DNA of 64,000 nt, from positions 62,001 through 126,000 of the forward strand of contig NZ_JPFZ01000013.1 in the NCBI RefSeq assembly GCF_000722775.1, written 5' to 3'. The notes under the pieces were generated by a model, which saw only the letters and a list, made by a program, of their open reading frames with translations, made no database searches and was not told the DNA's origin. The stretch is from Streptococcus mitis subsp. hohhotensis. Lineage in GTDB: Bacteria > Bacillota > Bacilli > Lactobacillales > Streptococcaceae. Below, piece by piece: positions 1 through 64,000 of this stretch (within the stretch, counting starts at the first letter, position 1; each line of letters opens with the position of its first letter). The position numbers and the translations under genes were made by a program.

Positions 1-1971
1 GCTTCCTTCCAGACCTTCTTCTGACCAAGCAATCGAAGCATCAAGTGGTCCCATAAACATTTCATAGACACGAAGGGTATCGGCACCGTATTGTTCCACC
101 ACATCATCTGGGTTAACAACGTTCTTGAGCGATTTAGACATCTTGGCTGGCGCTTGCTCCAACTCTTCCCCTGTTTCCACATGGAAGAAAGAACCGTCAC
201 GTTTTTCAACCTTATCGGTTGCCACAAGAGCCCCACGGTGGTCACGGTAGCTTGTTCCCAAAATCATTCCTTGGTTAAAGAGTTTTTGGAATGGTTCCTT
301 AGTTGGAACAACACCGAGATCGTAGAGGAATTTGTGCCAGAAACGAGCATAAAGCAAGTGAAGTACAGCATGTTCCGCACCACCCACGTAGATATCTACT
401 GGCAACCATTGTTTGAGAAGATCCTCATCAGCCAATTTCTCAGTATTGTGTGGGTCAATATAGCGAAGGTAGTACCAGCTTGAACCTGCCCATTGTGGCA
501 TAGTGTTTGTTTCACGACGACCTTTGACACCATCTTCACGAGTCACTTCAAGCCAATCTGTCAAGTTAGCTAGTGGACTTTCACCAGTACCTGAAGGGCG
601 GATATCCTTGGTTACAGGCAAGACAAGTGGCAATTCACTTTCAGGAACAGCTGTTGAAGTTCCATCTTCCCAATGAATGATAGGAATTGGCTCACCCCAG
701 TAACGTTGACGGCTAAAGAGCCAATCGCGGAGACGGTAGGTAACCTTCTCTTGACCACAGCTGTTTTCTTCCAACCAAGCCACGATCTTAGCAATAGCGT
801 CTTCTTTGTTGAGTCCATCTAGGAAGTCTGAATTGACATGAAGTCCATCTTCTGTGTAGGCAGCTTCTTCAACATTTCCACCTTCAAGTACTTCAACGAT
901 TGGAAGGTCAAATTGTTTGGCAAATTCCCAGTCACGTTGATCGTGGGCAGGCACAGCCATGACAGCACCTGTTCCATAGCTAGACAATACGTAGTCGGCA
1001 ATCCAGATTGGAATTTCCTTACCATTGACAGGGTTGACGGCATAAGCACCAGTCCAAACCCCTGTTTTTTCCTTGGCAAGGTCTGTACGAGCCAAGTCAG
1101 ACTTGAGGCTAGCTTGGTGTTTGTAGTCTGCTACTGCTTCCGCTTGCTCTGAACTTGTGATAGCATCAACCAAGTCATGCTCAGGAGCCAAAACGGTGAA
1201 AGTCGCTCCGAAAAGAGTATCAGGACGAGTGGTAAAGACTGTGAATTCCTTGTCTGTTCCCTTAACTTTAAAAGTTACATTAGCACCAGTTGATTTACCA
1301 ATCCAGTTGCGTTGCATGTCCTTGATAGACTCTGGCCAGTCAAGCTCGTCTAAGTCATTGAGCAAGCGCTCCGCATAGGCCGTAATTTTAAGCATCCATT
1401 GACGCATCGGTTTACGGACAACAGGATAGCCACCACGCTCAGAAGTTCCATCAGGAAGGACTTCTTCGTTTGCAATGGCTGTTCCTAGTTCCTCAACCCA
1501 GTTTACGGGCACTTCCGCTTCATAGGCCAAACCTTTTTCGTAAAGCTTGGTGAAAATCCATTGCGTCCACTTGTAGTAGTTTGGATCTGTTGTATTGACT
1601 TCACGATCCCAGTCATAAGAAAATCCAAGCGCATTGATTTGTCGTTTGAAGTTGGCAATGTTTTCAGCCGTAAATTCCGCTGGGTCATTACCAGTATCCA
1701 TAGCGTATTGCTCTGCAGGCAAACCAAAAGCATCCCACCCCATTGGGTGAAGGACATTGTAGCCTTGCGCACGTTTGTAACGGCTGAGGATATCCGTTGC
1801 TGTGTAACCTTCTGGGTGCCCTACGTGCAGACCCGCTCCAGATGGATAAGGGAACATATCAAGCGCATAAAACTTAGGTTTTGATGCATCTGTTCCTGTC
1901 TTAAAGGTATGATGTTCTGCCCAGTAGCCCTGCCACTTAGGCTCAATTTCTTTATGATTGTAAAAACTCAT
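1..1971 (-). CDS. leuS: Leucyl-tRNA synthetase (5' part; gene runs off the window start)
   Basis: Charges tRNA-Leu with leucine in the cytoplasm (class I synthetase). The open frame is uninterrupted from an ATG at 1971 to base 1, giving 657 codons; bacterial LeuRS is usually a little over 800 residues, so the anticodon-binding and C-terminal domains lie outside. The HIGH-type motif reads HVGH at residues 49-52 and KMSKS sits at about 610-614. The long segment between them, from about residue 220, is the CP1 editing region. A GGAG ribosome site lies just before the ATG, and an extended -10 (TGG-TATAAT) at 2000-2005 is the likely promoter. Identification is certain; only the end is missing. Confidence 0.97.
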
Positions 1972-1999
1972 GGTCTCTCTCCAATTTTGTGATGTTACT

Positions 2000-2005
2000 A
2001 TTATA
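2000..2005 (-). promoter_or_regulatory. Extended -10 promoter of leuS
   Basis: The minus strand reads TGG-TATAAT here, about 25 bases before the leuS start. No good -35 is present, which fits an extended -10 promoter. Confidence 0.5.
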
Positions 2006-2057
2006 CCATTTTTGAGGGAATTTGGTCTCGTTCTATTCTATACTTTTCTATTTTACC

Positions 2058-2086
2058 TTGCTCTAGAATTTTTAAACTGCTATACT
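2058..2086 (+). promoter_or_regulatory. Promoter of the YesMN-type two-component operon
   Basis: TTGCTC at 2058-2063, a 17-base spacer, then TATACT at 2081-2086 with an upstream TG extension. An AAGGAGG ribosome site follows at 2106-2112. Confidence 0.75.
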
Positions 2087-2118
2087 TATAACAGAAAACC
2101 CTTCCAAGGAGGTAGCGG

Positions 2119-3768
2119 ATGTCTCATTCCTTTAAAAAATCTCTCCAAAAAGAAATTCTCCATAGAAGCTCTATCGCAGCCTTTGTGACCTCACTTTTAC
2201 TACTCATTTTACTTTTTGGTTTTTCCTATTTTTTACAAAAGCAGCAACTCTCCAAAGACACGAGACAGATTGTCAAACAGGTTCAAGAAATGAAAGAAGC
2301 AAATAATGAGCTCCTAACCACTATGAACCATAAAATGATTCTTGGATTTTTGGACGGCAAACACACAGAGAGAGAAGTCTTTAGCTTATTTTACGAGACA
2401 AAAGCTAAATTAAAACTTAGTTCTGACCTCATTATCCTAAGCGATACAGGTGAATTACTATTCAGTACCAATCGCAATCATCAAGAAAGTATTTTATCTC
2501 CCTACTATCTAAAACTGCTCATTCAAAATCCTTCTCAAGATAAAGTTACAGAAAAAATTGCACTCTCTTCAGATAAGCAACATTACACACTCTTTATCAA
2601 ACCACTACTTCAAAACCAACGAGTTAAGGCCTATACTATTGCTTTCGTAAATGAGAATGATTTCATCTCAAGTTTCCCAATGATAAATTCTAAATACATC
2701 ATTACCGATAACTTTGGAAATATGTTTTCCAACAATACAAATCAGTTTACTCGTTCCACTCTTGAAAAATTTGATGAAAAACTCCTACACTCTCGCACCC
2801 ACTGGTATGCGAATGAACCGCTTATTGTTCAAAAAGAAAAAGTCGGTGCTATTTTTTCAATCTATACTTTTCAATCCTTTTTTCCCATTCCTAGCTTACT
2901 CGGCCTAGCCTCCATTCTCACCTTATGTATATTCTTCCTCTACTTCTGGCAAGCAAGGCGAATTGCTCATAAGATTGCTACACACAACGCTGTTCCTATT
3001 GAAAGCTTAGTTTACCAACTTCAAGAAATTCCTAAACAAGTAGAAAAAAGGCTTTCTCTACAAACAGGTGATGAGTTTGAGTTTATGGCAGAAAAAATCA
3101 ACAATATGTTGTACGAATTAGATCAACTTCATCAAAAAATGTTGACCATAGAAAAAGAAAAGTGGATTTTTGAAAGAAAAATGCTGGAAGCTCAGTTCAA
3201 TCCTCATTTTCTCTACAATACACTTGAGACGATTAAAATCACTTCTTTAATGGATGCTGCTCTCACACAAGACCTGATTCAAAACCTCACGCGCATTCTT
3301 CGCTACAGTATCACCGATTTAGAAAAAGAAACAACCATTTGTCAGGATTTAAAGATTATAGAGGATTACCTTATGATTCATAAGATTCGTTTCGAGCACT
3401 TTTCCTATGATATTGTCTGCCCAGAAACTGTTGATAATCAGCCTATTCCTAAACTTTTCTTGCTTCCTCTCGTAGAAAATGCTATAAAATATGGGATGCA
3501 ATACCGTATTGATCTTCATATTGATATCCAAATTACCTTGGAAGCAGATTCTCTAACTTTTTTAGTCAAGGATAATGCTGGAGGACTCACAAAACAAGAG
3601 CGACTCGCTATTTTAGACTCTTTAGAAAGCCCTCATACCCAGCATGGCATCGTTAACAGCTACAAACGATTGAGCAATTTCTTTTCTGATGTCCAGCTAG
3701 ATTTAGGAGTCAATCGCCATGGAGAAACTTGGGTCAAATTTATAACGAAAGGACTAACTCATGTTTAA
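2119..3768 (+). CDS. YesM/HptS-type sensor histidine kinase
   Basis: Membrane sensor kinase of the LytS/YesM (His_kinase, HATPase_c) class, 549 residues. Membrane segment 1 lies at about residues 20-40. An extracytoplasmic sensor region of about 215 residues follows, then membrane segment 2 at about 259-277. A HAMP-like coiled linker leads to the QFNPHFLYNTLE phosphoacceptor box with His363. The ATPase N-box carries Asn454 and the G-box reads DNAGG at 485. The start is fixed by AAGGAGG seven bases upstream. It overlaps the response-regulator gene by 8 bases, so the two are co-translated. The large outer domain and the neighbouring binding proteins suggest it senses a ligand directly or through a solute-binding protein, as in the staphylococcal HptRSA system. 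The ligand is not known from sequence. Confidence 0.93.
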   Translation: MSHSFKKSLQKEILHRSSIAAFVTSLLLLILLFGFSYFLQKQQLSKDTRQIVKQVQEMKEANNELLTTMNHKMILGFLDGKHTEREVFSLFYETKAKLKLSSDLIILSDTGELLFSTNRNHQESILSPYYLKLLIQNPSQDKVTEKIALSSDKQHYTLFIKPLLQNQRVKAYTIAFVNENDFISSFPMINSKYIITDNFGNMFSNNTNQFTRSTLEKFDEKLLHSRTHWYANEPLIVQKEKVGAIFSIYTFQSFFPIPSLLGLASILTLCIFFLYFWQARRIAHKIATHNAVPIESLVYQLQEIPKQVEKRLSLQTGDEFEFMAEKINNMLYELDQLHQKMLTIEKEKWIFERKMLEAQFNPHFLYNTLETIKITSLMDAALTQDLIQNLTRILRYSITDLEKETTICQDLKIIEDYLMIHKIRFEHFSYDIVCPETVDNQPIPKLFLLPLVENAIKYGMQYRIDLHIDIQITLEADSLTFLVKDNAGGLTKQERLAILDSLESPHTQHGIVNSYKRLSNFFSDVQLDLGVNRHGETWVKFITKGLTHV

Positions 3769-4531
3769 GCTCATTATCGTAGAAGATGAACACCTCATTC
3801 GAAAATGGCTAGAGATTGCCGTAGACTACTCTGCCCTAGGTATCCAAGTCGTAGGAACTGCCAGTCACGGTCAAGAGGGAATGAAACTCATCCAAGAGAA
3901 AGAACCTCATATTGTCTTAACAGACATCACAATGCCAATTATGGATGCTTTTATGATGTTCGAAGCCACTCGTACTCTCTCCTATGAAAAAGTTATCTTA
4001 TCAGGTTATAACGATTTTCAAAATGCAAAAAAAGCCATGCAATATGGAGCAGTTGATTTCTTATCCAAACCAATTGATACCAAGGAGTTGACAGAATGTC
4101 TTCAAAAAATTGTTTTGCGATTACGAGTTAGCACTTATCAAGAAACTCCTTTTTTAGAAGAATATCAAACTTTACTTACCTCTATCCAACAAATTGATAC
4201 ACAAAACCAAATCATTCAGCAAATTCTTGAATTTGTGCACCAACACTACTGCATGCACTTTACCATTTCTAGCATTGCAGAGAATCTAGGATATAGTGAA
4301 AGTTATCTATATAAGGTTATCAAAGAAGACTTCCCAATGACGCTAAATGAATATATCTTACGCTACCGCCTCAAGCAAGCTATAGATAAAATAGCTGAGT
4401 CCCCCAATTCCCCCCTAAGCGATATCTCTGAACAAGTTGGATTTTCAGACTATAAATATTTTGCAAAAGTTTTTAAAAAGTATCTCCATATTTCTCCAAA
4501 AGAATTAAAACTTATGGATAAAAATCATTGA
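3761..4531 (+). CDS. YesN/HptR-type response regulator (AraC-type DNA binding)
   Basis: Partner of the upstream kinase, 256 residues. An N-terminal receiver domain (about 1-120) has the acidic pair ED at residues 8-9 and the phosphoacceptor Asp55 in the TDITMP motif. A short linker leads to two AraC-type helix-turn-helix units (about 155-252). It is about half the length of the classical YesN proteins and matches the size of HptR-like regulators. The residue after MD in the receiver is Ala where most family members have Gly. Likely targets are the two downstream binding-protein genes and the transporter. It is followed by a terminator, so those genes need their own promoters. Confidence 0.92.
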   Translation: MFKLIIVEDEHLIRKWLEIAVDYSALGIQVVGTASHGQEGMKLIQEKEPHIVLTDITMPIMDAFMMFEATRTLSYEKVILSGYNDFQNAKKAMQYGAVDFLSKPIDTKELTECLQKIVLRLRVSTYQETPFLEEYQTLLTSIQQIDTQNQIIQQILEFVHQHYCMHFTISSIAENLGYSESYLYKVIKEDFPMTLNEYILRYRLKQAIDKIAESPNSPLSDISEQVGFSDYKYFAKVFKKYLHISPKELKLMDKNH

Positions 4532-4539
4532 TGTAAAAG

Positions 4540-4573
4540 GATTGCTCAACTCTATTGTAGCAATCTTTTTATT
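4540..4573 (+). terminator. Rho-independent terminator after the response regulator
   Basis: GATTGCT (4540-4546) pairs with AGCAATC (4559-4565) and is followed by TTTTTATTTT. It separates the regulatory pair from the transport genes. Bases 4574-4746 hold no other clear signal. Confidence 0.75.
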
Positions 4574-4746
4574 TTATACTTCCCATCGAAATCCCAGCTA
4601 CAGTTTACCCATCCTTGCTCTAGGAACTCATTTCCTATTTTTCGTTTTAGATTTCTTTAAGGTTTTTATTATATCCTGTAGAACTCTACAATTTAAAAAC
4701 ATTAATAATCTAGGTAGAGAAAATGTTCGTAAAAAAGGAGATACTT

Positions 4747-5787
4747 ATGAAAAAAATACTATTCTTTCTCTCTTGTGGCTGGATATTCCTTTCTTTATCA
4801 GGATGTTCTTCACCTATAGAAGCGGAAACTAGCACTGAAAAAGATTCAGATAGCACTTTGGTTGTCTACTCGCCTAACCCTGAAGACCTTATCGAAGAAA
4901 CAATCCCAGCCTTCGAAGAAAAATATGGTATTAAGGTTGACTTAGTACAAGCCAGCACTGGTGAATTGTTCAAAAAAGCTGAGGCCGAAAAAGAATCCCC
5001 TGTAGCTGATGTCATTTTCGGAGGCTCCTACGCCCTCTTCTCTTCTAACGAAAATCTTTTTGAACCTTATATTTCTCAAGAGAACGATCAGATAATCCCT
5101 GAATATCAAAATAAAACAGGATTCTACACACCTTACACACTGGATGTCAGTGTTATCATTGCCAATTCAGCTCTTACAAAAGATATTAAAATTGAAGGCT
5201 ACAATGATCTACTCAATCCTAAATTAAAAGGAAAAATTGCTACTGCTGATCCAAGTAATGCTTCTAGCGCTTTTGCTCAGTTAACCAACATGCTTGTAGA
5301 CCAAGGTGGATACGAAAATGAACAAGCTTGGACCTATGTGAAAAATCTCTTTACCCTAGTAGATGGAAAGATTGCATCTAGCTCTTCAAATGTTTACAAA
5401 GCTGTCGCCGATGGAGAAATGGCTGTAGGACTCACCTATGAAGATCCTGCCTTAAAACTCTTAAATGATGGGGTTGATGTAAAAGTTATTTATCCAAAAG
5501 AAGGAACCGTTTTTTTACCTGGTAACGCAGCTATCATCAAAAACGCCAAACATATGGAAAATGCTAAGAAGTTTATCGATTTCCTCCTTTCTCAAGAAAT
5601 CCAAGATAAGCTAGGAACTGAAACTACAATCAGACCCATTCGTAAAAATGCTAAAACCAATAAAAATATGAAGGCTATGACAGAAATCAATGTTGCCACT
5701 GAAGATTCAGATTATGTCATCAAGAACAAATCTGCTATTCTTAAAAAGTACAATGATATTTTCACAGATATCCAATCTAAAAAATAA
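4747..5787 (+). CDS. Solute-binding lipoprotein, AfuA/FbpA-like family, copy 1
   Basis: Extracellular solute-binding lipoprotein of 346 residues. The signal peptide ends in the lipobox LSGC. The start at 4747 is chosen because AAAGGAG lies six bases upstream; an in-frame ATG at 4723 has no ribosome site and would put charged residues ahead of the signal peptide. The mature protein resembles the iron(III)/2-aminoethylphosphonate/hexose-phosphate binding group. It lacks the adjacent Tyr-Tyr pair that binds ferric iron in FbpA; the equivalent region reads VGLTYEDPA. It is a close paralogue of the next gene (by eye about three quarters identical). Lying between the two-component genes and the transporter, it could be the sensor's ligand carrier or a second substrate receptor. 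Confidence 0.88.
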   Translation: MKKILFFLSCGWIFLSLSGCSSPIEAETSTEKDSDSTLVVYSPNPEDLIEETIPAFEEKYGIKVDLVQASTGELFKKAEAEKESPVADVIFGGSYALFSSNENLFEPYISQENDQIIPEYQNKTGFYTPYTLDVSVIIANSALTKDIKIEGYNDLLNPKLKGKIATADPSNASSAFAQLTNMLVDQGGYENEQAWTYVKNLFTLVDGKIASSSSNVYKAVADGEMAVGLTYEDPALKLLNDGVDVKVIYPKEGTVFLPGNAAIIKNAKHMENAKKFIDFLLSQEIQDKLGTETTIRPIRKNAKTNKNMKAMTEINVATEDSDYVIKNKSAILKKYNDIFTDIQSKK

Positions 5788-5850
5788 AATTTGACTTTCC
5801 AAAGATTAACTGTCGTACCCTAGTATAAAATCAAAAAGATTACTTCCGTT

Positions 5851-5883
5851 TTTGTAGAGAATTTTACTCTAATAGAATAGAAT
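5851..5883 (+). promoter_or_regulatory. Possible promoter of the second binding-protein/ABC operon
   Basis: TTTGTA (5851-5856) lies 16 bases before TAGAAT (5873-5878); a second TAGAAT overlaps at 5878-5883. The match is modest. Confidence 0.35.
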
Positions 5884-5892
5884 TATCGGTTT

Positions 5893-5906
5893 TAAAAACG
5901 CTTACA
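5893..5906 (+). promoter_or_regulatory. Candidate CcpA cre site
   Basis: TAAAAACGCTTACA matches the catabolite-responsive element consensus (TGNNARCGNWWWCA) at every position but the G. It sits just downstream of the possible promoter and 43 bases before the second binding-protein gene, a usual place for CcpA roadblock repression. Site inferred by eye. Confidence 0.5.
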
Positions 5907-5949
5907 TTATTTTAAAATAAACTTAAATAACATAACGGAGGTATCCATC

Positions 5950-6996
5950 ATGAAAAAGAAATGGATGTATTATGCTGCTTGCGGACTAGCCCTTTTTGGT
6001 CTTGCTGCTTGTTCTTCTAATGAATCTGCCGATGGCGGTTCATCTGATAAAGGAGACGGCGGTTCGCTAGTCGTTTATTCACCAAACTCAGAGGGCTTAA
6101 TCGGAGCAACTATTCCTGCCTTTGAAGAAAAATATGGTATCAAAGTAGAACTGATTCAAGCTGGTACTGGAGAACTTTTCAAAAAACTAGAGTCAGAAAA
6201 AGAAGCTCCTGTAGCCGATGTCATCTTTGGTGGTTCTTATACACAATATGCTACCCACGGAGAACTCTTTGAAAACTATACTTCAAAAGAAAATGATAAT
6301 GTTATCAAAGAATATCAAAACACAACTGGCTACTCTACGCCTTATACACTGGATGGTAGTGTTTTAATCGTCAATCCTGATTTAACGAAAGGCATGAACA
6401 TCGAAGGATATAGCGACCTTCTCAAACCTGAACTAAAAGGAAAAATCGCAACTGCTGACCCAGCAAACTCTTCTAGCGCCTTTGCTCAATTAACAAATAT
6501 GCTACAAGCTCAAGGTGGTTACAAAGACGATAAAGCTTGGTCTTATGTAAAAGATCTCTTCACACTTATTGATGGCAAAATCGGTTCAAGCTCATCTGGT
6601 GTCTATAAAGCAGTTGCTGACGGAGAAATGGCTGTTGGTCTCTCTTATGAAGATCCAGCAGTTAAACTCTTAAATGACGGAGCTAACATTAAGGTAGTCT
6701 ATCCGAAAGAAGGAACAGTCTTCCTACCTGCTAGTGCTGCTATCGTTAAAAAAGCTAAAAATATGGAAAATGCCAAGAAATTTATCGATTTTATAATCTC
6801 TCAAGAAGTACAAGATACACTTGGTACAACCACTACTAACCGTCCTGTTCGTAAAAATGCTAAAACGAGCGAAAATATGAAACCAATTGACAAAATCAAA
6901 ACACTCACTGAAGATTATGATTATGTCATCAAGAATAAATCAGATATCGTTAAAAAATACAACGAAGTCTTTACAGATATCCAATCTAAACAGTAA
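5950..6996 (+). CDS. Solute-binding lipoprotein, AfuA/FbpA-like family, copy 2 (PitA-like)
   Basis: 348-residue lipoprotein with lipobox LAAC and a GGAGG ribosome site. It is the tandem paralogue of the preceding gene. Twelve bases separate it from the ATPase gene, so this copy is the likely dedicated receptor of the importer. In S. pneumoniae the equivalent protein has been described as part of the pit iron-uptake locus (from memory). The sequence shows no ferric Tyr-Tyr pair; a Ser-rich stretch (GSSSSGVYKAVADGE) precedes VGLSYEDPA. Such Ser-rich loops can bind phosphate groups in this family, as in the AfuA hexose-phosphate receptor, but this is inference. Substrate is uncertain. Confidence 0.9.
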   Translation: MKKKWMYYAACGLALFGLAACSSNESADGGSSDKGDGGSLVVYSPNSEGLIGATIPAFEEKYGIKVELIQAGTGELFKKLESEKEAPVADVIFGGSYTQYATHGELFENYTSKENDNVIKEYQNTTGYSTPYTLDGSVLIVNPDLTKGMNIEGYSDLLKPELKGKIATADPANSSSAFAQLTNMLQAQGGYKDDKAWSYVKDLFTLIDGKIGSSSSGVYKAVADGEMAVGLSYEDPAVKLLNDGANIKVVYPKEGTVFLPASAAIVKKAKNMENAKKFIDFIISQEVQDTLGTTTTNRPVRKNAKTSENMKPIDKIKTLTEDYDYVIKNKSDIVKKYNEVFTDIQSKQ

Positions 6997-7008
6997 AAGA
7001 GGTTCACT

Positions 7009-8100
7009 ATGAGTGAGATCAAAATTATTAACGCAAAAAAAATCTATCACGATGTCCCTGTTATTGAGAATTTGAACATTACAATTCCAAAAGGAAGTCT
7101 CTTTACCCTTCTTGGGCCTTCAGGGTGTGGGAAAACGACCCTTCTTCGTATGATTGCAGGTTTCAACAGTATCGAAGGTGGAGAATTTTACTTCGATGAT
7201 ACAAAAATCAATAATATGGAACCCAGCAAACGCAATATCGGGATGGTTTTCCAAAACTACGCTATTTTCCCACATTTGACTGTCCGAGATAATGTTGCTT
7301 TTGGTCTCAAGCAAAAGAAGGTTCCAAAAGAAGAATTGGTCCAACAGACCAACAAGTATCTTGAACTCATGCAAATTGCTCAATATGCGGATCGGAAGCC
7401 CGATAAACTTAGTGGTGGACAACAACAACGTGTCGCCCTGGCACGCGCCTTAGCTGTTAATCCAAGTGTTCTCCTCATGGACGAGCCACTTAGTAACCTA
7501 GATGCCAAACTTCGCTTGGATATGCGTCAAGCCATTCGAGAAATCCAACACGAAGTGGGAATTACAACCGTTTATGTAACCCACGACCAAGAAGAAGCCA
7601 TGGCTATTTCAGATCAAATTGCTGTTATGAAAGATGGGGTTATCCAACAAATCGGCCGACCAAAAGAACTCTATCATAAACCAGCTAATGAGTTTGTAGC
7701 AACCTTTATCGGACGCACAAATATCATCCCTGCCAATCTCGAAAAACGGAGCGACGGCGCTTATATCGTCTTTTCAGATGGCTATGCCCTTCGAATGCCA
7801 GCCCTTGATCAGGCTGAAGCACAAGCTATTCATGTAAGCATTCGTCCTGAAGAGTTTATCAAAGATGAATCTGGAGATATTGAAGGAACTATTAGCGATA
7901 GCGTCTATCTTGGACTGAATACTGAATATTTCATCGAGACAGGCTTTGCCTCAAAAATTCAAGTTAGCGAAGAATCAACTTTTGAAGAAGATCTACAAAA
8001 AGGCGATCGTATTCGTCTACGAATCAATACTCAAAAATTAAACGTCTTTTCTGCAGATGGTTCTCAAAACCTGATAAAAGGAGTCAACCATGGAACGTAA
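7009..8100 (+). CDS. ABC transporter ATPase, FbpC/AfuC/PotA-like
   Basis: Cytoplasmic ATPase subunit of 363 residues that powers the importer. Walker A is GPSGCGKTT at residues 36-44, the signature is LSGGQQQRVALARA, Walker B is LLMDEP, and the switch histidine lies in VTHDQEEA. The last 120 residues form a TOBE-type regulatory domain. An AAGAGG ribosome site precedes the ATG, 12 bases after the binding-protein gene; the end overlaps the permease gene by 11 bases, so the operon is translationally coupled. Confidence 0.94.
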   Translation: MSEIKIINAKKIYHDVPVIENLNITIPKGSLFTLLGPSGCGKTTLLRMIAGFNSIEGGEFYFDDTKINNMEPSKRNIGMVFQNYAIFPHLTVRDNVAFGLKQKKVPKEELVQQTNKYLELMQIAQYADRKPDKLSGGQQQRVALARALAVNPSVLLMDEPLSNLDAKLRLDMRQAIREIQHEVGITTVYVTHDQEEAMAISDQIAVMKDGVIQQIGRPKELYHKPANEFVATFIGRTNIIPANLEKRSDGAYIVFSDGYALRMPALDQAEAQAIHVSIRPEEFIKDESGDIEGTISDSVYLGLNTEYFIETGFASKIQVSEESTFEEDLQKGDRIRLRINTQKLNVFSADGSQNLIKGVNHGT

Positions 8101-9748
8101 AAAACTAAATATTTGGACAGCCTCCTCTTTCTTCATCTTTCTTACCTATCTTGTCTTTCTCGTTTATCCTATCGTTACTGTGCTCAAGCAAGCACTTATA
8201 CATGAAGGACAATTCTCACTAGCTAATTTTGTCACTTTCTTTAGTAAAGCATACTACTCTGAGACACTTGTCAACAGTTTCAAGGTTTCCATTACCGCTA
8301 CTGTCACTTCCTTAGTTGTAGGAACCCTATTAGCTTATCTCTTCTCTATGTATGACTTCAAGGGAAAGAAATTTCTACAAATATTGATTATCATTGCTTC
8401 TATGTCAGCTCCTTTCGTGGGAGCCTACTCCTGGATTCTCTTGCTGGGACGAAATGGGGTCATTACTAAATTCCTGACAAATGCCTTTCATCTTCCAGCT
8501 ATTGATATTTATGGATTCAAAGGAATTGTACTTGTCTTTACACTACAATTATTCCCACTAGTATTTCTATACGTTGCTGGGACAATGAAAAGTATTGACA
8601 ATTCTCTACTTGAAGCCGCTGAAAGCATGGGTTCCTTCGGATTTAAGCGTATCGTAACAGTTGTTTTACCTCTCCTAGTTCCAACCTTACTAGCAGCTGC
8701 CCTACTTGTATTTATGAGAGCATTCTCAGACTTTGGAACGCCTATGTTGATTGGTGAAGGATATCGGACTTTCCCTGTCCTGATTTATACCCAATTCATT
8801 AGCGAGGTTGGAGGAAATTCTGCTTTTGCATCTGCTTTAGCAATTATGGCGATTATCATTGCCTTGGCAATTTTCCTTATCCAAAAATACATCTCAAACC
8901 GCTACAGTTTCAGTATGAATTCGCTCCATCCAATTGAGCCTAAAAAAACTACAAAAGGAAAAATGGCTGCCATTTATGCAACAGTCTACGGAATTATCTT
9001 GTTCTCTGTTCTACCTCAAGTCTACTTGATTTATACTTCTTTCCTAAAAACATCAGGTATGGTATTTGTCACAGGTTATTCTCTAAACAGTTACAAGGTA
9101 GCTTTCAATCGTATGGGATCTGCTATTTTCAATACCATTCGTATCCCTTTGATTGCCTTAGTTCTAGTTGTCCTATTCGCAACATTTATCTCCTACCTAG
9201 CCGTTAGAAAACGGAATTTGTTTACAAACTTAATTGACAGCCTCAGTATGGTCCCTTATATTGTACCAGGAACCGTTCTAGGGATTGCCTTCATTTCTTC
9301 CTTCAATACCGGTCTATTTGGAAGTGGATTTCTTATGATTACAGGGACAGCTTTCATCTTGATTATGTCCCTATCTGTCAGAAGATTACCGTATACTATT
9401 CGCTCATCTGTTGCTAGCTTGCAACAAATAGCACCAAGTATTGAAGAAGCCGCGGAAAGCTTAGGAAGTAGCCGTCTCAATACCTTTGCCAAGATTACAA
9501 CTCCAATGATGCTATCTGGTATTATTTCTGGAGCCATCCTATCTTGGGTCACAATGATTTCAGAACTCTCTACTTCTATCCTCCTCTACAATGTCAAAAC
9601 AAGAACAATGACTGTAGCCATTTATACAGAGGTTCTCAGAGGGAATTACGGCGTAGCCGCAGCCTTGTCAACTATCCTGACTGTTCTAACAGTAGCTTCC
9701 TTGCTCTTGTTTATGAAAATCTCTAAAAGCAACAGCATTACACTTTAG
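8090..9748 (+). CDS. ABC transporter fused permease, FbpB/AfuB-like
   Basis: 552-residue membrane protein with about 12 membrane segments in two homologous halves. Each half carries an EAA-type ATPase-docking loop (EAAESMGSFG near residue 175 and EEAAESLGSS near 452), so a single chain forms the whole channel. This fused arrangement is typical of the FbpB/AfuB group. It overlaps the ATPase gene and is the last gene of the operon, followed by a strong terminator. Substrate is as for the binding proteins: reported as iron in pneumococcus, possibly a phosphorylated sugar here. Confidence 0.93.
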   Translation: MERKKLNIWTASSFFIFLTYLVFLVYPIVTVLKQALIHEGQFSLANFVTFFSKAYYSETLVNSFKVSITATVTSLVVGTLLAYLFSMYDFKGKKFLQILIIIASMSAPFVGAYSWILLLGRNGVITKFLTNAFHLPAIDIYGFKGIVLVFTLQLFPLVFLYVAGTMKSIDNSLLEAAESMGSFGFKRIVTVVLPLLVPTLLAAALLVFMRAFSDFGTPMLIGEGYRTFPVLIYTQFISEVGGNSAFASALAIMAIIIALAIFLIQKYISNRYSFSMNSLHPIEPKKTTKGKMAAIYATVYGIILFSVLPQVYLIYTSFLKTSGMVFVTGYSLNSYKVAFNRMGSAIFNTIRIPLIALVLVVLFATFISYLAVRKRNLFTNLIDSLSMVPYIVPGTVLGIAFISSFNTGLFGSGFLMITGTAFILIMSLSVRRLPYTIRSSVASLQQIAPSIEEAAESLGSSRLNTFAKITTPMMLSGIISGAILSWVTMISELSTSILLYNVKTRTMTVAIYTEVLRGNYGVAAALSTILTVLTVASLLLFMKISKSNSITL

Positions 9749-9763
9749 TTTCCCCCATCAAAA

Positions 9764-9796
9764 ACAGCCGAAAAGATTATCCTCGGCTGTTTTTTC
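9764..9796 (+). terminator. Terminator of the ABC transporter operon
   Basis: ACAGCCGA (9764-9771) and TCGGCTGT (9783-9790) form an 8-bp stem followed by six T. The convergent gene ends at 9851, so it may also block read-through from that side. Confidence 0.85.
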
Positions 9797-9850
9797 TTAT
9801 CTTGATATTCTTATTAAATCCCTAGTTCAGAGCAAGCAAGTCTAGACTAA

Positions 9851-10543
9851 TTAAATAGAGGCTTCCTCCATCTTCTCCCGTCCTAGTTCTCGGTAACTAC
9901 GGTCACCGACAACTTCAACGCTAAACTGCCCGTCCTCATATTCAAGGATTGTCACGCTACCATTATCGAGACCATGCGGATGCATACCATTAATCAGATA
10001 AACAATGGTTCCAATGGTCATTCCATGGCTGACAACGAGAGCATTGCCCCCACCTTGTTCTTCCATTTCTTTGGCAATCGCTTCAAAACCTTCCTTGATT
10101 CGACCACTGAGTTTTTCCCAGCCTTCAGCCCAACCAGCTGTATCGACCTCTACCAAGCCCTCAGCCAGTTCAGCATAAGACAATTGATGAACATGGTCCA
10201 CATTAAAGATACGAGGAATAATGCCCATGAAAAGATCGCCATCGTAGGCTCCGTCAAAACTACCAAAACACCATTCTCTGATACGCTTGTCCATGCGATA
10301 AGGGATTTTTCCCTGCAAGCCAAGTTCATCAAGGATAATTCCCATTGTCTGAATAGTGCGACCAGAATCACTCGAATAAGCACGCTCAAACTGTAGACCA
10401 GATTCTCGCAAACCGATTCCTAATTCTTGAATCCCTCGCTCACCTTCAGCTGTTAAGGGAGTATCGCTCCAACCTTGCGCGCGACCAATCGTGTTAAACA
10501 TAGTCTTGCCATGACGTACCAAATACAATCGTACTTTTACCAT
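9851..10543 (-). CDS. Histidine phosphatase family protein (phosphoglycerate-mutase-like)
   Basis: 230-residue protein of the histidine phosphatase superfamily. The catalytic RHG motif is at residues 10-12 (LVRHGKT) and a second catalytic His is in VVSHGMT near residue 175. The start at 10543 is chosen because GGAGG lies nine bases upstream; a longer frame to 10600 would add residues overlapping the probable promoter. Family members range from cofactor-dependent mutases to broad phosphatases; the GWSDTPLT segment and the size fit a phosphatase. It points toward the ABC transporter operon and shares the intervening terminator region. Confidence 0.88.
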   Translation of the reverse strand: MVKVRLYLVRHGKTMFNTIGRAQGWSDTPLTAEGERGIQELGIGLRESGLQFERAYSSDSGRTIQTMGIILDELGLQGKIPYRMDKRIREWCFGSFDGAYDGDLFMGIIPRIFNVDHVHQLSYAELAEGLVEVDTAGWAEGWEKLSGRIKEGFEAIAKEMEEQGGGNALVVSHGMTIGTIVYLINGMHPHGLDNGSVTILEYEDGQFSVEVVGDRSYRELGREKMEEASI

Positions 10544-10565
10544 TTTCCGTCCTCCGTTTGCTTCT

Positions 10566-10571
10566 ATTATA
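10566..10571 (-). promoter_or_regulatory. -10 element ahead of the histidine phosphatase gene
   Basis: TATAAT on the minus strand about 22 bases before the start codon, with a weak -35. It would give a very short leader. Confidence 0.4.
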
Positions 10572-10647
10572 TCATGGATGATAAAACAAAAGCCACCCAT
10601 ACAGGCGACTTTTGCAGGAGATTATTATGAAAAAGTTTAGGAGTTCT

Positions 10648-10733
10648 ATTAAATAAAGATATTAGATGAAAATCAAATTCAAACTAAATCAGTGTTATCT
10701 GTTTCAAATAATATTAGGAGGTCTTTATTTAAT
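10648..10733. repeat. 86-bp segment bounded by perfect 12-bp inverted repeats
   Basis: ATTAAATAAAGA (10648-10659) is exactly complementary to TCTTTATTTAAT (10722-10733). The interior is AT-rich and non-coding. It lies between the choline-binding protein gene and the histidine phosphatase gene. It may be a small mobile remnant or a long hairpin. The rest of 10544-10775 shows nothing else clear. Confidence 0.45.
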
Positions 10734-10775
10734 GATTATAGTATACACATCCAACCTTAAATAGAACTTAAAAAA

Positions 10776-12263
10776 TTATACCCATTCACCTTTTTCATTT
10801 ACTTTATAGCCGTTAATGGTCATATTTTTTGCCAATTTCCCATCAGCTAACAAGTAATACCACTTATCCCCATCCTTAATCCATTGATTGCGAGCGTACT
10901 TACCATCTTGGTTCAGATAATACCAACTATCATACTGAGAATCAAATACCCACTCACTCTTAGCCATGTAACCGCCACGTTTTAGGTAGTATTCACCCTG
11001 CCAAGCTTTCTCCACATAACTACCAGTTGAATCTACATAAAACCAGCTCTTATAATCTTCATCATAAATCCATTCACTTACAGCCATTGAAGCATCTGCT
11101 TTTAGATAATAACGCCCTACCCAACGGTTTCTTACAAGATTGCCAGACAGGTCATTGTAGTACCATTTGCCAGACTCTTTAAACCACTTACTTGCTTGAT
11201 GATCTTTCTTAGTATCTTCTTTAACAGTGACGGTAGATTGAGTGGAAGTCAAAGCTGAAACTGAGGATGAAGTTCCAGTAGAAACTGCTTGAATAGCCTC
11301 TTCTTTTGTCACCTTAGGATTAGCTTTTCCTTGGTAAACATCTTCGATACGCTTAGTAAATACAGATAACTCTTCAGGAGATAGCATATTAACAATATCA
11401 GTTCCATTATCAGGAATGTAACCACCAGAGTGTGTGCCAATTTTTGCTAGTCCCTCTTCTAATATATCCTCAACATTATTCAATAAAGCGATCTTCTCAG
11501 ATTTAGAAAGAAAATCATCACTACTAATAGCTGTTTTCTCCATAAAAGCAACTGCTTTAATTTCTTTACGATATCTCTCTATCGGAAGTGAAATATAGAT
11601 ATGGAACTCATCTGACATAATCGGAATAAGTTTCTTTAAATATTCATTTACACTTGTCTTATCATAATAACTATCAGGTTCAAAATTTTTAAAATCAATT
11701 GTCGACTCAAGATTTTCTAACACATTTGATTTTTCTCTAGCCGTATAATCTTGATTTGCCTTTATTTTAGGAATTAATTTTTCCTTTTTCTTTAATATTA
11801 CTAAATTTAAAGCTTCTTTTTTGATTCTATAACTAGAGTCAAAATTTGTGTTAATACGGTAACTCATAGAATCATGTAATCTATTTACAGCACCTTGAAA
11901 ATCCTTTGAAGTCTCTAATGCTTCTTTTTCCACTCCTTCTATCTCTTCTAAAAAAGATTGGTATTCTTTATTAAGTCTTTCTATAGCATTATTCTTAATT
12001 ATTTTTATATCATCCTGAGAAAAGGAAAGGATACTCCAATCTACTTGATCCGCTTCATTTAATAATTTTTCTTTATTCTTACTTAAAAACTCTTTATAAG
12101 ATTTCTTAGCTTGCTCTACTTCATTTTTAAAGAATTCTAAAGTTACCTGAGTTACAGTTTCATGGCTTTCTTCTTGTGCATAAACTACTTGATTGGTAAA
12201 ACTTGGGACTAGTAATGTCGACAGTCCTAAAGCTACTAAAGCACGTTTCATTTCTTTTTTCAT
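10776..12263 (-). CDS. Choline-binding surface protein
   Basis: 495-residue secreted protein. A signal peptide ends near residue 30 (VVYAQEE). A long, mostly helical, Lys/Glu-rich region follows (about 35-330) with no domain I recognise. After a Ser/Thr-rich linker (about 335-360) the C-terminal 130 residues hold about six choline-binding repeats of the GKWYYND / SEWIYDEDYKSWFYVD type, which would anchor the protein to phosphocholine on teichoic acids. GGAG lies six bases before the ATG at 12263; a TTG one codon earlier is ignored. Only 17 bases separate it from the upstream UPF0210 gene, so they are probably co-transcribed. The N-terminal coding region is visibly more AT-rich than its neighbours, suggesting acquisition. 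The repeat part resembles Cbp proteins; the function of the helical part is unknown. Confidence 0.9.
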   Translation of the reverse strand: MKKEMKRALVALGLSTLLVPSFTNQVVYAQEESHETVTQVTLEFFKNEVEQAKKSYKEFLSKNKEKLLNEADQVDWSILSFSQDDIKIIKNNAIERLNKEYQSFLEEIEGVEKEALETSKDFQGAVNRLHDSMSYRINTNFDSSYRIKKEALNLVILKKKEKLIPKIKANQDYTAREKSNVLENLESTIDFKNFEPDSYYDKTSVNEYLKKLIPIMSDEFHIYISLPIERYRKEIKAVAFMEKTAISSDDFLSKSEKIALLNNVEDILEEGLAKIGTHSGGYIPDNGTDIVNMLSPEELSVFTKRIEDVYQGKANPKVTKEEAIQAVSTGTSSSVSALTSTQSTVTVKEDTKKDHQASKWFKESGKWYYNDLSGNLVRNRWVGRYYLKADASMAVSEWIYDEDYKSWFYVDSTGSYVEKAWQGEYYLKRGGYMAKSEWVFDSQYDSWYYLNQDGKYARNQWIKDGDKWYYLLADGKLAKNMTINGYKVNEKGEWV

Positions 12264-12280
12264 CAATTTCTCCTATTTTC

Positions 12281-13618
12281 TTAATTTTTAAAACTATGAA
12301 TTGGTGCTGGAATTTGTCCACCGCGAGAGATGAAATCAACAGACGAAGCCCCATTGACCTTCATAACAGGCGCAGTTCCTAATAGGCCACCAAACTCAAT
12401 CATATCGCCTTCTTTTCCTTTTGGAATGATACGAACAGCCGTTGTTTTCATGTTAATGACTCCAATTGCGGCTTCATCCGCAATCATGGCAGCAATGGTT
12501 TCAGCAGGCGTATCTTCTGGGATGGCAATCATATCCAAACCAACAGAACAGATAGCCGTCATAGCTTCTAGTTTTTCCAAATTAAGAGAGCCATTTTGCA
12601 CTGCAGCAATCATTCCTTCATCCTCTGAAACAGGGATAAAGGCACCAGACAAACCACCAACTTGGTTGCAGGCCATCACTCCACCCTTCTTAACTTGGTC
12701 ATTCAAGAGAGCCAAGGCAGCCGTCGTTCCATGCGTTCCAACTGTTTCTAGCCCCATTTCCTCAAGGACACGTGCAACAGAATCTCCAACCGCAGGAGTT
12801 GGCGCCAAACTCAAGTCCACAATACCAAACTCCACACCCAGTCTCTCACTAGCCATCTGACCAACCAATTGACCGATACGAGTAATCTTGAAGGCAGTCT
12901 TCTTGACCGTTTCGGCTACTACATCAAAACTCTCTCCACGAACTTTTTCCAAGGCACGCTTGACCACACCAGGACCAGAAACTCCGACATTGATGATAAC
13001 ATCTGCTTCCCCAACACCATGAAAGGCACCCGCCATAAACGGATTGTCCTCAACAGCATTAGCAAATACAACCAACTTGGCTGCTCCCATATCTGATAGA
13101 TTAGCCGTTTCCTTGATAACACGTCCCATATCTGCCACAGCCGTCATATTGATACCAGACTTGGTTGAGCCGATATTAACTGACGAGCAGACCTTATCCG
13201 TCTCAGCCAAAGCACGAGGAATAGAATTGATGAGAATCTCATCTCCCTTTTGATAACCTTTTTGTACTAAGGCAGAAAAACCACCAATAAAATCCACACC
13301 AATCTCTTTCGCAGCCTTATCAAGCGCTTTTGCCAGAATCACGTAGTCCGTCGCATCTGTCGCGGCCCCAATCAGAGAAATAGGAGTCACCGATACACGC
13401 TTATTAACGATAGGAATTCCCAACTCAGCAGCAATTTCATCACCAACAGCCACTAAATTAGCTGCCTTGGTCGTAATCTTTTGATAAATTTTCTCCGCAG
13501 CACGATTGATATCTGGATCAATACAGTCTAATAGGGAAATCCCCATGGTAATAGTTCTGATATCGAAGTTTTGCTCCTCAATCATAGCGATGGTTTCAGT
13601 AACTTGTCTAATATCCAT
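12281..13618 (-). CDS. UPF0210 (DUF711/PFL-like) family protein
   Basis: 445-residue cytoplasmic protein of the conserved UPF0210 family, starting [10 protein letters not shown] with GGAGG upstream of the ATG. Members occur next to a small ACT-domain protein, as here. The family resembles glycyl-radical enzyme folds but lacks a demonstrated reaction. No signal peptide or membrane segment is present. Nine bases separate it from the ACT-domain gene and 17 from the choline-binding gene, so the three form one transcription unit. Confidence 0.9.
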
Positions 13619-13627
13619 GATAACCTC

Positions 13628-13894
13628 CTAGATATTATACATAGCTTCGAAAATCGCTGCACTCTGAATATTGATTTTCACATTCAAAGTTTGCCCAAAA
13701 GTTTCAAACTCATTTCGCAGATAAGTAAAATCCTGCTTTTCATCACTAGAGACAACAGCCATCATCGTGAAATATTCATCCAAAACAGTTTGAGAGATAT
13801 CATCAATATTCAAACCCAATTCTGCAATTTTACCAGAAACACCTGCAACAATTCCAGATTTATCTTTACCAACAACAGTTATAATCGCTTTCAT
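13628..13894 (-). CDS. ACT-domain protein, UPF0237 family
   Basis: 88-residue single ACT domain. The start at 13894 (MKAIITVVGKDKSG) has GGAG eight bases upstream. The GKDKSGIVAGVS loop is the ligand-binding turn of ACT domains, which usually bind amino acids or small metabolites. It is paired with the UPF0210 gene and may regulate that protein; this is context inference. The longer frame upstream covers the promoter and is not translated. Confidence 0.9.
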   Translation of the reverse strand: MKAIITVVGKDKSGIVAGVSGKIAELGLNIDDISQTVLDEYFTMMAVVSSDEKQDFTYLRNEFETFGQTLNVKINIQSAAIFEAMYNI

Positions 13895-13956
13895 AAGCAA
13901 ACTCCAATTCTTCTTAAAATAAGAAACCTGAACATTAAACAGGATTCTTTTCAAAT

Positions 13957-13962
13957 AGTATA
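13957..13962 (-). promoter_or_regulatory. Extended -10 promoter of the ACT/UPF0210/choline-binding operon
   Basis: The minus strand reads TGC-TATACT; a TTGAGT lies 19 bases further upstream. A weak CCTG/CAGG hairpin lies in the leader. Confidence 0.5.
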
Positions 13963-13985
13963 GCATAATTCTAACTAAAATACTC

Positions 13986-14040
13986 AAAAACGCCTGCTTA
14001 CGAAGTTGTTCTTAAGCAAAAAACAATTTCGTAAACAAGC
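13986..14040 (-). terminator. Terminator of the ribosomal superoperon
   Basis: On the minus strand ACGCTTGTTTACGAAATTGTT pairs, with few mismatches, with AACAACTTCGTAAGCAGGCGT, about 20 bp, and is followed by TTTTT. It is by far the longest terminator stem in the window. Confidence 0.9.
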
Positions 14041-14150
14041 GTCTACTATCCCAACTTATGATGAGTGTTCCCGCTAGGACCGAAATCCTAGCGGTAGACC
14101 AGAGCTAGACTAAGAGCACAAGACTCCATCATCATAACACTCAACAAAAT
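14041..14150 (-). ncRNA. L17 downstream element (L17DE) RNA motif
   Basis: A structured 3' untranslated segment directly after rplQ. The core is a perfect hairpin, CCGCTAGGA/TCCTAGCGG, with nested pairing GTCTAC/GTAGAC and a longer-range GAGTGTT/AACACTC pairing. Position and fold agree with the L17 downstream element described by comparative genomics in lactic acid bacteria and Listeria. Its role is unknown; it may set mRNA stability or autogenous control. Confidence 0.8.
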
Positions 14151-14158
14151 TGATGATT

Positions 14159-14545
14159 TTATACTAATTCGATGATCGCCATTGGCGCTGCATCACCACG
14201 ACGTGGTTCAGTTTTAAGGATACGAGTGTATCCACCGTTACGTTCAGCATAACGAGGTGCGATTTCTGAGAACAATTTTTGAAGTGCTGTAGTAGAAGTG
14301 TACTTATCAGTTGCTTCATCATAGTTTTCAGATGCGATTTCATTACGTACGAAAGCAGCTGCTTGACGACGTGCATGCAAATCACCACGTTTACCTAGAG
14401 TAATCATTTTTTCAACAGTTTTACGGATTTCTTTAGCACGAGCTTCAGTTGTCACGATTGATTCGTTGATCAAAAGGTCAGTTGTCAAATCGCGAAGCAT
14501 TGCTTTACGTTGTGAGCTAGTGCGTCCTAGTTTACGGTAAGCCAT
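14159..14545 (-). CDS. rplQ: 50S ribosomal protein L17
   Basis: 128 residues starting [16 protein letters not shown], the usual N-terminus. It assembles on 23S rRNA near the exit-tunnel side of the large subunit. It is the last gene of the alpha operon, 11 bases after rpoA, with a GGAGG ribosome site. The L17DE RNA and the operon terminator follow. Confidence 0.97.
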
Positions 14546-14556
14546 TTATTCCTCCT

Positions 14557-15492
14557 TTATTTATCTTTTAATCCAAGACCCAAATCAATGAGTTTGAGTT
14601 TCACTTCTTCCAAACTCTTGCGTCCAAGATTTCGTACTTTCATCATCTCTGCTTCAGATTTTTCTGTCAAATCATGCACAGTATTGATACCGGCACGTTT
14701 CAAACAGTTGTATGAACGCACAGACAAGTCCAGTTCCTCAATCGTACGATCCAAAATACGGTCGTCAGATTCAGTATCAGCTTCTTTCATCACTTCAGTT
14801 GACTTAGCAATCTCAGTCAGATTTGTAAACAAATCAAGATGTTCTGTCAAAATACGTGCTGAAAGCCCTAAAGCATCTTCTGGAATAATTGTTCCATTTG
14901 TCAAGATTTCAAGGGTTAGTTTGTCAAATCCATCATTGCTACCTACACGAGCAGGTTCAACTTGATAGTTGACTTTGGTAACTGGTGTATAAATAGAATC
15001 TACAGCAAGTGTCCCAACTGGTGCATTATCCTTTTTATTTTCATCAGCAGGTACATATCCACGACCACTGTTAACAGTCATAGTCGCTTTTAGGGAAGAA
15101 CCTTCACCGATTGTAAAGAGATAATGATCTGGATTTACAATTTCAATATCGCTATCTGTCAAAATGTCACCAGCTGTTACTTCAGCAGGACCTTCAACAT
15201 CTAGTTCGATGATTTTTTCGTCTTCAACGTACGATTTCACTGCAATTCCTTTAATGTTCAGAATGATTTGCATCACGTCTTCACGAACACCTGGAACTGT
15301 GTCAAACTCATGTAACACACCATCAATGTTGATAGATGTCACAGCTGCTCCTGGTAGAGAAGCTAGAAGTACACGACGAAGAGAGTTACCAAGAGTTGTA
15401 CCGTAGCCACGTTCAAGTGGTTCGATTACAAACTTGCCATAATCTTTATTTTCATCAATTTTTGTTATATTTGGTTTTTCAAACTCGATCAT
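14557..15492 (-). CDS. rpoA: RNA polymerase alpha subunit
   Basis: 311 residues, the normal firmicute length. The N-terminal dimerisation domain (about 1-225) contains [16 protein letters not shown] near residues 28-43, which nucleates polymerase assembly. A flexible linker leads to the C-terminal domain (about 245-311) with helix-hairpin-helix motifs that contact UP-element DNA and regulators such as Spx. It lies between rpsK and rplQ in the alpha operon. Confidence 0.98.
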
Positions 15493-15534
15493 TTAGTTAC
15501 TCCCTCTTAAACGAAAAGCAGTGTAATGCGATGA

Positions 15535-15918
15535 TTATACACGGCGACGTTTTGGAGGACGAGCACCATTGTGTGGCACTGGAGTCACATCACGAATTGC
15601 TGTTACTTCAAGACCAGCGGCAGCAAGCGCACGAATAGCTGACTCACGACCAGAACCTGGACCTTTTACAGTAACTTCAACTGATTTAAGACCGTGTTCT
15701 TGTGCAGATTTAGCAGCAGCTTCAGAAGCCATTTGAGCAGCGAATGGTGTAGATTTACGAGAACCTTTGAAACCAAGAGCACCAGCTGATGACCAAGCAA
15801 TTGCATTACCATGCACATCAGTAATCATAACAATAGTGTTATTAAATGTAGCGTGAATATGAGCAATACCAGATTCGATATTCTTTTTCACACGACGTTT
15901 ACGTGTTGGTTTAGCCAA
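15535..15918 (-). CDS. rpsK: 30S ribosomal protein S11
   Basis: 127 residues, starting [13 protein letters not shown] and ending in the conserved basic tail [11 protein letters not shown]. It forms part of the small-subunit platform near the Shine-Dalgarno/anti-Shine-Dalgarno helix. It is 17 bases after rpsM and has a good GGAGG site. Confidence 0.97.
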
Positions 15919-15935
15919 GACTTTTACCTCCTATA

Positions 15936-16301
15936 TTATTTTTTCTTACCAGCAATCGCAACAGCTTTACCTTTACGAGTGCGAGCGTTGTTTTTAGTGT
16001 TTTGTCCACGGACAGGAAGTCCACGACGGTGACGGATACCACGGTATGAACCGATTTCCATCAAACGTTTGATGTTCAAGTTTACTTCACGACGAAGGTC
16101 ACCTTCAACTTTGATTGCATCCACTTCACGACGGATAGCATCTTCTTGATCTGATGTAAGATCACGTACACGAACATCTTCTGAGATTCCAGCAGCAGCC
16201 AAAATTTTCTTAGATGTTGCAAGTCCGATACCATAAACATAAGTCAATGAGATTACTACGCGTTTGTCATTTGGAATGTCAACTCCAGCAATACGAGCCA
16301 T
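15936..16301 (-). CDS. rpsM: 30S ribosomal protein S13
   Basis: 121 residues starting [15 protein letters not shown], with the Lys/Arg-rich C-terminal tail that contacts P-site tRNA. S13 sits in the head of the 30S subunit and bridges to L5. It is 17 bases after rpmJ. Confidence 0.97.
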
Positions 16302-16318
16302 GTTTTCTCCTTTCTATC

Positions 16319-16435
16319 TTATCCTTGACGTTGTTTGTGTTTTGGATTTGCTGGGCAAATTACCATAACACGACCATTACGACGAATAACTTTACAGTAT
16401 TCGCAAATTGGTTTGACCGATGGTCTTACTTTCAT
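16319..16435 (-). CDS. rpmJ: 50S ribosomal protein L36
   Basis: 38-residue protein too short for many gene callers. It starts [14 protein letters not shown]. The zinc ligands Cys11, Cys14, Cys27 and His33 are all present, so this is the zinc-binding (C+) form. It lies between infA (24 bases) and rpsM (17 bases), the standard place. Confidence 0.95.
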
Positions 16436-16459
16436 TTCTTATCCCTCCAAGTTTTTCGA

Positions 16460-16678
16460 TTATTTAAAGCGGTAAGTGATACGTCCACGTGTCAAGTCAT
16501 ATGGACTCATTTCGACAGTAACACGATCTCCCGCTAAAATACGAATATAGTTTTTACGAATTTTACCAGAAACTGTTGCTAAAATCTGATGTCCATTTTC
16601 AAGTTCAACCGTAAACATTGCATTCGGCATTGTATCAACTACTTTGCCTTCAACTTCAATCACATCGTCTTTTGCCAC
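16460..16678 (-). CDS. infA: Translation initiation factor IF-1 (GTG start)
   Basis: 72 residues with a single OB-fold; it binds the ribosomal A site during initiation. The start is the GTG at 16678, giving the universal N-terminus (M)[15 protein letters not shown] lies nine bases upstream. A longer ATG frame to 16732 would add residues absent from the family. It has its own promoter and opens the alpha operon infA-rpmJ-rpsM-rpsK-rpoA-rplQ. Confidence 0.96.
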
Positions 16679-16751
16679 GCAAAAGCACCTCCATAAATTT
16701 CGATTCGATGCCTCTAGACACAGAGACAACAATTATAAGTCAGACTATCTT

Positions 16752-16780
16752 AGTATAACATTTGTAGCGGATTTTTGCAA
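16752..16780 (-). promoter_or_regulatory. Promoter of the infA/alpha operon
   Basis: On the minus strand TTGCAA (16775-16780), 17-base spacer, TATACT (16752-16757) with a TG extension. It lies in the adk-infA gap and gives the alpha operon its own start. Confidence 0.8.
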
Positions 16781-16794
16781 GTGTGAAAAACGCT

Positions 16795-17433
16795 TTATTT
16801 CAAATTTGTCAATACTTTTTCGATATCTGAGAAGACATCATTGATATCTTGATTACCTTCGATGTCATGAACCAAACCTTTGGCACGGTAGTGAGCAATG
16901 ATTGGTTCCCCTTGAGCAATATTCACATCCAAACGACGTTTTACTGTCTCAGGCTTATCATCTTCACGTTGGTAGTAATCTTCTTCTTTATAGTCAACTG
17001 GTGGGTTAAAGACCTTGTGGAAAGTTTCTCCAGTTACGCGGTGGATGATACGGCCACTCAAGCGTTCCAAGAGGCTATCTGGATTCACTTCAATGTTGAT
17101 GACACCTTCTAGTTCAATGCCAAGTTCAGCCAATGTTTTGTCCAAGGCATGAGCTTGCTCGATTGTACGTGGGTAACCATCCAACAAGAATCCCGTTTCT
17201 TTAATATCATCTTGTGAAAGACGTTCTTTTACGATTCCATTTGTAACTTCGTCAGGAACCAATTCACCCTTGTCAATGTATGACTTAGCAAGAACACCCA
17301 TTTCAGTTTGATTTGCCATAGCAGCACGGAACATATCACCTGTTGAGATATGTGCAACATGGAATTGTTCTACGATTTTTGCTGCTTGAGTTCCCTTACC
17401 TGCACCAGGTAAGCCCATAATCAAAAGATTCAT
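16795..17433 (-). CDS. adk: Adenylate kinase
   Basis: 212 residues. Converts ATP + AMP to 2 ADP in the cytoplasm. The P-loop [11 protein letters not shown] is at residues 7-17. The LID region (about 125-165, [12 protein letters not shown]) has no cysteine, so this is a zinc-free LID, unlike Bacillus Adk. It follows secY after a 264-base gap that holds a terminator-like hairpin and a BOX element. Confidence 0.97.
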
Positions 17434-17505
17434 GATTTGATCTCCTTATTTTATTTTTAAATAGAAGCAAAACATCTTTTCACCCCTATTTAAAAACAAA
17501 ATAGA

Positions 17506-17557
17506 AGAGGGGAGACCAAACTCTCACAAATGTCTGAGTTTAAACCTCCACTCCCTC
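17506..17557 (-). terminator. Terminator-like hairpin between secY and adk
   Basis: Minus-strand GAGGGAGTGGAG plus AAACTC pair with GAGTTT plus CTCCCCTC, followed by TTCTATTTTGTTTTT. It looks like a partial terminator or attenuator inside the superoperon. Confidence 0.5.
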
Positions 17558-17572
17558 AGTATTTACTGATTC

Positions 17573-17685
17573 ATACTCAATGAAAATCAAAGAGCAAACT
17601 AGGAAGCTAGCCGCAGGTTGCTCAAAGCACTGCTTTGAGGTTGCAGATAAAGCTGACGTGGTTTGAAGAGATTTTCGAAGAGTAT
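17573..17685. repeat. BOX element 1 (boxA-boxC type)
   Basis: One end reads ATACTCAATGAAAATCAAAG and the other GATTTTCGAAGAGTAT, with internal CTAGGAAGCTAGCCGCAGG and a CAAAGCACTGCTTTG palindrome, the hallmarks of pneumococcal BOX elements. It is set between the arms of an 11-12 bp inverted repeat (AGTATTTACTGA at 17558-17569 and TCAGTAAATACT at 17685-17696). Confidence 0.85.
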
Positions 17686-17697
17686 CAGTAAATACTT

Positions 17698-19008
17698 TTA
17701 TTCTGTTCTATCCATGAAACCAACATACTTACGTTTCAATAGGTAGCCTTCCAATTGTTTGATTCCTTCAATACCTGTAGAGATAATGATCAAAAGACTG
17801 GTTCCTCCAAAAGCAACTGCTTCTGAAAGTCCGAAAACATCTTTTGCTACGATCGGTAAAATAGAAATTACACCAAGGAAGAGAGATCCAACCGTTGCAA
17901 GACGACGAAGAAGTTTAGACATATATTCTTCTGTACCTTTACCAGGACGAACTCCGTGGATATAGGCACCGCTCTTTTGTAGGTTCTCTGCCGCTTTTTC
18001 AGGATTAATCTGTACAAACGTATAGAAGAATGTAAAGAGAATAATCAATAAAGCATACATGGCAATACCAGTTGGTGAAGTTGTTGCCAGCATTTCTTGT
18101 GCTGTTCTTACCCAAGCCCAATCATGACCTGTAGCGCTCAAAAACTGAAGAATAGCCGCAGGCGCTGCAGTAATCGAACTTGCGAAGATAACAGGGATAA
18201 CTCCAGCAGGGTTTACCTTCAAAGGAAGGTAAGAGCTAGATGGAGCACCTTGTGCAACCTTAGTATATTGGATTGGAATTTTGTATTCTGCTTGTTGAAC
18301 ATAAGTTGTAAAATAAATGATCAACAATACAGTAATAATCAAAATGATTACGAAAATGATAGATGAGTTGATACGGCTACTTGGGACGTTCACAAAGTAG
18401 TCCACATAGATGCCCTGAATCATCTCTGGAATTGAGGCAACAATCCCGGCAAAGATAATCATAGAAACACCATTTCCGTATCCCTTATCTGTAATTTGCT
18501 CTCCCAACCAAGTCACAATCATACTACCAGCTGTTAAGATGATACCAATCATGATAAAGACTTGTGGAGTAAGAGCTGTTTTCAACAATTGAGCTCCAGC
18601 CAAAGTATTAAAACCAGCTGTAATCCCGATAGATTGCACAAAGGCTAGAACAAGAGCAATATAACGAGTAGCTTGATTTAATTTTCTTCGACCTACTTCC
18701 CCTTGTTTACCCCACTCTACAAATTTGGGTAAAATATCCATTTGCAAGAGTTGGACAACGATAGAGGCCGTAATGTAGGGACTAACACCAAGAGCAAAAA
18801 CTGAGAAGTTTTTCATGGCATTCCCTGAGACCAAGCTCAACATGTTTAAGAAGGATAATCCACTTAAAGCATTCAAGCTATTGGCATTCACACCAGGAAC
18901 TGTAATGCTAGTTCCGATACGAAAGACCAAAACGATAAAAATTGTAAATAAAATTTTTGATCGAACTTGCTTGACTTTAAGAGCTTCTCTTAATAATTTA
19001 AAAAACAT
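17698..19008 (-). CDS. secY: Preprotein translocase subunit SecY
   Basis: 436 residues, ten membrane segments; forms the protein-conducting channel with SecE and SecG. The sequence starts MFFKLLREALKVKQVRSKI. The plug and lateral-gate helices are as usual, and the cytoplasmic loop VRPGKGTEEY is present near residue 355. It is the general SecY; no accessory SecY2 genes are here. It lies 12 bases after rplO in the spc operon. Confidence 0.97.
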   Translation of the reverse strand: MFFKLLREALKVKQVRSKILFTIFIVLVFRIGTSITVPGVNANSLNALSGLSFLNMLSLVSGNAMKNFSVFALGVSPYITASIVVQLLQMDILPKFVEWGKQGEVGRRKLNQATRYIALVLAFVQSIGITAGFNTLAGAQLLKTALTPQVFIMIGIILTAGSMIVTWLGEQITDKGYGNGVSMIIFAGIVASIPEMIQGIYVDYFVNVPSSRINSSIIFVIILIITVLLIIYFTTYVQQAEYKIPIQYTKVAQGAPSSSYLPLKVNPAGVIPVIFASSITAAPAAILQFLSATGHDWAWVRTAQEMLATTSPTGIAMYALLIILFTFFYTFVQINPEKAAENLQKSGAYIHGVRPGKGTEEYMSKLLRRLATVGSLFLGVISILPIVAKDVFGLSEAVAFGGTSLLIIISTGIEGIKQLEGYLLKRKYVGFMDRTE

Positions 19009-19020
19009 AGGTCACCTCTC

Positions 19021-19461
19021 TTAGATGACTTCTACTGAACCACCTTTAGCAGTGATAGCTTCTTCAGCTGATTTAGAGAATTTAGCTGCTTTCACAGTCA
19101 ATTTCTTAGTCAACTCACCGTTACCAAGAACTTTAATACCTGATTTTTCAGCTTTAACAATTCCTGCTTCGATAAGAACAACTGGAGTAACTTCAGCACC
19201 ATCTTCAAAGACGTTCAATTGGTCAAGGTTCACAATTGCGTATTCTTTAGCGTTGATGTTAGTGAATCCACGTTTTGGAAGACGACGGAACAATGGAGTT
19301 TGTCCACCTTCAAAACCAAGGCGAACTCCGCCACCGCTACGAGCTTTTTGACCTTTTTGACCACGACCAGATGTTTTACCGTTACCTGATGAAGTACCAC
19401 GACCAACGCGGTTACGTACTTTACGAGAACCTTCTGCAGGTTTCAATTCATGAAGTTTCAT
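19021..19461 (-). CDS. rplO: 50S ribosomal protein L15
   Basis: 146 residues starting [14 protein letters not shown], with the Gly/Arg-rich extended N-terminal tail ([20 protein letters not shown]) that runs into 23S rRNA. It is a late assembly protein. It lies between rpmD (144-base gap with a perfect hairpin) and secY. Confidence 0.97.
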
Positions 19462-19566
19462 TTTTATTTTCTCCTCTTTTGTAAAATGCTAGCGCCGATA
19501 AGGGAGAAAAGGTTGTCTCCCCCATCAACTCGCCTATACGACGTCATCATAGATGACTATATCTAG

Positions 19567-19600
19567 TTTTAGGGGATGGTATAGTGCACATCCCCTAAAA
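19567..19600 (-). other. Perfect 12-bp hairpin in the rpmD-rplO gap
   Basis: TTTTAGGGGATG (19567-19578) is fully complementary to CATCCCCTAAAA (19589-19600) with a 10-base loop. There is no T-run outside the stem on either strand, so it is more likely an mRNA processing or stability structure than a terminator. A smaller GTCATC/GATGAC hairpin lies nearby. Confidence 0.6.
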
Positions 19601-19605
19601 ATTCA

Positions 19606-19788
19606 TTAGTTTACTTCTTCAACTGTTACCAAGTGAGATACTGCAGTGATCATACCACGGATAGCAGCGTTATCTTCTTTAATAACAGAGCTGTTCAATT
19701 TGCCAAGTCCAAGTGCTACAACAGTTTTACGTTGTGATGGAATGCGTCCGATTGGAGACTTAGTCAAAGTAATTTTAATTTGAGCCAT
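19606..19788 (-). CDS. rpmD: 50S ribosomal protein L30
   Basis: 60 residues starting [15 protein letters not shown], with an ATG at 19788 and a GGGG-type ribosome site. The longer frame upstream is not family sequence. L30 binds 23S rRNA at the subunit periphery. It is 13 bases after rpsE. Confidence 0.96.
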
Positions 19789-19801
19789 TTTATCCCCTTT
19801 C

Positions 19802-20296
19802 TTATGCCAAATCAGAAACTGAAATACCACGAAGGGCAGCAACTTCTTCAGCGCGTTTCAATTGTTTCAAACCTTCAACAGTTGCACGAACAATGTTGAT
19901 TGGAGTGTTAGAACCAAGTGATTTAGATGTAATATCTGCCACACCTGCCAATTCCACAACGGCACGAACTGCACCACCAGCGGCAACTCCAGAACCTTCT
20001 ACAGCAGGTTTCAACAATACTTTAGCTCCACCGAATTCTGAAAGAACTTCGTGTGGGATTGTTGTTCCAACCATAGGAACTTCGATCAAGTTTTTCTTAG
20101 CATCATCTACTGCTTTACGGATTGCTTCTGGAACTTCTTGAGCTTTACCAGTACCAAATCCTACGCGACCGTTGTGGTCACCAACAACAACAAGAGCTGC
20201 GAAACGAAGACGACGTCCACCTTTAACAACTTTTGTAACACGGTTGACAGCAACTACGCGTTCTTCTAATTCAACTGCATTGTCTTTAAATGCCAT
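19802..20296 (-). CDS. rpsE: 30S ribosomal protein S5
   Basis: 164 residues. The N-terminal double-stranded-RNA-binding fold (about 10-75) includes the [14 protein letters not shown] loop, the region where spectinomycin-resistance changes occur in other bacteria; it is intact here. The C-terminal half has the ribosomal S5 fold. It contributes to decoding fidelity and mRNA entry. Confidence 0.97.
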
Positions 20297-20313
20297 TTTC
20301 TAGTGTCCTCCTA

Positions 20314-20670
20314 TTAGAATTTCAATCCGTTTTCACGAGCTGCATCAGCCAAAGCTTTCACACGTCCGTGATATAGATATCCACCGCGGTCGAACACCAC
20401 TTCTGAAATACCTTTAGCGTTTGCACGTTCTGCAACGAGTTTACCGACAGCAACGGCTTGTTCAGTTTTAGTTCCTTTTGAAACTTCTTTGTCAAGAGTT
20501 GAAGCACTTGCGAGCGTTACACCCGCTACGTCATCAATCACTTGAGCGTAGATGCCTGTATTAGAACGGAATACGTTCAAACGTGGGCGATCAGCAGTTC
20601 CAGAGAGTTTTCCGCGAACGCGACGGTGGCGTTTTTGGCGGAGTTTGTTTTTATCTGGTTTTGAAATCAC
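20314..20670 (-). CDS. rplR: 50S ribosomal protein L18 (GTG start)
   Basis: 118 residues from the GTG at 20670 (M)[14 protein letters not shown], with GAGGTGA well placed upstream. A longer ATG frame to 20709 would add residues foreign to the family. L18 binds 5S rRNA together with L5. It lies between rplF (83-base gap with GGTTGA/TCAACC and TGTGC/GCACA hairpins) and rpsE. Confidence 0.95.
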
Positions 20671-20753
20671 AGTTTTCACCTCTTTAGTTTTAAATCGTGT
20701 GCTATGCACAAAGTTGGAAAATAGGTTGATGGTTGAGAATCAACCACTCAACA

Positions 20754-21290
20754 TTATTTACCTGTTTTACCTTCTTTACGGCGAACGAATTCACCAACGT
20801 AACGGATACCTTTACCTTTATATGGTTCTGGTGAACGAAGGCTACGTACGTAAGCAGCTGTTTGACCAACTACTTCTTTTGAAATTCCGCTAACAACGAT
20901 TGTTGTTGGGTTTGGAAGTTCAAAAGTAATTCCTTCTGGAGCTTCAACTTCGTCTGGATGAGATTTACCAACAGCCAAAACAAGTTTAGATCCTTGAAGT
21001 TGTGCACGGTAACCAACCCCGCGCATTTCAAGTTCTTTCTTGAATCCTTCTGATACACCAACAACCATGTTGTTCAAAAGGGCACGAGTAGTTCCGTGGA
21101 TAGTTTTCATTTCTTTTGAATCGTTTGGACGGTGAAGAGTTACTTCAGTACCTTCCACACGGATTTCAATATCTTTTGAGAACTCACGAGTAAGTTCTCC
21201 TTTAGGTCCTTTTACAGTTACAACGTTGTCATTGTTAGTGATTTCAACACCAGCAGGCAACACGATAACTTTATTACCAATACGTGACAT
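20754..21290 (-). CDS. rplF: 50S ribosomal protein L6
   Basis: 178 residues starting [15 protein letters not shown], with two repeated alpha/beta domains and the C-terminal signature [11 protein letters not shown] near residues 153-163. It sits near the sarcin-ricin loop and the factor-binding site. Confidence 0.97.
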
Positions 21291-21349
21291 GTTTATTTTC
21301 TCCTGTTAAATTGTCAGGCCAGAACGGCCAGTTTTCACGGGGGTAAATC

Positions 21350-21470
21350 GATTTCTCGATTTAAAGGAACATTTAGGTTTCAATTTCAAAGTGAATCTAG
21401 GCATCGTCTCGCAGGCATAACTTTGGGTTAGGCAAGAGACGATAACGAAGAGTCACAAAGAAATTGGGAG
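21350..21470 (-). other. Structured insert in the rpsH-rplF gap
   Basis: The 187-base gap 21291-21477 has no gene. It can fold as AAATCGA/TCGATTT, then a long imperfect stem CAATTTC ... GAAATTG enclosing GTGA/TCAC and TCGTCTC/GAGACGA. The ends differ from the three-copy element at 21932, 22049 and 28527. Confidence 0.5.
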
Positions 21471-21477
21471 CTAAATA

Positions 21478-21876
21478 TTACCAAACGTAAGCGATAACTT
21501 CCCCACCAACATTCTTTTGGCGTGCTTCTTTATCAGTAAGCAAACCTTCAGAAGTTGAAAGGATAGCAATTCCAAGTCCGTTAAGAACTTTTGGAAGGTC
21601 TTCACGTTTTTTGTAGACACGAAGTCCTGGTTTAGAAACACGTTTCAAGTTAGTGATAACTTTTTCACCGTTTGGTCCGTATTTAAGGAATACACGGATG
21701 ATGCCTTGTTTGTCATCTTCGATGATTTCAACGTTTTTTACAAAACCTTCGCGTTTAAGGATTTCAGCAATCCCTTTTTTGATGTTTGATGCAGGTACTT
21801 CAAGTACTTCGTGTTTCGCTTGGTTAGCGTTACGAATACGAGTTAGGAAGTCTGCGATTGGGTCAGTCATAACCAT
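21478..21876 (-). CDS. rpsH: 30S ribosomal protein S8
   Basis: 132 residues starting [17 protein letters not shown]. It binds helix 21 of 16S rRNA and, in some bacteria, its own operon mRNA. The conserved [13 protein letters not shown] segment lies near residues 107-119. The 284-base gap from rpsN holds two palindromic elements. Confidence 0.97.
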
Positions 21877-21931
21877 TTTGTTTTTCTCCTCTTACTAGTA
21901 GTTTGCAAGTTGCACTTGCTAGTTAATACAT

Positions 21932-22036
21932 GATACAAAGAGCGTAACAGCAAGAGCAAAAATAGGCAATTTGATGCAGGAGCGATGCTCCAAAGAAAAT
22001 TGGTCTTTTTTGCCAAAGCTGTAGCTCGTGTTCAAA
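21932..22036 (+). repeat. Palindromic element, copy A
   Basis: About 105 bp, from GATACAAAGAGCGT to GCTCGTGTTCAA, folding as one long imperfect hairpin with a GGAGC/GCTCC apex. It shares ends and spaced internal words (AGGCAAT, TGATGCAGG, TCTTTTT) with copy C at 28527, while stem bases have changed on both arms. Confidence 0.6.
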
Positions 22037-22048
22037 TTGGCAAGCCCA

Positions 22049-22156
22049 ACTGAACCCGGGCTAAACTCTGTGTGAAAAAGATAAACTTTCCTAGAAACTT
22101 TAGTTTCTTCGTCAAGTTTCCTATTTTCACTTGGAGTTTTGACGCCCTTGATATCT
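22049..22156 (-). repeat. Palindromic element, copy B (inverted)
   Basis: About 108 bp in the opposite orientation to copy A, 12 bases away. Outer pairing is GGGC/GCCC and AAACTC/GAGTTT; the apex is GAAACT/AGTTTC. By eye it is the closest relative of copy C, differing mainly at the apex. Confidence 0.65.
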
Positions 22157-22160
22157 TAAA

Positions 22161-22346
22161 TTACCAAGATGCTTTTGTTACACCAGGGATTTGTCCTTTG
22201 TAAGCTAATTCACGGAAGCAAACACGGCAAAGTTTAAATTTGCGGTAAACTGAATGTGGACGACCACATTTTTCACAACGAGTATAAGCTTGAGTAGAGA
22301 ACTTCGCTGGACGTTTGTTCTTAGCAATCATTGATTTTTTAGCCAT
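22161..22346 (-). CDS. rpsN: 30S ribosomal protein S14 type Z
   Basis: 61 residues, the short zinc-binding form. The four cysteines (Cys24, Cys27, Cys40, Cys43 in CEKC and CRVC) are intact. It belongs to the head of the 30S subunit. It is 17 bases after rplE. Confidence 0.96.
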
Positions 22347-22363
22347 TAGATTTACCTCCTATA

Positions 22364-22906
22364 TTATTTTGCAAAAGGCATTCCAAGGCCTGTAAGCAAT
22401 GCACGTGACTCTTCGTCAGTGTTAGCAGTTGTTACGATAACGATGTCAAGACCACGAGTTTTGTCAACGTCATCGAAGTTGATTTCTGGGAAGATCAATT
22501 GTTCTTTCACACCAAGTGTGTAGTTTCCGCGTCCATCAAATGATTTTGTTGGAACACCGTGGAAGTCACGTACACGTGGAAGTGAAACTGAAACCAATTT
22601 ATCCAAGAATTCGTACATACGTTCACCACGAAGGGTAACTTTTGCACCGATCGCAACACCTTCACGAAGACGGAAGCCGGCGATTGATTTTTTAGCTTTA
22701 GTGATAAGTGGTTTTTGACCTGAGATAAGTGCCAATTCTTCAGCAGCTTTTTCAAGGCTTTTAGCGTTTGATACAGCTTCACCAACACCCATGTTCAAAA
22801 CGATCTTATCTACTTTAGGCACAGCCATCACTGATGAGTAGTTGAATTGTTCTGTCAAAGCAGGAACTACTTCATTAAGATATTTTTCTTTTAAACGATT
22901 TGCCAT
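22364..22906 (-). CDS. rplE: 50S ribosomal protein L5
   Basis: 180 residues starting [15 protein letters not shown]. It binds 5S rRNA, contacts the P-site tRNA and bridges to S13. The conserved VLNMGVGEA motif is at about residues 52-60. It is 23 bases after rplX. Confidence 0.97.
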
Positions 22907-22929
22907 TATACTTCTCCTTTCCTTCGTGA

Positions 22930-23235
22930 TTAATCAAGCACTTCGCCTGATTTTTTGTTGTAGCGAACTTTTTTACCGTCTACAAATTTGTAACCAACAC
23001 GACCAGCTACACCATTTTTGTCCAAAACTTGAACGTTTGATACGTGGATAGCTGCTTCTTTCTCGATGATACCACCTTGAGGAAGCTCGTTAGTTGGACG
23101 TTGGTGTTTCTTAACGATGTTAACACCTTCAACGATAACTTTGTTTACTTTTGGAAGGGCAGTAAGGACAACAGCTTCTGTTCCCTTATCTTTACCAGCG
23201 ATTACGCGAACTTTGTCGCCTTTTTTTACAAACAT
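22930..23235 (-). CDS. rplX: 50S ribosomal protein L24
   Basis: 101 residues starting [18 protein letters not shown], a KOW-type SH3 domain. It initiates 50S assembly and sits near the tunnel exit. It is separated from rplN by 78 bases that hold two small hairpins. Confidence 0.97.
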
Positions 23236-23249
23236 TAGGTTTCTCCTTG

Positions 23250-23295
23250 ATTTTTCTTACGCCCATAAGGGCACCCTGGAGGTAAATCCAGGGGA
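23250..23295 (-). other. Two hairpins in the rplN-rplX gap
   Basis: CCCTGGA/TCCAGGG (7 bp) is followed by GCCC-TTAT-GGGC on the minus strand. No T-run follows. Confidence 0.5.
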
Positions 23296-23313
23296 CTAGT
23301 TTGTTTCTAAAAA

Positions 23314-23682
23314 TTAAAGTACTTCTGGAGCAAGTGACACGATCTTCATGAAGCCACCTTCACGCAATTCACGTGCAACTGGGCCAAAGATACGTGTTCC
23401 GCGAGGAGTTTTGTCTTCACGGATGATAACTGCTGCGTTTTCGTCAAATTTGATGTATGAACCATCAGCACGACGAGCACCTGATTTAGTACGAACGATA
23501 ACTGCTTTAACAACGTCACCTTTTTTAACCGCACCACCAGGAGTAGCTTGTTTTACAGATGCCACGATAACATCACCGATGTTTGCAAATTTACGTCCTG
23601 AACCACCAAGAACTTTGATAGTCAAGATTTCGCGAGCACCGCTGTTGTCTGCGACTTTCAAACGAGTTTCTGTTTGAATCAT
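23314..23682 (-). CDS. rplN: 50S ribosomal protein L14
   Basis: 122 residues starting [17 protein letters not shown], the invariant family N-terminus. It forms part of the intersubunit bridge and contacts 23S rRNA. It is 25 bases after rpsQ. Confidence 0.97.
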
Positions 23683-23707
23683 TTCAGTTTTCTCCTTTCA
23701 GGTTTGA

Positions 23708-23968
23708 TTAGATGATGACCGCTTCTTCAACAACTTCTACAAGACGGAAACGTTTTGTAGCTGAAAGCGGGCGAGTTTCCATGATACGTACGATATCGCC
23801 TTCTTTGGCAACATTGTTTTCATCATGAGCTTTGTATTTTTTAGAGTAGTTAATACGTTTACCATAGACTGGGTGGTTACGTTTTGTTTCAACTACAACT
23901 GTGATTGTCTTGTCCATTTTGTCAGATACAACACGTCCAACAAGAACTTTACGATTATTGCGTTCCAT
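23708..23968 (-). CDS. rpsQ: 30S ribosomal protein S17
   Basis: 86 residues starting [14 protein letters not shown], an OB-fold protein that binds the 16S 5' domain. Motif [16 protein letters not shown] lies near the C-terminus. It is 24 bases after rpmC. Confidence 0.97.
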
Positions 23969-23992
23969 TGAAATTTCTCCTTCCCTAGTCTA

Positions 23993-24199
23993 TTATTTCG
24001 CTTCAGATTGAACTGTTTTGATACGAGCGATTTGTTTTTTAACTTCTTTCAAGCGAGCTGTTTGTTCCAATTGACCAGTAGCAGCTTGGAAACGAAGTTC
24101 AAACAATTCTTTTTTCAATTCGTTTTCGCGCTTCGCGAGTTCTTCTTGAGAAAGACCACGAAGTTCTTTAACAAATTCTTTTACTTCATTAAGTTTCAT
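23993..24199 (-). CDS. rpmC: 50S ribosomal protein L29
   Basis: 68 residues starting [15 protein letters not shown], an all-helical protein at the tunnel exit, next to L23, where it helps form the docking site for trigger factor and SRP. It is nine bases after rplP. Confidence 0.97.
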
Positions 24200-24208
24200 G
24201 CCTTCTCC

Positions 24209-24622
24209 TTATTCTGCTTCACGTTTTACGAATTTACATTTAACTGGCAATTTGTGGCTAGCAAGACGAAGCGCTTCGCGAGCGATCTCTTCAGATACAC
24301 CAGCGATTTCGAACATCACTTTACCACGTTTAACTGGTGCTACCCAACCTTCAGGTGCCCCTTTACCAGATCCCATACGCACACCGATAGCTTTAGCAGT
24401 GTATGATTTGTGTGGGAAGATTTTAATCCAAACTTTACCACCACGTTTCATGTAACGAGTCATGGCGATACGAGCAGCTTCGATTTGGCGGTTAGTGATC
24501 CAGTGGCTAGTTGTAGCTTGAAGACCGTATTCACCGAATGCTACTTCTTTTCCACCTTTTGCTTCACCGCGCATTTTTCCACGGAATTCACGACGGTGTT
24601 TAACACGTTTAGGTACTAACAT
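24209..24622 (-). CDS. rplP: 50S ribosomal protein L16
   Basis: 137 residues starting [17 protein letters not shown]. It organises the A-site and binds near the peptidyl-transferase centre. The conserved [13 protein letters not shown] loop near residues 82-94 is intact. Three bases separate it from rpsC. Confidence 0.97.
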
Positions 24623-24625
24623 TGG

Positions 24626-25279
24626 TTATTTACCTCCTTTAGTGTTTTTGCGAGCTGGAAGAACTTCACCACGGTAGATCCATACTTTAACACCAAGTTT
24701 ACCGTATGTAGTATCTGCTTCTTCCCAAGCGTAATCGATATCTGCACGAAGTGTGTGAAGTGGAACAGTTCCTTCAGAGTATCCTTCAGCACGGGCGATA
24801 TCTGCACCGTTCAAACGACCTGATACTTGAGTTTTGATTCCTTTAGCTCCAGCACGCATTGCACGCTGGATTGCTTGTTTTTGTGCACGACGGAAAGCAA
24901 CACGTTGCTCCAATTGACGAGCAATTCCTTCACCTACAAGATGAGCATCCAAATCAGGTTGTTTGATTTCGATGATGTTGATGTGTACTTGTTTTCCAGT
25001 CAATTTGTTAAGTTTTGCACGGAGTGCATCAACGTTAGCACCACCTTTACCGATTACCATACCTGGTTTAGCAGTGTGAAGTGAAACGTTAACTTTGTTT
25101 ACTGCGCGTTCGATTTCGATAGTTGAAACTGCTGCGTCAGCAAGTTCTTTTTGAACGAATTTACGGATTGCAAGATCTTCATGAAGGTAATCCGCGTATT
25201 CTTTTTCAGCATACCATTTGGCATCCCAATCACGGATGATGCCGACACGCATACCAATTGGATGTACTTTTTGACCCAC
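24626..25279 (-). CDS. rpsC: 30S ribosomal protein S3
   Basis: 217 residues. The N-terminal KH domain has the [15 protein letters not shown] motif near residues 73-87; the C-terminal domain completes the mRNA entry tunnel helicase with S4 and S5. It is 12 bases after rplV. Confidence 0.97.
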
Positions 25280-25291
25280 GATTTTACCTCC

Positions 25292-25636
25292 TTATTTTTC
25301 TGCAACAGCTACAGTGATGTGAGCTGTACGTTTGTTGATTGGTGAAGCTGAACCTTTCGCACGTGGACGGAAACGTTTCATAGTTGGTCCTTCGTTTGCG
25401 AATGCTTCAGATACTACCAAGTTAGCTTTATCCAAACCAAAGTTGTTTTCAGCGTTAGCTACAGCTGAGTTCAAAACTTTCAAGATGATTTCAGCAGCTT
25501 TGTTTGGAGTGAATGTCAAAATTGCGATTGCATCGGCTACGCTTTTACCACGGATGTTATCAAGAACAAGACGTGATTTACGAGGTGAAACACGTACTGT
25601 ACGAGCCATTGCTTTAGCTGAAGTAATTTCTGCCAT
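25292..25636 (-). CDS. rplV: 50S ribosomal protein L22
   Basis: 114 residues starting [16 protein letters not shown]. Its extended beta-hairpin (about 80-100, [18 protein letters not shown]) lines the exit tunnel, the site of macrolide-related changes in other strains. The hairpin looks ordinary. It is 11 bases after rpsS. Confidence 0.97.
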
Positions 25637-25647
25637 TTATGTTCTCC

Positions 25648-25929
25648 TTATTTTCTACGTGTTTTCTTGTCGTCTGCAGCGTGACCTTTGTAAGTACGAG
25701 TTGGTGCAAATTCACCAAGTTTGTGACCTACCATGTCTTCTTGGATGTAAACAGGTACGTGTTTACGTCCGTCATAAACTGCAATAGTGTAACCAATGAA
25801 ACTTGGGAAGATCGTTGAACGACGTGACCAAGTTTTAATAACTTTTTTCTTTTCGTCGTTAGCTTGAGCTTCAACTTTTTTCATCAAATGCTCATCGACG
25901 AAAGGTCCTTTTTTAAGACTGCGTCCCAT
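25648..25929 (-). CDS. rpsS: 30S ribosomal protein S19
   Basis: 93 residues from the ATG at 25929 ([14 protein letters not shown]). The frame continues upstream but lacks family sequence. S19 lies in the 30S head with S13. The conserved [16 protein letters not shown] block lies near the C-terminus. Confidence 0.97.
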
Positions 25930-26032
25930 TTTTATATTTTCTCCTTTAAATGTTGTACCACAGCGGCTTGCGCTCACATGGAGCGCTACCGAGCTGGCGG
26001 ATTTACTAGTTGCTTAAGCGACTAGTTTAATA
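25930..26032 (-). other. Hairpin-rich rplB-rpsS gap
   Basis: This 103-base gap holds ACTAGTcGCTTAAGCaACTAGT, a 22-base near-perfect palindrome, and GCGCTC/GAGCGC with a CATGT loop, plus the rpsS ribosome site. No coding sequence is seen. Confidence 0.55.
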
Positions 26033-26866
26033 TTATTTCTCGTTGCGACGACGAACGATAAGTTTGTCAGATTTCGCTTTCTTGTTACGAGTTTTAAGAC
26101 CAAGAGCAGGTTTGCCCCATGGAGTAGATGGTGCTTTACGACCAACTGGTGCTTTACCTTCACCACCACCGTGTGGGTGATCATTAGGGTTCATTACAGA
26201 ACCACGAACTGTTGGGCGGATACCTTTCCAACGGCTACGTCCTGCTTTACCAAGGTTTACAAGTCCATGTTGTTCGTTTCCGACAACACCAACTGTAGCA
26301 CGGCAAGTTCCAAGAATCATACGAACTTCACCTGATTGAAGACGAACAAGAACGTATTTACCTTCAGAACCCAATACTTGAGCAGATGCTCCAGCAGCAC
26401 GTACCAATTCACCACCACGACCTGGTTTCAACTCGATGTTGTGGATCAAAGTACCAACTGGGATGTTAGCAAGTGGAAGAGCGTTTCCGACTTTGATATC
26501 TGCTTCTGGACCTGAAACGATACGTTGACCTACTTCAAGACCTTTTGGAGCGATGATGTATGCTTTCACACCGTCAGTGTAGTGTACAAGAGCGATGTTT
26601 GCAGAACGGTTTGGATCGTACTCGATAGTTTTAACAACTGCTTCAACGTTGTCTTTGTTACGTTTGAAGTCAACCAAACGGTAGAAACGTTTGTGTCCAC
26701 CACCTTGGTGACGAACAGTGATACGACCGTTGTTGTTACGACCAGCCTTGCTCTTCAATGCAACAAGCAATGATTTTTCAGGAGTGCTTGTTGTGATTTC
26801 AGCGAAATCCAAAGAAGTCATATTACGGCGACCGTTTGTTGTTGGTTTATAAACACGAATTCCCAC
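26033..26866 (-). CDS. rplB: 50S ribosomal protein L2
   Basis: 277 residues starting [15 protein letters not shown]. It is needed for peptidyl-transferase activity and subunit joining; the conserved His in the [12 protein letters not shown] loop near residues 225-236 is present. It lies between rplW (17 bases) and rpsS. Confidence 0.98.
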
Positions 26867-26883
26867 GATATTTCCTCCTTAGA

Positions 26884-27180
26884 TTATTCAGCTTCAGCAA
26901 CAAACAACTCGATTGCTTTTGAATCAGCTGTAAGTGTGATGATAGCTTTTTTAGTTTTGTTAGTAAAACCAGTGTAACGTCCAACACGTTTAGCTTTTGG
27001 TTTTACGTTGATTGTGTTAACGTTGGCAACTTTAACACCTTCGAAAGCAGCTTCAACAGCTTGCTTGATCAAAAGTTTGTGTGCACGAGTGTCAACTTCA
27101 AATACATATTTTCCTGCTTCAAGTTGAGCCATTGAGCTTTCAGTGATGACAGGTTTTTTGATAACATCATACAAATTCAT
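26884..27180 (-). CDS. rplW: 50S ribosomal protein L23
   Basis: 98 residues starting [16 protein letters not shown]. It lies at the tunnel exit and is the main docking site for trigger factor and SRP. Its start codon overlaps the rplD stop by one base (TAATG), so translation is coupled. Confidence 0.97.
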
Positions 27181-27803
27181 TATGCAAGAACCTCCTCGAT
27201 TTTAGAGATAGCTGCTTGTGTGACAAGAAGTTTGTCGCTATTTGCGATGTCAAGAACACTTGCAGTTGTAGCAGTTGCAACTTTCACGTTTGGAAGGTTA
27301 CGAGCTGAAAGAGCTGCGAATTCATTTCCTTCTTCAAGGATAACAAGAACTTTAGAATCGATGCTCAATGCTGCAAGAACTTTTGCAAATTCAGCAGTTT
27401 TTGGAGCTGTAAATTCAAGAGAATCAACGGCTACAAATTTGTTTTCAGCAACTTTTTCAGAGTAAACTGATTTAAGAGCTAGGCGACGAACTTTTTGTGG
27501 AAGTTTGTAGCCGTATGAACGTGGAGTTGGTCCGAAGACAACACCACCACCACGCCATTGTGGTGAGCGGATAGAACCTTGACGAGCACGTCCAGTTCCT
27601 TTTTGACGCCATGGTTTGCGTCCACCACCTGATACTGCAGAGCGGTTTTTAACAGCGTGTGTTCCTTGGCGAAGGCTTGCGCGTTGGCTGATGATCACAT
27701 CAAACACAACTGATTCATTTGGTTCGATACCAAATACTGCATCGTTAAGAACAACTTGGCCAGCTTCTTTACCAGTTTGGTCAAATAATGTTACGTTTGC
27801 CAT
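27180..27803 (-). CDS. rplD: 50S ribosomal protein L4
   Basis: 207 residues starting [15 protein letters not shown]. The tunnel-lining loop contains [19 protein letters not shown] near residues 60-78, the site of macrolide and linezolid resistance changes in pneumococci; it appears wild type. It is 24 bases after rplC. Confidence 0.97.
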
Positions 27804-27827
27804 TGTGACTGATTTCCCCTTTCTTTA

Positions 27828-28454
27828 TTATTTACCAGCTTTAACTGCTGATTTGATAGTGATAAGAGATTTCTTAGCACCTGGTACGTTACCTTTGATA
27901 AGGATAACGTTCTTTTCTGGAACAACTTGTACAACTTCAAGGTTTTGAATTGTTACGCGGTCGCCACCCATACGTCCTGCAAGGTTTTTACCTTTAAATA
28001 CGCGGTTAGGTGCAACAGGTCCCATAGAACCTGGACGACGGTGGTAACGAGAACCGTGAGCCATTGGTCCACGTGATTGTCCGTGGCGTTTGATAACACC
28101 TTGGAAACCTTTACCTTTAGAAGTACCAGTTACATCAACAACGTCTCCAGCCGCGAATGTTTCAACTGTGATTTCAGCGCCAACTTCCAAGCCTTCAACG
28201 TTTTTGAATTCACGAATGAAGCGCTTAGGAGCCGTGTTAGCTTTCGCTACATGTCCTTTAGCAGGTTTGTTGCTCAATACTTCGCGTTTGTCATCGAAAC
28301 CAACTTGGATAGCGTTGTATCCGTCTGTTTCAACAGTTTTAACTTGAAGAACAACGTTTGGAGTTGCTTCAATAACTGTGACAGGGATCAATTCGCCAGC
28401 TTCAGTGAAGATTTGAGTCATTCCCACTTTTTTCCCTAAGATTCCTTTTGTCAT
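27828..28454 (-). CDS. rplC: 50S ribosomal protein L3
   Basis: 208 residues starting [16 protein letters not shown]. Its extended loop (about 125-160, [19 protein letters not shown]) reaches toward the peptidyl-transferase centre. The ribosome site AAGGA is unusually far (about 12 bases) from the ATG. It is separated from rpsJ by 216 bases holding palindromic element C. Confidence 0.97.
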
Positions 28455-28526
28455 GAGAAAATAGTTCCTTTTCTATATTTTTTATTCAAAAAGTTTTTAA
28501 CGAGCGTTTTTTATGCTCAAGTCTAA

Positions 28527-28630
28527 GATACAAAGGGCGTCAAACTCAAAGTGAAAACAGGAAACTGACGCAGTGTCTAGCAGACACTAGGAAGTTTATC
28601 TTTTTCACACCGAGTTTAGCCCGTGTTCAA
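28527..28630 (+). repeat. Palindromic element, copy C
   Basis: About 104 bp in the rpsJ-rplC gap, from GATACAAAGGGCGT to GCCCGTGTTCAA. It folds from GGGC/GCCC through AAACTC/GAGTTT and TGAAAA/TTTTCA to an AGTGTCT/AGACACT apex. It shares ends with copies A and B. The rest of the gap holds a GAGC/GCTC hairpin and the rplC ribosome site. Confidence 0.65.
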
Positions 28631-28670
28631 TTAGATTGAAACACCAGCCTCTGCTCTTTTATATTTTAGA

Positions 28671-28979
28671 TTAAAGTTTGATTTCTACGTTTACACCACT
28701 TGGAAGATCCAATTTCATCAAAGCATCAACTGTTTTTTGAGTTGGGTTAACGATATCGATCAAACGTTTGTGTGTACGCATTTCAAATTGTTCGCGAGAG
28801 TCTTTGTATTTGTGAGTCGCACGAATGATTGTGTAGAGGCTACGTTCAGTTGGAAGTGGGATTGGACCCGCAACTTGTGCACCTGTACGAGTAGCTGATT
28901 CTACGATTTTTGCAGCCGCTGTGTCAAGCGTACGGTGTTCGTAAGCTTTCAAACGGATACGGATTTTTTTGTTTGCCAT
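28671..28979 (-). CDS. rpsJ: 30S ribosomal protein S10
   Basis: 102 residues starting [17 protein letters not shown]. First gene of the S10 operon. It lies in the 30S head and, as NusE, also joins NusB in antitermination complexes. Preceded by a long structured leader of about 130 bases. Confidence 0.98.
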
Positions 28980-28995
28980 CTTTTTCTCCTTTTCG

Positions 28996-29109
28996 TCTAT
29001 TTAAGATAATAGGCTAGCTCCACAAGAAAACCGACGCGGTGTTGCGTGGCAATGCAACCGAGCGTGTCGCAACCTCTTGCATCAAAGCTAAGGCTGTAAT
29101 TTACAGCAC
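28996..29109 (-). promoter_or_regulatory. Structured leader of the S10 operon
   Basis: The leader between promoter and rpsJ contains GTTGCG/CGCAAC (29041-29046 with 29068-29073) within a larger GGTGTTGCG/CGCAACC stem. It may be an autogenous regulatory leader; no named family is recognised. Confidence 0.4.
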
Positions 29110-29115
29110 CATAAT

Positions 29116-29144
29116 AGAATAACACAAAGCCCCTGCGATTGCAA
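29116..29144 (-). promoter_or_regulatory. Main promoter of the S10-spc operon
   Basis: On the minus strand TTGCAA (29139-29144), 17-base spacer, TATTCT (29116-29121) with a TG extension. It is the only good promoter ahead of rpsJ. Confidence 0.8.
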
Positions 29145-29232
29145 GGGATTTGTTGCTGTTTTTTAAAATTTTTAACATGAAAATGTTTTCTTTTTTGACA
29201 GGTCATTTATTTAAGTATTTTATAGAAGAAAG

Positions 29233-29823
29233 TTACTCTCTCTTCACCTGTTCATAGCTTTCTTTTCCGTCATTGAGCTTGTCCCAAATCACTACTTGCC
29301 CACTTTGGAGCGATTTTTGCACATCGATAATTCGTTGATTGGACGAACCTCGAAACTGGAGCATGAGATTCCTCTTAGTTCGGTCATACCGTCCATCGAC
29401 AAGGATGTCTATTAGCGACAATAATTCCAGTTTATCTGGAGTTTCCAACATCATTTCTTCCCAAGTATAGCCCGTCCAGGACCAGATGTCTTTATCTGGC
29501 AATTCCTTCCGAATGCGCTTAACGAGCGGCAAGAGAATACCCGTATTGAGAAAGGGCTCCCCTCCCAGTAAGGTCAAGCCTTGAACATAGGGCTGAGCAA
29601 GATCTGCCATGATCTGCTCTTCTAATTCTGCTGTATAGGGAATGCCAGCATTAAAAGACCAAGTCGCAACATTATAACATCCCTCGCAGTGAAACATACA
29701 GCCTGATACATAGAGAGAGTTACGCACGCCTTCTCCATCTACAAAGTTAAAGGCCTTGTAGTCAATGATACGACCTTGACTAAGTTCCTCGCTTTTCCAT
29801 TCTTGTGGTTTTGGATTATTCAT
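29233..29823 (-). CDS. nrdG: Anaerobic ribonucleotide reductase activating enzyme
   Basis: 196-residue radical-SAM enzyme that makes the glycyl radical on NrdD. The iron-sulfur cysteines are Cys42, Cys46 and Cys49 (CMFHCEGC). The SAM-binding GGEP motif reads LLGGEPF near residue 102. It overlaps the GNAT gene by 8 bases, so the set nrdD, 46-residue protein, GNAT, nrdG reads as one operon. Confidence 0.95.
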   Translation of the reverse strand: MNNPKPQEWKSEELSQGRIIDYKAFNFVDGEGVRNSLYVSGCMFHCEGCYNVATWSFNAGIPYTAELEEQIMADLAQPYVQGLTLLGGEPFLNTGILLPLVKRIRKELPDKDIWSWTGYTWEEMMLETPDKLELLSLIDILVDGRYDRTKRNLMLQFRGSSNQRIIDVQKSLQSGQVVIWDKLNDGKESYEQVKRE

Positions 29824-30322
29824 TCGCTACCTCTATCCAATAACGCTCGACTCCATTACGAGCATCCTCAAATATTCCACCATTTGCTAGAATGACTGCT
29901 CTACTAGCAGGATTATTCACACTACAGGTCACCAGAGCTTTCTTGATGTTCTTTTCCTTAGCGACTTGCAAGCCCTGACGGAGAGTTTCCTTAGCATAAC
30001 TTTTCCCTCTTTCAGATGGACGAATAGAGTAGCCAATGTGGCCAGCATAATTCAGTAAATCCTCATTCAGTCTTAATCGCAGATTCAAAAATCCTAGAGC
30101 ACGACCTATATCATCAAATGATACAAATTGAATAGAAGGAACACGATTTTCAGGCAAGTTTATTCCCATCTCTTTTTGCATATTTGTTTCCAACCACTCT
30201 TCATACACAAAGTTCTCTGTATCCCAAAATCCACCATCATGGGCTGATTGGCTCTTTTCAAACTCTGCCATCATGTCTAAAACTGTTTCTTTATCTGATA
30301 ATCTTGGTCTGCGTAATTCCAT
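29816..30322 (-). CDS. GNAT-family acetyltransferase
   Basis: 168-residue protein with the GNAT acetyl-CoA fold. The loop after the central strand reads YSIRPSERGKSYAKE (about 98-112), similar to the RxxGxG/A pyrophosphate loop. A strong GGGAGG site precedes the ATG. Located between nrdD and nrdG, it may be co-expressed under anaerobic conditions. The acceptor is unknown. Confidence 0.88.
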   Translation of the reverse strand: MELRRPRLSDKETVLDMMAEFEKSQSAHDGGFWDTENFVYEEWLETNMQKEMGINLPENRVPSIQFVSFDDIGRALGFLNLRLRLNEDLLNYAGHIGYSIRPSERGKSYAKETLRQGLQVAKEKNIKKALVTCSVNNPASRAVILANGGIFEDARNGVERYWIEVANE

Positions 30323-30341
30323 CCTTACCTCCCACTATGAG

Positions 30342-30367
30342 AAAAGCGAGAGCTGACTCTCACTTTT
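30342..30367 (-). terminator. Hairpin between the 46-residue gene and the GNAT gene
   Basis: AAAAGcGAGAG (30342-30352) pairs with CTCTCaCTTTT (30357-30367), overlapping the stop codon of the small gene. T-rich runs exist on both sides, so it may be a leaky terminator that lowers GNAT/nrdG expression relative to nrdD. Confidence 0.5.
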
Positions 30368-30506
30368 ATTTTTTCTTATTCTTATTTAAAAATTGTTCTC
30401 TGAGGTTGAGCAAGCGTTCTTTTTTACCAGCTCCACCTTTAGAGTGTTTCTCGTGATAACGGGTCACTTGTGCGCGACCCTTATCGTCTAATTGATATTT
30501 TCCCAT
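30366..30506 (-). CDS. Conserved 46-residue basic protein
   Basis: Small Lys/Arg/Gly-rich protein starting MGKYQLDDKGRAQVTRY and ending in a poly-Lys tail. The middle, HEKHSKGGAGKKERL, looks nucleic-acid- or nucleotide-binding, but no family is recognised. It begins 11 bases after nrdD and has a weak AGAAAG ribosome site. A similar small ORF is remembered at this place in S. pneumoniae (not searched), which supports it being real. Confidence 0.7.
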   Translation of the reverse strand: MGKYQLDDKGRAQVTRYHEKHSKGGAGKKERLLNLREQFLNKNKKK

Positions 30507-30517
30507 CTCATTTCTTT

Positions 30518-32725
30518 CTAATTTGTTACTTGATGGCCAGCCATTTTAATCGTTGAGCCATTCATATGTTTGACACGCGCAGCGATTTCCTTGTGACGTC
30601 CATTAACCATCGGACGCGCTTGAGGATTACCTAGGTAGCCACAAGTTCGTTTGACCACATCTACTGTTTTAGGGTCGCTATTGCCACAGTTTGGACAAGC
30701 AAATCCTCTTTCAGTTGGTTCAAAATCCCCTTCAAAATCACACTTGTAGCAACGGTCAATCGGAGTATTGGTGCCTAGATAGCCTACACGGTCATAGGCA
30801 TAGTCCCAGACAGCTTCCAAGGCCTTTGGATTTTGCTGAAGAACTGGATACTCACAGTAGTGGATAAAACCACCTGACGCACCTGCTTCTGGATAGACTT
30901 TCTCAAAGTCCAATTTTTCAAACGGTGTTGGATTTTTACGAACATCGTAGTGGAAAGAGTTAGTGTAGTATTCCTTATCTGTGATATCAGGAATAGAGCC
31001 GAACTTGTCTGTATCTAGTCGGCAGAAACGGTCTGTCAAGCTTTCGGACGGTGTTGAGTAGATAGAGAAATGGTAGCCATATTGGTCAGACCACTCTTCT
31101 ACACGGCGTTTCATATCACGAATGATATCCAGCGTGAATTCCTTAGCATCTGGATTGCTTTCCCAGCTGTTACCAAAGAAAACAGTCGCTACTTCATACA
31201 AACCGATGTAACCCAGAGAAACGGTTGCGCGACGATTCTTAAAGAGCTGGTCAACACTTTCTTCTTTACCTAAACGATGGCCAAAAGCACCGTACTGATA
31301 AAGGATAGGAGCATTCGCTGGCGTCGCCTCTTTAGTGCGTTCGACACGATAAACAAGAGCATCTTCAGCGATATTCATCCGCTCGTTGAAGATTTCCCAG
31401 AACTTATTCATGTCGCCCTCAGACTCAAGAGCAATACGAGGCAGGTTAACCGTCACAACACCCAGATTCATACGACCCGAATTGACTTCTACACCATTTT
31501 CATCCTTCCACCCTTGAAGAAACGAACGGCAACCCATAGGCACCTTAAAAGAACCTGTCAAGTCAACAATCTTATCGTAAGACAAGACGTCTGGGTACAT
31601 CCGCTTGGTTGCACACTCAAGAGCCAACTGCTTAATGTCGTAGTTGGGAGTCCCTTCTTCCAAGTTAAGACCTCTTTTCAGAGTAAAAATCAGTTTAGGG
31701 AAGATAGCCGTACGATGTTCTGAACCGAGGCCCTTAATTCGAATGTTTAAGATAGCTTTTTGAATTTCACGTTCAAAACGACTAGTTCCTAGACCAAAGC
31801 CTAGAGAAGTAAAAGGTGTTTGTCCATTTGAAGTAAAGAGAGTGTTGATTTCATACTCGAGAGATTGCATGGCATCGTAGATGTCTTTTTGGGTTTTCTT
31901 CCAAGCATAATCTTCCCGTTTTTCAGGCAAGACCCATTCTTCTGCATCTTTGAGATGTTTTTGGTAATTCTTCTCTGCGTACGGCGCCAAAACTTCATCG
32001 ATACGGTCGGCTGAACAGCCTCCATACTGGCTAGAAGCAACGTTGGCAATGATTTGGGAAATCTGAGCTGTCGCAGTCTGAATAGACTTGGGACTCTCTA
32101 CCTCCGCATTCCCAATCTTAAAACCATTTTCCAACATACCTTTAAAATCAATCAAACAGCAGTTGGTCATAGGTGTGTAGGGGCTATAATCCAAATCATG
32201 ATAGTGGATATCCCCCTTTTGGTGGGCATTGGCTACGTGCTTAGGAAGCATTTGCAGTCCGATTGATTTTCCAACGATGCCCGCTGTCAAATCACGCTGG
32301 GTATTAAAGACATCGCTGTCTTTATTAGCATTTTCATTGACAACTGCCTGGTCTTTGTTGAGAAGCTTATGGATACTAAAGTTAATATCTGTCGCTTTTG
32401 AGCGCTCAAAATCCCTCTGTGTTCGATAAGTGATATACTCTTCAGCCAGCGCATATTCTTTAGCTTCAAGCAGTTCATGTTCTACGATATTTTGGATTTC
32501 GTAAATCTTAACTCCCTTTGGAAAGCGACTATGAATTTCTGTGACAATTCGCTCGGTCAGAGCATTTAGGCGCTTTTCAACCAAGGGTGTCACATCCATA
32601 ACCTTGTCAGCCGCCTTGTGGAGAGCCTTGTCAATCTTGTCCACATCAAATACAACACGTCTCCCATCTCGTTTCTCGACGAAGAGAGTTGGCAAAATTG
32701 TAATTTTTTCTTCTAGTGCAATCAT
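30518..32725 (-). CDS. nrdD: Anaerobic (class III) ribonucleoside-triphosphate reductase
   Basis: 735 residues. Makes dNTPs from NTPs using a glycyl radical when oxygen is absent. An ATP-cone allosteric domain lies at about 10-100, and the ten-stranded barrel follows. The C-terminal zinc site has CYKC and CPNC pairs. The glycyl radical residue is Gly696 in RTCGYLG. The start at 32725 (MIALEEK) is preferred to an ATG two codons earlier, since AAGAG is then seven bases upstream. NrdR boxes and an extended -10 promoter precede it. Confidence 0.96.
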   Translation of the reverse strand: MIALEEKITILPTLFVEKRDGRRVVFDVDKIDKALHKAADKVMDVTPLVEKRLNALTERIVTEIHSRFPKGVKIYEIQNIVEHELLEAKEYALAEEYITYRTQRDFERSKATDINFSIHKLLNKDQAVVNENANKDSDVFNTQRDLTAGIVGKSIGLQMLPKHVANAHQKGDIHYHDLDYSPYTPMTNCCLIDFKGMLENGFKIGNAEVESPKSIQTATAQISQIIANVASSQYGGCSADRIDEVLAPYAEKNYQKHLKDAEEWVLPEKREDYAWKKTQKDIYDAMQSLEYEINTLFTSNGQTPFTSLGFGLGTSRFEREIQKAILNIRIKGLGSEHRTAIFPKLIFTLKRGLNLEEGTPNYDIKQLALECATKRMYPDVLSYDKIVDLTGSFKVPMGCRSFLQGWKDENGVEVNSGRMNLGVVTVNLPRIALESEGDMNKFWEIFNERMNIAEDALVYRVERTKEATPANAPILYQYGAFGHRLGKEESVDQLFKNRRATVSLGYIGLYEVATVFFGNSWESNPDAKEFTLDIIRDMKRRVEEWSDQYGYHFSIYSTPSESLTDRFCRLDTDKFGSIPDITDKEYYTNSFHYDVRKNPTPFEKLDFEKVYPEAGASGGFIHYCEYPVLQQNPKALEAVWDYAYDRVGYLGTNTPIDRCYKCDFEGDFEPTERGFACPNCGNSDPKTVDVVKRTCGYLGNPQARPMVNGRHKEIAARVKHMNGSTIKMAGHQVTN

Positions 32726-32762
32726 ATGCATGCTCTTTTCTAAAATGTTCTTTCTAAAAAGT

Positions 32763-32790
32763 ATTATACCACTCTAAAAAGAAAAATCAA
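32763..32790 (-). promoter_or_regulatory. nrdD promoter
   Basis: On the minus strand TTGATT (32785-32790), 16-base spacer, TGG-TATAAT (32763-32768). The -35 lies inside the proximal NrdR-like box. Confidence 0.7.
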
Positions 32791-32800
32791 TATCTTGTGT
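32785..32800 (-). promoter_or_regulatory. NrdR box, proximal
   Basis: Reads ACACAAGATATTGATT on the minus strand, agreeing with the ACACWATATATWGTGT consensus at 13 of 16 positions by eye. It covers the -35 of nrdD. Confidence 0.55.
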
Positions 32801-32825
32801 TAAAAATCCTAAAATTTTTAAAAAT

Positions 32826-32841
32826 ACACAAGATATTGATT
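32826..32841 (-). promoter_or_regulatory. NrdR box, distal
   Basis: Reads AATCAATATCTTGTGT on the minus strand, the exact reverse complement of the proximal box. Centre-to-centre distance is 41 bases, about four helical turns, as expected for paired NrdR sites. The pair also forms a 16-17-bp stem followed by TTTTTCTTTTT that could terminate the upstream gene. Confidence 0.55.
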
Positions 32842-32844
32842 TAG

Positions 32845-34383
32845 TTATTTAATTTTATAGACTTTAAACTCTGAGTAATCAGTCTTTACTGGTTGGTAAT
32901 TTTCTTTCAAGATTGTTTCCACTTCAGACCAGACTGCTACCTTATCGTTCACCACAATCACCTTGGGTTGTTTTTCTTTCAAGTCATTGAGTAGCTTATT
33001 CCGATTTTCCTCAGTTGCTGTATAGTGCATCGGGGACAAAATAGCCGATGGCGACAAGCGCTCACTCTTACGATAAAGAGTTGCAGTATCATCCCATGCA
33101 TAGATAGCATCTTCCGTACTTGTCTCCTCTTTCACCAAATCAGCAAGACGCTCACGTTCTTGATAAGGTACTGGATAAAGGACAAACCTCATCAAAAAAG
33201 GAACAGCCAAAAGATATAACAGAGTTAAAATCGGTAGGTAAAGATTCCCCTTAGTATAGCGATGCCAGAGACCAACAGGCTCTTCTCTGCGTCTTCTTCT
33301 AACGCTACGACCACTCTGTTGCCCCTTGATATTGGATACTAAAAGCAGAAGAAAGACAGGGAAAATGAGCATCAAACGCGAGGCATGTAGGGGATCCTGT
33401 GTAAAGAAAATCACTACCAAACCTAAAATCAGGAATAGACTCGCAGGCACTGAGATGACATATAGTTTAGAGGATTTAGATTGAAAGAGACCTAAAAAGA
33501 CAAAAACCAAAACTCCTATGCCAAGAGCCAACAACCCGTAAAACAAAACATTTTCTAACAATGCCGAAACAGAAGTCAAACGAATGGAATGAATTGGATA
33601 CAAAATTCCACTAATCGCATCCTCAAAACTTCCTGTTGCAACACTATAGTAGGCAGTTGGATAAAAGACCAGTGAGAAACCTAAAGCCACTGCAAGAAAC
33701 TGATAAAATCCATGCGCAAAGCGTCTATGCCCAAGGTTAAAGACCAACAAGCCTAAACTCACTACAGCAATAAACAGGAGAGATGACAAGGGAGCAAAGA
33801 AAAATCCGCCTGCCAAAGCCAGCCCAATCCGTACAAATCCCTTATCATGGCTTGGATTGCTTAGGTAAGCAGCAACTAAACTAAAGGCCGCGAATAAGAA
33901 GGGAAGCGCTAAAAGAGTCGCATAACCTCCACCAAACGCAAGACCTGTAACTAGCATATAAAAAATAGTCACCAGTTGTCCAGCTTGGTCTCCTTGCTCT
34001 GTCAAGGTGTCTGCCGATCGAAAGAGGAAAAATCCTCCTGCTACCAAGGCTAACCACTCAAAAATGGCAAAGAAAAATCCGCCCTGAGTCACGTAAGTCA
34101 GCAAATAATAAAGCAAACCTTGACTTCCATAATAGTCGCTGTAAATCTTCCCTGTCTGATGAAGGGCCCAACCTGCATAAAAATCCTGCACTTCCTGTGC
34201 ACTCATTAAATCGAGTAATAGCGGTACTCCTAGAGTTATCCCTGTTACAAGCGTACTCCATAGTAAAATTTTTACCAAAGGAAGACGACTTGATTCACGA
34301 TGATGCGATTCTTGTTCGATTTGGTATTCTAGAGGTTCACGATTCTCCTGATGAACTTCTTCTACTCTACCATACACACTCAT
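32845..34383 (-). CDS. Polytopic membrane protein, possible GT-C-type glycosyltransferase
   Basis: 512 residues with about 11-13 membrane segments. The first outer loop contains DFYAGWALHQTGKIYSDYYG, resembling the acidic first loop of GT-C glycosyltransferases, and a soluble C-terminal domain (about 425-512) follows the last helix. The start at 34383 has GGAG seven bases upstream; a TTG six codons earlier is not used. It lies downstream of ccs4 and has its own promoter. No family is firmly recognised. Confidence 0.75.
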   Translation of the reverse strand: MSVYGRVEEVHQENREPLEYQIEQESHHRESSRLPLVKILLWSTLVTGITLGVPLLLDLMSAQEVQDFYAGWALHQTGKIYSDYYGSQGLLYYLLTYVTQGGFFFAIFEWLALVAGGFFLFRSADTLTEQGDQAGQLVTIFYMLVTGLAFGGGYATLLALPFLFAAFSLVAAYLSNPSHDKGFVRIGLALAGGFFFAPLSSLLFIAVVSLGLLVFNLGHRRFAHGFYQFLAVALGFSLVFYPTAYYSVATGSFEDAISGILYPIHSIRLTSVSALLENVLFYGLLALGIGVLVFVFLGLFQSKSSKLYVISVPASLFLILGLVVIFFTQDPLHASRLMLIFPVFLLLLVSNIKGQQSGRSVRRRRREEPVGLWHRYTKGNLYLPILTLLYLLAVPFLMRFVLYPVPYQERERLADLVKEETSTEDAIYAWDDTATLYRKSERLSPSAILSPMHYTATEENRNKLLNDLKEKQPKVIVVNDKVAVWSEVETILKENYQPVKTDYSEFKVYKIK

Positions 34384-34413
34384 ATCGTTTCTCCTATTCA
34401 ATTTATCTGTCTT

Positions 34414-34442
34414 AGTATATCAAAAAGTCCTAGGATTGTCAG
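34414..34442 (-). promoter_or_regulatory. Promoter of the membrane protein gene, inside the end of ccs4
   Basis: CTGACA (34437-34442), 17-base spacer, TATACT (34414-34419) with a TG extension, on the minus strand. Confidence 0.6.
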
Positions 34443-34563
34443 CTTGCGATGGGTGTTTGAGTGATTTTTTGTATAGTTTCACAAAGGTTTCAATTTCTCG
34501 AAATCGGTGTAAATGTGTCTGTTTAAATGTCATGATATAGTTCAATTCTTTCTGGGTCAGCAT
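34420..34563 (-). CDS. ccs4: Competence-induced small protein Ccs4
   Basis: 47-residue basic protein starting MLTQKELNYIMTFKQ, with an excellent GGAGG site seven bases from the ATG. It sits at the place where S. pneumoniae carries ccs4, next to cardiolipin synthase. A ComX cin-box, TACGAATA, lies 20 bases upstream, so it should be made only in competent cells. It has no signal peptide or membrane helix. Its molecular role is not known. Confidence 0.8.
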   Translation of the reverse strand: MLTQKELNYIMTFKQTHLHRFREIETFVKLYKKSLKHPSQADNPRTF

Positions 34564-34582
34564 CTTTCCTCCTACATCTTCT

Positions 34583-34590
34583 TATTCGTA
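34583..34590 (-). promoter_or_regulatory. ComX (SigX) cin-box
   Basis: Exact TACGAATA on the minus strand, preceded by the usual T-rich stretch and followed about 20 bases later by the ccs4 start. This is the late-competence -10 signal. Confidence 0.85.
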
Positions 34591-34596
34591 AAAGAC

Positions 34597-34630
34597 AAGA
34601 AAAAGAGGACTGGTTTGTGTCCTCAGTCCT
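34597..34630 (-). terminator. Terminator of cls
   Basis: AGGACTG/CAGTCCT stem with a T-run (CTCTTTTTCTTG) on the minus strand. The T-run also serves as the T-rich stretch upstream of the cin-box. Confidence 0.75.
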
Positions 34631-34637
34631 AGATTTC

Positions 34638-36170
34638 TTATAAGATAGGGGCGAATAACTGGGCGATTTCTTTTACAAGCTTTTGATACCAGCTATTTTT
34701 TATCGTATGAGGGAAAATTTCTTGCGATGCTGAAAAAATCTCTTGAAAATCTTTTTGAATCTCAGCGATTGATTCTGTTTTATATAGCAAGACTGCATTT
34801 TCATAGTGGTGAAGCAAACTTCTATAATCTAAGTTAATGGTCCCAACTGCAGCAAAGTCCTTATCCACTAAGATTTGTTTACTGTGGATAAAGCCTGGAC
34901 TATACTCAAAAATCCTTACTCCTGCTGACAACAAATCCGGATAGGCCCCTCTTGTGATGAGTTGGATTAATTTCTTATCTGGAATGAAAGGGGTCACAAT
35001 ACGGACATCAACACCCCTCATGGCCGCATTTTTAATACTCTCTGTTAAGTCATAGTCAATAATCAAATAGGGCGTTGTGATATAGACTGAATCAGTGGCC
35101 TGATTAATCAAACTTTGATAGACTTTTTTCCCTACCTGGGCACGGAAGATGGGCTTGGGTCCACTACCGTAAGGAATGCAGAGCCCTTGGCCAGAACAAG
35201 GCTGATTTTCCAAGTGATACTGGTCAAAATCGCTGATTTCCCCACGATTGATATACCAAGTCATCAAAAAGAGACGGGTGAGAGCCTTGACACCAAGACC
35301 ATCTATGCGAATCCCACTGTCCTTCCAGTAGCCAAAGCGTTCTACATGATTGATGTACTCATCGGCTAAGTTAATGCCTCCTGTATAGGCTACCTGACCA
35401 TCTATGACAAGGATTTTACGATGGTCCCGATTGTTGTAAGCCACCGTCAAGCGAGGAACCACCTTGTTAAATTTATGGGCTTCAATTCCTCGACTACGAA
35501 GTTGAATAGTATAGTCTCCAGGCAAAGTTGCCATACAGCCGATATCATCATAGAGCATCTTGATCTCTACACCTTGAGCTGCCTTTTGCTCTAGTATGTC
35601 TAGTATGCTATTCCACATCAGACCTTCTTCGACAATATAATACTCTAGAAAGATAAACTTTTCAGCTTTCTTGAGGTCTTCCAACATATATTGCCACATG
35701 CTTTCACCCGAAGAAAAGAATTGTGAGTCTGTTCGATCATAGACATCGGCGTTACTATCCATACTTAACAAAGATTTGATAACTCCGTAAGCCGCCTTAT
35801 CCTCTTCCTTCAATTTCTGGCGGAGAGCTTTGCTATTATCCTCCCGAAAATGCATAGAACCAAGTTTGTCCAACTGCTTGATTTCTTTTTTGGATAATCG
35901 TCTTTCACCAAACATCAGATAGAGCAAGGGGCCAATGACCGGAACAAAAGTCACCACTAACCACATTACCTTGCTTTCAGGCGCCATGGAACGATTGACA
36001 ATCGCTACGATAGTCGCCATACTCATGAAGATTAAGAGAACAACCCAAAGAATAGGGGCCATACGCCCTAAATAAAGAAAGAGACCAAAAACAAGACACA
36101 GTTCAAGCAGCATAATCGAAAGACTAAAACCATACTTGGACATCAATAATTGAAATTTTCTATATTTCAT
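34638..36170 (-). CDS. cls: Cardiolipin synthase
   Basis: 510 residues. Joins two phosphatidylglycerols to cardiolipin and glycerol at the membrane. Two N-terminal membrane helices (about 10-60) are followed by two phospholipase-D domains with HKD motifs: His250 in HRKILVID and His429 in HSKQILVD. AGGAGGGG precedes the ATG. It is transcribed alone from its own promoter and ends at a strong terminator. Confidence 0.95.
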   Translation of the reverse strand: MKYRKFQLLMSKYGFSLSIMLLELCLVFGLFLYLGRMAPILWVVLLIFMSMATIVAIVNRSMAPESKVMWLVVTFVPVIGPLLYLMFGERRLSKKEIKQLDKLGSMHFREDNSKALRQKLKEEDKAAYGVIKSLLSMDSNADVYDRTDSQFFSSGESMWQYMLEDLKKAEKFIFLEYYIVEEGLMWNSILDILEQKAAQGVEIKMLYDDIGCMATLPGDYTIQLRSRGIEAHKFNKVVPRLTVAYNNRDHRKILVIDGQVAYTGGINLADEYINHVERFGYWKDSGIRIDGLGVKALTRLFLMTWYINRGEISDFDQYHLENQPCSGQGLCIPYGSGPKPIFRAQVGKKVYQSLINQATDSVYITTPYLIIDYDLTESIKNAAMRGVDVRIVTPFIPDKKLIQLITRGAYPDLLSAGVRIFEYSPGFIHSKQILVDKDFAAVGTINLDYRSLLHHYENAVLLYKTESIAEIQKDFQEIFSASQEIFPHTIKNSWYQKLVKEIAQLFAPIL

Positions 36171-36216
36171 ATCCCCTCCTTGATAGTTTGAATGATAAAA
36201 ACAGGTAATTAAAACT

Positions 36217-36246
36217 AGTATAACTCAGGTATTCGGTAGAAGGCAA
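36217..36246 (-). promoter_or_regulatory. cls promoter
   Basis: TTGCCT (36241-36246), 18-base spacer, TATACT (36217-36222) on the minus strand. Confidence 0.65.
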
Positions 36247-36274
36247 GTATTTATAATCATTTTTCTGAGCAAAA

Positions 36275-36301
36275 GCAAAAGAGACTAAAAAATCCAGTCT
36301 C
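36275..36301 (-). terminator. Terminator after the Gln/Ser-rich lipoprotein
   Basis: GAGACT/AGTCTC stem followed by TTTTGCTTTTG on the minus strand. Confidence 0.6.
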
Positions 36302-36309
36302 CTTCTAGT

Positions 36310-36753
36310 CTATTTTGATAAAACAATGCGATCAGACGCTTCTCTATCCATATCGTCGATAATCATCTGACTGCCATTGATTGCATAAATCTTGACATCA
36401 TCCCCAATCCCAATAATCATTCGTTGATTAGCGGCATCAAAGCTAACCTGCTTGATTTCTTGTTCCCCATCAGTTTCTACCTGTATCCAGGTGCCAGTTG
36501 TTCCAGTTACCACTAAAGTGATACGGTCTCCTTCGTCCTGACCAGTATAAGTTCCATCAATATTAGTTGGTTGAGCCTCAGGCGCATTCTGTGAAGAACT
36601 TGTCGTTGCCCGGTTTGTATTTTCTGTGGAAGATGAAGCAGCAGATTGTGATTGCTGAGTTTGTTGTGTTTGCGGTTGAGCTGCTGGTTGTTGAACCTGT
36701 TGAACTCTTTGTGAACAAGCTACTAAGAGACTAAGACTTACTAAAGTGGTCAA
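36310..36753 (-). CDS. Gln/Ser-rich lipoprotein (TTG start, coupled to folC)
   Basis: 147 residues with the lipobox LLVAC at residues 9-13. A low-complexity Gln/Ser/Thr segment (about 18-60) follows, then a small beta-rich domain (about 65-147). The frame opens at a TTG whose last two bases overlap the folC TGA stop, so initiation is probably coupled to folC termination. The signal peptide lacks the usual lysines. The place matches a pneumococcal lipoprotein of unknown role next to folC. Confidence 0.75.
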   Translation of the reverse strand: MTTLVSLSLLVACSQRVQQVQQPAAQPQTQQTQQSQSAASSSTENTNRATTSSSQNAPEAQPTNIDGTYTGQDEGDRITLVVTGTTGTWIQVETDGEQEIKQVSFDAANQRMIIGIGDDVKIYAINGSQMIIDDMDREASDRIVLSK

Positions 36754-38000
36754 CTTATCTGCTCATGCCCCAGTATGTGGCTCCGTACTTCTGAGATAAA
36801 ATAGAGAGACCCTGTAATGAATAACAAGTCCTTGGTATCGGCTCTTTCTTCAAAACTGCTGATAAATTCTCGGTAAGAGGGAATTACATGGTAACCTGTT
36901 ACATCTGTCTCGTCCAGAGAACCTTGATAGTCAAAACCAGTCACCTTGAGTTCCACCTGAGTCAAATTTTCAGTCAGATAACCTAACATCCCTTGATAAT
37001 CCTTACGTTTCAAGGCTCCAAATAGGATTTGAGGATGATATCCTTCCCGCTCTTTTTCTTTGATAAACTCAACCAAGCGAGTCAAGGCAGGAAGGTTATG
37101 AGCACCATCCAAGTAAATCTGAGGACGAATACGCTCCAAACGGCCAGCCCAATGGGTCTTCTCCAAAGCCTGTCTTACAACCTGCTCATCAACAACTTCC
37201 TTTCTTTCTCCCATAAAAAGAAGAAAAGTTTGCAACGCCAAGGCCGCATTTTCCTGCTGATAAGTTCCTTCCAATCCTATTTTCAACTGCGAAAAAGTTC
37301 CCAAAGAACTTGAAAAATCACCATTCAGCATTGAAAAATCCTGACCTGCCTGATAAAGGTCAACAGCTAAAGATTCGGCTTTTTTCTGACATACAAGCCT
37401 AGCTTCTGAAGGCAACTTAGCAATCACTGCCTTTTTACCAGCCTTAAAAATACCAGCTTTCTGCTCTGCGATTGCTGCTATACTATCACCCAGAGTCTCC
37501 TGATGGTCAAGTCCGATGGAGGTAATGACAGCAATCTCTCCAGTTACCACATTGGTTGTGTCAAGTAAGCCACCAATTCCCACTTCTAGTAGAACCAAAT
37601 CCACCTCTTGCTCTCTAAAATAAAGAAAAGCAATCAAGGTCAGCAATTCAAAAAAGGACAACTGGTCATGAGTTTGCAGAAGCATTTTTTCCATCTCCTT
37701 GACCTGCTCAGCCAAACGGATGAAGTCTGTGTCTGCTATAGGTTGCCCATTAATGCAGATTCGATCATTAATAGAGACGATATGAGGGGAGGTAAAGGTC
37801 GCAACTTTTTTGCCATGTCCCATAAATAACTCCCTCATAAAAGCAATGGTAGATCCTTTTCCATTAGTTCCTGTTACGTGGATAATAGGATAAGACTTCT
37901 CGGGATTCCCCAACAAATCCACTGCTTGCTGCATTCGGCCTAAACCTGACCTAAAATTCAAACCAATCCGACTATGAAGCCATTCTTCCACTTCAAACAT
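36750..38000 (-). CDS. folC: Folylpolyglutamate synthase / dihydrofolate synthase
   Basis: 416 residues, Mur-ligase fold. Adds glutamate to folates in the cytoplasm. The P-loop TGTNGKGST is near residues 44-52, and the folate-loop and central helix follow. The start at 38000 (MFEVEEW) has GGAG six bases upstream; an ATG two codons earlier abuts the ribosome site. It precedes the lipoprotein gene with which it overlaps. Confidence 0.94.
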   Translation of the reverse strand: MFEVEEWLHSRIGLNFRSGLGRMQQAVDLLGNPEKSYPIIHVTGTNGKGSTIAFMRELFMGHGKKVATFTSPHIVSINDRICINGQPIADTDFIRLAEQVKEMEKMLLQTHDQLSFFELLTLIAFLYFREQEVDLVLLEVGIGGLLDTTNVVTGEIAVITSIGLDHQETLGDSIAAIAEQKAGIFKAGKKAVIAKLPSEARLVCQKKAESLAVDLYQAGQDFSMLNGDFSSSLGTFSQLKIGLEGTYQQENAALALQTFLLFMGERKEVVDEQVVRQALEKTHWAGRLERIRPQIYLDGAHNLPALTRLVEFIKEKEREGYHPQILFGALKRKDYQGMLGYLTENLTQVELKVTGFDYQGSLDETDVTGYHVIPSYREFISSFEERADTKDLLFITGSLYFISEVRSHILGHEQIS

Positions 38001-38028
38001 ACACATCTCCTTGACAAAAGTCTAATCA

Positions 38029-38057
38029 ATTATCTAGTAAAATTCCGTAGATAACAA
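38029..38057 (-). promoter_or_regulatory. Possible folC promoter
   Basis: TTGTTA (38052-38057), 17-base spacer, GATAAT (38029-38034) on the minus strand, directly after the terminator below. Confidence 0.45.
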
Positions 38058-38088
38058 AAAATGAGGTCAGGATTTTCGTCCCGACCTC
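38056..38088 (-). terminator. Terminator of the ireB-ruvX-UPF0473 operon
   Basis: GAGGTCgGGA/TCCtGACCTC stem followed by ATTTTTTG on the minus strand. Confidence 0.8.
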
Positions 38089-38255
38089 TTACCTGGTTAG
38101 CTAATCACTAGCTACTATGAAGTTAACGTGGGGTAAAAACATCCACTGGATATGCCTGCGTTTCTATTTTCTAGCGCAGGGCTAAACACGTCCCCCGGAC
38201 TTACCAGTTCTCTCTTATTTTAAGGAACTGGGGTAAAAATGTTCACTGAACATTT
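38089..38255. other. Hairpin series after UPF0473
   Basis: Between the UPF0473 stop and the terminator lie GTTAGC/GCTAAC, CCTGCG/CGCAGG and CAGTTC/GAACTG hairpins, and two copies of GGGGTAAAAA. No coding sequence is seen. Confidence 0.5.
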
Positions 38256-38259
38256 TTAC
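38233..38259. repeat. Perfect 27-base palindrome over the UPF0473 stop codon
   Basis: Arms GTAAAAATGTTCA (38233-38245) and TGAACATTTTTAC (38247-38259) with one central base. A/T tracts in the stem would let it act as a weak terminator in both directions. Confidence 0.55.
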
Positions 38260-38561
38260 TCCTCCATAAAACTATTGAAGACTTCTTCAATCATGTTCCA
38301 TTCGTCTTCTGAGTCTTCTGGGATTGGTTGCAATTCGCCTTCTGTTCCATCTTCGTTTTCGATGAATGAGTAAGCTTGAATTTCAACTTGTCCGTCTTCG
38401 TCTTCTTCTGCGTTAACTGGTACTAGAAGAACATAGTTTTTACCAAATTCTTCTTTTCCGTCAATCGTCAAAAGGATTTCAAACAAGGTTTCATTTCCTT
38501 GCTCATCTACTAATGTAATTAATTCACGTTCTTCGTGATCGTGGTTATGATCGTGTGACAT
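38256..38561 (-). CDS. UPF0473 (DUF1292) family protein
   Basis: 101-residue very acidic protein starting [11 protein letters not shown]; the His/Asp-rich N-terminus could bind metal. It forms the conserved ireB-ruvX-DUF1292 cluster of Firmicutes (15 bases after ruvX). Function unknown. Confidence 0.9.
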
Positions 38562-38576
38562 AGCCTCTCCTTTATA

Positions 38577-38996
38577 TTAAAATTTTCTATCTAAATAATT
38601 TTGTAAAATCAGCTGAGCTGCTAACTTATCAATGACTTTCTTGCGCTTATTGCGACTGATATCTGCTTGTTCAATCAACATGCGCTCAGCGGCAACTGTT
38701 GTCAAGCGTTCATCCTGATAGTCTACTGGTAAACCAAAAAGCTCTTCTAGCTTTGCTCCGTATGCTTGACTAGCTTCCACGCGCGGTCCGCTTGTATTGT
38801 TCATGTTTTTAGGCAAGCCTACTACAAATCGTTCCACCTTGTAAGTATCAACCAACTCCTTAACGCGGTCAAAACCAAATTGGCCTTGCTCCTCATTGAT
38901 TTGGATGATTTCAAGCCCTTGAGCTGTAAAACCGAGCGGATCGCTAATCGCCACCCCTACCGTTTTTGAACCGACGTCCAATCCCATAATTCTCAT
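38577..38996 (-). CDS. ruvX: YqgF/RuvX-type Holliday junction resolvase-like nuclease
   Basis: 139 residues, RNase-H fold. N-terminal [14 protein letters not shown] carries the first catalytic Asp (residue 6), and VGLPKNMNN and DERLTT carry the others. Homologues act in 16S rRNA 5'-end maturation and in processing of branched DNA. It lies three bases after ireB. Confidence 0.93.
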
Positions 38997-38999
38997 AGG

Positions 39000-39266
39000 T
39001 TATAGATCGACTCCTTGTCCTTTAAGGTAGTAGCGGACCAATTCCTCAACGATTTCATCACGCTCATACTTACGGATTTGATTTCGTGCATTATTATAAC
39101 GAGGAACGTAGGCAGGGTCTCCACTCAATACGTAGCCTACAATTTGGTTAATTGGGTTGTAGCCCTTATCGTTCAACGAAGCATAGACATCAGTCAAAGT
39201 TTCGCTAATTTCTTTTTTATTGGAATCGTCCAATTTAAAACGTACTGTTTCTTCAGTAAATCCCAT
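39000..39266 (-). CDS. ireB: IreB family regulator (UPF0297)
   Basis: 88 residues starting [14 protein letters not shown]. In Enterococcus the homologue is phosphorylated by the IreK Ser/Thr kinase on N-terminal threonines and restrains cephalosporin resistance; a Thr-rich N-terminus is present here. Streptococcal StkP could be the kinase (inference). First gene of its operon. Confidence 0.9.
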
Positions 39267-39296
39267 TCTAACACCCTCTTTCCTTAGAATAGTACC

Positions 39297-39325
39297 ATTA
39301 TAGCATAATTCCTTACGTTCTACAA
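39297..39325 (-). promoter_or_regulatory. Promoter of the ireB-ruvX-UPF0473 operon
   Basis: TTGTAG (39320-39325), 17-base spacer, TGC-TATAAT (39297-39302) on the minus strand. Confidence 0.75.
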
Positions 39326-39352
39326 TTCAGGCAGTCTATTTATTTGGATTTT

Positions 39353-39922
39353 CTACTGTTCTGTCGCGCCATTTGCCAATCTGTCTGAAATATATTTGCT
39401 TGGTTCATTCTTCAAGAGATTTTCCAAGCCAATATTCTTCAGATATTCCAATTGAGAAGCCTTCTTGACATCCAAAACTTGAAAATCAAAACTAGTCGTT
39501 GTTTGAAGTTCTGTTGCACTTAATAGTTTAGTTTCAAGCTTAAATCCTGCCAATTTACGAGCTTCTATGATGGACTCATCCTTCTCCTCCGCCTCGAGAA
39601 GAGCTTTTTGGGTTTCTTCCACTCCATGTTGGTCAATATAGGTCTTCAACTCATCAGAGACTGGACGTTTTTGTTGAATGGTTAGGTTCAAAAAAGTCTT
39701 GTCTTTATAAGTAATGGTTTGGGTTTGCTGGCTGCCATCATCTGACTTGGGCAAGACCAAAGTCTTGGTGACAACTGTGTTCTTCTCAGCATTCTCAATA
39801 ACTGGCAATGCCGATTGAAGCGTATCCTTTTCTGTTTTTGTAGCTGGTCCAGTTTCTTTTTTCTGTCCGCAACCAACCAGGACAAAAAGGAAAGCTAGAC
39901 TAACAAGAACTATTTTTTTCAT
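39353..39922 (-). CDS. DUF1307 (YehR-like) lipoprotein
   Basis: 189 residues with a clear lipoprotein signal (MKKIVLVSLAFLFVLVGC). The mature part, with ITYKDKTFLNLTIQQ and a long helical half, matches the DUF1307 lipoprotein family. No ligand is known. It lies between spx and ireB, each with its own signals; the ribosome site is a weak AAAGAAG. Confidence 0.85.
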   Translation of the reverse strand: MKKIVLVSLAFLFVLVGCGQKKETGPATKTEKDTLQSALPVIENAEKNTVVTKTLVLPKSDDGSQQTQTITYKDKTFLNLTIQQKRPVSDELKTYIDQHGVEETQKALLEAEEKDESIIEARKLAGFKLETKLLSATELQTTTSFDFQVLDVKKASQLEYLKNIGLENLLKNEPSKYISDRLANGATEQ

Positions 39923-39957
39923 TTCTTTCTTCTTTCTTTTTGAAATTAAAATAGAAT

Positions 39958-39980
39958 AAGACTGGGAATTGCTCCCAGCC
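39958..39980 (-). terminator. Terminator of spx
   Basis: CTGGGA/TCCCAG stem followed by TCTTATTCTATTTT on the minus strand. Confidence 0.6.
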
Positions 39981-39987
39981 TTGATGT

Positions 39988-40386
39988 TTATAGAGCTGCA
40001 CGCAAACGTGCTTCTGCATTTTCTACATTACGGACAGAGCGTGGTAGGAAGGCACGAATATCGTCTTCCTTATAGCCAACTTGCAGGCGTTTTTCATCTA
40101 CAAGGATTGGGCTCTTTAAAATTCTCGGTGTTTCCATAATCAGATTGAGGACTTCGTTGACACTCAAATCTTCAATATCCACTCCAAGGGCTTTGGCATA
40201 GCGATTTTTAGACGAGACGATACTGGCTATTCCGTTATCTGTTTTTGTCAGAATATCCAGTAATTCTTCTCGCGTAATTCCTTCTTTACCAAGATTTTGT
40301 TCTTTATAACTTAACTGGTGGGCATTGAGCCAGGTTTTTGCTTTTTTACAGCTAGTACAACTTGAGACTGTATAAATTTTAATCAT
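39988..40386 (-). CDS. spx: Spx-family transcriptional regulator
   Basis: 132 residues, ArsC-like fold. The redox switch CxxC is Cys10-Cys13 (SSCTSC). Spx proteins bind the RNA polymerase alpha C-terminal domain and redirect transcription under oxidative and envelope stress. Streptococci carry two; by its place this is probably the SpxA2-type copy (inference). A GGGG-type ribosome site and a TGG-TATAAT promoter precede it. Confidence 0.93.
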   Translation of the reverse strand: MIKIYTVSSCTSCKKAKTWLNAHQLSYKEQNLGKEGITREELLDILTKTDNGIASIVSSKNRYAKALGVDIEDLSVNEVLNLIMETPRILKSPILVDEKRLQVGYKEDDIRAFLPRSVRNVENAEARLRAAL

Positions 40387-40427
40387 GTACCTACCCCTTT
40401 CGCTACATGTTACTATCAGTTTAGTCT

Positions 40428-40433
40428 ATTATA
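40428..40433 (-). promoter_or_regulatory. Extended -10 of spx
   Basis: TGG-TATAAT on the minus strand, 42 bases before the start. Confidence 0.5.
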
Positions 40434-40521
40434 CCATAAAAAACATCCGACTTGCGACCTATTTTTAAATTTTTTTGACTTTTTTCGTCATTTTCGTACT
40501 TTTTTCTTGACAAAATGAAAT

Positions 40522-43182
40522 TTACAGCCATTCTTGATATTTCTTGATATAGATTTTTTTCACAATTGTCACACTAATCATATACAAAATAATGATGAAA
40601 AGTAAAAAGATGAAATAAATCGGTTTTAAAGGAGTTAGATGGAGAAGGCTAGCTAGTGGACTGTAGGGAAGGAAGGTCACAAAGGCTGCAGCCAATAAGG
40701 TTGTCACAAGGACTAGCCAAGCTGGACGACTTTGTAAAAAGGGAATTTTGGCTGAACGCAGCATATGGATAACCATGGTCTGTGACCACATGGACTCGAT
40801 AAACCAACCTGTCTGAAACAAGACAATAAATCCTACGGCAGATTCTGCCCCATGAACATAGGCTTGACCTGTCGTCATGGGTACAATGATAAAATAGAGC
40901 AAAATAAAGGTCAAAATATCAAAGGCAGAAGATATAGGCCCCATCCAAACCATGAAACGTGTGATGGACTTAGCTTCCCAGGTATGCGGATTTCTCAAAA
41001 AATCTTTATCCACCTTGTCAAAAGGCAAGGCAATACAAGACAAATCATAGACTAGATTTAGGATAATCAAATGGACTGGTGCCATTGGTAAAAATGGCAA
41101 AAAGATTCCAGAGACCAATAGGGATAAGATATTCCCAAAATTAGAACTCACTGTCATTTTGATATATTTAGTCATATTGGCATAGACCTTACGCCCTTCA
41201 ACAAGTCCTTTTTCAAGCACCATGAGATCCTTATCAAGTAGGATAACATCAGCTGTTTCTTTGGCAATATCTACTGCTGTATCAACAGAAATCCCCACAT
41301 CTGCAACTTTCATAGAAGGAGCGTCATTGATTCCATCCCCCATATAGCCTACAGCATGACCATTAGCCTTAAATTGCAAAATAATCCTTGCTTTTTGGTC
41401 AGGAGAAAGTTTGGCGAAGACGGTTACCTCCTCTACGGCTTGGGCCAATTCTTGATCACTCATCTGATCAATTTCAGATCCTAACAGCATCTGATTGATA
41501 TCCAAACCAACCTTTTCACAGACTGCTTGGGTAACTTTTTCGTTGTCTCCCGTCAAAATCTTTGTTTGAACCCCATGCTCTAACAGAGCCTTAATTGCTG
41601 GTGCAGCAGATGGTTTAGGAGGATCTAGGAAGGCTAAATAACCAGTTAGAATCATATCCCCTTCATCATCAACTGTATAGGCATGACCTTCCTTCAAACC
41701 TGACTTATAGGCCACTCCTAAGACACGCAAACCTTGTTGATTTAGTTGTCTGACTTCTGTTAAAATTTCTTCTCTAATAACATCTGTCAAGGGAGTAGTC
41801 ACTCCTTGGTATTCCGCATAACTGGAAATCGTCAACATTTCCTCTAGGGCACCCTTGGTTACCAAACTAACAACTTCGTGTTCATCCTTAACGATAACAC
41901 TCATCCGTCTACGTTCAAAATCAAAGGGAAGCTCATCTATTTTTTGAAAAGTTTGAGCCAGATTTTGTAAGAGGGTGTGTTCTTTGGCTTCCTTTTCAGT
42001 CCGTTTGATGATGGCTCTGTCCATCAAATTTTTCAAGCCCGTTTGAAAATAAGAATTGAGATAAGCTCGTCTCAAGACGGTCAAATCCAAGCGTCCGTGG
42101 ATGTCCAAGGGATATTCAAGGACAATTTCGTCTTGGGTTAGAGTTCCTGTCTTATCTGTACACAAAATATCAATCGCCCCTAAGTCCTGTATGGCATTGA
42201 GTTTCTTGATAACTACTTTTTCCTTGGCCATAATGATGGAGCCCTTTGCTAGACTGGCCGTGATAATCATAGGAAGCATCTCAGGTGTCAATCCAACACC
42301 AACACTCAAAGCAAATACGCCAGCTTCTAACCAATCTCCATCTGTTAAACCATTGGACAAGAAAACGATGGGCACCATGACCAGCATCAAACGAATCAAG
42401 AGCCACGAAATACTATTCATCTCCCGCTCAAACGAAGTAGGCTCGTCATAGGTGTTCAAAGTCTGCTCAATGGCCCCCATCATGGTATCATCACCAACTG
42501 CTAAAACCACGGCCTTGGCACTACCAGACAAGACATTGGTTCCCATAAAGGCGAGCGCTTCTGCTTCTAGCAGACTATCAGATTGTTGAACTGTTGCCTT
42601 GGTCAAGGCCAATTTTTCAACCGATTCACTTTCACCTGTCAAGCCCGACTGTTGTACAAAGAAATCGCGCGACTCAAATAAAAGAAGATCTGCTGGAATC
42701 ATGTCTCCAGCGCTTAATTTAACCACGTCACCCACTACCAAATCATCGATAGGTACTTCTTGAATTTCTCCTTGACGAATGACAGTCGCTGTGTTGACAA
42801 TCATTTTTGATAGATTGGTCGCAGCCTTATCACTACGTAGTTCTTGGACAAAGCGTATGCCACCAGAAATGAGGACTAGGACAACGATGATTATAGAAGT
42901 CGTCGGATCCTCTTGACCTGGTTTTGCCAACCAGACATTGGTCACCAAGGAAATCACGGCGATGACCAGTAAGATGATCGTAAAAGGATTGATAATGGAT
43001 TCGTAAATTTTTTTGAGGATACTGTCTTCTTGACCCTTTGTGATGGTATTTTCACCATATAGGTCACGATTTTTCTCCACCTGCTCCTCAGTCAAGCCTG
43101 TTAGACTTGTCTTATAAAAAGATAGAGTTTCGTTTAAAGATGTATGAATAGCTGTTGCTAATCTTTCTTTTGTTGTTTTCAT
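40522..43182 (-). CDS. mgtA: Magnesium-translocating P-type ATPase
   Basis: 886 residues, P-type ATPase of the MgtA/MgtB (P3B) class that imports Mg2+ using ATP. Domains in order: actuator with LTGESE, phosphorylation site Asp343 in CTDKTGTLT, nucleotide-binding domain, TGDNEKV and GDGINDAPS hinge motifs, and ten membrane helices. GGAG lies seven bases from the ATG. It is a single-gene unit with its own promoter, M-box riboswitch and a small leader ORF. This gene is not remembered between spx and pepP in S. pneumoniae, so it may be strain specific. Confidence 0.95.
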   Translation of the reverse strand: MKTTKERLATAIHTSLNETLSFYKTSLTGLTEEQVEKNRDLYGENTITKGQEDSILKKIYESIINPFTIILLVIAVISLVTNVWLAKPGQEDPTTSIIIVVLVLISGGIRFVQELRSDKAATNLSKMIVNTATVIRQGEIQEVPIDDLVVGDVVKLSAGDMIPADLLLFESRDFFVQQSGLTGESESVEKLALTKATVQQSDSLLEAEALAFMGTNVLSGSAKAVVLAVGDDTMMGAIEQTLNTYDEPTSFEREMNSISWLLIRLMLVMVPIVFLSNGLTDGDWLEAGVFALSVGVGLTPEMLPMIITASLAKGSIIMAKEKVVIKKLNAIQDLGAIDILCTDKTGTLTQDEIVLEYPLDIHGRLDLTVLRRAYLNSYFQTGLKNLMDRAIIKRTEKEAKEHTLLQNLAQTFQKIDELPFDFERRRMSVIVKDEHEVVSLVTKGALEEMLTISSYAEYQGVTTPLTDVIREEILTEVRQLNQQGLRVLGVAYKSGLKEGHAYTVDDEGDMILTGYLAFLDPPKPSAAPAIKALLEHGVQTKILTGDNEKVTQAVCEKVGLDINQMLLGSEIDQMSDQELAQAVEEVTVFAKLSPDQKARIILQFKANGHAVGYMGDGINDAPSMKVADVGISVDTAVDIAKETADVILLDKDLMVLEKGLVEGRKVYANMTKYIKMTVSSNFGNILSLLVSGIFLPFLPMAPVHLIILNLVYDLSCIALPFDKVDKDFLRNPHTWEAKSITRFMVWMGPISSAFDILTFILLYFIIVPMTTGQAYVHGAESAVGFIVLFQTGWFIESMWSQTMVIHMLRSAKIPFLQSRPAWLVLVTTLLAAAFVTFLPYSPLASLLHLTPLKPIYFIFLLFIIILYMISVTIVKKIYIKKYQEWL

Positions 43183-43196
43183 TGGTTTCTCCTATC

Positions 43197-43220
43197 TGTA
43201 TGAATGATGTGTTTCATACA
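43197..43220 (-). other. Hairpin just upstream of the mgtA ribosome site
   Basis: TGTATGA/TCATACA, 7 bp with a 10-base loop, ends four bases before the GGAG. A competing stem, AGCGATTGG with CCAATCACT, includes leader-ORF codons and spans its stop. Confidence 0.5.
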
Positions 43221-43235
43221 CAGAGACCAATCACT

Positions 43236-43307
43236 TTATAAGGGCAGAACGACACAAATCAGCGATTGGCTGTGTATGTGCGGTTCCGGATGGTCGTCAA
43301 TTTGCAT
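43236..43307 (-). CDS. 23-residue leader peptide ORF upstream of mgtA
   Basis: Reads MQIDDHPEPHIHSQSLICVV and three more residues, then TAA. It has an excellent AAGGAG seven bases from its ATG. It starts after the M-box terminator and ends 53 bases before mgtA. Residues 3-9 alternate acidic and proline (IDDHPEP), similar in character to the E. coli MgtL start MEPDPTP, whose Asp/Pro run destabilises ribosomes in low Mg2+. An MgtL-like role is inference from position and composition; it is not homologous by sequence. Confidence 0.6.
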   Translation of the reverse strand: MQIDDHPEPHIHSQSLICVVLPL

Positions 43308-43340
43308 CGTCTGTCTCCTTTCTTTGTTTTAAACAGTAGA

Positions 43341-43366
43341 AAATCCCACCATAAAATGGCAGGATT
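43341..43366 (-). terminator. Terminator of the M-box riboswitch
   Basis: AATCCtgCCAT/ATGGtgGGATT on the minus strand, then TTTTCTACTGTTT. It follows the aptamer and is the likely expression platform; the T-run is short. Confidence 0.6.
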
Positions 43367-43389
43367 AAAAAACTAATTATCTGTTTTTC

Positions 43390-43530
43390 GTTCAAGCTTT
43401 AACTCCATAGGGCAATGAAATGAGCTTAGTCTTGGCCTTCGCGACCAGGACTGTTGACCAACGAGTAGTGTCTCCACTGCTTTGCGGTAGTCATCCGTAT
43501 CCCTATGGTAGCCTCACCTACCGTTTTCTT
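43390..43530 (-). promoter_or_regulatory. M-box (ykoK) magnesium riboswitch
   Basis: The minus strand contains the conserved blocks GGTAGGTGAGGCTACC, AGGGATACGG, GGTCAACAGTCC and, at the 3' end, CCCTATGG-AGTTAAAGC in the right order and spacing for the M-box aptamer. High Mg2+ should fold the aptamer and favour the terminator, turning mgtA off. Confidence 0.85.
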
Positions 43531-43535
43531 CTTTC

Positions 43536-43564
43536 AGTATAAACCTTTAAAATTTAAAAGTCAA
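43536..43564 (-). promoter_or_regulatory. mgtA promoter
   Basis: TTGACT (43559-43564), 17-base spacer, TATACT (43536-43541) on the minus strand, close to consensus. Confidence 0.85.
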
Positions 43565-43584
43565 TTATTTGAGTTGTTTAACTC

Positions 43585-44646
43585 TTAAATAACTATCAAC
43601 TCTTTTGGAGCTAGGGTCAATAATTCACAACCTGTCTCTGTAATCAGAATATCATCCTCGATACGAACGCCGTATTTGCCTTCGATATAGATACCTGGCT
43701 CATCTGTCAATGCCATACCTGCCTTAATAGTTTCTGTAGAAGTCTGGCTAAAGTATGGTTCCTCATGGATATCCAGACCAATGCCGTGGCCAATACCGTG
43801 GGTAAAGTAGTCGCCATAGCCTGCCTCGATGATAATATCACGAGGGATTTTGTCAAAGTCACGGAAACCTAATCCTGCCTTAGCCTGGTCAATCAAGGCT
43901 TGGTTGGCTTTCAAAACCGTATTGTAAATTTCTGCCTGCTCGTCGCTAACATGCCCTAGATAGATAGTCCGTGTCATATCACTGACATAGTGGTCATAAA
44001 GGCAACCGAAGTCCATTGTAATGGCTTCTCCTAGCTCCACTGGTTTGTGCATAGGATGGGCATGAGGTTTGGAAGAGTTGATGCCACTTGCTAAAATAGT
44101 ATCAAATGATAGGCCTGAAGCTCCCAACTCACGCATACGGAAGTCAAGGAAGTTGGCAATCTCAATTTCAGTCTTTCCTGGCTTAATAAAGTCAAGCGCG
44201 TCGCGGAAAGCTTGGTCTGAGATTGAACAAGCCTTGCGAATAGCTGCAATCTCCACTTCATCCTTAATCATTCGAAGACCTTCGACAAACTGAGTTTGTG
44301 GAAGCAAATCAATTCCCTCAAAGGTTGCCTGCATACGGTGATAATAAGACACTGAAATCTCATCTTCAAAACCGATTCGAGACAAGCCCATGTCCTTGAC
44401 AATTCCTGCAATGACAGCCAATTCATCACGGTCAGCCACAATCTCAAAACCACTGGTTTCTTGCTTGGCTGCAATGATATAGCGAGAGTCTGTCACCAAG
44501 ACCTGACGGTCACGGCTGATAAAGACTGTTCCGTTTGAGCCCCAAAAACCAGTCAAATAATAGACGTTTTTAAGGTTATTGATGATGATGCCATCTAGTT
44601 CTTTTTCTTGCATTTTATCTAGAAATGCTTGTACGCGTTTATTCAT
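43585..44646 (-). CDS. pepP: M24 family Xaa-Pro peptidase
   Basis: 353 residues. An N-terminal creatinase-like domain (about 1-125) precedes the pita-bread metallopeptidase domain. The two-metal ligands are in [17 protein letters not shown] (two Asp), THGIGHGIG (His), TDEPGIY (Glu) and GVRIEDD (Glu). It cleaves N-terminal residues before proline in the cytoplasm. It overlaps uvrA by 8 bases. Confidence 0.93.
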
Positions 44647-47470
44647 GATGTAATTTTCCTTTCAAATAATGTCCTGTGTAGCTGGCTTGGTTAGCAGCTA
44701 CTTCTTCTGGAGTTCCTGTTGCGATGATGGTTCCACCACCGACACCGCCCTCAGGTCCCAAGTCAATAATATGGTCTGCCGTCTTGATAACATCCAGATT
44801 GTGCTCAATGACAAGAACTGTATTGCCATCATCGACAAAGCGAGCTAAAACCTTAAGCAAGCGAGCGATATCCTCGGTATGAAGCCCTGTCGTCGGCTCG
44901 TCCAGAATGTAGAAAGATTTTCCTGTCGATCGTTTGTGGAGTTCACTAGCCAGCTTCATACGCTGGGCTTCTCCCCCAGAAAGGGTGGTAGCAGGTTGCC
45001 CTAGCGTTACATAGCCTAGCCCCACATCCTTGATGGTCTGAAGTTTACGATGAATTTTCGGAATGTGTTGGAAGAACTCCACCGCATCGTTGACAGTCAT
45101 ATCCAAGACCTGCGAGATATTTTTTTCCTTGTAATGGACTTCTAGGGTTTCACTGTTGTAACGGGTCCCGTGGCAAACTTCACAAGCTACATAAACATCT
45201 GGCAAGAAGTGCATCTCAATCTTGATAATCCCATCACCTGAGCAGGCTTCACAACGACCACCCTTGACGTTGAAACTGAAACGACCCTTCTTGTAGCCTC
45301 GAATCTTGGCTTCATTTGTCTGGGCAAAAAGGTCACGTATATCGTCAAAAACTCCTGTATAGGTAGCAGGGTTAGACCTCGGCGTTCGTCCAATTGGACT
45401 CTGGTCAATATCAATCAAGCGGTCTACATGCTCAATACCGGTAATGGTCTTGAATTTGCCAGGCTTGTCTGAATTGCGGTTAAGCTTCTGGGCAATGGCT
45501 TTTTTGAGGATACTGTTGATTAAGGTCGATTTCCCTGAACCTGATACCCCTGTCACCGCGATGAATTTTCCTAATGGGAAACGAGCTGTGACATTTTGCA
45601 GGTTGTTCTCACGCGCTCCCGTCACCTCGATAAAGCGACCATTTCCCACACGACGCTCTTCTGGTACTGGAATAGCACGTTTACCTGATAAATACTGGCC
45701 TGTGATAGACTTGCTGTTACGAGCCACCTGTTTGGGCGTACCTGCAGCAACAATCTCCCCACCAAAAACACCTGCACCAGGACCAACGTCAATCAGATAG
45801 TCCGCTTCGCGCATGGTATCTTCATCATGTTCCACTACGATGAGAGTATTGCCCAAATCTCGCATTTTTTTCAAACTGGCAATCAGGCGGTCATTGTCCC
45901 TCTGGTGGAGACCGATTGACGGCTCATCCAGGATATAAAGGACACCTGATAGGTTGGAACCAATCTGGGTCGCCAAGCGAATACGCTGGCTTTCCCCACC
46001 TGAAAGGGTTCCTGCCGATCGAGATAGGGTCAGATAGTTGAGGCCTACATTATTGAGGAAGGTCAAGCGGTCCTTGATTTCCTTGAGAATGGGACGAGCG
46101 ATGATGGCTTCATTTTCAGACAAGATCAGCTGGCTCACCAAGTCCAAGTGGTCTGCGATAGACAGGTCTGAAATTTCTCCGATATGTGGCCCTTGCTCGC
46201 CACCCACACGGACAGACAAGGCCTGGTCATTGAGGCGATAGCCGTGACAAGTTCCGCAGGTCAGCTCATTCATGTAAAGACGCATCTGGGTGCGGGTGTA
46301 GTCACTATTAGTTTCATGGTAGCGACGCTTGATATTATTGACAACTCCCTCAAAAGGAATATCGATATCGCGCACGCCACCAAATTCATTCTCATAGTGG
46401 AAATGGAATTCCTTACCATCTGAGCCGTAGAGAATCAAGTTCTTATCCTCTTCTGATAAGTCCTCAAAAGGCTTATCCATATCCACTCCAAAGGCTGTCA
46501 TAGCCTGCTCTAGCATGTTTGGATAGTAGTTAGATGAGATAGGATTCCAAGGTGCTAGCGCCCCCTCACGTAAGGTTTTGCTGGCATCTGGTACTACCAA
46601 ATCAGTATCCACCTCCAGCTTGATGCCCAAGCCGTCACACTCACTACAAGAACCAAAAGGAGCATTGAAGGAGAAGAGACGCGGCTCTAACTCTGGAACA
46701 GTAAAACCACAAACTGGGCAGGCATAATGCTCAGAGAAGAGCAACTCAGAGTCGTCCATGGTGTCGATAATGACATAACCTTCTGCAATACAAAGGGCAG
46801 CCTCAATGGAATCAAAGAGACGACTACGAATGCCCTCCTTGATAACAATACGGTCAACCACGACATCAATATTGTGTTGCTTGCTCTTGGACAACTCTGG
46901 CACTTCGGTCACATCATAGACTTCCCCATCCACACGGACACGGACATACCCATCTTTCTGAACCTTCTCGATAACACTCTTATGTTGGCCTTTTTTCTTG
47001 CGGATGACAGGGGCCAAAATCTGCAAGCGCTGGCGTTCAGGTAACTCCAAAACCTTATCCACGATTTGTTCCACAGAAGAAGCCTTGATAGCTCCATGCC
47101 CGTTGATACAGTAAGGCGTTCCCACACGCGCGTAGAGGAGACGCAGATAGTCATTGATTTCAGTCGTGGTTCCCACGGTCGAGCGAGGATTTTTACTAGT
47201 CGTTTTCTGGTCGATGGAAATAGCTGGGCTGAGGCCATCAATGGCATCTACATCAGGCTTCTCCATATTTCCCAAAAACTGGCGAGCGTAGGCTGACAAA
47301 CTCTCCACATAGCGACGTTGTCCCTCCGCATAGAGGGTATCAAAGGCCAGACTGGATTTCCCTGAACCTGACAAACCGGTCACGACAACCAACTTGTCTC
47401 GTGGAATTTCCACGTCAATATTTTTTAAATTATGGGCACGCGCCCCATGAATGACAATTTTATCTTGCAT
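44639..47470 (-). CDS. uvrA: Excinuclease ABC subunit A
   Basis: 943 residues. Damage-recognition ATPase of nucleotide excision repair. Two ABC modules: GLSGSGKSS near residue 33 and GVSGSGKST near residue 640, each with an LSGGE signature. Zinc fingers have CPVC and CEAC/CEVC. The start at 47470 ([10 protein letters not shown]) is chosen because the longer frame to 47503 covers the -10 promoter. It is divergent from corA. Confidence 0.96.
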
Positions 47471-47501
47471 CTTTGTTCTTTCTAGTCCATTATTGCTTAC
47501 C

Positions 47502-47507
47502 ATTATA
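47502..47507 (-). promoter_or_regulatory. Extended -10 of uvrA
   Basis: TGG-TATAAT on the minus strand, 32 bases before the start. No LexA/HdiR-like operator was recognised. Confidence 0.5.
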
Positions 47508-47551
47508 CCAAAAAAAGTGAGATTCTATTACCCAAAAGGCTGAATTTGTAG

Positions 47552-47557
47552 TATAAT
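47552..47557 (+). promoter_or_regulatory. -10 of corA
   Basis: TATAAT on the plus strand, 45 bases ahead of corA; the -35 is weak. Confidence 0.45.
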
Positions 47558-47601
47558 AGTACGGTGTGAAAAAATCTGAAAAATGAGAAAGGATAAGGGA
47601 T

Positions 47602-48546
47602 ATGAAACAAGTTTTTCTCTCTACAACAACTGAATTTAAAGAGATCGATACGCTTGAACCGGGTACTTGGATCAATCTCGTCAATCCGACTCAAAATGAA
47701 TCACTCGAAATCGCTAACGCCTTCGATATCGATATTGCGGACCTTCGAGCACCGCTCGATGCGGAAGAAATGTCTCGTATTACCATTGAAGACGAGTATA
47801 CCCTGATTATCGTTGACGTGCCGGTCACAGAAGAAAGAAATAACCGCACCTACTACGTAACCATCCCGCTTGGTATCATCATCACTGAGGAAACCATTAT
47901 CACTACGTGTTTGGAACCACTACCTGTCCTTGATGTCTTTATCAACCGTCGATTGCGTAATTTCTATACTTTTATGCGTTCGCGTTTTATCTTCCAGATT
48001 CTTTATCGCAATGCAGAGCTTTACCTAACAGCCCTTCGTTCGATTGACCGCAAGAGTGAACAAATCGAAAGTCAACTGCATCAATCAACTCGTAATGAAG
48101 AATTGATTGAACTCATGGAATTAGAAAAAACCATCGTCTATTTCAAGGCTTCCCTCAAAACAAATGAGCGTGTGATTAAGAAATTGACCAGCTCAACAAG
48201 TAATATCAAGAAATACCTTGAGGATGAAGACCTGCTTGAAGATACCCTGATTGAAACCCAACAGGCCATCGAGATGGCAGACATTTATGGAAACGTCTTG
48301 CATTCTATGACAGAGACCTTCGCCTCTATCATTTCTAACAACCAGAACAACATCATGAAAACCTTGGCCCTTGTGACCATCGTCATGTCCATCCCAACCA
48401 TGGTCTTTTCTGCCTACGGGATGAACTTTAAGGATAATGAAATCCCCCTAAACGGCGAGCCAAATGCCTTTTGGTTAATCGTCTTTATCGCCTTTGCTAT
48501 GAGTGTCTCGCTCACTCTCTATCTCATCCATAAAAAATGGTTCTAA
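47602..48546 (+). CDS. corA: CorA family magnesium transporter
   Basis: 314 residues. A cytoplasmic N-terminal domain with a long helix is followed by two membrane helices. The GMN selectivity motif is at residues 273-275 (YGMNF), and the outer loop reads KDNEIPLNGEPNAF. It lets Mg2+ in passively as a pentamer. AAAGGA precedes the ATG. It is 11 bases ahead of the next gene, so they form an operon. Confidence 0.95.
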   Translation: MKQVFLSTTTEFKEIDTLEPGTWINLVNPTQNESLEIANAFDIDIADLRAPLDAEEMSRITIEDEYTLIIVDVPVTEERNNRTYYVTIPLGIIITEETIITTCLEPLPVLDVFINRRLRNFYTFMRSRFIFQILYRNAELYLTALRSIDRKSEQIESQLHQSTRNEELIELMELEKTIVYFKASLKTNERVIKKLTSSTSNIKKYLEDEDLLEDTLIETQQAIEMADIYGNVLHSMTETFASIISNNQNNIMKTLALVTIVMSIPTMVFSAYGMNFKDNEIPLNGEPNAFWLIVFIAFAMSVSLTLYLIHKKWF

Positions 48547-48557
48547 GAGGAGTTCCT

Positions 48558-49235
48558 ATGTCTCAGATTGATCTACAAAAATTAACAAAGAAAAACCAAG
48601 AGTTTGTCCACATCGCTACCCAACAATTCATCAAAGATGGGAAAACAGACGCTGAAATCAAGACTATTTTTGAGGAAGTCATTCCTCAAATCCTTGAAGA
48701 GCAAGCCAAGGGTACGACTGCTCGTTCCCTCTATGGCGCACCAACCCATTGGGCTCATAGTTTCACTGTCAAGGAACAATATGAAAAAGAGCATCCAAGA
48801 GAAAATGATGATCCAAAACTCATGATTATGGACTCAGCTTTTTTCATCACTAGCCTCTTTGCCCTCGTCAGTGCCCTCACAACCTTCTTCTCAGCAGATC
48901 AAGCTATCGGTTACGGTTTAATTACTCTCCTATTAGTTGGACTGGTTGGTGGATTTGCCTTCTACTTGATGTACTACTTTGTTTACCAGTATTATGGACC
49001 AGACATGGATCGCAGTCAACGCCCACCTTTCTGGAAATCTGTACTGGTTATCCTAGCTTCTATGTTCCTTTGGTTGCTTGTCTTCTTTGCAACAAGCTTC
49101 CTACCAGCTAGCCTTAATCCAGTACTTGCTCCATTGCCACTGGCTATTATCGGAGCAGCCCTCCTAGCCCTTCGCTTCTATCTCAAAAAACGCTTGAACA
49201 TCCGCAGCGCAAGTGCAGGGCCAACACGTTACTAA
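48558..49235 (+). CDS. DUF1129 family membrane protein
   Basis: 225 residues. A soluble helical N-terminal part (about 1-90) precedes four to five membrane helices. The start at 48558 (MSQIDLQKL) has AGAGGA eight bases upstream; a longer frame overlaps corA. Members are common downstream of corA in streptococci. Function unknown. Confidence 0.85.
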   Translation: MSQIDLQKLTKKNQEFVHIATQQFIKDGKTDAEIKTIFEEVIPQILEEQAKGTTARSLYGAPTHWAHSFTVKEQYEKEHPRENDDPKLMIMDSAFFITSLFALVSALTTFFSADQAIGYGLITLLLVGLVGGFAFYLMYYFVYQYYGPDMDRSQRPPFWKSVLVILASMFLWLLVFFATSFLPASLNPVLAPLPLAIIGAALLALRFYLKKRLNIRSASAGPTRY

Positions 49236-49250
49236 GAAAAGGAAAGAGCT

Positions 49251-49598
49251 ATGGCATATAGTCAATCTTTAGCTCAGCAGATTCGAAAAATTCTAGCGCT
49301 CAAACTTCCTCCCCAAATTTTCGAAGAAGAGCTAGAAGAAAAGAAGCTGTTTGGTGGCCTGGCCTTTATGATTCGTGGTAAAATGGTCCTTACTGTCAGT
49401 TCCAGAAAGGATGAACTGGTTATGGTCAGAATTGGCAAGGAAATGGAGAAGCAAGTTCTACCCCGAACAGGAGCTCATACTACATTGATGAGGGGGCGCC
49501 TTTATCATGGGTATATAGACTTAGATATAGAAGGCCAAAAAGAATTGCCTTACTGGATTGATTTGGCTCTCTCCTATAATCAAGAGTTGACCAAGTAA
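49251..49598 (+). CDS. TfoX N-terminal domain protein
   Basis: 115 residues matching the TfoX_N domain alone: KKLFGGLAFMIRGKM and PYWIDLALSYNQ. It lacks the helical TfoX C-terminal domain, so a competence role as in proteobacteria should not be assumed. AAAGGAAAG lies well upstream of the ATG. Third gene of the corA operon. Confidence 0.85.
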   Translation: MAYSQSLAQQIRKILALKLPPQIFEEELEEKKLFGGLAFMIRGKMVLTVSSRKDELVMVRIGKEMEKQVLPRTGAHTTLMRGRLYHGYIDLDIEGQKELPYWIDLALSYNQELTK

Positions 49599-49632
49599 CT
49601 CATATCTAGCGAGATTACTGATTAGAAAACGA

Positions 49633-49661
49633 AAAGCAACTGCACCAGCGGTTGCTTTTTC
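49633..49661 (+). terminator. Terminator of the corA operon
   Basis: AAAAGCAAC/GTTGCTTTT stem with a run of T. Confidence 0.85.
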
Positions 49662-49700
49662 ACTTGCTTGCCTACAAGCTTCCCTCTACCCTTTTCCCTA

Positions 49701-49729
49701 TAGTTTTCTCCCATCTTTTATGATAAAAT
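49701..49729 (+). promoter_or_regulatory. Possible promoter of the S66 peptidase gene
   Basis: TAGTTT (49701-49706), 17-base spacer, TAAAAT (49724-49729). Confidence 0.4.
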
Positions 49730-49759
49730 AGGCTCAATCAATTTCTAGGAGGAAGAAAT

Positions 49760-50794
49760 ATGGTTTCTACTATTGGTGTTGTTAGTTTATCTAGTGGCAT
49801 TATCGGAGAGGACTTTGTCAAACACGAAGTGGACTTGGGTGTCCAACGTCTCAAGAACCTGGGACTCAATCCTACCTTTTTGCCTCATTCGCTAAAAGGA
49901 TTAGACTTTATCAAGGACCATCCTGAAGCTCGTGCAGAGGATTTGATTCATGCCTTTTCTGATGATAGCATCGACATGATCCTATGCGCCATCGGTGGAG
50001 ACGATACCTATCGCTTACTACCTTATCTTTTTGAAAATGAGCAACTACAAAAGGTTATCAAACAAAAGATTTTTCTTGGCTTCTCGGATACAACTATGAA
50101 CCATCTCATGTTGCATAAACTAGGAATCAAGACTTTTTATGGTCAATCCTTCTTAGCAGACATTTGTGAATTAGACAAGGAGATGTTGCCCTATAGCCTT
50201 CACTACTTTAAAGAATTGATTGAGACGGGAAGAATCTCAGAAATCCGCCCTAGTGACGTTTGGTATGAGGAACGAACTGATTTTAGTCCCAAGGCTCTAG
50301 GAACACCTCGTATCAGTCATACAAATACTGGTTTTGACTTGTTACAAGGAAATGCCCAGTTCGAGGGGGAAATCCTCGGCGGTTGCCTCGAATCCCTCTA
50401 CGATATCTTTGACAACTCTCGATACGCAGATAGCACTGAGCTCTGCCAAAAATACAAACTTTTCCCTGACTTGTCAGACTGGGAAGGAAAGATCCTCTTG
50501 CTAGAAACAAGCGAAGAAAAGCCTGAGCCAGAAGACTTCAAAAAGATGTTGCGGGCTTTAAAGGACACTGGCATATTCGCGGTCATCAGTGGACTCTTAG
50601 TCGGAAAACCTATGGATGAAACTTTCTATGACGACTATAAAGAGGCGCTATTGGATATCATTGACAGCAATATCCCGATTGTCTATAATCTGAATGTCGG
50701 CCACGCGACTCCAAGAGCAATTATCCCCTTTGGAGTCTATGCCCATGTAGATGCACAGAAACAAGTCATTCGCTTTGACTATAACAAAAAATAA
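49760..50794 (+). CDS. S66 family peptidase (LD-carboxypeptidase/MccF-like) with Thr in the nucleophile place
   Basis: 344 residues. S66 enzymes trim murein tetrapeptides or cleave microcin-type conjugates with a Ser-Glu-His triad. The Glu (LLLETSEE) and His (NVGHATPR) motifs are present. The nucleophile elbow, usually GGYGS or GGDDS, reads IGGDDTYRLLPY, with Thr83 where Ser is expected. No signal peptide, so it acts in the cytoplasm. AGGAGG precedes the ATG. It could be a Thr nucleophile, or a catalytically altered homologue. Confidence 0.85.
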   Translation: MVSTIGVVSLSSGIIGEDFVKHEVDLGVQRLKNLGLNPTFLPHSLKGLDFIKDHPEARAEDLIHAFSDDSIDMILCAIGGDDTYRLLPYLFENEQLQKVIKQKIFLGFSDTTMNHLMLHKLGIKTFYGQSFLADICELDKEMLPYSLHYFKELIETGRISEIRPSDVWYEERTDFSPKALGTPRISHTNTGFDLLQGNAQFEGEILGGCLESLYDIFDNSRYADSTELCQKYKLFPDLSDWEGKILLLETSEEKPEPEDFKKMLRALKDTGIFAVISGLLVGKPMDETFYDDYKEALLDIIDSNIPIVYNLNVGHATPRAIIPFGVYAHVDAQKQVIRFDYNKK

Positions 50795-50899
50795 ATAGTG
50801 TCTCTATTTTTGTGCTTTTGTATTCGTTTTCGTTACAATTTGTATCTGAATTTATTGCATTTCGCTAATTTCTATGATATCCTTTTGAAGGAGGTGTAT

Positions 50900-51163
50900 A
50901 TGACAAAACAAAAAATTAATCGAATCGTAGGTTCTATTGGTGCCTTTATTGGAATCATAGTATTTATTGCCTACATACCTCAAATTATCGCTAATTTACA
51001 GGGAAATAAAGCTCAACCATTTCAACCTTTATCAGCTGCTATATCTTGCTTAATCTGGGTTATTTATGGATGGACAAAGGAACCTAAGAAGGATTGGATA
51101 CTAATCATTCCAAATTCAGCTGGTGTTATTTTAGGTGGAATCACTTTTTTGACTTCACTCTAA
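50900..51163 (+). CDS. SemiSWEET family transporter
   Basis: 87 residues with three membrane helices. The PQ motif is in AYIPQIIANLQG, and a second half-motif reads LIWVIYGW. SemiSWEETs dimerise to move sugars by facilitated diffusion. The start at 50900 has a perfect AAGGAGG six bases upstream; the long frame to 50798 is not used. A TTGCAT-17-TATCCT promoter at 50855-50883 may drive it with a very short leader. Confidence 0.85.
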   Translation: MTKQKINRIVGSIGAFIGIIVFIAYIPQIIANLQGNKAQPFQPLSAAISCLIWVIYGWTKEPKKDWILIIPNSAGVILGGITFLTSL

Positions 51164-51182
51164 CAAATCTAATAGTATATAT

Positions 51183-51215
51183 AAAAAGCTGGGAAAAATT
51201 TCTCAGCTTTTTTCT
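51183..51215. terminator. Bidirectional terminator between SemiSWEET and tag
   Basis: AAAAAGCTGgGAA pairs with TTtCtCAGCTTTTTT. T-runs flank both sides, serving the two convergent genes. Confidence 0.8.
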
Positions 51216-51247
51216 ATATTCTCAGATATGCTAGTTACCTGTACATA

Positions 51248-51811
51248 CTAACGACCGCTTTTCCACTCACAATCATTCTCGTGGTCATCAACTATCCCTG
51301 CAGCCTGTAGGAAAGACAAAACAGCGACTGGGCCTGTAAACTTGAAGTCTCGTTTTTTGAGATCTTTGGCTAATTTCTCAGACAAAGCGGTTTTAGCTGG
51401 GGCTTGGCGGTAATCGGGAACATCATTGACGATCGTTTTCCCCTCAACAAAGGACCAAAGATAGGCATCAAAAGAGCCATATTCTGCCTGTAGTCGTAGA
51501 AAGGCTTGGGCGTTAGCGCGTGTAGCAAAAATCTTGGCTCTATTTCGGATGATAGCTGGATTCTCCAGCAAGGCTTCCAATTCGGTATCGGTCATCTCTG
51601 CGACCGCTTGAATTTGATAGCCATGAAAGGCTTGACGGAAAGCTTGGCGTTTGTTGAGCACCGTTTCCCAAGACAGGCCTGCCTGATAGGTCTCCATACA
51701 CAATAACTCAAACAATGCTTGGTCATCATGGAGGGGCTGGCCCCACTCTTCATCATGATAGGCGATATAGAGCGGATTGGTCATCTTGACCCACGAACAA
51801 CGTTTTGTCAT
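51248..51811 (-). CDS. tag: DNA-3-methyladenine glycosylase I
   Basis: 187 residues, helix-hairpin-helix glycosylase that removes 3-methyladenine. It starts MTKRCSWVKMTNP. The zinc-site Cys5 and His19 (YHDEEWG), and the C-terminal DDHENDC His and Cys are present. Nine bases separate it from ruvA, giving the repair cluster mutL-ruvA-tag. Confidence 0.94.
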   Translation of the reverse strand: MTKRCSWVKMTNPLYIAYHDEEWGQPLHDDQALFELLCMETYQAGLSWETVLNKRQAFRQAFHGYQIQAVAEMTDTELEALLENPAIIRNRAKIFATRANAQAFLRLQAEYGSFDAYLWSFVEGKTIVNDVPDYRQAPAKTALSEKLAKDLKKRDFKFTGPVAVLSFLQAAGIVDDHENDCEWKSGR

Positions 51812-51820
51812 GCTCTGCTC

Positions 51821-52414
51821 CTATTTGACCAACATTTTGAGGGCAGACTTAATATAGTTTTCTGCTGTATCTGTCGTTCCTTCAAAGAATTTCTTGATTT
51901 TCTTGAGCTCTGTTGCCTTGTAGCCCAGCGCCAACATTGCTTCCATGGCTTCTTCCAATTCTTGGTTTTCAGCGCTAGCTTGTACTGCCACCTTGGCAGG
52001 AAGGTCATCTCCTGCAACTACTACTTTGCCTTCCAAGTCCAGCACCATCTGCTGGGCTGTTTTCTTACCAATTTTAGGAAACTTGGTCAAATAAGTGATA
52101 TTCTTGGTTTCGATGGCTTGAACCAAGCCAGCATTGTCATCGGCAGCGATAATAGCAAGAGCTGATACAGGGCCAATCCCAGAAACCGAAATCAGACTGA
52201 GAAAGAGCTTTTTCTCGTCTTCTGAGCGAAATCCATAAAGCAGATGAGCATCCTCACGCACAACCTGATGCACATAAATCTGAGCCTCCTGATTGACCTG
52301 TCCTGAGTAGGCATAGGGATTGGCCACATGCAAGATATAACCGATACCGTTGACTTCAAGAACAATGTATTTAGCAGTGATTTTGGTAATGATTCCTTTT
52401 AGATATTCGTACAT
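51821..52414 (-). CDS. ruvA: Holliday junction DNA helicase subunit RuvA
   Basis: 197 residues. OB-fold domain (about 1-62), two helix-hairpin-helix motifs (about 70-130, with [11 protein letters not shown] and [11 protein letters not shown]), and the C-terminal RuvB-binding domain (about 150-197). It binds four-way junctions and recruits RuvB. It follows mutL by 15 bases. No riboflavin genes intervene here, unlike in the S. pneumoniae order remembered. Confidence 0.95.
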
Positions 52415-52429
52415 AGTTTTCCTTTTAGT

Positions 52430-54379
52430 TTAATATTTCCCCAACTCACGGAGACTGGTGTGATTTTCCTGAATGCGTCTGAACATCTTTTCCATATCCG
52501 ACTTTGTAAAATGCACCAAAACAGGACGTCCGTGGGGACAGTTGTAGGGATTATCACATTGAGAAAGTTGATAGAGGAGCTGTCTAGCCGAATGGTCGTC
52601 AATACGATGATTGGCCTTGATAGATCGCTTGCAGGACATCATAATAGCCAGCTCTGCTCGATATTTCTTGATAGAAACTTCCTTGGTCAAAAGGAGCATG
52701 TCGCACATCTCATAGATGCCTGACTCAATCTCTTCTTCTGCCATCCAAATAGGATGTTCACGTAGGATGAATTGATTTTCCCCGTACTCTGCTAGAAAGA
52801 CTCCAACTTCCTCCAAAAGTGCCATTCTTTCCTTAAGACGAAGGGCATCATCCGCTGGAAATTCAAAGATATAGGGCACTAGTAGTTGCTGCTGGCTCTG
52901 GTCAACATCGCCAATGCTTTCACGGTACTCCTCGTACTTAACCCGTTCCTGAGCCGCATGCTGGTCTATGATGTAAAGTCCATCTCGCCCTTGGGCAAAG
53001 AGATAGGTTCCATGCATTTGCCCGAAAAATTCCAACTCTGGGAAGCTGGATGATTCTTCTCGCTCCAGTTTGTCATAAGCCTTATCAAGACTAGCTAGGT
53101 CTAACTCCGGATGGTCTAGTTGGTCATAGTTAGCTGGCTTTCTCTCTGCAAAATGCAGTTTTGCTGGCTTGGTCAATCGGTCCAGGGTTTCCTTGGCAAA
53201 TAAAGTCAAATCCTGTCCTTCATCAGTCAATTCTACCTGATAATCAGCTACTTCAGCTTGACTAGGTCTTGTCGGCTCAGTATTCTCATAGTAGAGCGTA
53301 TTTTCTTTGAGTGGGAGAATAGTTTGCTCCACCTTCTCACGATTGCGCACGGTCGATTTAGCAAGATTTTCCAAGGCATCTGGAATCAAGGTTTGTTCCT
53401 TGAGACTATTTGCAATAGCTTCTGAAACCAAGGTCATCAGTTCTTTTTCCTTGGAAATCCGCACCTCTTGCTTGGTTGGATGCACATTGACATCCGCTAG
53501 ATAAGGGTCGATATGAATATGAATGACAGCCAGTGGAAAACGACCTACCATAAGCTTACTACCATAGCCGTCAAGAATAGCACGATTGAGTAAAAAGTTC
53601 TTGATATAACGGCCATTGATGAAGAGGCTAATATAATTGCGATTAGCTCGAGTCAACTCAGGCAAGGACACAAAACCTGTAATTTCGAAATCAAGGTCAG
53701 AATTCTCAATTTCAATCATCTTCTTGGCACTCGCCAAACCGTAAATCCCTGCAATAGCTTGACGCAGTTGACCAGTCCCAGCTGTCCGCGTCATTTCCTT
53801 ACCATCACTAATCAAACTGAAAGAAATCTCAGGATGGGCCAAACCCAGACGATTGACAATATCAATGATATGAGACAACTCCGCTTGCTGACTCTTCATA
53901 TACTTGAGGCGGGCAGGCGTGTTAAAAAAGAGGTCCTCCACACAAACCTTGGTCCCCACAGGACTGGTCGCTGGGATGACTTCTTCTACTTCACCCCCAC
54001 GCGCGACTAGCTGAGTTCCGTGACTTGCACCATCCATAGCCGTCAACAGAGTCAGTACACTGACAGACGCGATAGAAGGAAGGGCTTCACCACGAAAACC
54101 AAGCGTCCGAATCCGAAAGAGATCTGCCTGATTTTTTATTTTACTGGTCGCATGACGACGCAGAGCCAGCTCTACCTCATCGTGGGCAATTCCATGACCA
54201 TTATCCGTGATTTGAATCTTCTTGAGACCTGCTTCCTCAATCTCAATGATAATCTGACTAGATCCCGCATCAATAGCATTTTCTACCAACTCTTTGACCA
54301 CACTGGCAGGACGTTCAATAACCTCTCCAGCCGCGATTTGGTTTGCCAACACCTCTGGCAATTCAATAATATGAGACAT
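52430..54379 (-). CDS. mutL: DNA mismatch repair protein MutL (HexB)
   Basis: 649 residues. The N-terminal GHKL ATPase has [16 protein letters not shown] and GFRGEAL motifs. The C-terminal dimerisation domain has the endonuclease motif DQHA(x)2E(x)4E starting at Asp472, together with SCKRSIKA and CPHGRP metal motifs, so it may nick DNA as in MutH-less bacteria. An AAAGGGG ribosome site precedes the ATG. It heads the mutL-ruvA-tag operon; mutS is not in the window. Confidence 0.96.
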
Positions 54380-54585
54380 TTTTCAGCCCCTTTCTGTATC
54401 TGTTTTCCTAGAAATTGATTAGTGCTATTATACCATATTTCAGATAGGACAGAAAAGCAAGCACCACATAGGATCCAAATCCCTCCACATAGACAAAGTC
54501 CCTTGCCAGGTGTCGTAAAATAGTGTTTAATAAAGGTGTACAAGAAGTGATCACAATTTTGTATGAAAAACAAGGAGAGAAATTT

Positions 54586-55026
54586 ATGAAAGTAGAACTA
54601 CAGATTAGTGAAACTTACGAAGAGGAAAAGCTGATTGTTCAAGCACCTCAGCCGACAGATAAAGTCCAGAAAGTCATCGAGTTCGCAGAAAATCTTGACC
54701 GAAAAGAAAAAATCAAAGGTAAAATAGATAATCAGGTCTATCTCGTTGAGATTGGCAAGATTCAGCGCTTCTATATCGAGAATCGGAAGGTTCTAGCAGA
54801 AACGGCGAGTCAGACCTACAGCATTGATTTGCGACTCTATCAGGTCCTTGAAATTCTGCCAACCAATTTTATCCAAATTTCCCAATCAGAAATCATCAAT
54901 ATCGATTCCATCTCTCATCTCAAGCTCACCCCCAACGGCCTAGTAGAAATTTTCTTGAAAAATGAAAGCTTCACCTACTCTTCACGCCGTTACCTAAAAA
55001 CCATCAAGGAGAAATTAGAACTATGA
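54586..55026 (+). CDS. LytTR-domain transcriptional regulator
   Basis: 146 residues with a C-terminal LytTR DNA-binding domain (about 50-146; IQISQSEIINIDSI and SRRYLKTI). It lacks a receiver domain. The start at 54586 has AAGGAGAG upstream; a longer frame has no ribosome site. Its end overlaps the DUF3021 gene by four bases (ATGA). This is the two-gene LytTR regulatory system arrangement in which a membrane partner restrains the regulator, as in S. mutans HdrRM and BrsRM. Confidence 0.9.
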   Translation: MKVELQISETYEEEKLIVQAPQPTDKVQKVIEFAENLDRKEKIKGKIDNQVYLVEIGKIQRFYIENRKVLAETASQTYSIDLRLYQVLEILPTNFIQISQSEIINIDSISHLKLTPNGLVEIFLKNESFTYSSRRYLKTIKEKLEL

Positions 55027-55481
55027 AAAAACAAATCTTCCACGACGCAGCTACTGGTGTCCTCATCGGTCTCATCCTCTCTATCATCTTTTCACTCATT
55101 TATGCACCAAGTACCTACGCCCCGTTAAGTCCCGACTCTCTCATCGGACAAATGATGACTCAACATCAAGTTCACGGTGCCTTGGTCTTGCTCTACTGCA
55201 CTCTTATCTGGGCAGCCATTGGTATTCTCTTCAACTTTGGCAAACGATTATTCAGCCGTGACTGGAGCATGCTTCGTGCGACGCTTTCCCATTTCTTCCT
55301 CATGCTGGTTGGCTTTGTCCCACTAGCAACCCTAGCAGGTTGGTTCCCTTTCCACTGGTTCTTCTATCTCCAGCTCATTATCGAGTTTGCGATTGTCTAC
55401 CTCATCATTTGGACTATTTCCTATAAAAAAGCATCAAAAAAAGTAGACCATATCAATCAACTCTTGGAGCATAGAAAGTAA
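55023..55481 (+). CDS. DUF3021 family membrane protein
   Basis: 152 residues with four predicted membrane helices and a basic C-terminal tail. It overlaps the LytTR gene by four bases, so it is translationally coupled. By analogy with LytTR regulatory systems it may be the membrane-bound inhibitor; what signal releases the regulator is unknown. Confidence 0.85.
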   Translation: MKKQIFHDAATGVLIGLILSIIFSLIYAPSTYAPLSPDSLIGQMMTQHQVHGALVLLYCTLIWAAIGILFNFGKRLFSRDWSMLRATLSHFFLMLVGFVPLATLAGWFPFHWFFYLQLIIEFAIVYLIIWTISYKKASKKVDHINQLLEHRK

Positions 55482-55501
55482 GAACCTCATAATAAGCAAA
55501 T

Positions 55502-55530
55502 CCGAGAAAGAAACTTCTCGGTTTTTCTTT
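55502..55530 (+). terminator. Terminator of the LytTR/DUF3021 operon
   Basis: CCGAGAA (55502-55508) pairs with TTCTCGG (55515-55521), followed by TTTTTCTTT. Confidence 0.8.
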
Positions 55531-55617
55531 ATCCTGCTGCACCTTTCTATCATAGCGGTTATTTTCAGATCTTCTTTGTAAATTTTCTGTAATTTTCTAT
55601 CTTTTTTCAAAATATTC

Positions 55618-55646
55618 TTGCATTTTCCCAAAGTTTTTTGTAGAAT
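55618..55646 (+). promoter_or_regulatory. Promoter of the Nramp-fold gene
   Basis: TTGCAT (55618-55623), 17-base spacer, TAGAAT (55641-55646). Confidence 0.7.
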
Positions 55647-55696
55647 ATAGATTACATATCCAGATTATTCTGAAAATTCTAAAAGGAGCATCTATC

Positions 55697-56959
55697 ATGT
55701 CACAAGCTATTTCGTTAAATCAATCAACCTGGACAAGTAAACTAAAAGCAATGGGGCCTGGAATCCTAATGGCTTCTGCCGCTGTTGGTGGTTCTCACAT
55801 TGTATCTTCCACTCAAGCTGGTGGTTCTTATGGGTGGTCGCTACTCCTCTTGGTCATCTTAGCCAATGTCTTTAAATATCCATTTTTCCGTTTTGGTGCT
55901 GAATACACCGCTGATACTGGAAAGACTTTGGTTGAAGGTTATGCCGAAAAAGGAAAACTCTATCTCTGGATTTTCTTTATCCTCAATGTCTTTTCGGCTA
56001 TGGTCAACACAGCTGGTGTCGCCATTCTGTGCTCAGCTATCATCGCCAGTGCCTTCCCAATGATTGGACTTAGCATCACTCAGTGGTCCCTCATTCTCGT
56101 TGCAATCATTTGGGCTATGTTACTCTTTGGAGGCTACAAACTCTTAGACGGCATGGCAAAATGGATCATGTCAGCTTTGACCATTGCAACTGTTCTTGCA
56201 GTTATCATCGCGGCGATCAAGCATCCCGAATACAGCTCTGATTTTGTCGAGAAAACACCTTGGCAAATGGCAGCTCTACCCTTCATCGTCTCCCTCTTAG
56301 GATGGATGCCAGCTCCTATTGAAATTTCAGCTATCAATTCACTTTGGTCTGCTGAAAAGAAAAAGACCGTCAACTTTAACACCGAGGACGCTCTATTTGA
56401 CTTTAACGTTGGTTACATTGGAACAGCTATCCTAGCTGTGTTCTTTGTAGCACTGGGAGCATTGATTCAATATCCTACAGGGCAAGCAGTTGAAGCTGCT
56501 TCAGCCAAATACATCTCTCAATTCGTGGGCATGTATGCCTCTGTTCTTGGCGAGTGGTCCCGTTACTTGATTACCTTTATTGCCTTCCTGTGTATCTTTG
56601 GAACAGTTATTACTGTTATCGATGGTTACTCTCGTGTCAATCAGGAATCTCTCCGACTGCTAATCAGTCAAAAAGAAGACAGTAGTAAATCTTTGAACAT
56701 CTGGATGACCATCACTGCTATCATCGGTATCGTCATTATCAAGTTCTTCGCTGGTCAGGTTTCAACTATGCTTCGCTTTGCTATGATTGGTTCTTTCCTG
56801 ACAACACCTTTCTTCGCTCTTTTGAATTATGTCTTGGTAACGCGTGAAAACAAAAATCTTCCTTCTTGGCTCAAGCATCTTGCCATTGCAGGATTGATTT
56901 TCCTCTTTGGTTTCGCCATCTTCTTTATCTATGCACTTGCAATCGGAAAAGCAGGATAA
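55697..56959 (+). CDS. Nramp (SLC11)-fold transporter lacking the canonical metal motif
   Basis: 420 residues with 11 membrane helices. Overall it aligns with MntH, for example QAGGSYGW after helix 1. The helix-1 metal motif DPGN is replaced by GGSH (residues 31-34), and the helix-6 MPH reads MPA (Met204-Ala206). Without the Asp and Asn ligands, Mn2+/Fe2+ transport is doubtful. It may carry another substrate such as Mg2+, as in NRMT-type members. It is a single-gene unit followed by two BOX elements. Confidence 0.88.
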   Translation: MSQAISLNQSTWTSKLKAMGPGILMASAAVGGSHIVSSTQAGGSYGWSLLLLVILANVFKYPFFRFGAEYTADTGKTLVEGYAEKGKLYLWIFFILNVFSAMVNTAGVAILCSAIIASAFPMIGLSITQWSLILVAIIWAMLLFGGYKLLDGMAKWIMSALTIATVLAVIIAAIKHPEYSSDFVEKTPWQMAALPFIVSLLGWMPAPIEISAINSLWSAEKKKTVNFNTEDALFDFNVGYIGTAILAVFFVALGALIQYPTGQAVEAASAKYISQFVGMYASVLGEWSRYLITFIAFLCIFGTVITVIDGYSRVNQESLRLLISQKEDSSKSLNIWMTITAIIGIVIIKFFAGQVSTMLRFAMIGSFLTTPFFALLNYVLVTRENKNLPSWLKHLAIAGLIFLFGFAIFFIYALAIGKAG

Positions 56960-56983
56960 CTAACAAAGCGCGAGATGAAGATA

Positions 56984-57088
56984 ATACTCTTCGTAAATCA
57001 AATTCAAACCACGTCAACGTCGCCTTGCCGTACTCAAGTACAGCCTGCGGCTAGTTTCCTAGTTTGCTCTTTGATTTTCATTGAGTAT
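56984..57088. repeat. BOX element 2
   Basis: About 105 bp, with boxA-type ATACTCTTCG and the GTCAACGTCGCCTTGCCGTA core at one end and CTTTGATTTTCATTGAGTAT at the other. A slightly decayed copy. Confidence 0.85.
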
Positions 57089-57131
57089 AAGGTTTCATTT
57101 CAAGAGAAAATTCAGTAAATATTTCTATGAT

Positions 57132-57178
57132 AAAAAGCATAAGAACAAGGTTTTGAAGACCTGAACTTATGCTTTTTT
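57132..57178 (+). terminator. Terminator between the two BOX elements
   Basis: AAAAAGCATAAG and CTTATGCTTTTTT form a 12-bp stem around a 22-base loop, with T-runs usable on both strands. It ends the Nramp-fold gene, and perhaps nrdI. Confidence 0.8.
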
Positions 57179-57246
57179 ACGTTCTCAAAGACTGTTTATA
57201 CTCAAAAAACAGTTGAACAACTTCAACCACCTCTTATAAGAACTTT

Positions 57247-57359
57247 ATACTATTCGAAAATCTCTTCAAACCACATCAGCTCTATCTGCAACCTCAAAGC
57301 TGTGCTTTGAGCAACCTGCGACTAGCTTCCTAGTTTGCTCTTTGATTTTCATTAAGTAT
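57247..57359. repeat. BOX element 3
   Basis: About 113 bp, same orientation as BOX 2, containing CTGCAACCTCAAAGCTGTGC and ending TTTTCATTAAGTAT. It abuts the nrdI stop codon, so the nrdI mRNA 3' end lies in the BOX. Confidence 0.85.
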
Positions 57360-57829
57360 TAATTCTCTCTTTCCAACTCATACAAATCTGCGATAATTGC
57401 TGCGACATGTTTGATATCTCCCAGCATGCCTCGCATTTCAAAGTCAGCCAAGACAGGGAAACCAAAACGTTGACTGTATTGCTTGGCTGTCAGGCAGTAT
57501 TGATTATTAAAGTTACGATTTCCTGAGCCAACCACGCCAAAACACTTACTAGCATTGTCACCATAGGCGATAAAATCCCCCACTGGTGTTGTCAAAATCT
57601 CGACATCTCCGTTATCAACGCCATTCCCACCTTCTAGGTAGGTTGGCAAAAAAGCGACATAGGGATGGTCCATTTCATAGAAATCTTGGCCTTCCTTGAC
57701 CAAATCTTTGATATGAATCTTTTGAACCTCAATTCCCTCGTACTGGGACAAGAGATAGTCTTTCAAGCGTGTCACAAAACTCTCAGTATTGCCACTCAGA
57801 CTGATATAAACTAAAGAAATTGTCTTCAT
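57359..57829 (-). CDS. nrdI: Class Ib ribonucleotide reductase flavodoxin-like protein NrdI
   Basis: 156 residues, flavodoxin fold. The FMN loop is SLSGNTESF near residues 10-18, and GSGNRNFNNQYC carries the redox Cys-type region. It delivers an oxidant to assemble the dimanganese cofactor of NrdF. The start at 57829 has GGAGG five bases upstream; the longer frame is not coding. nrdE and nrdF are not in the window, so it stands alone with its own promoter. Confidence 0.93.
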   Translation of the reverse strand: MKTISLVYISLSGNTESFVTRLKDYLLSQYEGIEVQKIHIKDLVKEGQDFYEMDHPYVAFLPTYLEGGNGVDNGDVEILTTPVGDFIAYGDNASKCFGVVGSGNRNFNNQYCLTAKQYSQRFGFPVLADFEMRGMLGDIKHVAAIIADLYELEREN

Positions 57830-57862
57830 ATGTACCTCCATGATTTTATCTATAATCGAAAA

Positions 57863-57897
57863 AGAACTACCAAGATTGTAACTTGATAGCTCTTTTT
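57863..57897 (-). terminator. Terminator of the yesL-HK-RR operon, overlapping the nrdI promoter
   Basis: On the minus strand CTATCAAG pairs with CTTGGTAG (one G-T), followed by TTCTTTTTCG. The nrdI -10 and spacer lie inside the stem and loop. Confidence 0.6.
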
Positions 57898-57903
57898 TGT
57901 CAA
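57875..57903 (-). promoter_or_regulatory. nrdI promoter
   Basis: TTGACA (57898-57903), 17-base spacer, TACAAT (57875-57880) on the minus strand, near consensus. Confidence 0.8.
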
Positions 57904-57906
57904 TAC

Positions 57907-58443
57907 TTAAGCAACTTCTTCTGTTTCCTCTTCTGCCAAGGCTTTCTGTTGTCGCCACATCTTATAGAAGACAAGGGCTAGGAAGAGAATATTGATGACG
58001 ATATAGAAAATGCTGACAGCTTTTGAACCAATACTCATTGTCAAACGCATAGTCTCATCTTGAACCAACTGCACAGCGTCCTGTAAACCAACATAGCCAT
58101 AAATCGAACCGATAATAGCTAACAAAACATAGCCAACATAAGTATAGTTTGCATATTGCAAATTCTTACGAATAAGGAAGACAATCGCTACTACAACTAA
58201 AATAGCAGATAGCACAATCAAAGCAACATTAAAAATAGAATGAGATATTTCTGCCACTCTATAGCTATAATTAATGCTATCTTCTACCTGCTGAGCACTG
58301 ACCCCTGCAACCTGTTTCTGAGCGGCAGCGGAACGAAGGACTTCTTTGCTAGGTATGGGACCCAACATTCCAAACAGAGATGAAACTGAAATAAGAGCAG
58401 ACAAGATTAGCAAGACCCATAGATAAATCGGTTTCTTTTTCAT
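57907..58443 (-). CDS. Four-helix membrane protein of the two-component operon
   Basis: 178 residues starting MKKKPIYLWVLLILS, with four membrane helices and an acidic Glu-rich tail. The first outer loop of about 45 residues is Gln/Ser/Val-rich. The start at 58443 has AGGAGG upstream. It lies 60 bases after the response regulator and is the last gene of the operon. No family recognised; it may modulate the sensor kinase or be a target. Confidence 0.8.
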   Translation of the reverse strand: MKKKPIYLWVLLILSALISVSSLFGMLGPIPSKEVLRSAAAQKQVAGVSAQQVEDSINYSYRVAEISHSIFNVALIVLSAILVVVAIVFLIRKNLQYANYTYVGYVLLAIIGSIYGYVGLQDAVQLVQDETMRLTMSIGSKAVSIFYIVINILFLALVFYKMWRQQKALAEEETEEVA

Positions 58444-58503
58444 GATAGAACCTCCTGATGTTATTATTGATATTATAGCACCTTTTGTAAGGGAATACAA
58501 GTC

Positions 58504-59790
58504 TTATAGTATCGTTTCTACCTGTTTTCGGTAGGCTTTTGGTGATTTTCCGCACAATTTTCGGAACACTTTATAGAAATATCCCACGTTACTGTAACCA
58601 ACAGCATAACAAATATCTTCGATACTGTCACTGGTTGAAAGTAAGAGCTGCTGGGCAGCCTTAATGCGTTGTTTATTTAGTAACTCTGCGAAGGTAGAAT
58701 TGGTTTCTCGCTTAATCAACTGACCCAGATAGACAGGATTGATAAAAAGATCCTTACTGATATCCTTGAGGGAAAGTTCTTTCTGATAATCACGCCCAAT
58801 GACTTCCAGCACACTGACCACATTTTCATTCATACGATATTGCCCAAAGAATCGAGTCAGAGTTTCCTTGATATAAGGAACCAATTCATCGAAGGATTGA
58901 ATAGCATGAATCGTTTTGACGATATTCGTCATATCATCAGCTTTGAGATGTTCAAACAAGTGGAAAACATCCATGACAAACTGGATAAAAAGCTGTTTGG
59001 TAATCGGAACACGCGGCGTATTTTCAAGAACCACCTTCTCCAAGAGGTTTAACTCTTCCACGATTTGATTGAGATTCCCCTGAATGATAACCCTATAAAT
59101 CGGTTCGTAGTAGGCAAATAGACTCTGAGACTGTTGTAGATTTACAGAGCCGTAAAAGAGGGCTTTCTCAGCATTCAACTTCCAGCGTTCAAAGTGTTCT
59201 TGATAGGGAGCTTCAAAGGGAGTAACGACTAAACCATCTAGGGGTTGATCAGAAATAAAAATCTGCCAGTCTTGACCCAAGACATAGTAGGGAATGGTGA
59301 AGGAACCTTGCTTTTCCTTGGATAGACCTATCCACCAATTCTCCTTACCTCCTAAATAACTGACAAATCCAGCATCGTCTAAATCTTGACTGAGAGTCTG
59401 ACTTTTCTTTCTTCTCTCTCCAAGCTGACCTGCAATCTTCTCCAGCAGATTTCCTAACTCTACCTTATCAACAGGCTTAACCAGATAGTCCACCACACTA
59501 AGGTTCATAGCTCTTTTTACATAATCAAACTCCTGATAACCTGAGAGCAGGATATAGGCAGCATCTGGTAAGATTTCTTTCATTTCCCGAATCATATCAA
59601 GCCCTGTTTTGTCGGGCATATTGACATCTGAAATGATGACATCGACGGGATTTTCCTGAACATATTCTAGGGCTTCATCGGCATGACTGGCTGTTGCGAC
59701 GACCTCCATATCCCACTTATCAAAGGGAATCAAACGTTTCAGACCTTCTGTCACCATGTACTCATCATCTACTAATAATACTTTATACAT
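58504..59790 (-). CDS. YesN-type response regulator (RR07-like)
   Basis: 428 residues. Receiver domain about 1-120 with the VDDEYMV acidic residues and phosphoacceptor Asp in IISDVNMPDKTG near residue 55. A long linker precedes the C-terminal AraC helix-turn-helix pair (about 330-425). It partners the kinase upstream (11-base gap). The place matches pneumococcal TCS07, reported to control N-glycan use; that is memory of a related strain. Confidence 0.92.
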   Translation of the reverse strand: MYKVLLVDDEYMVTEGLKRLIPFDKWDMEVVATASHADEALEYVQENPVDVIISDVNMPDKTGLDMIREMKEILPDAAYILLSGYQEFDYVKRAMNLSVVDYLVKPVDKVELGNLLEKIAGQLGERRKKSQTLSQDLDDAGFVSYLGGKENWWIGLSKEKQGSFTIPYYVLGQDWQIFISDQPLDGLVVTPFEAPYQEHFERWKLNAEKALFYGSVNLQQSQSLFAYYEPIYRVIIQGNLNQIVEELNLLEKVVLENTPRVPITKQLFIQFVMDVFHLFEHLKADDMTNIVKTIHAIQSFDELVPYIKETLTRFFGQYRMNENVVSVLEVIGRDYQKELSLKDISKDLFINPVYLGQLIKRETNSTFAELLNKQRIKAAQQLLLSTSDSIEDICYAVGYSNVGYFYKVFRKLCGKSPKAYRKQVETIL

Positions 59791-59801
59791 TTTCTCCCTT
59801 T

Positions 59802-61472
59802 CTACTCATCTTGAATTGTAATACGATACTGAACACCGGCTTGCTCTGTAGACTCTATAGTAATGGCATAGCGGTCCCCAAAATAGAGCACAAAACGCTC
59901 ATGGACATTGGCAATCCCGATAGACTGCCTTTTTGCACTATAGCTTGCCTGGTGTTCAAAATGTCTCTGACTTAATTTTTCTCGGATATTTGCCAGCTTT
60001 TCAGCCGACATTCCACGGCCATTATCGACCACTAAAATTTCCACAAAACCATCTCGTTTAAGAGCCTTGATGCTAATCACATTATCTGTCCGTCTATGGT
60101 CAACACCATGCGCGAAATAGTTTTCTACCAGCGGTTGCAAGGTAAACTTGGGAATCTTCATATTCTCTAACTCTGGATCTATCTTGAAACCATAGGCAAT
60201 GGACTTGGGATAGCGAACCATGCAGAGATAGCTGTATTTACGGCAAAATTCTAATTCCTGTTTGAGAAGAGTTTCTCTTTCGTCGGAAATATTGTTACGC
60301 AAGAGACTACTGAACTCATAAATGATATCCGCCAACTCGTCTTGACTCTGCATAACTGCATACATGCGCAAGAATTCCAGCGTATTATACATGAAATGAG
60401 GATTGATTTGCGCCTGCAGGGCTCGCATATTGGCATCTTTTTGACTAAGCTCTAACTGGTAAATATCATGGATGTTCTTTTCCAATCGATCCAACATATC
60501 ATTGGTGGTCTCCGCGATTAAGAGCAATTCCTGATCCTTTTCAAGTGTGTCAATACGAAGACCTTCCTCTCCTTGGGCAATAGCTTGGATGGAATCCACC
60601 AAATCCACTACCTGCTTTTGATAATTAGCAAATGTCTGCCTCAAAGTCAGATAGAGAATGACAATAAAGAGAAGGCTCAAGCCCACAATCAAAGCAGAGC
60701 TGGTCACCGTTCCTTGTAAAACAAAATTTTTGGGAACTGCCACCTGAACCTGATAGCCATGAGAGGTCACACCGACAAACCAGTTCTCATGTTCCCTATC
60801 GACCCTCTCACCAATATGAAAAATCTCCGTATCAAATGGTGATGTCACAGTAACAGCCATCGGGATATGACCTCGGGTATTGTCTACAGCATGGTATAAG
60901 ATTTCTGGATCCAAGGAAATATAAACAACCCCTATAGATTGATCCGTCGCTGGATCTAAAATAGGAACTCCAAAACTATTGGCCTCCGGTTTAAAGCCTT
61001 CCGCAAGTACCGAATGACCCCCTCTCTCATTTCTGCTCGAAACATAAACTTCTTTAAAGTCCTGCAAGACGATTGCAACACCCGTTATATAGTCATTCTG
61101 AACATATAGGTCATCGATATTTTCATACAGAGAAATAGAAGTTGACGAAGCTGCTTGATGCTCCAACAGCCAATAAAAATACTCAGAAGTTGACAGGCTA
61201 AAGTACTTATAAACCCCTTGTATACGGTCTTGATTGGCTACTAAATCTTGCGCTAGCTGGGCTGATTCGCGATAATAATACTCCACCTCTTCGACTGTTC
61301 GAGTGGTTACACGCTGGGCTACTCTCTGAGCTTCCTTTTCCCGTGAATCCCAGTCAGCATAGGAGAGTAAGATTGCAAAACTCGCAATAATAATCATCAT
61401 AACTGAACTGTAGGTTCTCAGAAGCGTATGTAGCCAAAACTGCTTCATTCTATTTTGTCGCCAATTTTTCAT
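59802..61472 (-). CDS. YesM-type sensor histidine kinase (HK07-like)
   Basis: 556 residues. Membrane helix near 20-40, an outer dCACHE-like sensor (about 45-275), a second helix (about 277-297), a HAMP linker, and the QINPHFMYNTLEF phosphoacceptor box near residue 370. The ATPase has DNGRGM. The start at 61472 (MKNWRQ) is the best of three; it overlaps the yesL-like gene by 23 bases. It should phosphorylate the adjacent regulator in response to an outer carbohydrate signal (inference). Confidence 0.9.
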   Translation of the reverse strand: MKNWRQNRMKQFWLHTLLRTYSSVMMIIIASFAILLSYADWDSREKEAQRVAQRVTTRTVEEVEYYYRESAQLAQDLVANQDRIQGVYKYFSLSTSEYFYWLLEHQAASSTSISLYENIDDLYVQNDYITGVAIVLQDFKEVYVSSRNERGGHSVLAEGFKPEANSFGVPILDPATDQSIGVVYISLDPEILYHAVDNTRGHIPMAVTVTSPFDTEIFHIGERVDREHENWFVGVTSHGYQVQVAVPKNFVLQGTVTSSALIVGLSLLFIVILYLTLRQTFANYQKQVVDLVDSIQAIAQGEEGLRIDTLEKDQELLLIAETTNDMLDRLEKNIHDIYQLELSQKDANMRALQAQINPHFMYNTLEFLRMYAVMQSQDELADIIYEFSSLLRNNISDERETLLKQELEFCRKYSYLCMVRYPKSIAYGFKIDPELENMKIPKFTLQPLVENYFAHGVDHRRTDNVISIKALKRDGFVEILVVDNGRGMSAEKLANIREKLSQRHFEHQASYSAKRQSIGIANVHERFVLYFGDRYAITIESTEQAGVQYRITIQDE

Positions 61473-62064
61473 GGATACTTTCATAGACCGGTTCCAACAT
61501 ATCACTGATAAAGAAATGCCACATCCCAATTCCTACAAAGAAAAGTAGAGCAGGCATATAGTAACCAATTGCCACAAGTAGCACTGTCCCAAGGAGAACC
61601 TTGGCCACAGCTGCTAGACTCATAAAGATGCCAATCAAGGATAGTTTGAGACTATTTCGATAGGACAAATCAAAATAAACTTGTAATTTCAAAGACACTG
61701 TATAGGCCAAAAAGATCAGGGCAACTACTAGGACATTCAAAAAGGTCGCAATCAAATGAATAATAGTCTGATGAGGCAATTGCACCAAGAGATACAAGCC
61801 ATAAACCAAAACTAGATCCACTCCTAAAAAACTATAGAAAATCAGGTTGCTTGAGACAAAATTTTGCTTGTAAAGAGACCAAGCCTCCTTCAAACTGTAT
61901 TCCCGAAAGCTATAACCATGTTCTGCATATAGGCTCATCAAGGTGGCACTAGCCGGCGCTAGACCAAGGATAATCCCTCCTGCTAAAGTTAATAGCCAAA
62001 AGAAGGCTGTCGCAATCATCCCTAAAAAGAAACGATTAAAGACAAAGTCTAAAAATCTCCCCAT
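61450..62064 (-). CDS. DUF624 (YesL) family membrane protein
   Basis: 204 residues with five membrane helices starting MGRFLDFVFNRFFLGM. YesL-like proteins accompany YesMN regulators and carbohydrate ABC systems. It opens the operon yesL-HK-RR-membrane protein; its end overlaps the kinase gene. GGGGG precedes the ATG. Confidence 0.9.
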   Translation of the reverse strand: MGRFLDFVFNRFFLGMIATAFFWLLTLAGGIILGLAPASATLMSLYAEHGYSFREYSLKEAWSLYKQNFVSSNLIFYSFLGVDLVLVYGLYLLVQLPHQTIIHLIATFLNVLVVALIFLAYTVSLKLQVYFDLSYRNSLKLSLIGIFMSLAAVAKVLLGTVLLVAIGYYMPALLFFVGIGMWHFFISDMLEPVYESIHEKLATK

Positions 62065-62093
62065 GATATCCCCCTAAAAATAACTATGAAACT

Positions 62094-62099
62094 ATTATA
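62094..62099 (-). promoter_or_regulatory. -10 of the yesL-HK-RR operon
   Basis: TATAAT on the minus strand, 30 bases before the yesL start; a TTTTGA lies 17 bases further upstream. Confidence 0.55.
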
Positions 62100-62104
62100 T
62101 CATA

Positions 62105-62119
62105 TTTCAAGCGTTTTCA
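62105..62119 (-). promoter_or_regulatory. Candidate cre site in the yesL promoter
   Basis: TGAAAACGCTTGAAA on the minus strand agrees with the cre consensus except at two positions of the second half. It lies between -35 and -10, where CcpA binding would block polymerase. Confidence 0.4.
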
Positions 62120-62136
62120 AAAACTTCTAGTATCCA

Positions 62137-62165
62137 TTTACAATCCCACCAAACCATGGTAAAAT
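62137..62165 (+). promoter_or_regulatory. Promoter of the ECF S-component gene
   Basis: TTTACA (62137-62142), 17-base spacer, TAAAAT (62160-62165) with a TGG extension. Confidence 0.65.
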
Positions 62166-62198
62166 GAGAATTGTGAAAAAATTATCAGGAGACAATTC

Positions 62199-62768
62199 AT
62201 GAAGAAATCTATCTTAACTACACTGCTTTTTGCAGTTCTTTACTTCCTCTGCATGGGGATTGGTGTCCTTTTGGGCAATCTCTTTGACCAAGCTGGAAAC
62301 ATGTTTTATGCGCCTGCCTTTACTGCCCTTGTCGGCGGTAGCGTCTATATGATCCTAGTCGCAAAAGTTCCGCGCTTTGGAGCCATTACCACTATCGGCC
62401 TTGTCATTGCCCTCTTTTTCTTGGGAACTAAACACGGTGCCGGTGCCTTCCTTCCTGGAATTATCTGTGGCCTCCTAGCAGATGGAGTAGCTAAACTCGG
62501 AAAATACAAGGACCAAACAAAAAACCTCCTTTCTTTCCTTATTTTTGCCTTTAGTACAACAGGACCAATCTTGCTTATGTGGATTACTCCCAAAGCCTAT
62601 ATGGCTACCCTTCTGGCAAGAGGAAAATCGCAAGAATATATCGACCGTATCATGGTCGCACCAAACCCTGGAACCGTCCTTCTATTTATCGCAAGTATTG
62701 TCATCGGAGCCCTAGTGGGTGCTTTGATTGGACAAGCCTTGAGTAAAAAATTGGCACAAAAAATCTGA
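62199..62768 (+). CDS. MptD/Trep_Strep-family ECF transporter S component
   Basis: 189 residues with about six membrane helices. GTKHGAGAFLPG and the C-terminal IVIGALVGALIGQALSKK are typical of the Trep_Strep S-component family, which pairs with a shared EcfAAT energising module encoded elsewhere. The vitamin or other ligand is unknown. AGGAGA precedes the ATG; transcribed alone. Confidence 0.85.
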   Translation: MKKSILTTLLFAVLYFLCMGIGVLLGNLFDQAGNMFYAPAFTALVGGSVYMILVAKVPRFGAITTIGLVIALFFLGTKHGAGAFLPGIICGLLADGVAKLGKYKDQTKNLLSFLIFAFSTTGPILLMWITPKAYMATLLARGKSQEYIDRIMVAPNPGTVLLFIASIVIGALVGALIGQALSKKLAQKI

Positions 62769-62773
62769 TTACT

Positions 62774-62799
62774 AAAAAAGAGCCACACGGCTCTTTTTT
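62774..62799. terminator. Bidirectional terminator between the ECF and metI genes
   Basis: AAAAAAGAGCC and GGCTCTTTTTT form an 11-bp stem with an ACAC loop, with T-runs for both converging genes. Confidence 0.9.
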
Positions 62800-63490
62800 A
62801 TTTATGACTCAATTTCTTGGTCAGGAAATCTCCCAAGAATTGGATTGCAAAGATAATCAAAATGATAATGATAGTTGCCAAAATGGTCACATCGTGATTG
62901 TAACGGTTAAATCCATAGGCGATAGCTACGTTACCAATACCACCTGCTCCGACCGCTCCCGCCATGGCTGTTTCACCGACTAGTGAAATCAAGGTTACAG
63001 TCGTCACACGGATCAAATCTGGAAGGCCTTCTGATAGGTAAACACCTACGATATCCCAGAATGTCGCTCCGCTAGCTTGAGCCGCCTCAATGACACCACC
63101 ATCTAGCTCAGCCAATACCACCTGTACTTGACGGGCAAAGAAGGCAAAGACTGCAAAAGATAACGGTACGATAGCCGCATTTGGACCAATGCTTGTTCCT
63201 ACGATTAGATGAGAGAAGGGTGACAAGACTGCCAAGAGAATGATAAATGGTACCGCACGGAAAATAGAGGTAATCTTATCCAAAATCCAAAAAACAACTT
63301 TATTTTCCAAAACACCACCCGGCGCTGTCAAGACAAGGAAAAGACCTGCCACCAGCCCCAAGAAACCTCCAATAATAAAGGAAAGAACTGTCATATAAAG
63401 GGTTAGGTAGATGGCTGTTCCCCAGCCTGCTTGACCAGCCCAGCCCATTTTATAAACATTTGGTAAATAGGTTTGAATCAATGATTCCAT
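62798..63490 (-). CDS. metI: Methionine ABC transporter permease
   Basis: 230 residues with five membrane helices. The EAA-type docking loop reads EAAQASGATFWDI near residue 135. Homologues import methionine. It lies one base after metN and converges on the ECF gene. The metQ receptor is expected outside the window. Confidence 0.93.
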   Translation of the reverse strand: MESLIQTYLPNVYKMGWAGQAGWGTAIYLTLYMTVLSFIIGGFLGLVAGLFLVLTAPGGVLENKVVFWILDKITSIFRAVPFIILLAVLSPFSHLIVGTSIGPNAAIVPLSFAVFAFFARQVQVVLAELDGGVIEAAQASGATFWDIVGVYLSEGLPDLIRVTTVTLISLVGETAMAGAVGAGGIGNVAIAYGFNRYNHDVTILATIIIILIIFAIQFLGDFLTKKLSHK

Positions 63491-63491
63491 C

Positions 63492-64000
63492 TTACTGTCC
63501 TCCCTTCAATACTTTTAGCTGCACACCTGCTTGACGAATGGCTTCTTGGGCACCTGCCAACGCTGCTTTTTCACCTGACAAGACCACCACCAATTCTCCA
63601 ACAGGAGTACCATCCAAAATTTCGATATTTCCATAGAGGATATTAGCCGTTACTTGGTAACGCTTGTACAATTCATTCAAAAGTGGCTCATCCGTTGAAG
63701 CCCCTGCATACTTGAGCTGCACCAAAAGGCTGTTTTCAGACAAGTGTTCCACGATTTCTTGCTTCTCGATTTTGACCATAGCTTCATCAATGCCTGTGGC
63801 TGTTGAGATAAAGTCTTGAGTCAAAGGTTGTTTAGGATCTGAGAAGATTTCAAGGACACTACCCTCCTCAATCAAATGCCCATCCTGCATAACTGCTACA
63901 CGATTGGCAATATCTTTGACAATCTGCATTTCATGCGTAATCAAGACAACAGTCAAGCCTAATTTTTGGTTCAAATCTTGCAACAAGGCCAAAATCTGCT
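63492..64000 (-). CDS. metN: Methionine ABC transporter ATPase (C-terminal part; runs off the window end)
   Basis: The last 169 codons of the ATPase gene. The fragment includes the switch region VVLITHEMQIVKDIANRVAV, and the C-terminal NIL/ACT-like domain (about the last 80 residues), which binds methionine and inhibits transport in MetN. Walker A, the signature and Walker B lie beyond base 64000. Confidence 0.93.
   Translation of the reverse strand, partial: QILALLQDLNQKLGLTVVLITHEMQIVKDIANRVAVMQDGHLIEEGSVLEIFSDPKQPLTQDFISTATGIDEAMVKIEKQEIVEHLSENSLLVQLKYAGASTDEPLLNELYKRYQVTANILYGNIEILDGTPVGELVVVLSGEKAALAGAQEAIRQAGVQLKVLKGGQ

Follow-up and report, generated by a model that had tools for sequence, protein, structure and literature searches.

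Bacterial Mg2+ transport genes are known to be controlled both by short upstream ORFs (uORFs) that monitor translation and by RNA aptamers. In Escherichia coli, low Mg2+ causes ribosomes to leave the leader peptide MgtL at its EPDP segment, and Rho termination is thereby prevented (PMC11282234). In Salmonella, mgtQ, an 8-aa uORF located between mgtC and mgtB, exerts its effect at the level of translation through pairings of regions 1:2 and 3:4 that compete with a 2:3 pairing; ribosome occupancy of region 1 favors the 2:3 pairing (Choi et al. 2021; PMC8092293). The ykoK M-box of Bacillus subtilis, on the other hand, is a transcriptional OFF switch at high Mg2+, and in Mycobacterium tuberculosis the pe20 M-box is followed by a conserved uORF (uORF2/Rv1805A) whose peptide has no known role (D'Halluin et al. 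2026; PMC12810186). The mycobacterial riboswitch controls the uORF itself, via sequestration of its Shine-Dalgarno (SD) sequence and Rho, and the gene concerned is not mgtA. Among the matches listed in our search of the full-text literature, pe20, with its M-box and conserved uORF, is the nearest published case, and no acidic leader ORF was reported either downstream of an M-box or ahead of mgtA in Gram-positive bacteria, although most subscription papers lie outside this literature, which hence provides no proof. The terms mgtA, magnesium and riboswitch are all absent from the main text of a paper on ribosome profiling in pneumococcus (PMC9426450), the main text of PneumoBrowse 2 (PMC11701578) does not contain mgtA, and, of the eight uORF candidates put forward in a 50-genome survey, those shown in the available part of the text differ from the uORF analyzed here (PMC11109978).

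Here we analyze the mgtA leader contained in a stretch of 64,000 nucleotides from Streptococcus mitis subsp. hohhotensis (contig NZ_JPFZ01000013.1, positions 62,001 to 126,000), which we refer to as the window. All the leader parts named in the original prediction, which had proposed an M-box riboswitch followed by an MgtL-like leader ORF and two competing hairpins, are present on the minus strand (Table 1), including the 23-codon ORF with its IDDHPEP start and a good ribosome site. Upstream of the leader, on the same strand, lie uvrA and a peptidase-like gene for which the family search returned no family over its cut-off.

Table 1. Elements of the mgtA leader in the window; functional roles are those proposed in the text
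Feature	Position	Strand	Basis
Promoter-like site, TTGACT-17-TATACT	43536..43564	-	10/12 matches to consensus; no significance by itself
M-box (ykoK) Mg2+ riboswitch aptamer, RF00380	43377..43527	-	86 bits, E 1.5e-18
Terminator-like hairpin with weak U tract	43330..43366	-	11 bp, 3-nt loop; predicted fold
uORF Shine-Dalgarno, AAGGAG	43315..43320	-	7 nt ahead of uORF ATG; relatives compared
uORF, ATG start, 23 codons, MQIDDHPEPHIHSQSLICVVLPL	43236..43307	-	ORF list, relatives
IDDHPEP, uORF codons 3-9, proposed pausing/drop-off site	43281..43301	-	Role proposed from MgtL and MgtQ
Region 1, 5' arm of helix P1, spans uORF start codon	43299..43310	-	Covariation
Region 2a, 3' arm of helix P1	43249..43260	-	Covariation
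Region 2b (A), putative anti-sequestor arm within uORF	43261..43278	-	Pairing with region 3
Region 3 (B), predicted partner of A (ON) or of mgtA start (OFF)	43215..43235	-	Predicted helices
Region 4 (C), mgtA Shine-Dalgarno and start, AGGAGAAACCAAT	43181..43193	-	Sequence, predicted helix
mgtA, Mg2+ P-type ATPase, 886 aa	40522..43182	-	TIGR01524, 1074 bits, cut-off 611

The presence of the aptamer is well supported by a covariance-model search, in which the M-box of the window scores 86 bits against a gathering score of 44; it is the only one found in the genome, and a Mg2+ transport gene (mgtA, TIGR01524) lies downstream of it on the same strand. It belongs to the same aptamer family as the B. 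subtilis ykoK riboswitch, behind which we know of no acidic uORF. The flanking signals are less clear. The promoter-like site, which ends 8 nt upstream of the M-box match, does agree with the consensus at most positions, as the designation of near-consensus promoter implied, but it is weak evidence alone, because the scan yielded 5 promoter-like sites against 2.7 in shuffled sequences. Similarly, the hairpin assigned as the M-box terminator (AATCCTGCCAT/ATGGTGGGATT, 43366-43342) appears in the predicted fold, but its U tract is poor and it is absent from the list returned by a terminator scan of the window. An alternative upstream start (TTG, 213 nt before mgtA, MNEKQ...) was taken as a chance occurrence; its SD-like GGAG is part of the 3' end of the M-box, and its frame is not kept among relatives.

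The comparison with MgtL on which the original prediction was built holds for the general arrangement. MgtL (E. coli K-12, NC_000913; 17 residues) is also a short leader ORF before mgtA with an alternating acidic/proline start, and the residues involved are E2 P3 D4 P5 in MgtL and D4 D5 P7 E8 P9 in the uORF of the window. A comparison by eye identified no shared sequence beyond composition, however, and the output of MgtL is Rho-dependent termination. The rho family was not found over its cut-off in any of the 25 Streptococcus genomes searched, the genome of the window included; among 16 genomes from elsewhere in the order, 13 have it. The outlet used by MgtL is therefore unlikely in streptococci, and the Rho-type output implied by the parallel was set aside. 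Without Rho, the outlet in Streptococcus must be translation or an intrinsic terminator, and translation is suggested by the helix predicted at the mgtA SD.

The closest known mechanism thus appears, by analogy, to be that of Salmonella mgtQ rather than that of MgtL. In both systems acidic codons occur early in a short ORF, the start of the ORF is able to pair with region 2, the SD of a Mg2+ pump falls, by prediction in the window, in a 3:4 pairing with 2:3 as the alternative, and the output would be exerted on translation (PMC8092293). The two differ in context: mgtQ is an intergenic element of 8 codons in a PhoP/PhoQ operon of a Gram-negative organism, with no riboswitch mentioned in the available part of its description, whereas the uORF of the window has 23 codons and lies behind an M-box in the 5' leader of mgtA, not between mgtC and mgtB.

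We propose that Mg2+ may control mgtA through two successive layers. At the first, ample Mg2+ would fold the M-box aptamer of the window and allow the downstream hairpin to stop transcription, and low Mg2+ would permit read-through into mgtA. At the second, translation of the uORF would decide translation of mgtA. If the uORF were untranslated, or fully translated and cleared, P1 would form in the cell and B would pair with the mgtA SD and start (OFF). Low Mg2+ would instead favor ribosome pausing or drop-off at the acidic/proline codons 3-9. The uORF start would then remain covered and P1 blocked, so that A could pair with B ahead of transcription of the mgtA start, leaving the mgtA SD free (ON). 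Intrinsic ribosome destabilization was reportedly described by Chadani et al. in 2017. We consider the combination of a transcriptional M-box gate with an mgtQ-like gate on mgtA translation, operated specifically by ribosome abandonment of the uORF, to be likely.

An M-box was found in 148 of 284 Streptococcus genomes and mgtA, over its family cut-off, in 151, and all 148 M-box loci were fetched and compared. An SD-led ORF with an acidic start lies 3' of the M-box in 147 of them, as counted with a peptide pattern that was written after the peptides had been viewed, order and SD being checked separately; the remaining locus precedes mgtE. The starts are DDHPEP (130 loci), DDYPEP (8), DDHPSQ (5) and, at one locus each, DDHTEP, DDHPIS, DGHPEK and DDYSEK, and in one case (L240) the ORF extends into masked sequence. 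The uORF is ahead of mgtA within the fetched stretch in 139 of the 147 loci, and in the other 8, of the S. sanguinis type, the stretch stops before mgtA, which a genome search places next. The stacked order of M-box, uORF and mgtA, proposed from a single leader, hence passes the genus-wide comparison, as does conservation of the uORF among related leaders. In one S. sanguinis-type locus (L060) the order is M-box and terminator, a GST-like gene (roughly 200 aa, about 732-1340, PF13409 over its cut-off), uORF and mgtA. Since the uORF of this locus is found beside mgtA, on the far side of the GST-like gene from the M-box, it belongs with mgtA and not with the aptamer. Distances from M-box to mgtA are similarly long in other S. 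sanguinis-type loci.

To extend the comparison to other families of the order, we considered the best matches of four family searches, comprising 103 mgtA loci over cut-off, of which 85 carry an M-box according to a profile built in this analysis. Candidate uORFs were selected with a rule blind to acidity, which ranked them by SD, next by an ATG start and finally by proximity to mgtA. It returned an SD-led uORF in 81 of the 85 leaders (66 distinct by their first 8 residues); the four leaders lacking one are all short. The selected uORFs contain on average 1.79 acidic residues in codons 2-12. The mean is 0.86 for dinucleotide-shuffled sequences (2,973 picks) and 0.37 for the reverse complement (27 picks); a Mann-Whitney test restricted to codons 2-9 gives p 3e-13 and 2e-8 for the two comparisons, and 27 of 29 genera are more acidic than their own shuffles (p 6e-7). 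These figures lean low because the rule picks another frame in L272, L282, L290 and L309, missing clear acidic uORFs. The starts seen include MEDPSQ, MDHPSPQ, MEHPSPS, MDDSSQ, MPGPES, MESSEKPVEHPGP, MPEPDS and MPNADSEP. The acidic start is a trend outside Streptococcus, not a rule: at least two acidic residues in codons 2-12 are present in 37 of the 66 distinct picks and fewer in 29, and some leaders of these families, such as L340-L342 and L354, have no acidic uORF. Outside the order but within the class, six M-box-mgtA loci (L380-L385) present an SD-led uORF starting with MEDGHS, MDDSSSS, MDSSPS or MEGSPS, the acidic uORF being the best ranked by SD in three of them. The leader is no peculiarity of streptococci: acidic uORFs are found, although not in every leader, between M-box and mgtA in other families of the order, as well as at these six loci beyond it. 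What recurs is the acidic start, with no obvious sequence in common; the peptide sequence itself is lost outside Streptococcus.

Control leaders are less acidic. Among mgtA genes without an M-box and Ca-type pumps, the rule returned uORFs in 27 of 35 leaders, with a mean of 0.56 acidic residues, and at least two such residues were present in 3 of 13 M-box-less mgtA leaders and in none of 14 Ca-type pump leaders, from which it follows that the acidic uORF is associated mainly with leaders that combine an M-box and mgtA. A second control consisted of 18 M-box leaders not located before mgtA. One of them (L083, genome G050) is the sole Streptococcus M-box ahead of an mgtE-like gene, and it too has an SD-led acidic/proline uORF (MDNSPVPEPS...). 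The remaining 17 comprise four without a pick and 13 with SD matches of 4-5 bases, of which two (L123 and L130) contain two acidic residues in codons 2-12.

Several additional features were observed. Six M-boxes per genome are present in six genomes of one genus (g19; G395, G402, G421, G468, G481 and G530), and the 30 highest-ranking M-box loci retrieved for the order include 17 with no mgtA match nearby. A hydrophobic, SD-led small ORF of 28-43 aa lies between the acidic uORF and mgtA, or ahead of M-box-less mgtA, in L309, L318, L327 and L330 (85-88 nt before mgtA) and in L302-L304, L307 and L308. Three of these small ORFs were searched and gave no Pfam match over cut-off; in kind they resemble the small proteins MgtR, MgtS and MgtU.

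The composition of the uORF start bears directly on the best surviving alternative, which interprets the uORF as an attenuator for some other translation problem, such as scarce Pro-tRNA or low EF-P or ABC-F activity. Ribosomes would then stall at PEP without drop-off, and the same helices would expose mgtA. Within Streptococcus the prolines are indeed kept (Pro 7 in 138 and Pro 9 in 139 of 139 IDDHPEP-type loci), and there are precedents in Salmonella mgtP of the mgtCBRU leader, which responds to charged tRNA-Pro (PMC8092293), and in the action of EttA on MgtL (PMC11282234). Acidity, however, is more widely shared than proline, as illustrated by the uORFs MDDSWQK, MEEEQEQ and MDDHYQR, which have no proline in codons 2-12, and the partner gene is a Mg2+ pump placed behind a Mg2+ riboswitch. 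We hence regard the attenuator as a possible but unlikely explanation, and favor ribosome abandonment in low Mg2+.

The competing hairpins proposed at the mgtA ribosome site correspond to alternative helices that are both predicted and conserved. The 166-nt stretch containing the hairpins from the ORF to mgtA has a fold z-score of -3.35, and none of 200 shuffles is as stable. Helix P1 joins the uORF start to codons 16-20 (98.9% of alignment cells paired), and helix A:B joins codons 10-16 to the segment just past the stop (97.9%). Each of these two helices shows two pairs changed on both sides and a covariation score that none of 500 shuffles attains, although, as the tool itself warns, relatedness alone can produce such a score. 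In helix B:C the post-stop segment pairs with the mgtA SD and start (89.7%), with little covariation.

When codons 1-9 are blocked in the folding model, the predicted accessibility of the mgtA start increases by a mean of 0.124 in 28 streptococcal-type leaders, Granulicatella and Abiotrophia included, compared to 0.007 in shuffles (p 6e-5), and the gain exceeds 0.1 in 15 of the 28. In 40 of the 85 other leaders, the uORFs of which were chosen with acidity in view, the increase is 0.075 against 0.021 (p 0.04), exceeding 0.1 in 15 of the 40, and the predicted opening outside Streptococcus is weak. For the window itself, the fold with B:C is more stable than that with A:B by 10.8 kcal/mol in the naked RNA and by 1.8 kcal/mol with a ribosome on codons 1-9, and the predicted accessibility of the mgtA start hardly moves; the switch predicted for its own sequence is marginal, falling 1.8 kcal/mol short. 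Segments A and B are transcribed before C, and kinetics could therefore favor A:B.

A ribosome placed at the uORF stop codon also opens the mgtA start, with gains above 0.1 in 18 of 22 computable streptococcal-type leaders (in L002, a footprint at the stop shifts accessibility from 0.41 to 0.72), and for this reason full translation would amount to an OFF state only if termination is fast. The same result is what one would expect from plain translational coupling, in which ribosomes that complete the uORF close to B would melt B:C and so increase translation of mgtA, and the acidic start would only tune uORF output. The distance from uORF stop to mgtA, 53 nt in the window, nevertheless ranges from 9 to 204 nt in streptococcal relatives, and coupling gives no reason for keeping an acidic start. 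On balance we judge it improbable, and retain early abandonment of the uORF as the likely trigger of the predicted switch.

Some loci depart from the common layout downstream of the uORF start. A palindrome-ended insert of about 106 bp separates segment B from the mgtA ribosome site in L026, L027, L036, L037, L038 and L042, and a longer version of it occurs in L242 and L258; the uORF is intact in these loci, and the insert, if self-paired, would leave B:C formable. In S. mitis ColumbLawn (L015/L148), the M-box and the uORF start MQIDDHPEP are kept, the uORF tail is replaced by foreign sequence and segment B is not seen. Judged from its sequence, this strain appears to have lost the translational layer naturally.

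Evidence that the uORF is coding comes from an alignment of 40 leaders, comprising the window and 39 of 80 named loci (near-duplicates, loci with the 106-bp insert, L015 and masked L018 were left out, as were the divergent L075, L076, L078, L080 and L081). Among the IDDHPEP codons, 7 of 7 third positions vary, compared to 2 of 14 first or second positions (Fisher p 3e-4, treating positions as independent), and the only residue changes are H to Y and P to T. This almost purely synonymous change establishes that the ORF is coding, in agreement with the synonymous bias and kept acidic/proline start anticipated for it. The 3' half of the uORF is conserved as RNA rather than as protein and coincides with helix arms.

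Two further explanations fare poorly against these patterns. That the peptide acts in trans, for instance on MgtA, would accord with the near-identity of the 23-aa peptide throughout Mitis-group loci, but past codon 9 both sequence and length differ between clades (18 to 32 codons, and 47 in the insertion-bearing L148), the conserved 3' half coincides with helix arms and the peptide has no Pfam match, making this most improbable. Equally hard to sustain is the notion that RNA structure alone is conserved and the ORF incidental: the helix arms in its 3' half would fit, but codons 4-9 fall outside all three scored helices and change almost only synonymously, SD and start are kept even though both are shifted one codon further up in the parasanguinis and australis groups, and acidic starts recur in genera with no obvious peptide sequence in common, so that an ORF arising by chance or as pure RNA structure was rejected on the strength of synonymous change and recurrence across genera.

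As judged from these comparisons, it is close to certain that a conserved, acidic and coding uORF forms part of mgtA regulation. We put forward with less confidence, but as somewhat better than an even proposition, a broader reading for the class to which Streptococcus belongs: that its M-box-mgtA leaders commonly carry a second Mg2+ sensor, the ribosome itself, and that abandonment of the acidic-start uORF exposes the ribosome site of the pump. Two distant phyla would then use the same nascent-chain trick for mgtA but differ in its output, which is Rho in enterobacteria and would be SD sequestration here, and the chemistry of the leader (acidic, often with proline) would be kept while its sequence drifts freely. 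If this is true, a single transcript would read Mg2+ twice, through an RNA aptamer and through ribosome stability, in organisms that have no Rho and from which, to our knowledge, PhoP/PhoQ is absent. Acidic nascent chains acting as Mg2+ sensors would then be no enterobacterial oddity, and these naturally divergent leaders would provide a ready means of testing which features cause a peptide to shed ribosomes.
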